From a bacterium (GTDB lineage Bacteria > Planctomycetota > Planctomycetia > Pirellulales > UBA1268), in NCBI GenBank assembly GCA_029978085.1, contig JAPOJV010000016.1:1-35924 (forward strand): DNA of 35,924 bases. Reading direction: 5' to 3'. The number at the start of each line of letters is the position of its first letter. Within the stretch, counting starts at the first letter, position 1. The notes beneath the pieces were generated by a model. It saw nothing but the letters and a program-made list of their open reading frames with translations. It ran no database searches and had not been told where the DNA came from. Shown here piece after piece: positions 1 through 35,924 of the stretch. Made by a program: the position numbers and the translations under genes.

Positions 1-263
1 CCAGCCGCGTGAAACAGGTCGCCGAGGATCAGGAGCCGCGTCGCCGCCGTCTCGCCGATGAGCCGCTCGAGCCGCGCGAGATCCCGCTGGGCCGAGCCCT
101 CGGGCACGGGAATGCCGGCCTTGCGAAACGTCGCCGCCTTGCCGAGATGCAGATCGGCCACGAGCAGTGTCTGCGTGGCGGGCAGAAACGCCGCCCGCCC
201 CGGCAGGAGCACGATGTCGGCAGGCGTGTCGGCCGACACGCGGTCGGCGGTGATGATCTGCAT
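1..263 (-). CDS. pdeM: PdeM-type metallophosphoesterase, N-terminal part (cut by left edge)
   Basis: Only the first 87 codons are inside the window; the rest lies beyond position 1. The reading frame from ATG at 263 gives MQIITADRVSADTPADIVLL, then VADLHLGK at about residues 39-46 and LILGDLFH near the edge. These two blocks are the metal-binding DxH and GDxxH motifs of the calcineurin-like phosphoesterase fold. Family knowledge: in many bacteria a manganese-dependent phosphoesterase/nuclease of this type (PdeM, also called MPE) is encoded beside an Lhr-type helicase, an ATP-dependent ligase and a beta-CASP exonuclease, and all three follow here at 431-6299. The helicase gene ends 167 bases upstream, and a palindromic repeat cluster lies in between. 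A GTG six bases upstream of the ATG is an alternative start. The family assignment is good, but the full length cannot be checked. Confidence 0.82.
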   Translation of the reverse strand, partial: MQIITADRVSADTPADIVLLPGRAAFLPATQTLLVADLHLGKAATFRKAGIPVPEGSAQRDLARLERLIGETAATRLLILGDLFHAA

Positions 264-320
264 GATGGGCACCAGGCTACACCATGAGGGGTGGAGGCCC
301 ATCACGCCCCGTAGGCGAGG

Positions 321-420
321 GTGGCCAAGTCACGCCGTGACTTGCATTCCGGTGTGGCCAAGTCACGCCGTGACTTGCATTCCGGTCACGGCGTGACCGG
401 GCTACCGTGACCGGGCTACC
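321..420. repeat. Palindromic repeat cluster A (two 33-bp tandem copies plus two 14-bp copies)
   Basis: A 33-base unit occurs twice without interruption (321-353 and 354-386). Each copy contains the near-palindrome AAGTCACGCCGTGACTT (8-bp arms; 327-343 and 360-376). A further CACGGCGTGACC core follows, then two head-to-tail copies of GTGACCGGGCTACC (393-406 and 407-420). The same core recurs in clusters at 3560-3604 and 35160-35233. It lies between the 3' end of the helicase gene and the 5' end of the phosphoesterase gene. It could act as a transcript stem-loop or be a REP-like element; neither is shown by sequence alone. Confidence 0.8.
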
Positions 421-430
421 GTGGGCCCCC

Positions 431-2995
431 TCACGTCCCGGCCGCCGCCTCCAGTTCCCGCGCCATGTCGGTGATCCGCTCCAGCCAGCCTTGCGTGGTG
501 AGCCGCGACTGGATGAACTCGGCCCAGATCGGGAACGCGAGCGGCGTGAGCCGGCTCGTCTCCAGGATGCGAATCTCCTGTGTCGCGATCCGCTCGAGCG
601 CGTCGTGCAGCCGCCGAAACTCGAACTGCTGCTCCACGACCTCGCGGCGGGCCTGGGCAAGCAGCATGTTCTCGGCGTCGTGCTCGGCGAGCACGTCGAA
701 GATCAGGCCGGCCGAGGCCTGTGTCTGGCGGTCGGACCGGCGGCCTCCAGACACGAGCCCGGCCACGCGGGCGATCTCGCGGAAGTGCCGCCGGGCCATT
801 TCCGTGCCGTTCAAGCAGGCGAGCAGGTCGTCGAGCAGGTTGACCGGCGAGAAGAGCTGCCGCCAGGCCCGCTCGTCGGCGGCGACCGGATCACGGCCGG
901 ACACCTCGAAGCCCCAGTCGTTGGCGGCGAGCATCAGGGTGCTGGGCCGTCGGCTGGCGATCCGCCAGGCGACGAGGGCGGCGAGCCCTTCGTGCACGAG
1001 CCGGCCGGCGAATGGAAAGACGAACGTGTGATGCCCGTCGCGGCCCTGCCAGCGTTCGATGAGGAGCGTGTCGGGATCGGGCAGCCGGCTCCAGCGGGCC
1101 TGCGTGGCCAGGAGCGGCAGCACGGCGTTCACCTCGCGGGGCACGCGACGGCCGGCGCCGGGTTCCGCGGCGCGTTGCACGAGCTCGAGCACCGCCGTCG
1201 ACAGGAGCGTCGAGAGCGGCATCCGGCCGCCGTTCCACCGGGGCACCCGGAGCGTGGCCGGGCCGCGAGCCCGCTTCACCCAGGCGGTGAGCCCGTCGAA
1301 GCGGAACAGCGAGAGCGGCTTGCCGGCGAAGAGAAAGCGGTCGCCTTCGTTGAGCCGCGACATGAACGACTCCTCGACGGTGCCGAGCCGGCCGCCCCGT
1401 AGCCACTTCACCTCCACGGTCGCGTCGCTGGCGATCGTGCCGATGTTCATCCGGTGGCGGCGGGCGATCGCCTTGCTCGCCACGTACCAGCGGCCGAAGC
1501 GTTCGACGATCCGCGCGTAGTCGGGATACGCGGCGAGCGCCGGCCCGCCGCGGGCGGCGAAGTCGATCGCCCACTGCCACGAGGCGTCGTCGAGATCGGC
1601 GAAGGCGTGGGTCGACATCACCTCCGCCCGTAACTCCGCCTCGCGAAAGCCGCCGCTGCAGGCGACCGTGACGACATGCTGGGCCAGACAGTCGAGGGCG
1701 GCCGTGAGCGGGCGGCGGGCCTCGACGACGCCCGCCTCGACCGACTGCCGCGCGGCGGCGCACTCGATCAACTCGAGCGCGTGGGTGGGCACGCAGACGA
1801 GCCGGCCGACCGCACCCGGCGCATGGCCGCTGCGGCCGGCCCGTTGGAGCAGTCGTCCGATGCCCTTCGGGCTGCCGATCTGGAGCACCTGTTCGACCGG
1901 CCCGAAGTCCACGCCGAGATCGAGGCTCGACGTCGCGACCACGCACTTCAGCTTGCCACGCCGCAGCCCCTCTTCAGCCTGCGTCCGCAGGTCGCGGTCC
2001 ACGGAGCCGTGATGGAGGGCGAGCTGCTTCTTCCAGTCGGGGCGGGCCGCGGAGATCGCCTCGAACCACCGCTCGGCCTGCGAGCGGGTGTTGGTGAAGA
2101 CGAGCGTGGTCGTGGCCTTGTCGATCGCCGCGATGACCTGCGGCAGGAGCCGCATCCCCATGTGACCAGCCCAGGGAAACCGTTCCATCGGCTCCGGAAT
2201 GAGCGTCTCGATTTCGAGCTGCCGCGGAATCCGCGCCGACACGATCCGCGCCTCGCCCGCCCGCGCCGGTCCGACGAGCGCGGCCACGGCGTCGTCGAGA
2301 TTGGAGAGCGTGGCCGAGAGCCCCCACGACACGAGGCCGGGTCGCAGGCCGCGGAGTCGCGCGAGGGCCAGTTCCGTCTGCACGCCGCGCTTCGTCGAGA
2401 GGAGCTCATGCCATTCATCCACGACGACGGCCTCGAGGCCGGCGAAGATCTCGTGGGCGTCGTCGAGCGAGAGCAGGATCGACAGTGACTCGGGCGTGGT
2501 GACGAGCGTCGTCGGCCAGTTCTCGCGGAGCCGGCGGCGGTCGGCGGCCGATGTGTCGCCCGTCCGCGTGCCCACGGTCCAGCCGCGGGCCACCGCGTGC
2601 GGCCCGCGGAGCGGCTCTTCGAGCGCCCGCACCGTGTCGGCGGCGAGGGCCCGGAGTGGCGTGATCCAGACGACACGCAGGCCGGCCGGAGGCGCGGTGG
2701 TATCGGCATCGACGGCCTGCGTCCGCGCGATCGCCCCGAACCAGGCCGCGAGCGTCTTGCCGGTGCCCGTGGGGGCGTGGAGGAGACCGCTCGTGCCCGC
2801 GGCACCGGCCTGCCATACCTCTTCCTGAAACGGAAACGGCTCCCAGTCGCGGCTCGCGAACCAGTCGTGGAAGCCGGCGTGGAAGCTGGCGTGGCCGGAC
2901 GAAGGGGGCGCAGTCCGCGAAGTGCGCCGGCGGGGCGGACTCGCAGAACGGTCACGTGGTGCGCCCGATGTGGCTCGCATAGGAAGACGGTGCAC
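431..2995 (-). CDS. Lhr-type DEXH-box DNA helicase (ligase-associated)
   Basis: A superfamily 2 helicase of the Lhr-Core type, 854 residues with the usual length of the ligase-associated branch (about 800-850). Visible motifs in order: Q-motif region FPFQEE (about 54-59), Walker A APTGTGKT (74-81), TPLRALAAD (112-120), Walker B/DEWH (193-196), SATL (227-230), TSSLDLGVDF (355-364) and QRAGRSGH (384-391). The remaining ~450 residues match the winged-helix and Lhr-specific region expected after the RecA domains. Known role: Lhr-Core is an ATP-dependent 3'-to-5' DNA translocase that works with the neighbouring nuclease and ligase genes in DNA repair. The start given is GTG at 2995; ATG at 2980 (MRATSG) is equally possible. 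The Arg/Ser/Pro-rich first 35 residues are probably disordered. Its start is only 29 bases from the start of the divergent gene at 3025. Confidence 0.93.
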   Translation of the reverse strand: MHRLPMRATSGAPRDRSASPPRRRTSRTAPPSSGHASFHAGFHDWFASRDWEPFPFQEEVWQAGAAGTSGLLHAPTGTGKTLAAWFGAIARTQAVDADTTAPPAGLRVVWITPLRALAADTVRALEEPLRGPHAVARGWTVGTRTGDTSAADRRRLRENWPTTLVTTPESLSILLSLDDAHEIFAGLEAVVVDEWHELLSTKRGVQTELALARLRGLRPGLVSWGLSATLSNLDDAVAALVGPARAGEARIVSARIPRQLEIETLIPEPMERFPWAGHMGMRLLPQVIAAIDKATTTLVFTNTRSQAERWFEAISAARPDWKKQLALHHGSVDRDLRTQAEEGLRRGKLKCVVATSSLDLGVDFGPVEQVLQIGSPKGIGRLLQRAGRSGHAPGAVGRLVCVPTHALELIECAAARQSVEAGVVEARRPLTAALDCLAQHVVTVACSGGFREAELRAEVMSTHAFADLDDASWQWAIDFAARGGPALAAYPDYARIVERFGRWYVASKAIARRHRMNIGTIASDATVEVKWLRGGRLGTVEESFMSRLNEGDRFLFAGKPLSLFRFDGLTAWVKRARGPATLRVPRWNGGRMPLSTLLSTAVLELVQRAAEPGAGRRVPREVNAVLPLLATQARWSRLPDPDTLLIERWQGRDGHHTFVFPFAGRLVHEGLAALVAWRIASRRPSTLMLAANDWGFEVSGRDPVAADERAWRQLFSPVNLLDDLLACLNGTEMARRHFREIARVAGLVSGGRRSDRQTQASAGLIFDVLAEHDAENMLLAQARREVVEQQFEFRRLHDALERIATQEIRILETSRLTPLAFPIWAEFIQSRLTTQGWLERITDMARELEAAAGT

Positions 2996-3024
2996 TGGAG
3001 AAACCGAACCCGCCTCAGGCTACC

Positions 3025-3522
3025 ATGAGTCGGATGGACGATCGTTTGAGAAACATCGCGCTGGTGTGTGCCGTGTCTGGGCTCTGCGGGGCCGCTGGGC
3101 ATCGTGATGCCGGACTCACGGTCGCGGGCTGGCAGCATGCGGAAGACGCCGCGCGGGTCGAGGTCGTGGATGGCCTGACGGTGCTGCGGATCACGAGCCC
3201 GCGCGGCTTCGGGCGGAGTGACGTCACGGCCGGGCAAGCAGGCTGGCCCGACCGCGTCGCCGTGCTGCTCGAGGGCTTCGAGGAGCTGGAGCGGTTCGAG
3301 CTCACGGTCGGCAGGCTCCATATGAGCGGTAGTCGCCGGGCGTCAGGGGCGTTCGAGTTGTTCCTCCGTGATTCGCAGCCGGCTGCAACGCCACGGCGGC
3401 CGATCGGCACGCTCGATGTGAGGGTCGACCGCCGGGGTGACGGCGTGCTGGTCACACTGCCGGCCGGCCTGTGTGACGGCGACGACACGCTCCACCTCGA
3501 ATGGACCGACTGGCTGCGATGA
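3025..3522 (+). CDS. Hypothetical secreted protein
   Basis: A 165-residue protein with a short hydrophobic N-terminal stretch (NIALVCAVSGLCGAAGH) that could be a signal peptide, followed by a beta-rich region without cysteine pairs or catalytic motifs I can name. Sequences such as VLRITSPRGFGRSDV and the closing LHLEWTDWLR resemble a secreted domain I associate with Planctomycetes, but I cannot assign a function. ATG at 3025 and ATG at 3034 (MDDRLRN) are both usable. It is the only plus-strand gene inside an otherwise minus-strand DNA-repair cluster, inserted between the ligase and helicase genes and followed by palindromic repeat cluster B. That placement suggests a later insertion, not a repair function. 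Confidence 0.65.
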   Translation: MSRMDDRLRNIALVCAVSGLCGAAGHRDAGLTVAGWQHAEDAARVEVVDGLTVLRITSPRGFGRSDVTAGQAGWPDRVAVLLEGFEELERFELTVGRLHMSGSRRASGAFELFLRDSQPAATPRRPIGTLDVRVDRRGDGVLVTLPAGLCDGDDTLHLEWTDWLR

Positions 3523-3559
3523 CGAACGGTTTGCCGACCGGCGACGCATGAGTAGTCCG

Positions 3560-3604
3560 GTCACGCCGTGACAGGAAGGAAGGCAGCAAGTCACGGCGTG
3601 ACTT
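3560..3604. repeat. Palindromic repeat cluster B
   Basis: Two palindromes of the GTCACGNCGTGAC type: GTCACGCCGTGAC at 3560-3572 and AAGTCACGGCGTGACTT at 3588-3604. They lie in the 102-base gap between the convergent ends of the hypothetical gene (3522) and the ligase gene (3625). The tail GTGACGGGGCTACGG (3616-3630) runs into the ligase stop codon and resembles the GTGACCGGGCTACC units of cluster A. Position between two convergent 3' ends would suit a bidirectional terminator, although no T-tract follows. Confidence 0.75.
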
Positions 3605-3624
3605 GCCCACGCGAAGTGACGGGG

Positions 3625-5277
3625 CTACGGCGCCGCGGCGATCATCCGCTCGAGGTCGGCGAGCGAGCCGGCGTCGGCGGGCTGCTTGTCGCGTCGCCAG
3701 CGGACGATCCGCGGGAAGCGGACCGCCACGCCCGACTTGTGCCGCGTCGAATACGCCACCCCCTCGAAGGCCAGCTGGAACACGAGCGTGGGCGTGCAGA
3801 TCCGCACGGGACCGTGCTTCTCGATCGTGGTGGCCCGCACGATGCGATCGACCTCCACGATCTCGGCGTCGGCCAGCCCGGAGTAGGCTTTCGCGATCGT
3901 GACGAGCTTTCCGTCGTGCCACACGCCGAGCGTGTAGTCGCTGTGGAGGCCGGCGCGGCGGCCGTGACCGGCCTGGGCATAGAGCATCACGGCGTCGATT
4001 TCGAGCGGCTCGATCTTCCATTTCCACCAGTCCCCCTTCGTGCGGCCCACCGCGTAGGGGCTGGAGCGACGCTTGAGCATCAGCCCCTCCACGCCCCGGG
4101 CACGCGACTCGGACCGCCGGGCCGCGAGGTCCGGCCACGAGTCGCCGGGCACCAATGGTGAGAGGAACAGCCGGCCGTCATCCGCCGTGGCGGGGTCGGC
4201 GAGCGTCGCGTCGAAGGCGTGGGGCACGAGGGTCTCGAGCTGCCGCCGACGGTCCGCGAGCGGGCGGTCGCGCAGATCGACGCCGTCGGCTTCGAGCAGA
4301 TCGTAGGCCACGAAGACGCACGGGATGTCGCCGAGGACTTTCTTCGTGACTCGCCGGCGGCCGGCCCGCTTCGAGAGCGCCGTGAAGCCGAGCAGCCGGC
4401 CGTCCCGCACCGCAAGCAGCTCGCCGTCGAGCACGGTGCCCGCAGGCAGGGGCTGGCCGGCCGCGACGATCTCGGGAAAGGCCTCGTTGATGAGTTCCTC
4501 GCCACGGCTCCACACCGTGATGTCGTCGCCACGGCGGACGATCTGGGCCCGCATGCCGTCCCACTTCCATTCGGCCTGCCACTCGGCGGCCGGCCCGAGT
4601 GCGGTGGCGACGGCATCGATCTCGCCTCGGTCGAGCGGTGAAGCCAGAAAAAACGGATACGGTCGGCGGGTGTCGGCGGCGGTTGATTCGGGGGCGAGCA
4701 GGGCCGTGAAGGCGGCCCCATCGGCGACCTGATCGCCCATCAGCCGATGGGCCATCACGGCCGGATCGACGGCGGCGAGTTCGGCGAGTGCGCGGGCAAC
4801 GAGCGTTCGTGACACGCCCACCCGCAGGCCCCCGGTGAGCAGCTTGTGCCACACGATCCGCTCGCGGGGAGCGAGCCGCCGCCAGACGGCCGCGACCACG
4901 TTGCGCTTGCGGTCGTCGTCGACGCCGCGGAGGTCGTGGATCGTCGTGCGCATCACCTCGGCGAGTCCGGGGGGTGGTGCGGAGGTTGCGTCGGCTGCCG
5001 GCGCCGGCAGCAGCAGCGCGAGCGTCTCGGCGAGATCGCCCACGTGGGCGTAGCACTCCTCGACGAGCCACGGCGGCAGGCCCGTCGCCGCGGCGGCCCA
5101 TTCGCGGAGCTGTGTCGACGACACCGCCCGCAGCTGCCGGCCACCGCAGAGCACGGCCAGCCCGCAGGCGGCATCGTCGGGTGCAGCCGCGGCGAAGAAG
5201 TCGCGGAGGGCGGCGATTTTTTCATTCGTGCTCGTCGTCGCGTCGAGCCGCCAGTAGAGGTCGGTGAAGTCGTTCAT
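3625..5277 (-). CDS. ATP-dependent DNA ligase
   Basis: Seals nicks in duplex DNA through an enzyme-AMP intermediate. The 550-residue protein has an N-terminal DNA-binding domain (about 1-200), then the nucleotidyltransferase core. Its motif I, EWKWDGMRAQ, places the AMP-accepting lysine at K238, D240 and G241 follow in the KxDG signature, and R243 completes it. Motif III-like LDGELLAVRDG and motif IV/V-like GLMLKRR and WWKWK follow, then an OB-fold domain. This is the single-polypeptide type found in the Lhr/MPE/Exo/Lig repair cluster and lacks the polymerase and nuclease domains of LigD. The ATG at 5277 is chosen because it overlaps the exonuclease stop by four bases (ATGA) and begins MNDFTDLYWRLD as expected. 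Translational coupling with the exonuclease is likely. Confidence 0.94.
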   Translation of the reverse strand: MNDFTDLYWRLDATTSTNEKIAALRDFFAAAAPDDAACGLAVLCGGRQLRAVSSTQLREWAAAATGLPPWLVEECYAHVGDLAETLALLLPAPAADATSAPPPGLAEVMRTTIHDLRGVDDDRKRNVVAAVWRRLAPRERIVWHKLLTGGLRVGVSRTLVARALAELAAVDPAVMAHRLMGDQVADGAAFTALLAPESTAADTRRPYPFFLASPLDRGEIDAVATALGPAAEWQAEWKWDGMRAQIVRRGDDITVWSRGEELINEAFPEIVAAGQPLPAGTVLDGELLAVRDGRLLGFTALSKRAGRRRVTKKVLGDIPCVFVAYDLLEADGVDLRDRPLADRRRQLETLVPHAFDATLADPATADDGRLFLSPLVPGDSWPDLAARRSESRARGVEGLMLKRRSSPYAVGRTKGDWWKWKIEPLEIDAVMLYAQAGHGRRAGLHSDYTLGVWHDGKLVTIAKAYSGLADAEIVEVDRIVRATTIEKHGPVRICTPTLVFQLAFEGVAYSTRHKSGVAVRFPRIVRWRRDKQPADAGSLADLERMIAAAP

Positions 5278-6299
5278 GCTTCGACCTCGCCGGCCTCGGG
5301 CTTGTCGGGCTCGCCTTCGCCGGTGAATCGCGTGGCGAGCACGGAGGCGTCGTAGCCGCGTTCGCGGAGCAGCCGCGCGAGCGTGTCGGTGAAGCCGTGG
5401 GTCACGAGCACGCGCCGGGCCCGCGAGGCCTCGATCGCCGCCATCAGGCCGGGGAAGTCGGCGTGGTCGGAGACGACGAAGCCCCGGTCGAAGCCGCGGC
5501 GGCGGCGGACGCCGCGCAGCAGCATCCAGCCCGACGCCATCGCCACGCTCGATTCGCCGAAGAGCCGCAGCCACGAACTCTCCTGCACGCTCGGCGGTGC
5601 GATCACGAGGGCCCGGCCGTCACCCACGCGGCGGGCCCGCGGCGGCACGCGGTCGATCGACGGCAGCCGCACGCCGCTGGCACGATAGGCCTCGACGAGC
5701 TTCATGACGGCGCCGTGGGCCACGATCGGCCCGATCGACGGATCGACCATCGCGGCCAGTCGCTGCGCCTTGCCGAGGGCGTAGGCGAGGAGCACGCTCG
5801 TGCGGCCCGCATCGCGATTGGCCCGCCACCAGGCGTTGATCTCGGCGGCGATCGCCGCGGGCTCCTGCCAGCGATAGACGGGCAGGCCGAAGGTCGACTC
5901 GGTGATGAACACGTCGCACTCCACCGGCCGGAACGCGGCGCACGTGGGATCGGCCTGGAGTTTGTAGTCGCCGGTGACGACCCAGGTCACGCCGCGATAT
6001 TCGACGCGAACCTGCGCCGAGCCGAGCACGTGGCCGGCGGGATGGAGCGACACGTTCACGCCGTTGATCGAGAGCGACTCGCCGTCGCGGAGCGTGTCGA
6101 TCGCCACCGCGTTGCCGAGCCGGGCCCGCATCACGTGCATGCCGGTGGCGGCGCAGAGATATCGCTCGCAGCCCCCGCGGGCATGATCGCCATGCGCGTG
6201 CGTGATGATCGCGCGGCCCACCCGCCGCCAAGGATCGACGTAGAAATCACCCTGCGGACAGTAGAGTCCCGATTCAGTCACCTCCAGCAGGTCGCGCAT
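5274..6299 (-). CDS. Ligase-associated MBL-fold/beta-CASP DNA exonuclease
   Basis: A metallo-beta-lactamase-fold nuclease of 341 residues. The zinc-binding signature HAHGDHA is at about 34-40, THAHGDH being the classic HxHxDH motif. WVVTGDYK (about 110-117) supplies the next metal ligands, and SDHADFPGLMAAIEASRARR near residues 277-296 is the beta-CASP part. Family knowledge: these SNM1/Artemis-like enzymes are encoded directly before an ATP-dependent ligase in a bacterial repair cluster and process DNA ends. Here the exonuclease stop overlaps the ligase ATG. The upstream spacer (6300-6650) must hold the promoter of the exo-ligase unit but is largely filled with repeat elements. Confidence 0.93.
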   Translation of the reverse strand: MRDLLEVTESGLYCPQGDFYVDPWRRVGRAIITHAHGDHARGGCERYLCAATGMHVMRARLGNAVAIDTLRDGESLSINGVNVSLHPAGHVLGSAQVRVEYRGVTWVVTGDYKLQADPTCAAFRPVECDVFITESTFGLPVYRWQEPAAIAAEINAWWRANRDAGRTSVLLAYALGKAQRLAAMVDPSIGPIVAHGAVMKLVEAYRASGVRLPSIDRVPPRARRVGDGRALVIAPPSVQESSWLRLFGESSVAMASGWMLLRGVRRRRGFDRGFVVSDHADFPGLMAAIEASRARRVLVTHGFTDTLARLLRERGYDASVLATRFTGEGEPDKPEAGEVEA

Positions 6300-6389
6300 G
6301 CCCGCGATTGTCGCTCACGCAGGGCAGCTGGCAAAGCGGCGGAGAAACCACGCCAACTTGGGTAAGCCGCCATTCGGGGGCACGTGCTC

Positions 6390-6465
6390 GCCGCCGGCGG
6401 ATTTTGACGTCTCACGCTCAACTGATGTGGTGCGCCAACTCTAGCAGTCAAAATTCACCGGCGGC
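6390..6465. repeat. 76-bp element with 19-bp inverted arms
   Basis: The left arm GCCGCCGGCGGATTTTGAC (6390-6408) and the reverse complement of the right arm (6447-6465) agree at 17 of 19 positions. The 38-base interior is not obviously coding and contains CGCCAACTCTAG. The arms are far longer than an ordinary terminator stem. The element sits 90 bases upstream of the exonuclease start. It may be a miniature inverted-repeat element or a transcribed hairpin. It carries no open reading frame that resembles a protein I know. Confidence 0.75.
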
Positions 6466-6517
6466 TGCGCGCGACCCCCGACCGGCTCCTCTTCTGGTGC
6501 TGCCAACACGCCGTGAG

Positions 6518-6645
6518 GGGCTGCCCGTGCCCCAGGAGCCGGCGTTGCTGACCAGCGCAGCCAGGATGGCGGAGCGCAGTTAGCATCGAGCGAGCGAAGG
6601 CATGGATGCCGAAGCGAGCGTCCGGCGATGGGGCGCGGGCAGCCC
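6518..6645. repeat. Dispersed element, copy 1 (GGGCTGCCC ends)
   Basis: A 128-bp segment bounded by GGGCTGCCCGTGCCCCA at the left and TGGGGCGCGGGCAGCCC at the right, which are inverted repeats of each other with one mismatch over the first 17 bases. The interior contains CAGCCAGGATGGCGGAGCG and CGAGCGAGCGAAG. Closely similar segments occur at 13664-13794 (same orientation) and 13470-13625 (opposite orientation), so this is a family. It ends five bases before the stop codon of the small secreted protein gene. Confidence 0.8.
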
Positions 6646-6650
6646 CGAGC

Positions 6651-7001
6651 CTACCGATACGCCTGACTGCCGACGGCCGGGAAGCGGTAGCCGCCGAAGC
6701 CGAGCGGGGCGTAGGTGGGCCAGTCGCCCGGCACGGTGCCCGGCGGCGTGCCATACATCTTCCACGTGGGCGTCCGTGGATTCGTCGGCGGCACGAAATA
6801 CTTCGGCCGCTGCCGATGGCCCGTCACGTAGGGCGATGCGCCCGGGGCATACGGCGCCTGGTTCTGCGGCGTGCCCGTCGAGGCGGGCGACCGCGGGCCG
6901 GACCAGCGGCGACCACCCGCAGCGTCGGCGCGGACGGCAGCAGCGAGGCAGCCGACCAGGCATGCCACCACGACCGCTCGCCGAGAGAGAACCCGCGCCA
7001 T
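6651..7001 (-). CDS. Small secreted protein of unknown function
   Basis: A 116-residue protein from ATG at 7001, beginning MARVLSRRAVVVACLVGCLAA, a clear Sec-type signal peptide with cleavage expected near AVRADA (about residue 26). The mature part is rich in Pro, Gly, Tyr and Thr (for example APYAPGASPYVTGHRQRP and PPTNPRTPTWKMYGTPPG) and ends LGFGGYRFPAVGSQAYR. No cysteines remain after the signal peptide and no enzymatic motif is visible. A longer reading from 7073 would place the signal peptide internally, so the ATG at 7001 is preferred. It starts seven bases after the Ppx stop codon and is almost surely co-transcribed with it. I do not recognise a family. Confidence 0.72.
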   Translation of the reverse strand: MARVLSRRAVVVACLVGCLAAAVRADAAGGRRWSGPRSPASTGTPQNQAPYAPGASPYVTGHRQRPKYFVPPTNPRTPTWKMYGTPPGTVPGDWPTYAPLGFGGYRFPAVGSQAYR

Positions 7002-7008
7002 GACCGAG

Positions 7009-8667
7009 TTATCGGCTGCGGGTCGCGGCGGCGTTGCCCGTTTTGGAGCCGGGGCGACGGGCGCGGGTTGCACCGGTCGTAGCGGGCTTGGCCCAACGGA
7101 ACTCGACCGGCATCCCGAACACCTTCTCGAACAGATCGGTCCGCCGTTCCGCGCCCCACAGATCGACCTGCGGCTCCTCGTCGGCCACGGCCTCGATCAC
7201 GGCCCGGCCGTCGGCGATCGAGGCGGCCACGTCGCGGACAGCCTGGGTGCGGCTGCGGTCGAGCCCGCCCGCGAGCCGGAGGATCGCCGCCATCCGCTGC
7301 ACCCGCTGCTGGTCGTCGGACGAAAGGCGGGAGAGGTTTTCGTGCTTCCGCTTCGGATGGGCGCCGCGGTGATACCGGGCCACGTTGGCGATGATCTCGA
7401 GGTCGTTGGCCCGAATGCCGGGGATGCGGGCATTGCGGATCAGGTGATAGCTGTGCTTGTGGTGCTGGTCGTAGTTGATGACGTAGCCGACGTCCTGGAG
7501 CCGGGCGGCGCATTCGAGCAGCAGCCGGTCGCCCGGAGCGAGGTCCAGCGACGTGGCGAGTTGTTCGTAGATCTTCCCGGCGAGCGCGGCCACCGTGCGG
7601 CCGTGTTCGGCTTCTCCCGAGCAGGCGGCCGCGAGCCGCTCGATCGCCGCCTCGCGCTGCGCCGGCTCGTCGCCGGATGTGCCGAGCGACTCCTCGATCA
7701 TCTCGCGGACGAGCCCGTCGCGGACGCCGCGGGTATGCACGACGACGGTGTTCACACGAAATCGCTTCAACAGCGCGTCGACGATCGTCAGCCCCGCCAC
7801 GATGATGTCGGCGCGATCGGGCGTCATTCCCGGAATGGTGCGACGGCCCCGGAGCGGCATCTTCGAGAGCCGGTCGAGCAGGTGGTGAATCTCCGCCTGC
7901 GACACGCGGTAGCCGGCCACCGGCACGTCCACTTCGCGCTTGGCGGCCATCATCAGTTCGGCGAGCGTGGTGAACGTGCCACCGCAGCCGACGAGGAAGT
8001 GGGGGGCGAAGAGCGGTCGGGTGGTCCGCTTCTTGAGGCAGGTTGTGACTTCCTCCTCGAGTCGCGCGAGGCCTCGGGCGAAGTCGGCCTCTTCAGCGCC
8101 GTCACCGATACCGAACTGCTCCGTGAGCCGCACGGCCCCCAGGGGCGTCGAGAAGATCGACTCGATCAGGTTGCCCGTGGCGAACACGAGTTCCGTGCTG
8201 CCGCCGCCGATGTCGGCCACGATCACGTTCTTGCTCGAGAGGTCGAAGGCATGCTGCACGCTGGCGAAGGCGAGCCGTGCCTCCCGCTCGCCCGAGATCA
8301 CCTCCACGTCGAGCCCTACCTGTTCTCGCACACGGCGGCAAAACTCGGGGCCGTTGCGGGACTCGCGGACGGCGCAGGTCGCGATCGTGCGGAGCGAGGT
8401 CACCTGGTAGCCGGCGGCGATCTGCTTGAACGTGCGGAGAGCGGTGATCGTCCGCTCCATCGATTCGTCGTCGAGCAGGCCCTTCGACGATACGCTGCGG
8501 CCGAGCCGCGTGGGCTCCCGCTCTTCGTCGAGGATGCGGTAGTTGCTGCCGCGGAGCGCTTCGGCCACGAGCAGCCGCACGCTGTTGGAGCCGATGTCGA
8601 TCGCGCCGAGCCGGCAGGCCAGCTCGGCCGAGAGGTAAATCTGCTTGTCGTCGATCAGATCGGCCAT
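7009..8667 (-). CDS. ppx: Exopolyphosphatase / pppGpp phosphatase (Ppx/GppA family)
   Basis: Hydrolyses terminal phosphate from polyphosphate and/or pppGpp. The protein has 552 residues from ATG at 8667, with an actin-like ATPase-fold start LGAIDIGSNSVRLLVAEAL (DIGSNS at 24-29) and the second phosphate loop VADIGGGSTELVFATG. The C-terminal third is an HD-type helical region (HKHSYHLIRN, IIANVARYHRGAHPKRKHEN) as in long Ppx/GppA members. The start is supported by an excellent ribosome site, GGAAGGAAGG, nine to eighteen bases upstream. An earlier in-frame start at 8781 would add 38 residues without family support and would overlap ribF. A possible -10 box TATGAT (8703-8698, minus) fits a 24-base leader. 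The next gene follows after seven bases. Whether polyphosphate or pppGpp is the main substrate cannot be told from sequence. Confidence 0.92.
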   Translation of the reverse strand: MADLIDDKQIYLSAELACRLGAIDIGSNSVRLLVAEALRGSNYRILDEEREPTRLGRSVSSKGLLDDESMERTITALRTFKQIAAGYQVTSLRTIATCAVRESRNGPEFCRRVREQVGLDVEVISGEREARLAFASVQHAFDLSSKNVIVADIGGGSTELVFATGNLIESIFSTPLGAVRLTEQFGIGDGAEEADFARGLARLEEEVTTCLKKRTTRPLFAPHFLVGCGGTFTTLAELMMAAKREVDVPVAGYRVSQAEIHHLLDRLSKMPLRGRRTIPGMTPDRADIIVAGLTIVDALLKRFRVNTVVVHTRGVRDGLVREMIEESLGTSGDEPAQREAAIERLAAACSGEAEHGRTVAALAGKIYEQLATSLDLAPGDRLLLECAARLQDVGYVINYDQHHKHSYHLIRNARIPGIRANDLEIIANVARYHRGAHPKRKHENLSRLSSDDQQRVQRMAAILRLAGGLDRSRTQAVRDVAASIADGRAVIEAVADEEPQVDLWGAERRTDLFEKVFGMPVEFRWAKPATTGATRARRPGSKTGNAAATRSR

Positions 8668-8697
8668 CCGGTCCTTCCTTCCACGGCGGGAAGCCCA

Positions 8698-8725
8698 ATC
8701 ATACTCTCCGTCCATGCGGTACACT
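8698..8725. promoter_or_regulatory. Candidate divergent -10 boxes for ppx and ribF
   Basis: In the 92-base gap between the two divergent genes, TATGAT reads leftward at 8703-8698 (31 bases before the ppx ATG) and TACACT reads rightward at 8720-8725 (35 bases before the ribF GTG). Neither has a recognisable TTGACA box at the normal distance. These are pattern matches only. Confidence 0.35.
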
Positions 8726-8759
8726 GCCGCGAGAGACGCCTGAGCCAATTCAACGAGCC

Positions 8760-9761
8760 GTGCCGCCTGCCCCGCTTTCACTGCCGCCGCCGCTCCTCCT
8801 CGCGACGTCTGGACGGTGGCGTCCCGGAACGCACGCCTGCGCGGTTGCGGTCGGGAATTTCGACGGCGTCCACATGGGCCACGCCGCGATCGTGGCGGCC
8901 CTCCGGGCGACGGCCGGCCGGCTCGATGTGCCCGCGGTGGCTCTGACGTTCGATCCGCATCCGGCGAGCATCCTGCGGCCCGAGGTGGCCCCCGTGCCGC
9001 TGACGACGCCCGCCCGACGGGCCGAACTCCTGGCGGCTTTGGGGGTCGATGCCGTGCTCGTGCAGCCGGCCGACGCGCGGCTCATGAGTCTGCCAGCCGA
9101 ATCCTTTTATACGGATGTGCTCCGCGGCCGCCTGCGGGCCGCAGCCCTCGTCGAAGGAGCGGACTTCCGCTTCGGGGCCGGTCGGCGGGGTGACGTGACG
9201 CTGCTCCGCGCGTGGTGTGCAGCCGACGGCCTGTCGTTCGACGTCGTCGCGCCGGTGCTGGACGGCGGCGAGCCGGTGTCGAGCTCGCGCATCCGGTCCC
9301 TGATCGCGGCCGGCGACGTGGAGGCGGCGAACCGGCTGCTCACGGCGCCGCTGCGGCTCCGCGGGACGGTCGTGCGAGGCAAGCAGCGCGGGGCCGGCCT
9401 CGGCTTCCCGACGGCCAACCTCGGCTCGATCGCCACGCTCGTGCCGGGGCAGGGCGTCTATGCCGCGCGGGCGGCCGTGGCCGATGCTGATGGAGAGCGC
9501 ACGACTCATGTCGCAGCCCTGCACATCGGGCCCAACGTCTCGTTCGGCGAGACCGCGGTCGCCGTTGAAGTCCACCTCGTCGGCTTCAGTGGCGACCTCT
9601 ATGGAAGAAGCCTCGACGTTGACTTCCTGGGGCGGCTGCGCGACACTCGTCGCTTCGATTCAATCGACGAATTGAAGGCGCAGCTCGCCGCCGACGTGGC
9701 GGCCGCCGTGGCGATCGCTGATCGCCCGTCACCCCTCACCGCGTCGATCCCTCACCGTTAG
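8760..9761 (+). CDS. ribF: Bifunctional riboflavin kinase / FAD synthetase
   Basis: Converts riboflavin to FMN and FMN to FAD in the cytoplasm. The 333-residue protein has an N-terminal nucleotidyltransferase domain with VGNFDGVHMGH (31-41, the GxFDGxHxGH signature) and SSSRIRSLIAAGD at its end. The C-terminal riboflavin kinase domain follows, with RGTVVRGKQRGAGLGFPTAN containing the GKxRGxxxGFPTAN motif. Length is normal for RibF. The start is GTG at 8760; the first 28 residues are Pro/Leu-rich and poorly constrained. It leads a plus-strand run of four genes; the next starts six bases after its stop. The FAD product would serve redox enzymes generally, so the link with the bc complex downstream may only be operonic. 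Confidence 0.94.
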   Translation: MPPAPLSLPPPLLLATSGRWRPGTHACAVAVGNFDGVHMGHAAIVAALRATAGRLDVPAVALTFDPHPASILRPEVAPVPLTTPARRAELLAALGVDAVLVQPADARLMSLPAESFYTDVLRGRLRAAALVEGADFRFGAGRRGDVTLLRAWCAADGLSFDVVAPVLDGGEPVSSSRIRSLIAAGDVEAANRLLTAPLRLRGTVVRGKQRGAGLGFPTANLGSIATLVPGQGVYAARAAVADADGERTTHVAALHIGPNVSFGETAVAVEVHLVGFSGDLYGRSLDVDFLGRLRDTRRFDSIDELKAQLAADVAAAVAIADRPSPLTASIPHR

Positions 9762-9767
9762 GAACGC

Positions 9768-10766
9768 ATGATGCGACTCGACTGGGCGAGCCTGCTGGAA
9801 CTGCTGCGGCAGAGTAACCGCGTGGTGCTCACGAGCCACGTGCGGCCCGACTGCGACGCGCTCGGCAGCGAACTGGGCATGGCCGGCATCCTCGAGGCCC
9901 TCGGCAAGGACGTGCGGATCGTCAATGCCCAGGCCACGCCCGCCAACCTGAAGTGGATCGATCCCCGTGGGAAGATCGAGTCGCTCGCCGAGAAGGTACG
10001 GCCCGCCGACCTGGCCGACCGTGATCTGTTCATCGTGCTCGACACGAGCGCCTGGGCCCAGCTCGGGGCGATGGGGGACGTGGCCAAGTCGATGCGCGAG
10101 AAGGTGCTCGTGATCGACCATCACGTCAGTGAAGACGACCTCTCCGACCGCTGGTTCAAGGACACCTCCGCCGAGGCCACGGCCCGGATCGTCTACGAGA
10201 TCGGCCTCAGGCTGAAGGTGCCGCTCACGGAGGCGATCGCCACCCCGCTCTACGCCGGCCTCTCGACCGACACCGGCGGCTTTCGGTTTCCGTCCGCCTC
10301 CGGCGAGAGCTTTCGCGTGGCTGCCCGGCTCGTCGATGCCGGTGCAAGTCCCACGATGATCTACCGCGAGCTGTTCGAGCAGGATTCCCTGGCCCGGCTC
10401 AATCTCGTGGGCCGCACGCTCGCCGGGGCCACCACGTTTCACGACGGCAAGGTGATTCTCTCCACGGTGCGGCAGAGCGACATCAAGGAAGTGAAGGCGC
10501 TGCCGAGCGACACCGAAGACCTCGTGAACCTCACGCTCGCCGTGAAGGGCACCGAGGTCGCCGTGATCTGCATCGAGCAGCCCGACGGCCGGATCAAGGT
10601 GAGCTTCCGCAGCCGCGGGCCGGTCGACTGCAATGCGCTGGCGGCCCGGTTCGGCGGCGGCGGCCACAAGGCGGCGGCCGGCACGATCGTCGACGGGCCG
10701 TTCGACGCCGCCCGCGAGCGGATCATGGCGGCGGTTGACGAAGCCTGGAAGGCGACGGCGGCCTGA
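9768..10766 (+). CDS. nrnA: DHH/DHHA1 phosphoesterase (NrnA-like oligoribonuclease / pAp phosphatase)
   Basis: A 332-residue enzyme expected to degrade short RNA oligonucleotides and possibly 3'-phosphoadenosine 5'-phosphate. Metal-binding motifs are visible: SHVRPDCDALGS (H24, D28, D30), VLDTSAWAQLG, the family-naming VIDHHVSEDD (about 112-121), and the C-terminal DHHA1 substrate motif FGGGGHKAAAGT. Length and motif spacing are typical for NrnA. It starts six bases after ribF and is followed 39 bases later by the Rieske gene. Two adjacent ATG codons occur at 9768 and 9771; the first is used. Which of the two activities dominates cannot be told from sequence. Confidence 0.92.
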   Translation: MMRLDWASLLELLRQSNRVVLTSHVRPDCDALGSELGMAGILEALGKDVRIVNAQATPANLKWIDPRGKIESLAEKVRPADLADRDLFIVLDTSAWAQLGAMGDVAKSMREKVLVIDHHVSEDDLSDRWFKDTSAEATARIVYEIGLRLKVPLTEAIATPLYAGLSTDTGGFRFPSASGESFRVAARLVDAGASPTMIYRELFEQDSLARLNLVGRTLAGATTFHDGKVILSTVRQSDIKEVKALPSDTEDLVNLTLAVKGTEVAVICIEQPDGRIKVSFRSRGPVDCNALAARFGGGGHKAAAGTIVDGPFDAARERIMAAVDEAWKATAA

Positions 10767-10805
10767 GCCGCGGCACGAGACGCGTTTTCTGGAGGGAGAA
10801 GAGGC

Positions 10806-11360
10806 ATGGCGCAGCAGCATCGTCCGGTCGTTCACCCCGCCGACTCCCGCCGTGGTTTTCTCGCCAAGGCACTGTCGATCATCACCGGCGGCCTGGCCAC
10901 GCTCGCGCCGGTCGGCGCCGGCGTGTGGGCATTCCTCGATCCGCTGCGGCGGACGAAGGCCGCCGCCTCGTACCTGCCGGTCACCGAACTGGCGGCGATT
11001 CCCGACGACGGCGTGCCCCGGCAGTTTCCCGTGATCGCCGACCGCGTCGATGCCTGGACCGGCTTCGCGGCCGAGCCGATCGGCGCCGTCTACCTGCGGC
11101 GGGCGAAGGGCTCCGAGACGGTGGAGGCGCTCTCCGCCACCTGCCCGCATGCCGGCTGCTTCGTGGAGATGGAGTCGACGGGCAAGTGCTTCCGCTGCCC
11201 GTGCCACAACAGCGAGTTCACGCTCGATGGCGGCATCGTGGCCCCGAGTCCGAGCCCGCGGCCGATGGACGCGCTGGAGTGCCGCGTGGCGAAGAACGGC
11301 GAGGTCGAGGTGAAGTGGCAGAAGTTCCGCGCGGGCGTCGCGGACAAGGTCGAGCAGTGA
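10806..11360 (+). CDS. petC: Rieske [2Fe-2S] protein of a bc-type complex
   Basis: Iron-sulfur subunit that takes an electron from quinol and passes it to a c-type cytochrome. The protein has 184 residues. An N-terminal twin-arginine motif SRRGFLAK (14-21) precedes a hydrophobic anchor (about 22-44), suiting Tat export with a retained membrane helix. Rieske box 1 is CPHAGC (C113, H115, C118) and box 2 is CPCHNS (C131, C133, H134), giving the two Cys and two His cluster ligands and the C118-C133 disulfide pair. A good ribosome site (GGAGGGAGAAGAGG) precedes the ATG. The fused cytochrome b/c gene starts 11 bases after its stop, so the two form one unit. Confidence 0.95.
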   Translation: MAQQHRPVVHPADSRRGFLAKALSIITGGLATLAPVGAGVWAFLDPLRRTKAAASYLPVTELAAIPDDGVPRQFPVIADRVDAWTGFAAEPIGAVYLRRAKGSETVEALSATCPHAGCFVEMESTGKCFRCPCHNSEFTLDGGIVAPSPSPRPMDALECRVAKNGEVEVKWQKFRAGVADKVEQ

Positions 11361-11371
11361 GGGGCGGCACG

Positions 11372-13405
11372 ATGAAGAACGCGACTCAGGGCGACGTGGT
11401 GAAGAAGGGCGTGTTCGGCCGGCTGGCCGACTTCTTTGACGATCGCACCGGCTACCGGGCCCTCATGCACGATGCCCTCTATGAACGTGTCCCCGGCGGC
11501 GCCCGCTGGCGATATGTCTGGGGCAGCACGCTCGTCTTCGCCTTCATGACGCAGGTGATCACGGGGCTCTTTCTCTGGGCCAGCTACTCGGCCAGCGCTC
11601 AGACGGCCTGGGAGAGCGTCTACTACATCCAGCACGAGATGGCCGGCGGCTGGCTGCTCCGTGGCATCCACCACTTCATGGCCCAGGCGATGGTGGTGCT
11701 GCTGGCGCTCCACCTGCTCCAGGTGGTGATCGACGGCGCCTACAAGGCGCCTCGCGAGGTGAACTTCTGGCTCGGGCTGATCCTCATGATGCTCGTGCTC
11801 GGCATGGCGCTCACGGGCTATCTCCTGCCGTGGGACCAGAAGGGCTACTGGGCCACGATCGTGGCCACCAATCTCGCCGGCATCGTGCCGGGCATCGGCC
11901 CGTCGCTGCAGCAGCTCGTGATCGGCGGCAGCGAATACGGCCACCACACGCTCACGCGGTTCTTCGCGCTCCATGCCGGCTTCCTGCCGGGCGCGCTCAT
12001 TGTGATGCTCGTGGTGCACCTGGCGCTCTTCCGCAAGCACGGCCTCCACGCCAAGCAGCCGATCACGAAGCCCGACGCGATGTTCTGGCCCGACCAGGTG
12101 CTCCGCGACGCCGTGGCGATGCTGGCCGTGATGGCCGTCGTGCTCGGCGTGATCCTCGTGCCGGCGCTGAAGGCGATGCTGGCGGGCGAGCCGGTGGACG
12201 TCGGCCATCTCGGCGCCGAGCTCGGCGCCCCGGCCGATCCGTCGCTCCCCTACGCCGCTGCCCGGCCGGAGTGGTACTTCCTGTTTCTGTTCCAGTTCCT
12301 CAAAGTGTTCGAGGGCTGGGGTGCGACGGGCGAGTTCTTGGGCGCGATCGTCGTGCCCGGCCTGATCATGGGGGTGATGTTCCTGATGCCGATCATCGGC
12401 AACTGGAAGCTCGGCCACCGGTTCAACGTCGCCTTCACGCTCGGCATCGTGGCGGGCGCCGGCCTGCTCACGGCCATGGCCCTCAACGAAGACTACTACG
12501 CCGTCTGGGTCGACAAGGCCGCGCTCGCCGACGCCCAGAAGCTCTACGACGAAACTGGCGGCGACGAGGAGAAGCTGGCGGCGGCGCTTGGTGGCGACAA
12601 GGCGAAGATCACCGCGATGGAGGCGAAGTGGGAGAAGCTCGAGAAGATTCGCCACTCGCAGGCCTTTCTCGACGCCTCGAAGCAGGCCAAGCTCGACGCG
12701 GCCCGGGCCATCGAGCTCGCCGGCCGTCCCGAGAAGATCCCGCCGGCCGGCATGCTGGAACTGGTGCGGACCGACGCCAAGAGCCAGGGCCCGCGGCTCT
12801 TCGCCCAGCACTGTGCGAGCTGCCATGCCTACGTCGATCCGCAGGCGCCCGAGGCTGCGAGCGTGCTCGCCAAAGCCTCCGCGGCGAATCTCCATGGCTT
12901 CGGCTCGGCGGCCTGGATGCGCGGCCTGCTCGATCCCGACCAAGTGGCCGGCCCCGCCTACTTCGGGAACACCGCCCACAAGGACGGCGACATGGTGAAC
13001 TTCGTGCAGAACGACCTCACCGACGCCGACACCTGGAAGAAGGACGACATCGAGGCCGTGATCGCCGCCATGGCGGCCGAGGCGGGCCTCCCGGGCGCGA
13101 AGCCCGCGGAGCCGGCCGTGGCCAAGGGCCGGGAACTGATCGCCAGCGACGAGCGGTGCGGCAGCTGCCATCGCTTCCGCGACAACGGCGCCGACCTCGG
13201 CACGGCCTGCGACCTCACCGGCTGGGGCAGCCGCGACTGGCTCGTGGGGATCATCGTCGACCCGACGCACGAGCGGTTCTACGGCGACACCAACGACCGC
13301 ATGCCGAGCTTCGGCAAGGCCGACGAAGGCAGCCTCGCCCCGCTCACCCGTGCCCAGATCGAGCTGATCGCCGACTGGCTCCGCGGCGAGTGGTACCGGC
13401 CGTAG
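11372..13405 (+). CDS. Cytochrome b fused to two c-type haem domains
   Basis: Quinol-oxidising membrane subunit with built-in electron exit, 677 residues. Residues 1 to about 380 form a complete cytochrome b. The first haem-ligand His pair has 13 residues between (HHFMAQAMVVLLALH) and the second has 14 (HAGFLPGALIVMLVVH), the latter as in cytochrome b6. The Qo-site motif PEWY is present (RPEWYFLFLFQF). After further helices comes a charged helical linker (about 385-460), then two covalent haem sites, CASCH (C481-H485) and CGSCH (C596-H600), with RMPSFG near the end as a likely Met axial ligand. The start is ATG at 11372 with GAGGGGCGG before it; an earlier in-frame reading overlaps the Rieske gene. 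The fusion would replace a separate cytochrome c1. Similar fusions are known in several phyla including Planctomycetes. Confidence 0.93.
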   Translation: MKNATQGDVVKKGVFGRLADFFDDRTGYRALMHDALYERVPGGARWRYVWGSTLVFAFMTQVITGLFLWASYSASAQTAWESVYYIQHEMAGGWLLRGIHHFMAQAMVVLLALHLLQVVIDGAYKAPREVNFWLGLILMMLVLGMALTGYLLPWDQKGYWATIVATNLAGIVPGIGPSLQQLVIGGSEYGHHTLTRFFALHAGFLPGALIVMLVVHLALFRKHGLHAKQPITKPDAMFWPDQVLRDAVAMLAVMAVVLGVILVPALKAMLAGEPVDVGHLGAELGAPADPSLPYAAARPEWYFLFLFQFLKVFEGWGATGEFLGAIVVPGLIMGVMFLMPIIGNWKLGHRFNVAFTLGIVAGAGLLTAMALNEDYYAVWVDKAALADAQKLYDETGGDEEKLAAALGGDKAKITAMEAKWEKLEKIRHSQAFLDASKQAKLDAARAIELAGRPEKIPPAGMLELVRTDAKSQGPRLFAQHCASCHAYVDPQAPEAASVLAKASAANLHGFGSAAWMRGLLDPDQVAGPAYFGNTAHKDGDMVNFVQNDLTDADTWKKDDIEAVIAAMAAEAGLPGAKPAEPAVAKGRELIASDERCGSCHRFRDNGADLGTACDLTGWGSRDWLVGIIVDPTHERFYGDTNDRMPSFGKADEGSLAPLTRAQIELIADWLRGEWYRP

Positions 13406-13407
13406 AA

Positions 13408-13440
13408 CTCGGCGTCGGGAAGCCCGAGGCGTAAGCCGAG
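13408..13440. repeat. Short palindromic motif of planctomycete type
   Basis: The segment contains GGGAAGCCCGAGGCGTAAGC followed by CGAGAGG, just after the cytochrome stop codon. I associate strings like GAGGCGTAAGCC with intergenic repeats in Pirellulaceae genomes, from memory. Only one copy is present in this window, so its repeat nature is inferred. Confidence 0.35.
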
Positions 13441-13469
13441 AGGATGCCCGGTTGGCCTGCACCGGCTTC

Positions 13470-13625
13470 GGGCTGCCCACGCCCTCTCGCCGGACGCTCG
13501 CTTCGTCGACCAATCCGCTAAAGCGGATCGGTGCCCGCCTGCCCTCCGCTCGCTCGATGGTGGCTGCGCTCTCGGCATCCTGCCTTCGCTTGCCACCAAC
13601 GCCGCCTCGAGGGGATGGGCAGCCC
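13470..13625. repeat. Dispersed element, copy 3 (opposite orientation)
   Basis: A 156-bp segment that starts GGGCTGCCCACGCCC and ends GGGATGGGCAGCCC. Read on the minus strand it follows the same order of blocks as copies 1 and 2: GCGAGCGTCCGGCGA next to one end, CGAGCGAGCGGAG in the middle and AGGATGCCGAGAGCGCAGCC toward the other end. It carries about 25 extra interior bases, including CAATCCGCTAAAGCGGATCG with its CCGCT/AGCGG palindrome. It lies 38 bases before copy 2 in reverse orientation. Confidence 0.7.
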
Positions 13626-13663
13626 AAAGCCTCCCCGTATTGAAATCCACGGAGGTAGGCGGA

Positions 13664-13794
13664 GGGCTCCCCGTGCCCCAGGAGCCGGCGTATGCCGCCG
13701 AGCGCAGCCAGGATGGCGGAGCGAAGGCGGCATCCGAGCGAGCGAAGAACAGGATGTTCGTAGCGAGCGTCCGGCGATGGGGCACGGGGAGCCC
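13664..13794. repeat. Dispersed element, copy 2
   Basis: A 131-bp segment starting GGGCTCCCCGTGCCCCAGG and ending GATGGGGCACGGGGAGCCC. The two ends are near-perfect inverted repeats. It shares CAGGAGCCGGCG, GCGCAGCCAGGATGGCGGAG, GAGCGAGCGAAG and GCGAGCGTCCGGCGATGGGG with copy 1 at 6518-6645. Note the matched change at both ends (GGGCTCCCC / GGGGAGCCC here against GGGCTGCCC / GGGCAGCCC in copy 1), which keeps the terminal pairing intact. Together with copy 3 it fills most of the 420-base gap between the cytochrome and dehydrogenase genes. Confidence 0.8.
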
Positions 13795-13825
13795 TTCGCC
13801 GGCGCGCACCAGTTGAGCCAGTTCG

Positions 13826-15061
13826 CTAGGTCGTACCGCCGAGAACCGTGGCGCGGGCGACGCGACCCACTCCCACCATGTAGGCGGCGGTGCGGAGCGA
13901 GACGTTGCGCGACTGGGCGAGCTGCCAGACCTGTTCGAACGCCTCGCCGAGGATGCGGTCGAGCTCCTGCCGCACGCGGTTGAGGCCCCACTGGTAGTGC
14001 TGCCGGTTCTGCACCCACTCGAACCAGCTGGCCGTCACGCCGCCGGCGTTGACGAGGATGTCGGGGGCCACGATCACGCCCTTCGTGTCGAAGATCGCGT
14101 CGGCCTCGGGCGTGACCGGGGCGTTGGCGGCCTCGACGATGAGCGGGGCCTTCACGCTGGCGGCGTTTTCGTGCGTGAGCACGCCGCCGAGGGCTGCGGG
14201 GATGAGCACGTCGCAGTCGACGGCGAGCAGCTCGGCGTTGGAGAGCGTGTCGCCGCCGGTGAAGCCGGTGAGGCGGCCGCCGTGGGCCCGGGCGTGGCGG
14301 AGCAGTTCGAGCACGTCGAGGCCGGCCTCGCGGGAGAAGCCGCCGCCGGCGTCGGAGACGGCCACGATCCGGCATTCGGCGTCGGTGAGGAACTTGGCGG
14401 TGTGGGTGCCGACGTTGCCGAAGCCCTGGATGGCGATTCGCGTGCCGGGGATCTTCCGGCCGAGACGACTGAGCAGCTTGAGCGTGAGCCCGCCCACGCC
14501 GCGGCCGGTGGCCTCTTCGCGGCCGGGGATGCCGTGGTACTCGACGGGCTTGCCCGTGACGCACGCAGGGGAGAAGCCGTGGTACTTGCCGTATTGGTTC
14601 ATGATCCAGGCCATCATGTCGGCCGTGGTGCCCATGTCGGGGGCGGGGATGTCGACGTCGGGGCCGAAGAGGTCGTGGATGGCGTCGACGAACCGGCGGG
14701 TGACCCGTTCGAGCTCGCGGGTCGAGAACTGGGCGGGATCGAGGGCCACGCCCCCTTTGGCGCCGCCGTAGGGGATGTTCACGACGGCCGTCTTCCAGGT
14801 CATGAGCGCCGCGAGCGATCGCACCTCGTCGAGATCGACCTGGGGGTGGTAGCGGAGTCCCCCCTTGAGCGGGCCGCGGGCGTCGTTGTGCTGCACGCGG
14901 TAGCCGATGAACGTGGCGATCTCCCCGGAGTCGCGCTCGATCGGAATCTGCACCTGCACCTCCCGCTTGGCCGTGAGCAGGAGCTGCCGCATGCTGTCCG
15001 AGAGGTCGAGTTCGTTGGCGGCGCGGTCGAAGTAGATCCGGGAGGTGTCGCTGGCCCGCAT
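13826..15061 (-). CDS. gdhA: Glu/Leu/Phe/Val-type dehydrogenase (glutamate dehydrogenase-like)
   Basis: Catalyses reversible oxidative deamination of an amino acid, most likely glutamate to 2-oxoglutarate and ammonia. From ATG at 15061 the protein has 411 residues, the usual length of the hexameric short GDH class. Substrate-binding KGGLRYHP and the catalytic-lysine motif PYGGAKGGV are present, then PAPDMGT and the Rossmann fold [11 protein letters not shown] (dinucleotide-binding GxGxxG variant). The start begins [20 protein letters not shown]; a longer frame from 15175 adds 38 Arg-rich residues without family support. GGAG about 12 bases upstream could serve as a ribosome site and TACGAT (15105-15100, minus) as a -10 box. 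Glutamate against leucine/valine specificity is inferred from overall similarity, not proven. Confidence 0.9.
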
Positions 15062-15181
15062 GCGTTCGTGCTCCGATAGGGGACGTCGTGCCTCCGCAGA
15101 TCGTAGCCGGTCGGGCCGCAGCGTGTCGGCATCCGATTCGCGGAAAATCGCTACCATGAGAGGCGAGAGACACACCCGCCC

Positions 15182-18061
15182 ATGCCGCCTCCATCGTCAT
15201 CGCAGTTGTGGGATCTGCTCGCCCAGAGCCGCCTCGTCGCCCCGACGCAGCTGCAGTCGCTGCGGCAGAGCCATGCGTCGCTCCCCAATGCGGCCGCCGA
15301 CGACGCCAAGGCGGTCGCGCGATGGCTCGTGCAGCATGGTGCGATCACGATCTGGCAGGCCCGCCGGCTGATCGCCGGCAAGACGGGCCCGTTCTTCATC
15401 GGCGACTATCGCCTCCTGGATCAGCGGCCGGGCGACGGCGAGGCGGGGCTGTTCACGGCCCGGCACGAGCCGTCGGGCCGGGACGTGAGCCTCGTGCTGC
15501 TCAATGGCCGGCGGTGCGTCGATCCGATCGTCTGGACCGAGATCGTGAACCGCACGATGGCGGCCAATCGGGCCGTCGATCCGCTGCTCAGCCGCACGTG
15601 GGCGCTCGAGCAGGCCGGAGTCAACCGGTTCATCGTCTGCGAGCACGTGACAGGCGAGACGCTTGCCGCCGAACTGGCCCGGAGGGGACCGCTGCCGCTG
15701 GTCGAGGCGGGGCAGATCGCCCTCGCGGTGGCCACAGCCCTGGCCGAAGTGCATGCGGCGGGCAGCGTGCATGGCGGGGTGTCGCTCGATGCCGTGCTCC
15801 GCGATCCGGCGCGGGCCGACGGCACGGCAGCCGGGGTGCGGCTCCTTCAGTTTCCGCTGGTGGGCGATCCGCATGCGGTGCCACTGCGGCCGCTCATCGA
15901 CACGCCCGACCAGGTGAGCCGGCTCGGCACGCGGGCCTCGTTCGTCGCCCCGGAGCTCACTCGGCCCGGCGTGGCGGCCGACACGCGGTCCGATGTCTAC
16001 GCCCTCGGTTGTCTTCTGCATGCGTTGGTGTCGGGCCGCCCGCCCTGCTGGAAGGGCGAGCCGCGGTCCACGCTGCTCGAGGCGGCGACGGTGGGCCCGG
16101 CGCCGCTCGCGCCCCCTGCCGTGCCCATCGAGGTGGCGACGCTCATCGGGTATCTCACGGCCCGCGATCCCGCGGCCCGGTATCAGTATGCGGGCGACGC
16201 GGCCCAGGCGATCGCCGCCTGCTTCGGGCTGGCGGCTCCCGCGGTCGCGGCCATGCCGGAGTCCACCGTTGGTGCCGTCGACGCTGCTGCGGACCAGGCG
16301 TGGCCGGACGTGTCAGCTGCTCCCGTCGCGGCGGTGCGGTCGACGAGTGATTCCGCGGTGAAACGGAATCGCGGCAACGGCGCCGCACTGATCGCGGCCC
16401 TGCTGGTCGGTCTCGGACTTTCCGCCGCGGGGGGCTATTACGCGCTGTCATCGAAACCGGCTGGCGGTGGAGGACCGAAGCCGAGCGTGGAGCCGCCGCC
16501 CGGGGGCGAAACGACTGACACAGTCGATCGCGGCGCCGGAGAGCAAACGCCTGCGTCCGCAAAATCGAGCGAGACGTCGGTCGCCACCGAGACCGCCGTC
16601 GAGGGAAAAGGCGGTGCTGCCGCCGCTGCTGTCGAGGTGGGGCGCCGGCCGCCGGTGCAGGTCGTCGATGATCCGAATCTGCCATGGGAGTCGCCCACGA
16701 AGGGGCTGCCCCCAACGCTCGCCTACCTGCCGCCGAATGCGCAGTGGCTGCTGCTCGCGCGGCCAGCCGCGATGCTCGCCGACGACGAGGCGAACCTGTT
16801 CGTGAGGGCACTGGGACCGGAAGTCGAGGGGGCGGTCGCGGCTGGGGCGGCCCTCGCCGGCTGCGAACCTGCCGATCTCGAGAGTGTGCAGGCCGGCTGG
16901 CTGGCACCGAGTACGGAAGAGCTGGTGATGGGGCTCACGCTGCGACTCGTCGAGTCGAAGATGGTGCCCGACGACGAAGGCTTTCGGTCGCGGGCGTGGG
17001 CCGCGAAGCGGAGCGAGGAGATCGCGGGCGAGACGGTCTTCGTGGGCGGCGGTCGGGTCTTCTGGCTGCCCGAACGGGAGCGGGGCCGGGTGCTCGTCGT
17101 CGCGCCGCCACCACTCATGGAGGAGATCATTGCGGACGCTGCCGCAACGGAGTCTGGCCGCGAGAAGGGCGGTCTCGCCGTCTCGCTCGACCGTGATCTG
17201 GAGACGCTCGTGGAGATGCTCGATGCCGAGCGACACCTCATGCTCGCGGGCCTGCCACACCATCTGCTCACGAACGGCCGGCCGACCGCGCTCGTGGGCC
17301 CGCTCGCCCGGCTCGCCGAGCCGCTCGATGCGTTCTGCGGTGAGGACGTGAAGGCGGCGGCGGTGTCGCTGCATTTCGCCGACGATTTCTATGCCGAGGT
17401 CGATGCGGTCACGTCGCTCGATCTGCCGGCCGCGAAGGCTGCGCCGGTGCTCGCCGAGCGGCTTGCCCAGCTGCCCGACGACGTGGAGGCCTATTGCACG
17501 CGGCTGGCGCCCGATCCCTACGGCGGTCGGCTCGTGATGCGGCTGCCCGGAATGCTCCGGTCGCTCACGGCCAACCTGCGGGCTGGTGCCGAGCCGAATG
17601 GCGTCGTGCTCAACGTGGTGCTGCCGCGGCCTGCGGGGCACAACATCGCGCTGGCCGCTGAGCTCGCGCTGGCCCAGTCTCCCCTGGGGGCCGCGCCCGT
17701 CGCGGCTGCCACCGCGGCCGCCGCGACCGACGCCCTCGGCAAGCTCGAAAAGAAGATGACCCTGGTCTTTGCCAAGGACACGCTCGAGAAGACGATCCAG
17801 ATGATCTCCGACGAGGTGGGCGTGCCGATGGAGATCGTCGGTCCCGACCTGCAGTTGGAGGGCATCACGAAGAACCAGTCGTTCGGCCTCGATGAGCAGG
17901 ACAAGTCGGCGAAGGCGATCCTGAAGGTCGTGCTCCAGAAGGCCAACCCCGACGGCAAACTCGTGTATGTCGTCACCAAACAGGACGGCGCCGAGGCGAT
18001 CCTGATCACCACACGGGCCGCTGCCGAGAAGCGGCGCGACACCCTCGCCCCAGGCCAATGA
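15182..18061 (+). CDS. Membrane-anchored pseudokinase with secretin-N-like C-terminus
   Basis: A 959-residue planctomycete-style protein. Residues 1-70 are the helical leader seen before planctomycete Ser/Thr kinases ([20 protein letters not shown]). Residues ~72-350 follow the kinase fold, but the active-site residues are gone. The VAIK lysine region reads DVSLVLLN (101-108), the HRDLKPxN loop reads [11 protein letters not shown] (196-206) and no DFG is visible (LLQFPLVG, 221-228). Structural motifs APE (VAPEL, 255-259) and [19 protein letters not shown] (270-288) remain. One membrane helix (about 400-421) is followed by a low-complexity linker and a large external region. Residues ~855-945 ([20 protein letters not shown]) resemble STN/secretin N-terminal repeats. 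It probably binds or senses rather than phosphorylates. GAGAGGCGAGAG upstream supports the start. Confidence 0.85.
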
Positions 18062-18095
18062 CCCCAGTGCATTCACCAGAGAGAGGACGAGCGAC

Positions 18096-19112
18096 ATGAT
18101 CATCGTCATGCAGGCCGAGGCGGCGGAGTCGGATCTCAAGCATGTCGTCGCGCGGGTCGAAGGTCTCGGCCTCCGGCCACACGTGATCGTGGGCACGGAG
18201 CGAACGGTCGTGGCCGTGGTCGGCGACGAGCGCGACGCCCAGATGAGCGGGCTGGAGACGCTGCCGGGCGTGGCGTCGGTGCTGCCGATCCTCGCGCCCT
18301 ACAAGGTGGCCAGCCTCGAGGTGCAGAGCGAGCCGACGGTCGTTCAGGCTGGCCCGCTGGTCGTCGGCGGTGGCCGCGTGGGCGTGATCGCCGGCCCCTG
18401 CTCGGTGGAGAGCCGCGAGCAGATCGTGCGGACGGCGCGGGCCGTGAAGGAAGCCGGTGCGCTCGGCCTGCGGGGTGGAGCGTTCAAGCCGCGGACGAGC
18501 CCCTACAGTTTCCAGGGCCTCAAGGAGCAGGGGCTGGAACTGCTCGCCGAAGCCCGCGAGGCGACGGGGCTGGCGATCGTGACGGAAGTCGTGTCGCCGG
18601 AAGACGTGCCTCTCGTGGCCCGGTATGCCGACGTGCTCCAGGTCGGGGCCCGCAACATGCAGAACTACCGGCTCTTGGAGGCCGTGGGCCGCACGCAGGT
18701 GCCGGTGCTGCTCAAGCGCGGCCCGGCGGCGACCGTCGAGGAACTGCTGCTCGCCGCGGAATACATCCTCGATGCCGGCAACCGGCAGGTCATGCTCTGC
18801 GAGCGGGGCATCCGCACGTTCGAGACCCACACCCGCTTCACGCTGCCGCTGGCGACGGTGCCCTGGCTGCATGCCCGCACGCACCTGCCGGTGGTCGTCG
18901 ATCCGAGCCACGGCACGGGGCATGCAAATCTCGTGGAGAGCATGGCGGCGGCGAGCGTGGCGGCCGGCGCCGACGGCCTGATCGTCGAGGTGCATCCCGA
19001 CCCGAAGTGCGCTGCCAGCGACGCCGCCCAGACGCTCGATATTCCGGCATTCCAGCGGATGATGGACGTCTGCCGTCGCGTCGCCACCGCCGTCGGCCGC
19101 ACGCTGGGGTAG
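18096..19112 (+). CDS. aroF: 3-deoxy-7-phosphoheptulonate (DAHP) synthase
   Basis: First step of the shikimate pathway, condensing phosphoenolpyruvate with erythrose 4-phosphate. The 338-residue protein has the ferredoxin-like N-terminal domain (about 1-70, [20 protein letters not shown]) typical of the type I-beta class. The barrel follows with AGPCSVES (99-106, containing the metal-ligand cysteine C102), [16 protein letters not shown] (PEP binding), LKRGPAAT, and the metal-site segment [11 protein letters not shown] ribosome site (GAGAGGACGAG) precedes the ATG. It lies 34 bases after the pseudokinase gene. Its stop codon is separated by one base from the stop of the convergent mgtE gene. 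Confidence 0.95.
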
Positions 19113-19113
19113 C

Positions 19114-20454
19114 TCACCCGAGCAGGAGCACCGAGATGCCGGTGTAGAGCACGATGCCGACGATGTCGACCACGGCCGACACGAACGGGTTGCTCATGAG
19201 CGCGGGGTCGAGGCCGATCGAGCGGAAGAGCAGGGGGAGGCCGGAGCCCACGAGCGTGCCGAGCATCACGACACACAGGATCGTGATCGGGATCACGAGC
19301 GCGTGGACGGGCGATGGCGCGTAGACGAGCGCGAGGAGATAACCGGGCGCCGCGAGCAGGCCGCCCAGCAGGAGGCCGAGGGCGAACTCGCGGCGAAGGA
19401 TCCGCGGCCAGTCGGAGAGCTTGCAGTCGCCGGAGGAGAGGGCGGTGATCACGAGCGTGGCCGACTGGTTGCCGGAGTTGCCGCCGCTGGCGATCACGAG
19501 CGGGATGAAGGCGATCAGCCAGGCGTGGGTGATCGGCGACTTGGCCAGCACCATCGCGGTGAGGGCGGCGGTGGCGAACAGGATCGCGAGCCACACGCCC
19601 CGCTTCCAGGTCATCGAGATGATCGCGGCCTCGAGGTAGCTCTCGCCGAGCGGGGCGATGGCGGCGATCCGCTGGGCGTCGTCGGTGGCGTCCTGCCGGA
19701 CGGCGTCGAGCACGTCGTCGTGGGTCACGATACCGACGAGCCTGTTGCGGTCGTCAACGACCGGGATGGCGATGAAGTCGAACCGGGCGAGTGCGTCCAC
19801 CACCTTCTCGCTCGGCTCGTCCACCCGCACGGCGATCACGTCCCGCTGCATGAGATCGGCCACGAGGGCCGTGGGCCGGGCGAGGATCAGGTCGCGGAGC
19901 GAGACGAAGCCCACGAGCTTCCGTTCGGCATCCAAGACGTAGATGTAGTAAATCGACTCGCTGTCGGGCGCCTGCGACCGCAGCCGCGTGATCGCCTCGC
20001 CGGCCGTGATGTCGGCGGGGAGCGAGGCGTATTCCGTCGTCATCAGTGAGCCGGCCGAGCCCTCCGGGCAGGAGAGCAGCATCCGGATGTCGTGTCGCTC
20101 GGCCTTGGCGACGAGCGGCAGAATCTCCTCGACGAACTCCGGGTCGAGTTCGCGGAGCAGGTCGTCGCGGTTGTCGGCCGCCATCCATTCGAGCAGGGCG
20201 CCGAGGTGGGGCCGGTCGCCCGCCTTCACGAGCTCGACCTGGCGGGCCATCGGGTAGTAGGGAAAGACCTCCGCCTGCCGCTCGACAGGCATCGCGTCGA
20301 GCATCCGCCACAACTCGTGGTCGTCGAGCCCTTCGGAAAACTCCGCCACCGTCGCCGGGTGCAGCTCCTCGGCCACCTCGCGCAGCCCCGCCGTGTCGCC
20401 CTCCGCGAGCATCACGCGGAGTTCCGGGATCAGGATGGGGTTGGCGGCCGGCAT
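19114..20454 (-). CDS. mgtE: Magnesium transporter MgtE
   Basis: Mg2+ channel of the inner membrane, 446 residues from ATG at 20454, the normal family length. The order is complete: helical N domain (about 1-125), two CBS domains ([20 protein letters not shown] onward to about 255) that sense internal magnesium, a plug helix, and five membrane helices. The pore carries [11 protein letters not shown] and the conserved acidic [20 protein letters not shown] longer frame from 20637 adds 61 residues with no family match. The ribosome site is weak (CCCCTCCCGC before ATG), so translation may use a short leader. The gene diverges from the di-haem cytochrome gene with 64 bases between starts. Confidence 0.94.
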
Positions 20455-20466
20455 GCGGGAGGGGCC

Positions 20467-20472
20467 TATACT
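20467..20472 (+). promoter_or_regulatory. Candidate -10 box before the di-haem cytochrome gene
   Basis: TATACT, one mismatch from TATAAT, lies 46 bases upstream of the cytochrome start at 20519 in the divergent spacer with mgtE. The same hexamer occurs before the ABC transporter at 25540. No clear -35 box is visible. Confidence 0.35.
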
Positions 20473-20518
20473 GCGATCGGTTTGCGGTCGGTCTCGAAAT
20501 ATTCCCTCGAAGTATGCC

Positions 20519-23313
<2,795 letters not shown>

Positions 23314-23322
23314 TCGTCCGGG

Positions 23323-23415
23323 CTACAGCGGCTTCGCACGCAGGTCGCGGAACTCGACCTTCAGCACGAGGCCGGGAGCCCCGGAGGTCGACGTCCATGG
23401 CTGCTTTCCGATGGG
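23323..23415 (-). pseudogene. Possible gene remnant directly after cysS
   Basis: After the cysS stop codon the same frame stays open for 30 codons to a second TAG at 23325-23323. It has no start codon. The predicted peptide contains TSTSGAPGLVLKVEFRDL and ends RAKPL, which reads like the last strand of a secreted beta-sandwich protein (planctomycete DUF1080-type proteins often end in a similar way). It may be the 3' end of a gene whose body was deleted, or chance. Low certainty. Confidence 0.25.
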
Positions 23416-24987
23416 CTACTTCTTCGTCCAGCCGGTGCCGTCGGGGCGGTCTTCCAGCACGATGCCCGCCTCCGTGAGCTTGTTGCGGACGAGGTCGGCC
23501 GTGGCGAAGTCCTTCGACTTCCGGGCATTGGCCCGGATCTCGATGATGAGATCCATCAGCTTGCCCACGAGTGCCTCGTCGGCACCGCCACTGGCTGACT
23601 GCGGGGCCTTGAGGAACAGGCCGAGCGTGCCGGTCAGTTCGCGAAGCACGAGCATCATCGCGTCCAGCGACGCCAGTTCGGCCGCAGGCTTCTTCGCCTC
23701 GAGGCCGTGCTGGTCGATGAACTTGTTGGCCGTGCGGACGAAGTCGAAGAGTGTGGCGATCGCGATCGCCGTGTTGAAGTCGTCGTCCATCGCGGCCAGA
23801 AACTTCGTGCGGAGTTCCCGCACGTCTTCGCCGACGGTCCCCGCGGTGGCGTCCCCCTCGCGGCGGCTGCGGCAGGGCAGGGCGTAGAACGACTTGCCAC
23901 TGATGCGCTCGGAGCGGGCGAAGAGCCGCTCGAACGCCTCCATCGCCCGAGCGCTTTCTCCAAGCGGTTCCTCGCCGAAGTGGATCGGGCTGCGGTAGTG
24001 TGTCGAGAGCAGGAGCAGCCGGATCACCTCCGGGCGGTGGCGGGTGAGCAGGTTTTTGAAGGGCTCGGCGCCGGTGGACTTGGAGATCTTGGTCGCGGCC
24101 TGCGCAGCGGCATCATCGGCCGCCGACGGCTCACCGCCGCGCGGCCGGCCGCCGACCTTGCCCGCGGCGCCCGCCGCCTGCATCAGGCCGTTGTGCATCC
24201 AATACGTGGCCATCGGGCAGTCGTGGAGCGACTCGCTCTGGGCGATCTCGTTCTCATGATGCGGAAACACGAGGTCGAGCCCGCCCCCGTGGATGTCGAA
24301 GTGGGGGCCGAGGATCGCCTTGCTCATCGCCGAGCACTCGATGTGCCAGCCCGGCCGTCCCTTGCCCCAGGGGCTGTCCCACGACGGCTCGCCCGGCTTC
24401 GCCTGCTTCCAGAGGGCGAAGTCGGCGGCCGACCGCTTCCGCTCCGCGGTCGAGCCCCCTTCGCCCTGCGTTTGATCGACCGAGCGGTTGGTGAGCTTGC
24501 CGTAGTCGGCATCCTGCGTGACGTCAAAGTACACGTCGCCGTCGCTGGCGTAGGCACAGCCCTTGGCGATCAGCCCCTCGATGAAGGCGATGATCGTGCC
24601 GATGTGCTCGGTGGCCTTCGGCATCGAGTCGATGCTCTCGACGCCGAGGCAGGCGAGATTGTCGAGGTAGTCGGCCGTCATCTCCTCGGCCAGCTTCGCC
24701 ATCGTCGTGCCGCGGGCCGCACTCTCGGCGATGATCTTGTCGTCCACGTCGGTGATGTTGACCACCCACGTGACCGACCAGCCGGAATAGGTCAGATAGC
24801 GTTTGACGGTGTCGAAGATCACCGGGCCGACCATGTGACCGATGTGGCTCGGCTTGTAGACGGTGGGGCCACAGAGATACATCCCCACGTGGCCCGGCTT
24901 CACCGTGACGAGCGGCGTCTTTTTCTTCGTGAGCGTGCTGTAGATCTCGATCGGGGGCAGGGCCGTCGTCGCCTCGGTCTTCGCCAT
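23416..24987 (-). CDS. cysS: Cysteinyl-tRNA synthetase
   Basis: Charges tRNA-Cys with cysteine. The class I enzyme has 523 residues. Its HIGH motif is PSHIGHM (HIGH at 48-51) and the zinc-ligand region includes MYLCGPTVY (C39), GWHIECSAM and [10 protein letters not shown]. The KMSKS motif reads KISKS at 300-304. Between HNGLMQ (265-270) and KISKS there is an extra segment of about 28 residues rich in Ala and Gly ([20 protein letters not shown]...), where normal enzymes have about six residues. A second small insertion lies near 370-390 ([17 protein letters not shown]). The total length is above the usual ~465. It starts 43 bases after ispF and the pair is probably co-transcribed. Confidence 0.95.
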
Positions 24988-25030
24988 CTCGTCTCGTCGC
25001 TCCAGTGTCAGGTCGTCGGGTTTCGTCCGC

Positions 25031-25504
25031 CTACCGCTCGATCAGCACGACGCACTCGGCGCCGATCGCCAGTTCCTCGCCGATCGGCCCGACCGATTCG
25101 CCCGTCTTGGCCTTGAGCCAGACGGCCTCCTCGACGATGCCGAGCACCTCGGCGATCCGGCGGCGGATCGCAGGACGGTGCGGCAGGATTTTGGGACGCT
25201 GGGCAAAAATCACGCAATCCAGATTTACGATTCGCCATCCCGCGGCCGCCACGCGGTCGGCAGCCGCCCGCAGCATCGTCGCGGAGTCACGGCCCCGGTT
25301 GGCCGGGTCGGTGTCGGGAAACAGCTCGCCGATGTCGCCGAGAGCTGCCGCGCCGAGCAGGGCGTCGGTGATCGCATGCAGGAGCACGTCGGCATCGCTG
25401 TGGCCGATGGCCCGGCGGTCGTGGGGGATGGTGATCCCGCCGATCACGAGGCCGTCGCCGGGGCCAAGCCGGTGCGTGTCGTGACCAAGACCGACGCGGT
25501 GCAT
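25031..25504 (-). CDS. ispF: 2-C-methyl-D-erythritol 2,4-cyclodiphosphate synthase
   Basis: Fifth step of the MEP pathway to isoprenoids. The 157-residue protein has the zinc-site residues D9 and H11 in GLGHDTHRLGPG, and GHSDADVLLHAITDALLGAA followed by LGDIGELFPDTDP, the full IspF signature. Length is normal and the protein forms homotrimers in this family. It is encoded upstream of cysS on the same strand. Its start codon and the ABC transporter start at 25552 are divergent with 47 bases between. Confidence 0.96.
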   Translation of the reverse strand: MHRVGLGHDTHRLGPGDGLVIGGITIPHDRRAIGHSDADVLLHAITDALLGAAALGDIGELFPDTDPANRGRDSATMLRAAADRVAAAGWRIVNLDCVIFAQRPKILPHRPAIRRRIAEVLGIVEEAVWLKAKTGESVGPIGEELAIGAECVVLIER

Positions 25505-25539
25505 GCTCTGTGTCTCCCGGGGGCGGCTCCGTTTTCACC

Positions 25540-25545
25540 TATACT
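25540..25545 (+). promoter_or_regulatory. Candidate -10 box; possible leaderless start of ABC operon
   Basis: TATACT ends six bases before the ATG at 25552, so a transcript initiated from it would begin at or next to the start codon. No ribosome-binding purine stretch is present between them. No convincing -35 box is visible. Confidence 0.35.
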
Positions 25546-25551
25546 CGCCGC

Positions 25552-26601
25552 ATGCACAATACCGCTGATGCGACAGACAGGCCGTCTCTGGAAGCAGTCA
25601 TTCGCGTCGAGGGGCTGGCCAAGGAGTATCGCGTCTACGACAAGCCGGAAGGGCTTGGGGCGAGCCTGCGCGGGCTCTTCCACCGGAAGAGCCGGGCCGT
25701 GGAGGCGCTCAGGGGTGTTGATCTCACGGTCAATCGCGGTGAGTTCGTGGCCCTGCTCGGGCCCAACGGCGCCGGGAAGACGACGTTCCTCAAGCTGCTC
25801 TCCGGGATCATCACGCCCTCGCGGGGCACCGCCCGTGTGCTCGGCCATGTGCCCTGGGAGCGGGCCGACGACTTCCGCCGCCGATTCGCCCTCGTGATGG
25901 GGCAGCGGAACCAGCTCTGGTGGGACCTGCCCGCCGCCGAGAGTTTTCGCTTGCACAAGGAGATCTACCGGCTCGATGCGGCCCGGTTCGAGCGGGTGCG
26001 GGACGAACTTGTCGATCTACTCGGTGTTCGGAAGCTGATCCTGCAGCCCGTGCGGGAGCTGTCGCTCGGCGAGCGAATGAAACTGGAACTGGTGGCCGCG
26101 CTGCTCCACGAGCCCGAGGTGCTCTTCCTCGACGAGCCGACGATCGGTCTCGACGTCGTGGCCCAGCACACGATCCACGAGTTCCTTCGGCACGTGCAGG
26201 CCGAGCGGCGGACGACCGTGATGCTCACCACGCACTACATGAAGGACGTGGCCGCACTCTGCGAGCGGGTCGTGGTGATCACGCACGGCGACATCCTCTA
26301 CGACGGCTCGCTCGCCGAGATCGTCGATCGGTTCACGACGCACAAGATCGTCACGCTCGACCTCGACGAGCCGCCGGCCCCCGGTGCGCTCGAGCGATTC
26401 GGATTTCCGTGTGAGATCCGCGGGCCGCAGGTCGTCATGCGGATCGACCGCAGCCGGATCGCCGACGTGCTGCCCGAGATCCTGCGAGGCGCGGGCGTCC
26501 GCGACGTATCGGTCGAGGACGTGCCGCTCGAGGAGATCGTGGCCGGCCTGTTCCGCTCGGGGAGAACGCGGCCGGCCGAGCCGGCGGAGGCCACGGCATG
26601 A
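25552..26601 (+). CDS. ABC transporter ATP-binding protein
   Basis: ATPase subunit of an export-type ABC transporter, 349 residues. Motifs: Walker A GPNGAGKTT (70-78), Q-loop MGQRNQLWWDLP (117-128), signature LSLGERM (170-176), Walker B LFLDEPTIGLD (191-201) and the switch histidine in LTTHYMKD. A C-terminal regulatory extension (about 255-349) follows. The QRNQLWWDLP loop together with the two permeases downstream fits the NatA-like/DUF990 subgroup. Its stop overlaps the first permease start (ATGA at 26598-26601). An upstream GTG at 25510 is possible but adds an unlikely 14 residues. The cargo is unknown. Confidence 0.92.
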   Translation: MHNTADATDRPSLEAVIRVEGLAKEYRVYDKPEGLGASLRGLFHRKSRAVEALRGVDLTVNRGEFVALLGPNGAGKTTFLKLLSGIITPSRGTARVLGHVPWERADDFRRRFALVMGQRNQLWWDLPAAESFRLHKEIYRLDAARFERVRDELVDLLGVRKLILQPVRELSLGERMKLELVAALLHEPEVLFLDEPTIGLDVVAQHTIHEFLRHVQAERRTTVMLTTHYMKDVAALCERVVVITHGDILYDGSLAEIVDRFTTHKIVTLDLDEPPAPGALERFGFPCEIRGPQVVMRIDRSRIADVLPEILRGAGVRDVSVEDVPLEEIVAGLFRSGRTRPAEPAEATA

Positions 26602-27488
26602 GCTCCGACGCGTCGCCCACCGCCATCCGCTCCGGCCGGCTCGCCGAGTGTGCCACGCGGCTGCGCATCTGGTGGACGATGCTCGCGATCTGCCTGGAGG
26701 AGCGGCTCGCCTACCGGGGCGACTTCATCCTCGGTACCGCGATGCGATTCCTGCCGATCGTCACGCAGGTCTTCCTCTGGACGGCGGTGTTCGCGGCCAC
26801 CAGCCGCTCCGACATCGCGGGCTACTCGAAGACCGACATCGTGGCCTACTACCTGCTCACGATGGTCACGCGGGCCTTCTCCAGCATGCCGGGCCTCGCC
26901 GGCGGCGTCTCCCGGAGCATCCGCGACGGCTCCATCAAGAAGTACCTCGTGCAGCCGGTCGACTACGTGTCGTTTTTGCTGGCCGCCCGGATCGCCCACA
27001 AGCTCGTCTACTACGCCGTCGCGATCCTGCCGTTCGCGGTCGTGTTCTGGATCTGCCGCAGCTATTTTCCGCCGGTGCCCGATGCCGCCACGATCGCGGC
27101 CTTCGTCGCGTCGCTCCTGCTCTCGTTCCTGCTCGGCTTCTTCATGGAGGCGACGCTCGGCATGCTCGGGTTCTGGGTGCTGGAGGTGTCGAGCATCGTG
27201 TTTGCCTACATGCTCGTGCAGTATCTGCTTTCAGGCCACATGTTCCCGATCGACATGCTCGCCGGCATCCCCACGGGCATCGCGGGGGTGGACGTGGCCG
27301 ACGTCGTTCGCTGGCTCCCGTTCGAATACACGGCCTACTTTCCGGCGGCGGTCTGGCTCGGAAAGGTGCAAGGGGCCGAACTCGGTCGCGCCCTGGCGAT
27401 CGAGGCTGCCTGGGTCATCGTCATGGCGGTGGCGTGTCGGATCGTCTGGTGGCGGGGTACGCGGCGGTACTCGGCTTACGGAGGCTGA
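26598..27488 (+). CDS. ABC-2 family permease, subunit 1 (DUF990-like)
   Basis: Membrane subunit of 296 residues with about six hydrophobic helices (for example MRFLPIVTQVFLWTAVFAAT, LVYYAVAILPFAVVFWICRS and LLLSFLLGFFMEATLGMLGF). The cytoplasmic segment GGVSRSIRDGSIKKYLVQPVDYVSF is characteristic of the ABC2_membrane_6/DUF990 group, which works as a pair of unlike permeases with one ATPase. It is translationally coupled to the ATPase gene by a four-base overlap and is followed two bases later by the second permease. Substrate unknown. Confidence 0.87.
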   Translation: MSSDASPTAIRSGRLAECATRLRIWWTMLAICLEERLAYRGDFILGTAMRFLPIVTQVFLWTAVFAATSRSDIAGYSKTDIVAYYLLTMVTRAFSSMPGLAGGVSRSIRDGSIKKYLVQPVDYVSFLLAARIAHKLVYYAVAILPFAVVFWICRSYFPPVPDAATIAAFVASLLLSFLLGFFMEATLGMLGFWVLEVSSIVFAYMLVQYLLSGHMFPIDMLAGIPTGIAGVDVADVVRWLPFEYTAYFPAAVWLGKVQGAELGRALAIEAAWVIVMAVACRIVWWRGTRRYSAYGG

Positions 27489-27490
27489 CG

Positions 27491-28309
27491 ATGGGCCGCT
27501 ACCTCTCCATCTTTGGTACGTTCGCTCGGGCATGTCTCGTTCGCGACATGACGTTTCGGGCGAATTTTCTGCTGGAGTGCGTGACGAGCCTCGGCTGGAT
27601 GTCGATGAACCTCGCCTTCTACCTGCTCGTGTTTCAGTTCACGCCGGAGATCGGCAAGGGGACGGGCTGGTCGCGGGAGCCGTTCTTCGCGTTCGTGGCC
27701 ACCGGCCTGATCATCAACTCGATCGTGCAGGCCCTCTTCATGCCGAGCGCTGAAGAACTCACCGAGATGGTCCGGACCGGCGGCCTCGACGCCGTACTCG
27801 TGCGGCCGCTCGATGCGCAGTTTCTGCTGTCGATGCACCGCGTCGACTTCTCGTCGTTCGCCAACGGCCTCGTGGGCTGCGGCCTCCTCGCCTGGGCGCT
27901 CACGCGGATGGACTACGCCCCGCCCCCCATCGCCTGGCTGCTCTATCCGCTGCTCGTCGTCTGCGGCGTGGCGATCCTGTATTCGTTCGTGATCATGCTG
28001 GCCGCCGCCACGATCCTCATGGGTCGCAACCAGAGTCTCTACGACTTCTGGTTCTATCTCACGAATTTCTCCCGCTATCCCGCCGAGATTTATTCGGGGC
28101 CGTGGGGCGGTCCGCTCCGCGCCCTGTGCACGTTCGTGATCCCGATCCTGCTCGTCGTCAACGTGCCGGCTCGCGTCATCGCCCAGCCGCTCGTGGGCGA
28201 CGCATGGTGGCCCGTTGTCGGCGCCGTGGCGGCTGCGGCCGCAGCGCTCGTGATCTCGCGGATCGTCTTCCAGCGGGCGCTGGCCCGGTATCGCAGCGCG
28301 TCGAGTTAG
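27491..28309 (+). CDS. ABC-2 family permease, subunit 2 (DUF990-like)
   Basis: Second membrane subunit, 272 residues from ATG at 27491, with about six helices. The segment EMVRTGGLDAVLVRPLDAQF is the counterpart of the RDGSIKKYLVQPVDY segment in subunit 1, which shows the two are distant paralogues. It ends FQRALARYRSASS, a basic cytoplasmic tail. The start follows GGAGGCTGACG, a good ribosome site that overlaps the previous stop. Together the three genes should form a complete exporter of unknown cargo; DUF990 pairs have been linked to small-molecule or lipid export, without a firm general rule. Confidence 0.87.
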   Translation: MGRYLSIFGTFARACLVRDMTFRANFLLECVTSLGWMSMNLAFYLLVFQFTPEIGKGTGWSREPFFAFVATGLIINSIVQALFMPSAEELTEMVRTGGLDAVLVRPLDAQFLLSMHRVDFSSFANGLVGCGLLAWALTRMDYAPPPIAWLLYPLLVVCGVAILYSFVIMLAAATILMGRNQSLYDFWFYLTNFSRYPAEIYSGPWGGPLRALCTFVIPILLVVNVPARVIAQPLVGDAWWPVVGAVAAAAAALVISRIVFQRALARYRSASS

Positions 28310-28330
28310 GCCCGAGTGAGGAAGGATTCC

Positions 28331-29701
28331 GTGCGTCCGCAGCTCCATGAAGACACCGCCGCCACGTTGGTTGGCCTGACGATCGTCGCTCTGGCCCTGG
28401 CCGTCACCTGGGCCGCACGGCCGGCGGTGGAGCCGGCCAGTCGACAGGCCTACCCGAAGGGCTGGCCGACGCCGCTCTCGTCCACGATCGACAAGCCGCA
28501 GACGTGGGCTGATTCGCCGCTCGAAGCGCTCTGTGACAAGAAAGGGCGGAGCGTGGTCGTGCCCGTGCTGATGGGCATGGGCTGGGTCGTGCTCGTGGGC
28601 ATGGCCGGGGCGCTGCTCGGCGGTCGGTCGGTCGTGCGGGGCCTGCCGGGCACGGTCGCGGTCACGGCGCTGGCCGGCACGGCCTACCTGCTCGCCGGCC
28701 AGAAGGTCATCCATTACTACAACCTCGAGTATCCGCTCTGGGCACTCGGGGTCGGCCTCTTGATCGGCAACATCGTGGGAGTGCCGGCCTGGCTTGGTCG
28801 GGGGCTGGCCGGTGAGTTCCTCATCAAGACCGGCCTCGTGATCTTCGGGGCCGAGGTGCTCTTCGGTCGGCTGCTCGAACTCGGCCTGCCGGGGCTCTTG
28901 ACGGCCTGGATCGTCACGCCGATCGTCCTCGTGACCACCTATCTCGCTGGCGTGCACCTGTTGAAGATTCCGTCGCGGCCGCTCTGCATGGTCGTGTCGG
29001 CCGACATGTCCGTGTGTGGCGTGTCGGCGGCGATCGCCACGGGGGCGGCCTGTCGGGCGAAGAAGGAAGAGCTGTCGCTGGCGATCGGCCTGTCGCTCTT
29101 CTTCACCGTGATCATGATGGTGGCGATGCCGCCACTCATCGCCTGGATGGGGCTCGATCCGATCGTTGGTGGCGCGTGGATCGGAGGCACGATCGACGCC
29201 ACCGGCGCCGTCGTCGCTGCCGGTGAGGCGCTCGGCAAGGAGGGGGGCGAGGTCGCGGCCACCGTGAAGATGATCCAGAACTCGATGATCGGCGTGATCG
29301 CCTTCGCCGTCGCCGTGTATTGGGCCGGCTGGGTGGAACATGACGGCCAGCAGCGAGAGGGCTCGCTCGCAGCCGAGGCCTGGCGGAGGTTTCCGAAGTT
29401 CATCCTCGGTTTTCTTGTGGCCTCGCTCGTGTGTTCGTGGCTCTTCACCCGCTCACCCGAGGCTGCTTTGTGGGTGGACGGGACCACGACGGGCTTCACG
29501 TCGCGGCTGCGGGGCTGGCTGTTCTGCGCGGGCTTCGTCTGCATGGGGCTGCAGACCAACTTCCACGAGCTGGCCCCGGCGCTCGGCAGCGGCCGGCCGC
29601 TCGTGCTCTACGTGGCCGGCCAGCTCTTGAACCTCGTGCTCACGCTCGGCATGGCGAGCCTCACGTTCGGCTGGCTGTTCAAAAAGATGGTGGAGCCATG
29701 A
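28331..29701 (+). CDS. YeiH-type putative sulfate exporter family membrane protein
   Basis: An integral membrane protein of 456 residues from GTG at 28331, with about ten to eleven helices. The conserved YeiH/UPF0324 segments are present: LEYPLWALGVGLLIGNI, GEFLIKTGLVIFGAEVLFG, VVSADMSVCGVSAAIATGAA and GAWIGGTIDATGAVVAAGEA. The family is annotated as putative sulfate exporters; transport activity is little studied. GTG at 28331 is preferred over GTG at 28316 because AGGAAGGA lies just upstream of it. A ~60-residue soluble insert follows the first helix (PKGWPTPLSSTIDKPQTW). The stop overlaps the start of the next small gene (ATGA). Confidence 0.88.
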   Translation: MRPQLHEDTAATLVGLTIVALALAVTWAARPAVEPASRQAYPKGWPTPLSSTIDKPQTWADSPLEALCDKKGRSVVVPVLMGMGWVVLVGMAGALLGGRSVVRGLPGTVAVTALAGTAYLLAGQKVIHYYNLEYPLWALGVGLLIGNIVGVPAWLGRGLAGEFLIKTGLVIFGAEVLFGRLLELGLPGLLTAWIVTPIVLVTTYLAGVHLLKIPSRPLCMVVSADMSVCGVSAAIATGAACRAKKEELSLAIGLSLFFTVIMMVAMPPLIAWMGLDPIVGGAWIGGTIDATGAVVAAGEALGKEGGEVAATVKMIQNSMIGVIAFAVAVYWAGWVEHDGQQREGSLAAEAWRRFPKFILGFLVASLVCSWLFTRSPEAALWVDGTTTGFTSRLRGWLFCAGFVCMGLQTNFHELAPALGSGRPLVLYVAGQLLNLVLTLGMASLTFGWLFKKMVEP

Positions 29702-29934
29702 GCAGCCTGCAGGCCACACGACCTGAGATGAAACGGCTCGTGCTCGGCATTGCGGCAGTGATTGCGATCTGGGGCGGCCTGCTGCCGGCTCTGCTGCGGT
29801 GCCCGGCCATCGCCCGGCACGTCGCCCGAATGGAGGAGCGGGGCGTGAACCCTACGGCCATGTATTACACGGAGCTCGACCGCCTGCCGCTGCGGCCCGA
29901 GTGGGTCGATCGCCGCCTCACGCTCTGGCCATAG
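29698..29934 (+). CDS. Small single-helix membrane protein
   Basis: A 78-residue protein whose ATG overlaps the stop of the YeiH-type gene by four bases. One membrane helix (about 12-33, MKRLVLGIAAVIAIWGGLLPAL) is followed by a soluble tail of about 45 residues with MEERGVNPTAMYYTELDRLP and a C-terminal RRLTLWP. The tight coupling suggests an accessory subunit for the YeiH-type transporter. I do not recognise a family. Confidence 0.7.
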   Translation: MSSLQATRPEMKRLVLGIAAVIAIWGGLLPALLRCPAIARHVARMEERGVNPTAMYYTELDRLPLRPEWVDRRLTLWP

Positions 29935-29954
29935 CCCGGCACCGGCCTCGCGAC

Positions 29955-29960
29955 TACACT
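29955..29960 (+). promoter_or_regulatory. Candidate -10 box before the TIM-barrel/UbiA group
   Basis: TACACT ends nine bases before the ATG at 29970, in the 35-base gap after the small membrane protein gene. The same hexamer stands before ribF at 8720. A start from here would give a very short leader. Confidence 0.3.
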
Positions 29961-29969
29961 CCTCCCACC

Positions 29970-30833
29970 ATGCTCAAACTCGCCTTCAGTTCCAACGCCT
30001 ATCTCGACGTACCGGTGGAGGAGGCGATCGCCCGGATCGCCGGCTTCGGCTACCACGGCATCGAATTGCTCGCCGACGTGCCGCACGCCTGGCCCGCCGG
30101 ACTGCTCGGCGTGCAGAAGGATTCGATCCGCCGCGCCCTTGCCGCGAGCGGCCTGGCGATCTCCAACATCAATGCCTTCATGATGAACGCGGTCGCCGAT
30201 CCGCGGCAGCCCTACTGGCATCCCGGCTGGACCGATCCCGATCGGCATTACCGGGCGATCCGCCGGGAGCATACGAAGCGGGCCCTGCGGCTGGCCGCGG
30301 AGCTCGGGGCGCCGGCGATCTCGACCGAGCCCGGCGGCGAGATTCAGCCGGGGCAGAGCCGCGAGCAGGCCACCGACATCTTCTATGAGGAAATCATGCC
30401 GGTGCTCGACGTGGCGGCGGCGGTGGGCGTGACGCTTCTTATCGAGCCGGAGCCGGGGCTGCTCATCGAGAAGTTCGGCCAGTATCTCGAGTTTGCCGAG
30501 CGGGTGAATCACCCGGCGCTCGGCCTGAACTTCGACATCGGCCACGCCTACTGCGTGGGCGAGGATCCGGCCGAGTGGGTGCCGCGGATGAAGGATCACA
30601 CGCGGCACTACCACTTCGAAGACATCGCCGCCACGCGGGTGCACCATCACCTCGTGCAGGGCGAAGGGGCGATCGACTTCGGGAGCGTGTTCCAGGCGAT
30701 CGCTGCCCACACGCCCGATCGCTGGGTGACGGTGGAACTCTATCCCTACCGCGACCGGCCCGATGATGCGGCCCGCGCCGCGCGGGCCCACCTGCTGGCG
30801 TGCGCGAAGGCCGTCGGCGTGGAGCTGGCCTGA
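29970..30833 (+). CDS. Xylose-isomerase-like TIM-barrel protein (sugar phosphate isomerase/epimerase family), 1
   Basis: A 287-residue AP-endonuclease-2/xylose-isomerase-like barrel. It starts MLKLAFSSNAYLDVPVEEAI with the usual first strand. Probable metal ligands sit where the family has them: E159 (LLIEPEPG), D189 and H192 (FDIGHA), H215 (HYHFED) and E256 (VELYPY). STEPGGE (119-124 region) and HHHLVQGEGAIDF line the barrel mouth. It is followed one base later by a UbiA-type prenyltransferase gene, and a second barrel gene follows that. Such barrel proteins beside UbiA are a feature of Ebo-type clusters, but the substrate here is unknown. Confidence 0.85.
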   Translation: MLKLAFSSNAYLDVPVEEAIARIAGFGYHGIELLADVPHAWPAGLLGVQKDSIRRALAASGLAISNINAFMMNAVADPRQPYWHPGWTDPDRHYRAIRREHTKRALRLAAELGAPAISTEPGGEIQPGQSREQATDIFYEEIMPVLDVAAAVGVTLLIEPEPGLLIEKFGQYLEFAERVNHPALGLNFDIGHAYCVGEDPAEWVPRMKDHTRHYHFEDIAATRVHHHLVQGEGAIDFGSVFQAIAAHTPDRWVTVELYPYRDRPDDAARAARAHLLACAKAVGVELA

Positions 30834-30834
30834 C

Positions 30835-31752
30835 ATGCGTGACTGGCTGCGGATCGTACGGCTGCCGAATCATGCGACGGCCGTCGCCGACGTGCTGGCC
30901 GGCTATCTCATCGTCGCGGTACTGCGCGTCCTCGACTGGCCGCCAGCCGCCTGCTGGCTGGCGATCCTCGCGAGCGTCTGCTTCTATGCGGCGGGTATGG
31001 TGCTCAACGATGTCTGCGACGTGGAGCTCGACCGCGTCGAGCGGCCGGAGCGGCCGCTGCCGAGCGGCGCAATCAGCGTCCGCCAGGCGGCCCTCGTGGG
31101 CAGCAGCCTGCTCGCCGCTGGTTCGGCGGCCGCCTGTGCGACGGCGATCGTGGCCCGCTCCCCGTGGCCGGCGCTCGTCGGGGCTGGGCTGACCGCCGCG
31201 GTGTGGCTCTATGATCGGCACGCGAAGCCCACGCTCGCCGGGCCGTTCGTGATGGGAGCCTGCCGCGGCCTCAACTGGCTGTTGGGAATGACTGCTGCCG
31301 GTGGGGCCATCGGCTCGCTCTGGACGATCCCGCTCGGCATGGCCCTCTATGTCGCGGGCATTACGCTCTACGCCCGCGACGAGGCGGGCCGGAGCCGCGT
31401 GGCCACGCTCGTCGGCGGGCTGGCGGTGATGGGGCTCGGCCTTGCGGTCGCGTCGCGTTTCATCTGGCCGGCGGTGGAAGCGGGGGCGAATCTTCCCGAG
31501 TCGCCACTGCCGGCGTCGAACTGGCTCTTGCTCTGGGGCATCCTCGGCACGTCGATCCTGCTCCGTGGCCTCATCGGTGTGCTCGACCCGTCGCCGGGGC
31601 GGGTGCAGGCCGCCGTGGGCAATGCGATCATGTCGATCATCACGCTCGACGCCGTGCTCGTGCTCGCGTTCTGCGGTGAGCGATGGGCGGTCGTGCTCCT
31701 GCTGCTCCTCCCGCTCTTCATGTTCGGCAGGCGGCTCGTGCCGCCGACCTGA
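30835..31752 (+). CDS. UbiA-family prenyltransferase (EboC-like)
   Basis: An integral membrane prenyltransferase of 305 residues with about eight helices. The first Asp-rich motif is NDVCDVELDRVERPERPLPSG (N58, D59, D62, D66), which binds the Mg-prenyl-diphosphate. The second motif region reads LYDRHAKPT (125-133), followed by GACRGLNWLLGM. No ubiquinone, menaquinone or haem O gene is nearby, so a house-keeping role is not indicated. The RGLN-type second half and the flanking TIM-barrel proteins recall EboC of the Ebo cluster, from memory of that family. The ATG at 30835 follows the barrel stop after one base, so the two are coupled. Confidence 0.85.
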   Translation: MRDWLRIVRLPNHATAVADVLAGYLIVAVLRVLDWPPAACWLAILASVCFYAAGMVLNDVCDVELDRVERPERPLPSGAISVRQAALVGSSLLAAGSAAACATAIVARSPWPALVGAGLTAAVWLYDRHAKPTLAGPFVMGACRGLNWLLGMTAAGGAIGSLWTIPLGMALYVAGITLYARDEAGRSRVATLVGGLAVMGLGLAVASRFIWPAVEAGANLPESPLPASNWLLLWGILGTSILLRGLIGVLDPSPGRVQAAVGNAIMSIITLDAVLVLAFCGERWAVVLLLLLPLFMFGRRLVPPT

Positions 31753-31788
31753 GGCGGGCGATTCCGACGGAGCCTGACGGAGGCTTGT

Positions 31789-32634
31789 GTGGCCATGCGG
31801 CTCGGGTTCAGCACCAACAGCATCGGCGACATCGACCCGCTCGACGCGCTGCCGCTACTCGCCGAGCTGGGCTACACGTCGCTGGCCCTCACGCTCGATC
31901 GCCACACGATTGATCCGTTTGCCGCGGACCTGTCGACCCGGATCGAGCGCTGGCGGCGGGCGCTCGCCGCGAGCGAAATGGCGTGCGTCATCGAGACGGG
32001 AGCCCGCCATCTGCTCGACGTGCGAGTGAAGCACGAGCCCACGTTCGTGACTGCGGATCCGGAGGCCCGTGGCCGTCGCGTCGAGTTCACGCGGCGGGCG
32101 GTCGACATCGCCGCGGAACTCGGAGCAGGCTGCGCATCGGCCTGGTCGGGCGTGGTGCGGGATGCCGCCCCGAGCGACGTGGTCTGGGAGCGGCTCGTCG
32201 GGGCCGTCGCGCCGGTCGTCGACCATGCGGCGCGGCGCGGCGTGTCGCTCGGCTTCGAGCCCGAGCCCGGCATGTTCATCGACTCGCTCGCCCGCTTTGG
32301 GCTGCTCCGCGAGCGACTCGGCCGGCCAGAATCGCTCCGGCTCACCGTCGATCTCGGCCACCTTGAGTGCATGGGGGAGCGTCCGCTGGCGAAGCGGCTC
32401 GCGATGTGGAGCGGCGAGATCGTGAACGTGCACGTGGACGACATGCTCGCCTGCCGCCACGAGCACTTGCCGTTGGGGCAGGGGGACGTCGAGGTCGCCC
32501 CGCTCCTCGCCGCGCTCGCTGCCGCCGGCTACGCGGGGGGGCTCCACATCGAACTTCCCCGCCAGTCACACCGCTGGCTCGAAACCGCCCGCGAGTCGGC
32601 CCGCACGCTTCGCCGCGTAAAAAATCTCAAATGA
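31789..32634 (+). CDS. Xylose-isomerase-like TIM-barrel protein, 2
   Basis: A 281-residue second barrel, clearly different from the first. Strand one is MRLGFSTNSIGDIDPLDALP. Likely metal ligands are E157 (LGFEPEPG), D188 and H191 (VDLGHLECMGE), H215 (NVHVDDM) and E255 (LHIELP). ACRHEHLPLGQGDVEVAPLL matches the substrate-loop position of the family. The two GTG/ATG starts at 31789 and 31795 are both possible; GGAGG five bases before the GTG favours it. It ends before a hairpin with a short T-run at 32641-32671. It belongs to the same run of genes as the prenyltransferase. Function unknown; similar proteins occur in Ebo clusters (EboE is longer, about 400 residues). Confidence 0.82.
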   Translation: MAMRLGFSTNSIGDIDPLDALPLLAELGYTSLALTLDRHTIDPFAADLSTRIERWRRALAASEMACVIETGARHLLDVRVKHEPTFVTADPEARGRRVEFTRRAVDIAAELGAGCASAWSGVVRDAAPSDVVWERLVGAVAPVVDHAARRGVSLGFEPEPGMFIDSLARFGLLRERLGRPESLRLTVDLGHLECMGERPLAKRLAMWSGEIVNVHVDDMLACRHEHLPLGQGDVEVAPLLAALAAAGYAGGLHIELPRQSHRWLETARESARTLRRVKNLK

Positions 32635-32640
32635 TCTGCG

Positions 32641-32671
32641 AAAAGCCTCATGGACATGGGGCCTTTCGTTT
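32641..32671 (+). terminator. Possible terminator after the TIM-barrel/UbiA group
   Basis: AAAAGCCTCAT and ATGGGGCCTTT form an imperfect stem around a three-base loop, followed by CGTTTCG. It begins seven bases after the barrel stop codon. The stem is weak and the T-run short, so this is a modest call. Confidence 0.4.
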
Positions 32672-32683
32672 CGCATGGTGAGC

Positions 32684-32701
32684 AAGTGATTCCAATCACT
32701 T
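32684..32701. promoter_or_regulatory. Perfect 8-bp palindrome, candidate operator
   Basis: AAGTGATTCCAATCACTT has perfect eight-base arms around CC, in an AT-rich patch of an otherwise GC-rich window. It ends 22 bases before the Gfo/Idh/MocA start codon, where a repressor or activator site would act. Size and symmetry suit a dimeric regulator of the LacI or GntR type. A broken XylR/AraC regulator gene lies 1.4 kb downstream, but AraC-type sites are usually direct repeats. Confidence 0.45.
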
Positions 32702-32723
32702 TCCCAGCGAGACATCTCTCTCC

Positions 32724-33869
32724 ATGACCAGCACGGCAGCTGCCCGGCGGAAGGTTCGCACCGCCATCGTCGGCCTCGGCTTCGGGGCCGAATTCATCCC
32801 CATCCATCAGCGGCATCCGCACGCGGAGCTCGTCGCCATCTGCCAGCGGTCGAAAGACAAGCTCGACCAGGTGGGCAACGCCTACGGCGTCGAACGGCGG
32901 TATCAGTCGTACGCCGACGTGCTCAAGGACAAGGAAATCGACGCCGTCCACATCAATTCACCGATTCCCGACCACGGCCCGATGTCGATCGCGGCCCTCG
33001 AGGCGGGCAAGCACGTGATGTGCACGGTGCCGATGGCCACGAGCATCGAGGACTGCAAGAAGATCGTTGAGCTGTCGGAGAAGACCGGCCTCACATACAT
33101 GATGGCGGAAACGGTCGTCTATGCCCGCGAGTTCCTGTTCATCCGGCAGCTGGCCGCACGGGGCGATCTCGGCAAGATTCAGTTCGTGCAGGCGAGCCAC
33201 CAGCAGGATATGGACGGCTGGCCGAACTACTGGCCGGGGCTGCCGCCGATGCACTATGCCACCCACTGCGTGGGCCCGTGCCTGGCCCTGGAGCGGAAGG
33301 ATGCTGAGGAAGTGAGCTGTTTCGGCTCGGGCCGGATCCGCGAGGAGCTGGTCGCGAAATACGGTTCGCCGTTCGCGATCGAGAGCGCCCATGTGAAGCT
33401 GCGCATGAGCGACGTCGTGGCCCGCGTGATCCGCTCGCTGTTCGACACGGCCCGGCAGTATCGCGAGAGCTTCGACGTGTATGGCTCGAAGCAGAGCTTC
33501 GAGTGGCAGCTCATGGAGGGGGAGGAGCCGGTGCTCCATACGGCGAAGCTGCCGGAGCCCGAGATCCCCAAGCGGGTGCCGGTGCCCGACTTCGCGCACC
33601 TGCTCCCCGAGCCGATCCAGCGGTTCACCACCGGCGGCGTCTACGACGCAGGCGACCACCAGCACCTCTCGTTCACGCAGGGAGGCGGCCATGGCGGCAG
33701 CCATCCGCACCTCGTGCACGAGTTCGTCACGGCCCTCGTGGAGGGTCGCGATCCGTATCCGAATGCCCGTCAGAGCGCCAACTGGACCTGCACCGGCATC
33801 CTGGCCCACGAGTCGGCGATGAAGGGTGGCGCTATCATGAAATTGCCCGAGTGGAGTTTTTCCGGCTGA
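32724..33869 (+). CDS. Gfo/Idh/MocA family oxidoreductase
   Basis: NAD(P)-dependent sugar or inositol dehydrogenase-like protein of 381 residues. The Rossmann fold is present (AIVGLGFGAEFIPIHQRHPH, residues 14-33), followed by the substrate domain (residues ~130-340). The EKPxA motif that normally supplies the catalytic lysine reads CTVPMA (100-105), so the lysine is absent. A histidine-rich stretch (DHQHLSFTQGGGHGGSHPHL) near residues 311-330 may bind metal or substrate. No Tat signal is visible, so it is cytoplasmic. It follows the two TIM-barrel genes, a common pairing in sugar catabolism. GAGACATCTCTCTCC before the ATG is a weak ribosome site. Confidence 0.88.
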   Translation: MTSTAAARRKVRTAIVGLGFGAEFIPIHQRHPHAELVAICQRSKDKLDQVGNAYGVERRYQSYADVLKDKEIDAVHINSPIPDHGPMSIAALEAGKHVMCTVPMATSIEDCKKIVELSEKTGLTYMMAETVVYAREFLFIRQLAARGDLGKIQFVQASHQQDMDGWPNYWPGLPPMHYATHCVGPCLALERKDAEEVSCFGSGRIREELVAKYGSPFAIESAHVKLRMSDVVARVIRSLFDTARQYRESFDVYGSKQSFEWQLMEGEEPVLHTAKLPEPEIPKRVPVPDFAHLLPEPIQRFTTGGVYDAGDHQHLSFTQGGGHGGSHPHLVHEFVTALVEGRDPYPNARQSANWTCTGILAHESAMKGGAIMKLPEWSFSG

Positions 33870-33875
33870 TCGTCC

Positions 33876-34218
33876 GCTCGTCGTGGGCCATCACGACGAA
33901 CCGCACGAAGGAGCGGCCGATCGCGACAGCCACGTCGGGCCGCTTGGCGAGCAGTCTGTCGATGAGCCAGGCCGCCTCGGCCAGTGCCGCGGGCTGTACC
34001 CGTTCGCTCGCCACCACCGGAATGCCCCCAGCGGCCCGCACGTACTGCGTGTAGACCGGCGACGGCGAGGAATCCGGTGAGATGGGTGTCGATGCGCATT
34101 GAAGAATTCCCAGGCGATGAGTGTAGCCGTGCGGGGGCGGTCGTGATGGTAAAAAAGAACCTATGCCCCGCTCCCGCACCGCGTCGCTTCGCCGTTCGCC
34201 GCGGGTCGCCGTGCTCAT
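33876..34218 (-). pseudogene. Remnant of an unknown protein gene
   Basis: The minus frame reads TPISPDSSPSPVYTQYVRAA then GGIPVVASERVQPAALAEAA and WLIDRLLAKRPDVAVAIGRS, ending FVRFVVMAHDERT, before it runs into the antisense of the Gfo gene. The pattern of alternating helix and strand looks like real protein and resembles, from memory, a secreted planctomycete domain with GGIPVVAS and VRFVVMA. No signal peptide or convincing start exists; the upstream end crosses the start of the broken regulator gene, and the C-terminal half is missing. It is best read as a decayed fragment. The function of the parent protein is unknown. Confidence 0.45.
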
Positions 34219-35140
34219 CGAGGCGTCGAACGCCTACGGCCGCGGGTTGCTCGAAGGCATCCACCGTCACGTCCGCGAGCACGACCCCTGGACGATCCTG
34301 CTGCCCGAGCACGGCCGCGGCCTGCCGCCGCTGGCGATGCTCGCCCGCTGGCAAGGGGATGGCGTGATCGCCCGCATCGAGACGCCGGCGATCGCCGCCG
34401 CGGTCGGCACGCTCCGGCGCAGGCTCGGCATCCCCGTGATCGACGTCAGTGCCGCACGTCTCCTGCCCGACGTGCCCTAGGTCGAGGCGATCGAGGCCTG
34501 GCTCATGTCGCTGCCCAAGCCCGTGGGGCTCTTCGCCTGCTACGACATCCGCGGCCGGCAGGCGCTCGATGCCTGCCGGCGGGCCGGGCTTTCGGTCCCC
34601 GACAACGTGGCCGTGCTCGGCGTCGACGACGATGCCGTGCTCTGCGGGCTGTCGAGCCCCCCGCTCTCGAGCGTCATTCCCGACGCCCGCGGCGCAGGCC
34701 GCCTCGCCGCCGAGCTGCTCGAGGCGCTGCTGCGCGGTGAACCGCTGGAACGCGATGAGTGGCTTCTCCCCCCCGTGGGCATCGCGATGCGGCAGAGCAC
34801 GGATGTTTTGGCGATCGACGATGCGGTCGTCGTCGCTGCCGTCCGCTACATCCGCGAGCATGCCTGCGACGGGATCAAGGTGGCCGACGTTCTGAAGGCG
34901 GTGGGCAGCGGTCGCCGCGGGCTCGAAAGTCGGTTCACCCGCCGCGTGGGCCACACGCCGCACGAGGAGATCGCCCGCCTGCAGTTTCGCCGCGTCGAGC
35001 AGCTGCTCGCCGAGACCGACCTGCCGCTCGCCACGATCGCCGCCCGGGCCGGCTTCCGCCACACCGAATACATGACCGTGGCGTTCACCCGCCGCCACGG
35101 CGTGTCGCCGAGCCGCTGGCGGCGCAGCCGGCGTGGCTGA
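34163..35140 (+). pseudogene. XylR/AraC-type transcriptional regulator, broken by internal deletion and in-frame stop
   Basis: The first reading part (34163-34480, 105 codons) is the start of a LacI-like sugar-sensing domain: VAVLIEASNAYGRGLLEGIH to IPVIDVSAARLLPDVP. A TAG at 34478-34480 ends it. The same frame continues at once with VEAIEAWLMSLPKPVGLFAC to the end of that domain and then a C-terminal AraC-type helix-turn-helix region (VADVLKAVGSGRRGLESRFT, LATIAARAGFRHTEYMTVAF). Intact XylR-family proteins of this kind have about 385-390 residues; here the two parts sum to about 325, so about 65 residues are missing exactly at the TAG. The second part could be read alone from ATG 34505, giving 211 residues with an intact DNA-binding domain. 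The missing segment would link the two halves of the sensor domain, so sugar sensing should be lost. Confidence 0.85.
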
Positions 35141-35159
35141 AGGACACGCTCGTAGGCCC

Positions 35160-35233
35160 GTCACTCCGTGACTGGCTTCTCTCCGGTGTGGGTCTGTCAC
35201 GCCGTGACAGCTGCTTTCCGGTCACAGCGTGAC
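35160..35233. repeat. Palindromic repeat cluster C
   Basis: Three cores of the GTCACGNCGTGAC type: GTCACTCCGTGAC (35160-35172), TGTCACGCCGTGACA (35195-35209) and GTCACAGCGTGAC (35221-35233), spaced by about 22 and 11 bases. The following GTGACCGGGCTACC... run resembles the units of cluster A. It lies between the convergent 3' ends of the broken regulator gene and the ferredoxin gene. Confidence 0.75.
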
Positions 35234-35252
35234 CGGGCTACCGTGACCGAGC

Positions 35253-35597
35253 CTACGGCTGCATCGCGTCGGTGGGGCGGGGGCCGCAGTCCTTGCGGCC
35301 GGAGCCGGCGAACCGGCTCGTGGCCCGCACGGTCATGTCGGCGTCGCACGTGATCTGGCAGGAGAGCCGCAGCCCCGGCGTGCCTGCGAGCCCCTTCGCC
35401 GCGAGCACGTCCCGCTCGGCCTGCCGCATCGTCGCCGGCTCACCCGCAACGAACTCCACGCGGCACGTGGTGCACCGCGCGATGCCACCACAGGCGTGCA
35501 GCTGGTCGATCCCGCACTCATCGACGAGCGCATTGACGAGCCGCTTGCCGGCCGGTACCTCGAACGAACCGACACCTTCAACCGTGAGCTTGGGCAT
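35253..35597 (-). CDS. [2Fe-2S] ferredoxin, adrenodoxin-type spacing
   Basis: A 114-residue electron carrier. The cluster ligands are C36, C42, C45 and C80, giving the C-x5-C-x2-C spacing of the adrenodoxin/Isc-type group rather than the C-x4-C-x2-C of plant ferredoxins (HACGGIARCTTC, then LRLSCQ). The C-terminal ~25 residues (TVRATSRFAGSGRKDCGPRP) are extra and include one further cysteine. The start at 35597 has a ribosome site AAGGAAAC seven bases upstream; a longer frame adds 25 unlikely residues. No partner oxidoreductase is visible nearby. Confidence 0.92.
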   Translation of the reverse strand: MPKLTVEGVGSFEVPAGKRLVNALVDECGIDQLHACGGIARCTTCRVEFVAGEPATMRQAERDVLAAKGLAGTPGLRLSCQITCDADMTVRATSRFAGSGRKDCGPRPTDAMQP

Positions 35598-35762
35598 AGA
35601 TGTTTCCTTGCAATGAATAAAAGCAGGTGATCCGTCGAACTCCAAAACGGGTAGGCGAGGGGGTCGGTGCAAGCTCGAGGAGCATTTGGACCGAGTCTTC
35701 GAGGTCCCGCGACGAGACTTGTACCGCCCCCGAGCCGGTGATCTCCGTAATGAAGACGCCGT

Positions 35763-35924
35763 CTACAGTCCGGCGGCCGCGGGTTGAACCGCAGCCGCAG
35801 GCCGTGCTGGGGTTGCCGCTGCCGGAGCAGGCTGGGGCTTCGGCCCCTTCTCGTCAAGGTTGGCAGCGAGATCGTCGGCCGTCACGCTCGACGCCACGCC
35901 CCCCTCCGGCACGTCGGCGCCGCA
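35763..35924 (-). CDS. C-terminal end of an unknown protein (cut by right edge)
   Basis: The minus strand is open from the right edge to a TAG at 35765-35763, giving 53 residues. The end reads CGADVPEGGVASSVTADDLA then NLDEKGPKPQPAPAAATPAR and a Pro/Ala-rich tail finishing VQPAAAGL. Such tails are common on exported or modular proteins, but nothing identifies the family. Codon use (GC-rich third positions) fits a real gene. The 165 bases between this stop and the ferredoxin start hold no other open frame I can support. Confidence 0.5.
   Translation of the reverse strand, partial: CGADVPEGGVASSVTADDLAANLDEKGPKPQPAPAAATPARPAAAVQPAAAGL

Follow-up and report, generated by a model that had tools for sequence, protein, structure and literature searches.

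A Rieske protein and a cytochrome b fused to a dihaem cytochrome c form a predicted two-gene bc complex in a planctomycete of the order Pirellulales

The locus considered here lies on a 35,924-nt stretch of DNA (contig JAPOJV010000016.1, positions 1 to 35,924, assembly GCA_029978085.1) from a bacterium of the lineage Planctomycetota; Planctomycetia; Pirellulales; UBA1268, and the whole of this stretch is referred to as the window. On its forward strand, one open frame with a putative ATG start (11372..13405) encodes a 677-residue protein that Pfam, matches to PDB entries and a structural model identify as a cytochrome b fused to a dihaem cytochrome c. The gene starts 11 bases after the end of a forward-strand gene (10806..11360) for a 184-residue Rieske iron-sulphur protein (PF00355, 5.1e-9), which has the cluster ligands CPHAGC and CPCH and a sequence, SRRGFLAK, that we take to be a twin-arginine-like (Tat) anchor. 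The window thus holds a Rieske protein with intact cluster ligands adjoining a cytochrome b, the combination by which we recognize a bc complex. By Pfam, the pair is preceded by a DHH-family gene and an FAD synthetase/riboflavin kinase gene, and is followed on the opposite strand by a Glu/Leu/Phe/Val dehydrogenase gene. The original prediction, made from the DNA alone, proposed a two-polypeptide bc complex with four haem sites on one chain, and both proposals were borne out: the b and c parts share a single frame immediately behind the Rieske gene, and the sites are H100/H114 and H201/H216 in the cytochrome b part together with CxxCH motifs at C481 and C596. The gene pairing recurs elsewhere, as a Rieske motif adjoins the fused gene at 135 of the 142 loci listed (129 by the distance rule and 6 with overlapping frames). 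The remaining seven comprise three loci without room for one and four without a match to the Rieske motif; for one of these four, BLAST gives a Rieske match.

The cytochrome b part (residues 1-374; 11372..12493, forward strand) was delimited by Pfam, PDB matches, alignment of the model and hydropathy. Pfam reported Cytochrome_B (5e-41, residues 46-224) and Cytochrom_B_N_2 (7.4e-40) for the 677-residue protein, and did not report PF00032, the C-terminal half of cytochrome b, at an E-value of 0.001. The best PDB sequence matches are to cytochrome b6 (7r0w_I, 4.6e-41) and then to bc1-type cytochrome b, and the full-length model (pLDDT 92.3, pTM 0.87) aligns to solved cytochromes b such as 8smr_D (Z 32.0, rmsd 3.2, 342 residues). 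The predicted ligands of haem bL are H100 in helix B (11669..11671) and H201 in helix D (11972..11974), and those of haem bH are H114 in helix B (11711..11713) and H216 in helix D (12017..12019), all on the forward strand; this assignment follows the alignment and, in part, a residue numbering that we assume. The second His pair, with 14 residues between its members, aligns without a gap to 7r0w_I and with a one-residue gap to the bc1-type cytochrome b 29ye_B, in agreement with the b6-like spacing originally proposed for it. The Qo motif PEWY is present as P299-E-W-Y302.

The topology of this part would let c haems be carried on the same chain. A scan of the 677-residue protein for hydrophobic segments found seven, the last at residues 351-372, with none after residue 375 and hence no counterpart of the eighth transmembrane helix of bc1-type cytochrome b. 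Given the known orientation of cytochrome b, the seven-helix form has its C-terminus on the outer side of the membrane, where the c haems must be, so that c modules can be joined directly to it; an eighth helix of the bc1 type would reverse the side of the C-terminus. The window system therefore differs from the bc1 complex in that neither this helix nor cytochrome c1 was found in it. It also differs from the b6f complex, in which the b6-like and subunit-IV-like halves are encoded by separate genes, whereas here they form one chain with the c modules. A haem ci as in b6f was considered and rejected because alignment to solved relatives places Val, at residue 49, where the ligating Cys (presumably Cys35 of cytochrome b6) would be expected.

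Two c haem modules make up the C-terminal part on the forward strand. Module 1 (residues 466-575; 12767..13096), identified by Pfam and alignment, contains C481-A-S-C484-H485 and the likely Met ligand M541, and module 2 (residues 576-677; 13097..13402), identified by alignment, contains C596-G-S-C599-H600 and the likely Met ligand M644. For the whole protein, Pfam Cytochrom_C matches at 4.7e-10 with its best stretch at residues 472-555, and PF13442 matches module 1; by profile comparison with hhalign, the two modules are related (probability 98.4%, 26% identity across 88 columns). Foldseek alone returned no match for the C-terminal part at an E-value below 0.001. When the C-terminal model was compared structurally a second time, the top 45 matches aligned 72-106 residues, yet they began at model residue 67-100 and ended at 301-306. 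These matches hint at an exchange of outer helices between the two c modules (model residues ~92-302, corresponding to protein residues ~463-673), perhaps as in CcoP. Tandem c modules are also found in CcoP/FixP, the dihaem subunit of cbb3 oxidases, and 8smr_G and 6xkw_p, which we take from their lengths to be CcoP, span both ends of the dihaem part with weak matches (Z 5.3 and 5.0). In contrast, 3mk7_C aligns to the dihaem part only at an rmsd of 10.6, and the modules may be placed differently.

In an alignment of 65 proteins of the order, the window's included, C481, C484, H485, C596, C599, H600, M644, H100 and H201 are invariant, while M541 and H216 are each present in 64 rows and H114 in 56. 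This alignment left out L011 (identical to the window), L028, L040 and L079 (fragments), L041 (split complex) and L078 (a duplicate of L038), and a second alignment (A2) dropped L054 in addition. Taken with the gene pair and the predicted fold, these sequences, motifs and patterns of conservation make it very probable that the window encodes a two-subunit Rieske/cytochrome b quinol:cytochrome c oxidoreductase with a Q cycle, in which a dihaem tail stands in for cytochrome c1. In such a complex, quinol, most likely menaquinol, would be split at the Qo site that bears the PEWY motif, and one electron would cross the membrane by way of haem bL and then haem bH. The other electron would pass from the Rieske cluster to the c haems, presumably attached at the two CxxCH motifs, and from there to a soluble cytochrome or an oxidase. 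The dihaem modules on the outer C-terminus of cytochrome b would replace cytochrome c1. Two VitK2_biosynth (menaquinone) genes in the genome point to menaquinone as the quinone, and the genome also has a gene for a cytochrome c assembly protein.

The polypeptide that joins the membrane part to the first c haem consists of an insert and a collar, both on the forward strand. The insert (about 54 residues, 375-428; 12494..12655), recognized from a length survey, the model and its composition, is predicted to be helical and contains 11 acidic (D/E) and 9 basic (K/R) residues together with 11 A. The conserved collar (residues 429-480; 12656..12811), recognized from the alignment, has the pattern A-x-R-x-x-x-L-A ... 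G-I-P-x-x-G-A ... L-L-R-x-D ... Q-G-P-x-L-F and runs up to the CxxCH motif. It had been suggested that the charged linker could set the reach of the haem domains and that its length should be surveyed among homologues. Across 68 loci of the order (L041 and L078 left out), the spacing between the Qo motif and the first CxxCH does vary, from 126 to 203 residues (at least 141 in 47 loci, at most 140 in 21). Within the window's family, by contrast, it is nearly constant, being 182 residues in 18 of 19 rows and 186 in the other; the value of 182 recurs in four rows of other families, and still others have 178-203. Of 80 loci from named genomes, four gave no distance and one gave a meaningless value (-43). 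The collar comes almost directly after the Glu/Asp that ends the last helix in shorter forms (127 residues), examples of which are in records titled Verrucomicrobia and Gemmatimonadetes; in the window's family, some 54 residues (375-428) separate the two. A quickly built tree of cytochrome b parts (140 rows), with SH-aLRT as its sole measure of support, places the window in a supported set of 22 rows that are all of the long form; three changes account for the long class and eleven for all three length classes.

It is improbable that the linker is a flexible tether that carries both c haems to an oxidase. The charged and alanine-rich composition of the insert and the range of distances across the order would suit such a tether, but the near-constant distance within the family would not, and the model places helices at residues 382-395, 399-405 and 410-450 with a pLDDT of 94-97 across the insert. 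Since the insert is confidently predicted to be helical and the collar behind it is the same whether or not the insert is present, the insert looks in the model like a one-sided addition, a folded helical hairpin, and not like a lengthened tether, and it would probably serve contacts with a subunit or partner. The role in setting reach that had been attached to the linker is thus not supported.

An alternative concerns the fate of the fused chain after synthesis. FbcH of Bradyrhizobium is a b/c1 product that is cleaved after synthesis, and the resulting c1 has one haem and a C-terminal anchor. The 677-residue protein might likewise be a polyprotein from which cytochrome b and a free dihaem cytochrome are released by cleavage, and b/c1 fusions do exist (PMC4013037). 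This is very unlikely, though, because no stretch within residues 375-677 is hydrophobic or resembles a signal sequence (the highest 19-residue Kyte-Doolittle mean is 0.87), which would leave the cut c part without a membrane anchor, and the collar is both conserved and modelled as folded. It is even harder to credit that the complex is completed by a separate c1-like subunit encoded elsewhere in the genome. Further c cytochromes are indeed available, among them dihaem proteins and a 1493-residue protein with eight CxxCH motifs, but these sit beside their own complexes, and a search of the whole genome with the cytochrome c1 model PF02167 returned nothing over the cut-off (three weak matches, the best at 16.2 bits, E 0.014), the same model being over the cut-off in one of 14 control genomes. 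The absence of a c1 gene near the locus, noted originally with the caveat that a complete c1 elsewhere would count against the proposal, thus extends to the genome as a whole at that cut-off.

The fused complex does not appear to be alone in the cell. The original prediction held that the Rieske and fused genes are the only complex III genes in the run. This is correct for the window's contig, on which profile searches of the genome found one Rieske and one cytochrome b match, and incomplete for the genome, in which PF13631 revealed a second cytochrome b on contig C35. There, one run of genes (L041:2501-15955) encodes a 348-residue Rieske protein, a 257-residue b6-like protein, a 441-residue subunit-IV-like protein, the 1493-residue protein with eight CxxCH motifs, which also has a PDZ match, a dihaem cytochrome, COX2 and COX1. 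Judged from its sequence, this run is predicted to encode a further Rieske/b6-type complex, split over several genes and equipped with an octahaem c, next to an oxidase of the aa3 type, and the fused complex is accordingly one of two in the genome. Of the 146 genomes of the order, 106 have a match to the subunit-IV-like protein if weak hits to fused proteins are included; of the 23 in the family, 22 have one. Contig C141 (L169:2710-10324) holds another haem-copper oxidase set, of cbb3-like character, in which COX1 and FixO are accompanied by genes for a dihaem protein, an E1-E2 ATPase and a member of the DsbD_2 family. The idea that the fused complex is paired with a cbb3 oxidase was considered and rejected for want of an association: within the family, FixO exceeds the cut-off in 4 of 19 genomes with the fused gene and in 1 of 4 lacking it.

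Comparison with known systems places the window complex in familiar company. Cytochrome b chains of the actinobacterial bcc complex (QcrABC) from mycobacteria and corynebacteria match the window model at Z 30.3-32.5; the c part of that complex also carries two c haems, and this dihaem c is a separate subunit. In Bacillus QcrABC, as in the window, a c module is fused behind the three-helix half of cytochrome b, but separate genes encode its b6 and subunit-IV-like parts, and its c module carries a single haem. PMC4013037 describes b/c1 fusions in Bradyrhizobiaceae, some Rhodospirillales and Planctomycetes, which like the window gene combine cytochrome b and a c cytochrome; unlike those fusions, whose c part is called c1 there, the window protein has two CxxCH motifs and no c1 match over the cut-off. 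PMC12954380 describes Kuste3096-3097 of Kuenenia stuttgartiensis, found expressed in proteomics, as a Rieske protein together with a cytochrome b to which a c1 equivalent with two haems is fused, and notes that the genome also has split b6-type complexes with hexa- or octahaem c. Compared by description, Kuste3096-3097 and the window pair come from the same phylum and have the same two-gene plan, with a split b6-type complex in both cases; the Kuenenia split complexes include NAD(P) oxidoreductase subunits, whereas none occurs among the 10 frames of C35 scanned here. The window complex is thus another member of the Kuste3096-3097 type of fused b/dihaem c, a layout already described, and the statement in the original prediction that the arrangement is not new agrees with this precedent (PMC12954380) and with the occurrence of fusions in at least four phyla.

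Some cytochrome b match, the split type included, occurs in 132 of the 146 genomes of the order. In the window's family, 19 of the 23 genomes match the fused type strongly (E at or below 8e-195); these include one (G112) in which the gene is cut by a contig end and one (G124) in which it is present as two frames. In the latter (G124:C46, L040), the two frames overlap with a break near residues 256-263, which may be a frameshift or a real split. The assemblies of the other four family genomes (G096, G108, G128 and G143) have no fused gene, and their matches near 1e-24 are at the level of the split type. A scan of named genomes gave at least 80 loci (from at least 594 pattern matches), and among the matches listed, full or near-full fusions are found in records titled Planctomycetota, Verrucomicrobia, Gemmatimonadetes and Myxococcota or members of these, for example Nannocystis exedens DSM 71 and Singulisphaera sp. 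GP187. Two MAG records titled Candidatus Kuenenia stuttgartiensis (L082 and L084) have fused genes that are 78-81% identical to the window's, with the 182-residue spacing, and the names of these records look wrong. The number of CxxCH motifs is two in most frames (64 of 68 loci of the order, with four in 2, three in 1 and one in 1 at a contig end; 62 of the 80 loci listed from named genomes, with one in 11, four in 3, fifteen in 1 and none in 3). Fused cytochromes b with four CxxCH motifs, in frames of 875-958 residues, occur in the sister family f17 (L073 = L192, L077 = L195, L186, L191 and L197) and in records titled Acidobacteria (L147, L152 and L153). In an Armatimonadota MAG (L143), the fused frame has fifteen CxxCH motifs, the later ones evenly spaced.

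The sister family f17, which belongs to the same order, bears on how much can be read from the fold. In an alignment of 145 rows (L011, L041, L141, L143, L155 and L156 left out), 12 rows lack H114, 4 of these also lack H216, and L126 lacks H216 alone; on the tree, two changes are needed for the loss of H114. A search of 81 f17 genomes gave a match in 70, and the best 30 of the matches (9 of them already in the 65-row alignment) were read, a choice biased towards proteins without bH ligands because the query, L075, itself lacks both. Among these best 30, position 114 is Tyr in 24, Thr in 2 and Phe, Trp, Gln and His in one each, so that H114 is lost in 29, and position 216 is His in 20, Arg in 6, Trp in 3 and Gln in 1, with both bH ligands lost in 9. 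The bL ligands H100 and H201 are His in all 30, and C481, C596 and M644 are likewise kept in all 30 by column (three rows have only one exact CxxCH). Tyr302 of the Qo motif is replaced in 27 (Ala 13, Ser 12, Met 1, Phe 1) and kept in 3, and a Rieske motif is present at 26 of the 30 loci. The loci without H114 are those of L171-L200 (29 of 30) and also L068, L070-L077, L129, L135 and L142.

The f17 genes are under purifying selection, as dN/dS in the cytochrome b part is below 0.35 in 9 of 10 comparisons, dS being saturated in the tenth (L198/L199, both ligands lost). The ratio is ~0.03-0.12 in six comparisons among nine proteins that keep H216, and ~0.33 (L171/L173), 0.12 (L174/L175) and 0.17 (L174/L176) where both ligands are lost; selection is perhaps looser where both are gone. 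A COX1 match is present in 9 of 12 f17 genomes checked and absent from G064, G102 and G110. G064, which is 99% complete and has lost both bH ligands, also has no subunit-IV-like match. Whether f17 proteins form Rieske/cytochrome b complexes without haem bH, with the low-potential branch dismantled and the window protein as the intact form, seems evenly balanced from these sequences. If they do, there would be no Q cycle, and electrons would follow the Rieske-c branch, or bL would be used in some other way. Against this reading, loss of a ligand is not loss of the haem, Tyr can bind haem iron, and H216 is kept in 20 of a biased choice of 30. No paper on such a loss of haem bH was found in the open PMC library. 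Since bH ligands can be lost in a sister family, the fold alone is no guarantee of a Q cycle.

The window system is a clean example of a minimal complex III with two genes, the dihaem tail on cytochrome b serving for cytochrome c1, and in itself it is ordinary. With a fused and a split complex in one cell, it may be asked how their tasks are shared out, and the survey of linker length replaces the idea of a tether with one about an extra helical hairpin that can be tested. If the f17 clade is truly without haem bH, it would provide a natural test of whether such a complex can operate when no Q cycle is possible, and the wider family may in that case matter more than the window complex itself.

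Follow-up and report, generated by a model that had tools for sequence, protein, structure and literature searches.

The window, by which we mean the whole analysed stretch of 35,924 nucleotides of planctomycete DNA, carries at 34163-35140 what we class as a pseudogene of the XylR family rather than a working member of it. Comparison with related genomes makes it very probable that a local XylR-type regulator has recently become a pseudogene here, in a neighbourhood that was itself hit by deletion. What had been suspected to be an odd regulator thus appears from the alignments as ordinary recent gene decay and not as a new device, with nothing unusual except its apparent recency. For annotation, the interval is one pseudogene rather than two proteins. 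A literature search revealed no report on this XylR locus.

The interrupted gene and its two lesions

The following features, all on the + strand, were assigned to the gene and are used below.

34163-35140, +: interrupted gene of a XylR-type regulator (PBP1-like sensor plus AraC-type HTH), from frame reading, Pfam and sister alignment
34163-34477, +: N piece of the pseudogene, 105 codons, first part of the sensor (PF22177; 92% nucleotide identity to C136:8236-8559 of the sister genome G010)
34478-34480, +: nonsense codon TAG, formerly TAC (tyrosine in all close spanning orthologs)
34481-35137, +: C piece of the pseudogene, 219 codons, remaining sensor and AraC-type HTH (PF13377, PF12833, PF00165; 76-79% amino acid identity to orthologs)
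34483-34486, +: deletion junction CGAG (tetramer at both segment ends in G010 C136, 8556-8559 and 8757-8760; once in the window)
34505-35137, +: possible restart ORF of 211 amino acids from ATG 34505 (GTC in G010; GAGG 8 nt upstream)
35138-35140, +: stop codon TGA of the C piece, from frame reading

The reading frame is open from the ATG at 34163 to 34477 and, beyond the TAG, the same frame remains open to the TGA, as the first-pass annotation had described. This two-piece XylR-type frame is real and far beyond chance. In Pfam searches, the N piece meets PBP1_XylR (PF22177) with an E-value of 2.9e-7 and 31.1 bits at a cut-off of 27. The C piece matches Peripla_BP_3 (PF13377, 3e-26), with the match starting only at profile position 70, and contains the AraC-type HTH (HTH_18, PF12833, 5e-18; HTH_AraC, PF00165, 3e-10). 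The identity as a XylR/AraC regulator, proposed earlier from the letters alone, is borne out by the PBP1_XylR, Peripla_BP_3 and HTH_18 matches. A complete PBP-like sensor domain in one frame is absent, owing to the TAG and the loss of 67 codons. Since the normal start would yield at most a part of the sensor without the HTH, the gene is presumably dead as a sugar-dependent regulator. An Rfam search for RNA elements in the window gave no match.

Compared with the sister from the same genus (G010, C136:8236-8820), 201 bp corresponding to 67 codons are missing between the pieces. The missing middle had thus been recognized correctly before, while its size had been put at about 65 codons. Both pieces align with C136 without gaps at 92% nucleotide identity, the C piece over its first 64 bp only, because this contig stops inside the gene. 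The deletion alone keeps the frame and makes no stop. In the breakpoint region G010 reads CCCTACGTCGAG-ACC and the window CCCTAGGTCGAG-GCG, and these codons show that the TAG is a point change distinct from the deletion, namely a C>G change (TAC>TAG) two codons upstream of the breakpoint. There are therefore two lesions, and not a "TAG at the join" as the first-pass annotation had it; its exclusion of a single-base sequencing error as the cause holds, as 201 bp are missing. The 201 bp were lost between two copies of CGAG, and slippage or microhomology end-joining was probably the cause; the nonsense codon was gained separately. Mapped through the phmmer alignment, the 67 deleted codons fall on about residues 101-172 of E. 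coli XylR, which lie inside the sugar-sensing domain.

Among the spanning orthologs, both lesions are unique to the window. In all close spanning orthologs, from about 12 species, the segment is kept and no stop is present; the comparison included G010, G020, G008, G029 and the GTDB loci L111-L121 and L123, in which the same genes are counted under two names (G020 = L118, G008 = L119, G029 = L117). The short two-part form, which had been considered as something that relatives might share, was found in none of them. Reassignment of TAG to an amino acid was rejected, as TAG terminates several credible genes of the window. G010 also contains a second XylR-type gene (L007, C192:5691-6329) with 58% amino acid identity to the window C piece and with one in-frame TAG, near the contig edge.

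Gene neighbourhood in the window and in relatives

Upstream of the pseudogene, the window contains:

32724-33869, +: intact Gfo/Idh/MocA oxidoreductase gene, which adjoins the dehydrogenase gene in relatives (PF01408; dN/dS 0.084 vs. G010)
33870-34068, -: 199-bp remnant of a gene of about 301 amino acids (92% nucleotide identity to the intact G010 gene next to XylR)
34069-34162, no strand: 94 bp before XylR, dissimilar to the 281 bp at the same place in G010

In L111-L115, L117, L119-L121 and L123, a ThuA-DUF7133 dehydrogenase gene (1459 amino acids) is located directly before XylR. The order Gfo oxidoreductase - ThuA-DUF7133 - XylR is found in L112, L113, L114, L117 and L121, while in L111, L115, L119, L120 and L123 the contig ends inside the large gene preceding XylR. 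Also, the dehydrogenase gene adjoins Gfo in G010 (on C148) and G008. Thereby, a conserved Gfo - ThuA/DUF7133 dehydrogenase - XylR cassette is documented in these planctomycetes, which provides a testable guess at the normal targets of the regulator: family and conserved neighbourhood suggest that intact XylR controls this cassette in response to sugar.

The dehydrogenase gene is missing in the window, and elsewhere in the window's genome (G000) only paralogs of about 30-37% were found, an absence that is not absolute given the fragmentation of this assembly (263 contigs) and its completeness of about 98%. The likeness to the Gfo region of C148 extends to 33862 and the Gfo frame to 33869; the remnant begins at 33870, so that the Gfo stop abuts the minus-strand remnant. 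Its intact parent protein has no match in Pfam or NCBIfam. On C136 of G010, a minus-strand gene and genes resembling those for hydroxyproline breakdown lie ahead of XylR; when these hydroxyproline-type genes were sought in G000, the aldehyde dehydrogenase alone had a relative there, at 73%. No end overlap was found between the G010 contigs C148 and C136. For the 94 bp at 34069-34162, no convincing match was obtained in 22 genomes of the genus. A TACAAC tract, or a close variant of it, is found a few bases ahead of the XylR ATG in most orthologs, but not in the window.

These alignments show that a deletion in the window lineage removed the DNA between Gfo and the remnant of the minus-strand gene. 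The dehydrogenase gene was lost in this way together with most of another neighbour, and the comparison also shows that the region just before XylR was replaced. In the proposed course of events, the regulator may have lost its job once its neighbour was gone, and would then have decayed. Partner loss does not force regulator loss, as in G020 (L118, C113) XylR is intact although the ThuA-DUF7133 gene is missing between it and Gfo. The larger context, i.e. the loss of the dehydrogenase gene, of most of another neighbour and of the usual 5' region, had been overlooked in the first-pass annotation.

Two further observations concern the surroundings. In the window (29961-33869) and in G010, Gfo follows TIM-barrel, UbiA-like and TIM-barrel genes; in G020 a ferredoxin gene lies directly after these three genes, and Gfo-XylR are on another contig. 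The Gfo cassette has thus apparently changed place in the lineage of the window and G010. At 35654-35738, the window contains a dispersed repeat of about 85 bp, self-folding (DNA z-score -2.9) and with sharp edges and unrelated flanks. In G000, where 40 of 105 candidates were scored, it has at least 41 matches at 91-100%; there are dozens in G010, and copies that have diverged further occur in G029 and G008. It has no Rfam match and is perhaps a REP- or MITE-like element.

Age of the inactivation and alternative readings

In the tree, the window XylR groups with G010 and then with G020. Between the N piece and G010, 20 synonymous and 5 nonsynonymous changes were counted (dN/dS 0.08), a proportion like that of the intact neighbours (Fisher p = 0.49), for which dN/dS is 0.08 (Gfo), 0.10 (UbiA-like) and 0.16 (second TIM-barrel gene). 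For the 199-bp remnant, 7 synonymous and 8 nonsynonymous changes give a dN/dS of 0.42, a difference from the N piece that is weak and based on small numbers (p = 0.04). The C piece has changes at 2 of 114 otherwise invariant columns, within the 0-8 of the intact orthologs, among which the XylR of G020 has the most (8 of 120). A XylR that was unconstrained throughout the terminal branch should have gathered about 30 nonsynonymous changes on it; the 5 seen, on both branches together, limit the unconstrained time to at most about one third of the window's terminal branch. No relaxation of constraint after the lesion is visible in either piece. This signature of purifying selection on both pieces points to a recent inactivation, and the lesion is probably too young for relaxation to show. 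By the same token, the substitutions alone do not show the gene to be dead.

It is improbable that translation restarts at ATG 34505 to give a 211-residue product of part-sensor and whole HTH, which acts without sugar or blocks regulator sites. The frame stays open downstream of 34505; the ATG itself, 24 nt past the TAG and with GAGG 8 nt ahead of it, is found in the window only (GTC>ATG vs. G010), and the HTH residues are retained in the C piece. However, the GAGG was already part of the ancestral coding sequence, and both the usual promoter region and a gene presumed to be a target have disappeared. In addition, the N piece, which could do nothing by itself, shows no less constraint than the C piece, and recency alone accounts for this. 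The low dN/dS of the N piece suggests constraint from before the lesion, so the same signal in the C piece does not speak for retention of a fragment. Of the earlier claim, the DNA-binding part open from ATG 34505 stands, but the constitutive or dominant fragment gains nothing from a C-piece constraint that is no stronger than that of the N piece. That a sensor-less constitutive AraC-type fragment from this ATG is kept and sets the remaining genes (e.g. Gfo) without a sugar signal seems very improbable.

We also see only a slight chance that the source population is intact and that the contig was joined wrongly during assembly or from a strain mixture. The 263 contigs of G000, the break of G010's own contig within the XylR gene and the undiminished constraint on both pieces would fit such an artefact. 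In de Bruijn assembly, however, an overlap of 4 bp is too short to join on, so the junction k-mers must come from reads and the CGAG overlap is insufficient for a misjoin; moreover, two further and distinct lesions, the nonsense change and the neighbour deletion, lie next to the junction. Readthrough of the TAG into a shortened regulator of about 325 residues, for which the deletion preserves the frame, can almost be dismissed, because several credible window genes terminate in TAG and the product, having lost 67 codons within the sugar-sensing domain, would probably fail as a sensor.

Comparison with known systems

E. coli XylR (PDB 4FE4, 4FE7), the regulator of the xylose operon, has a two-part architecture like that of the intact ortholog L118, which it matches over residues 16-390 (phmmer, 1e-46). 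In contrast, the window copy is interrupted and without the part matching about residues 101-172, and the neighbours in the planctomycete group are not xylose operon genes. Closer counterparts are the intact orthologs from planctomycete MAGs (G010 C136, G020/L118, G008/L119, G029/L117, L111-L115, L120, L121 and L123), to which the C part of the window gene has 72-79% amino acid identity, and the N part 94% to G010. Unlike the window copy, they keep the segment and are stop-free, and in almost every one the dehydrogenase gene immediately precedes XylR. In bacteria, pseudogenes of local regulators arise after the loss of neighbouring genes, and like these, the window XylR combines a deletion, a nonsense codon and neighbour loss.
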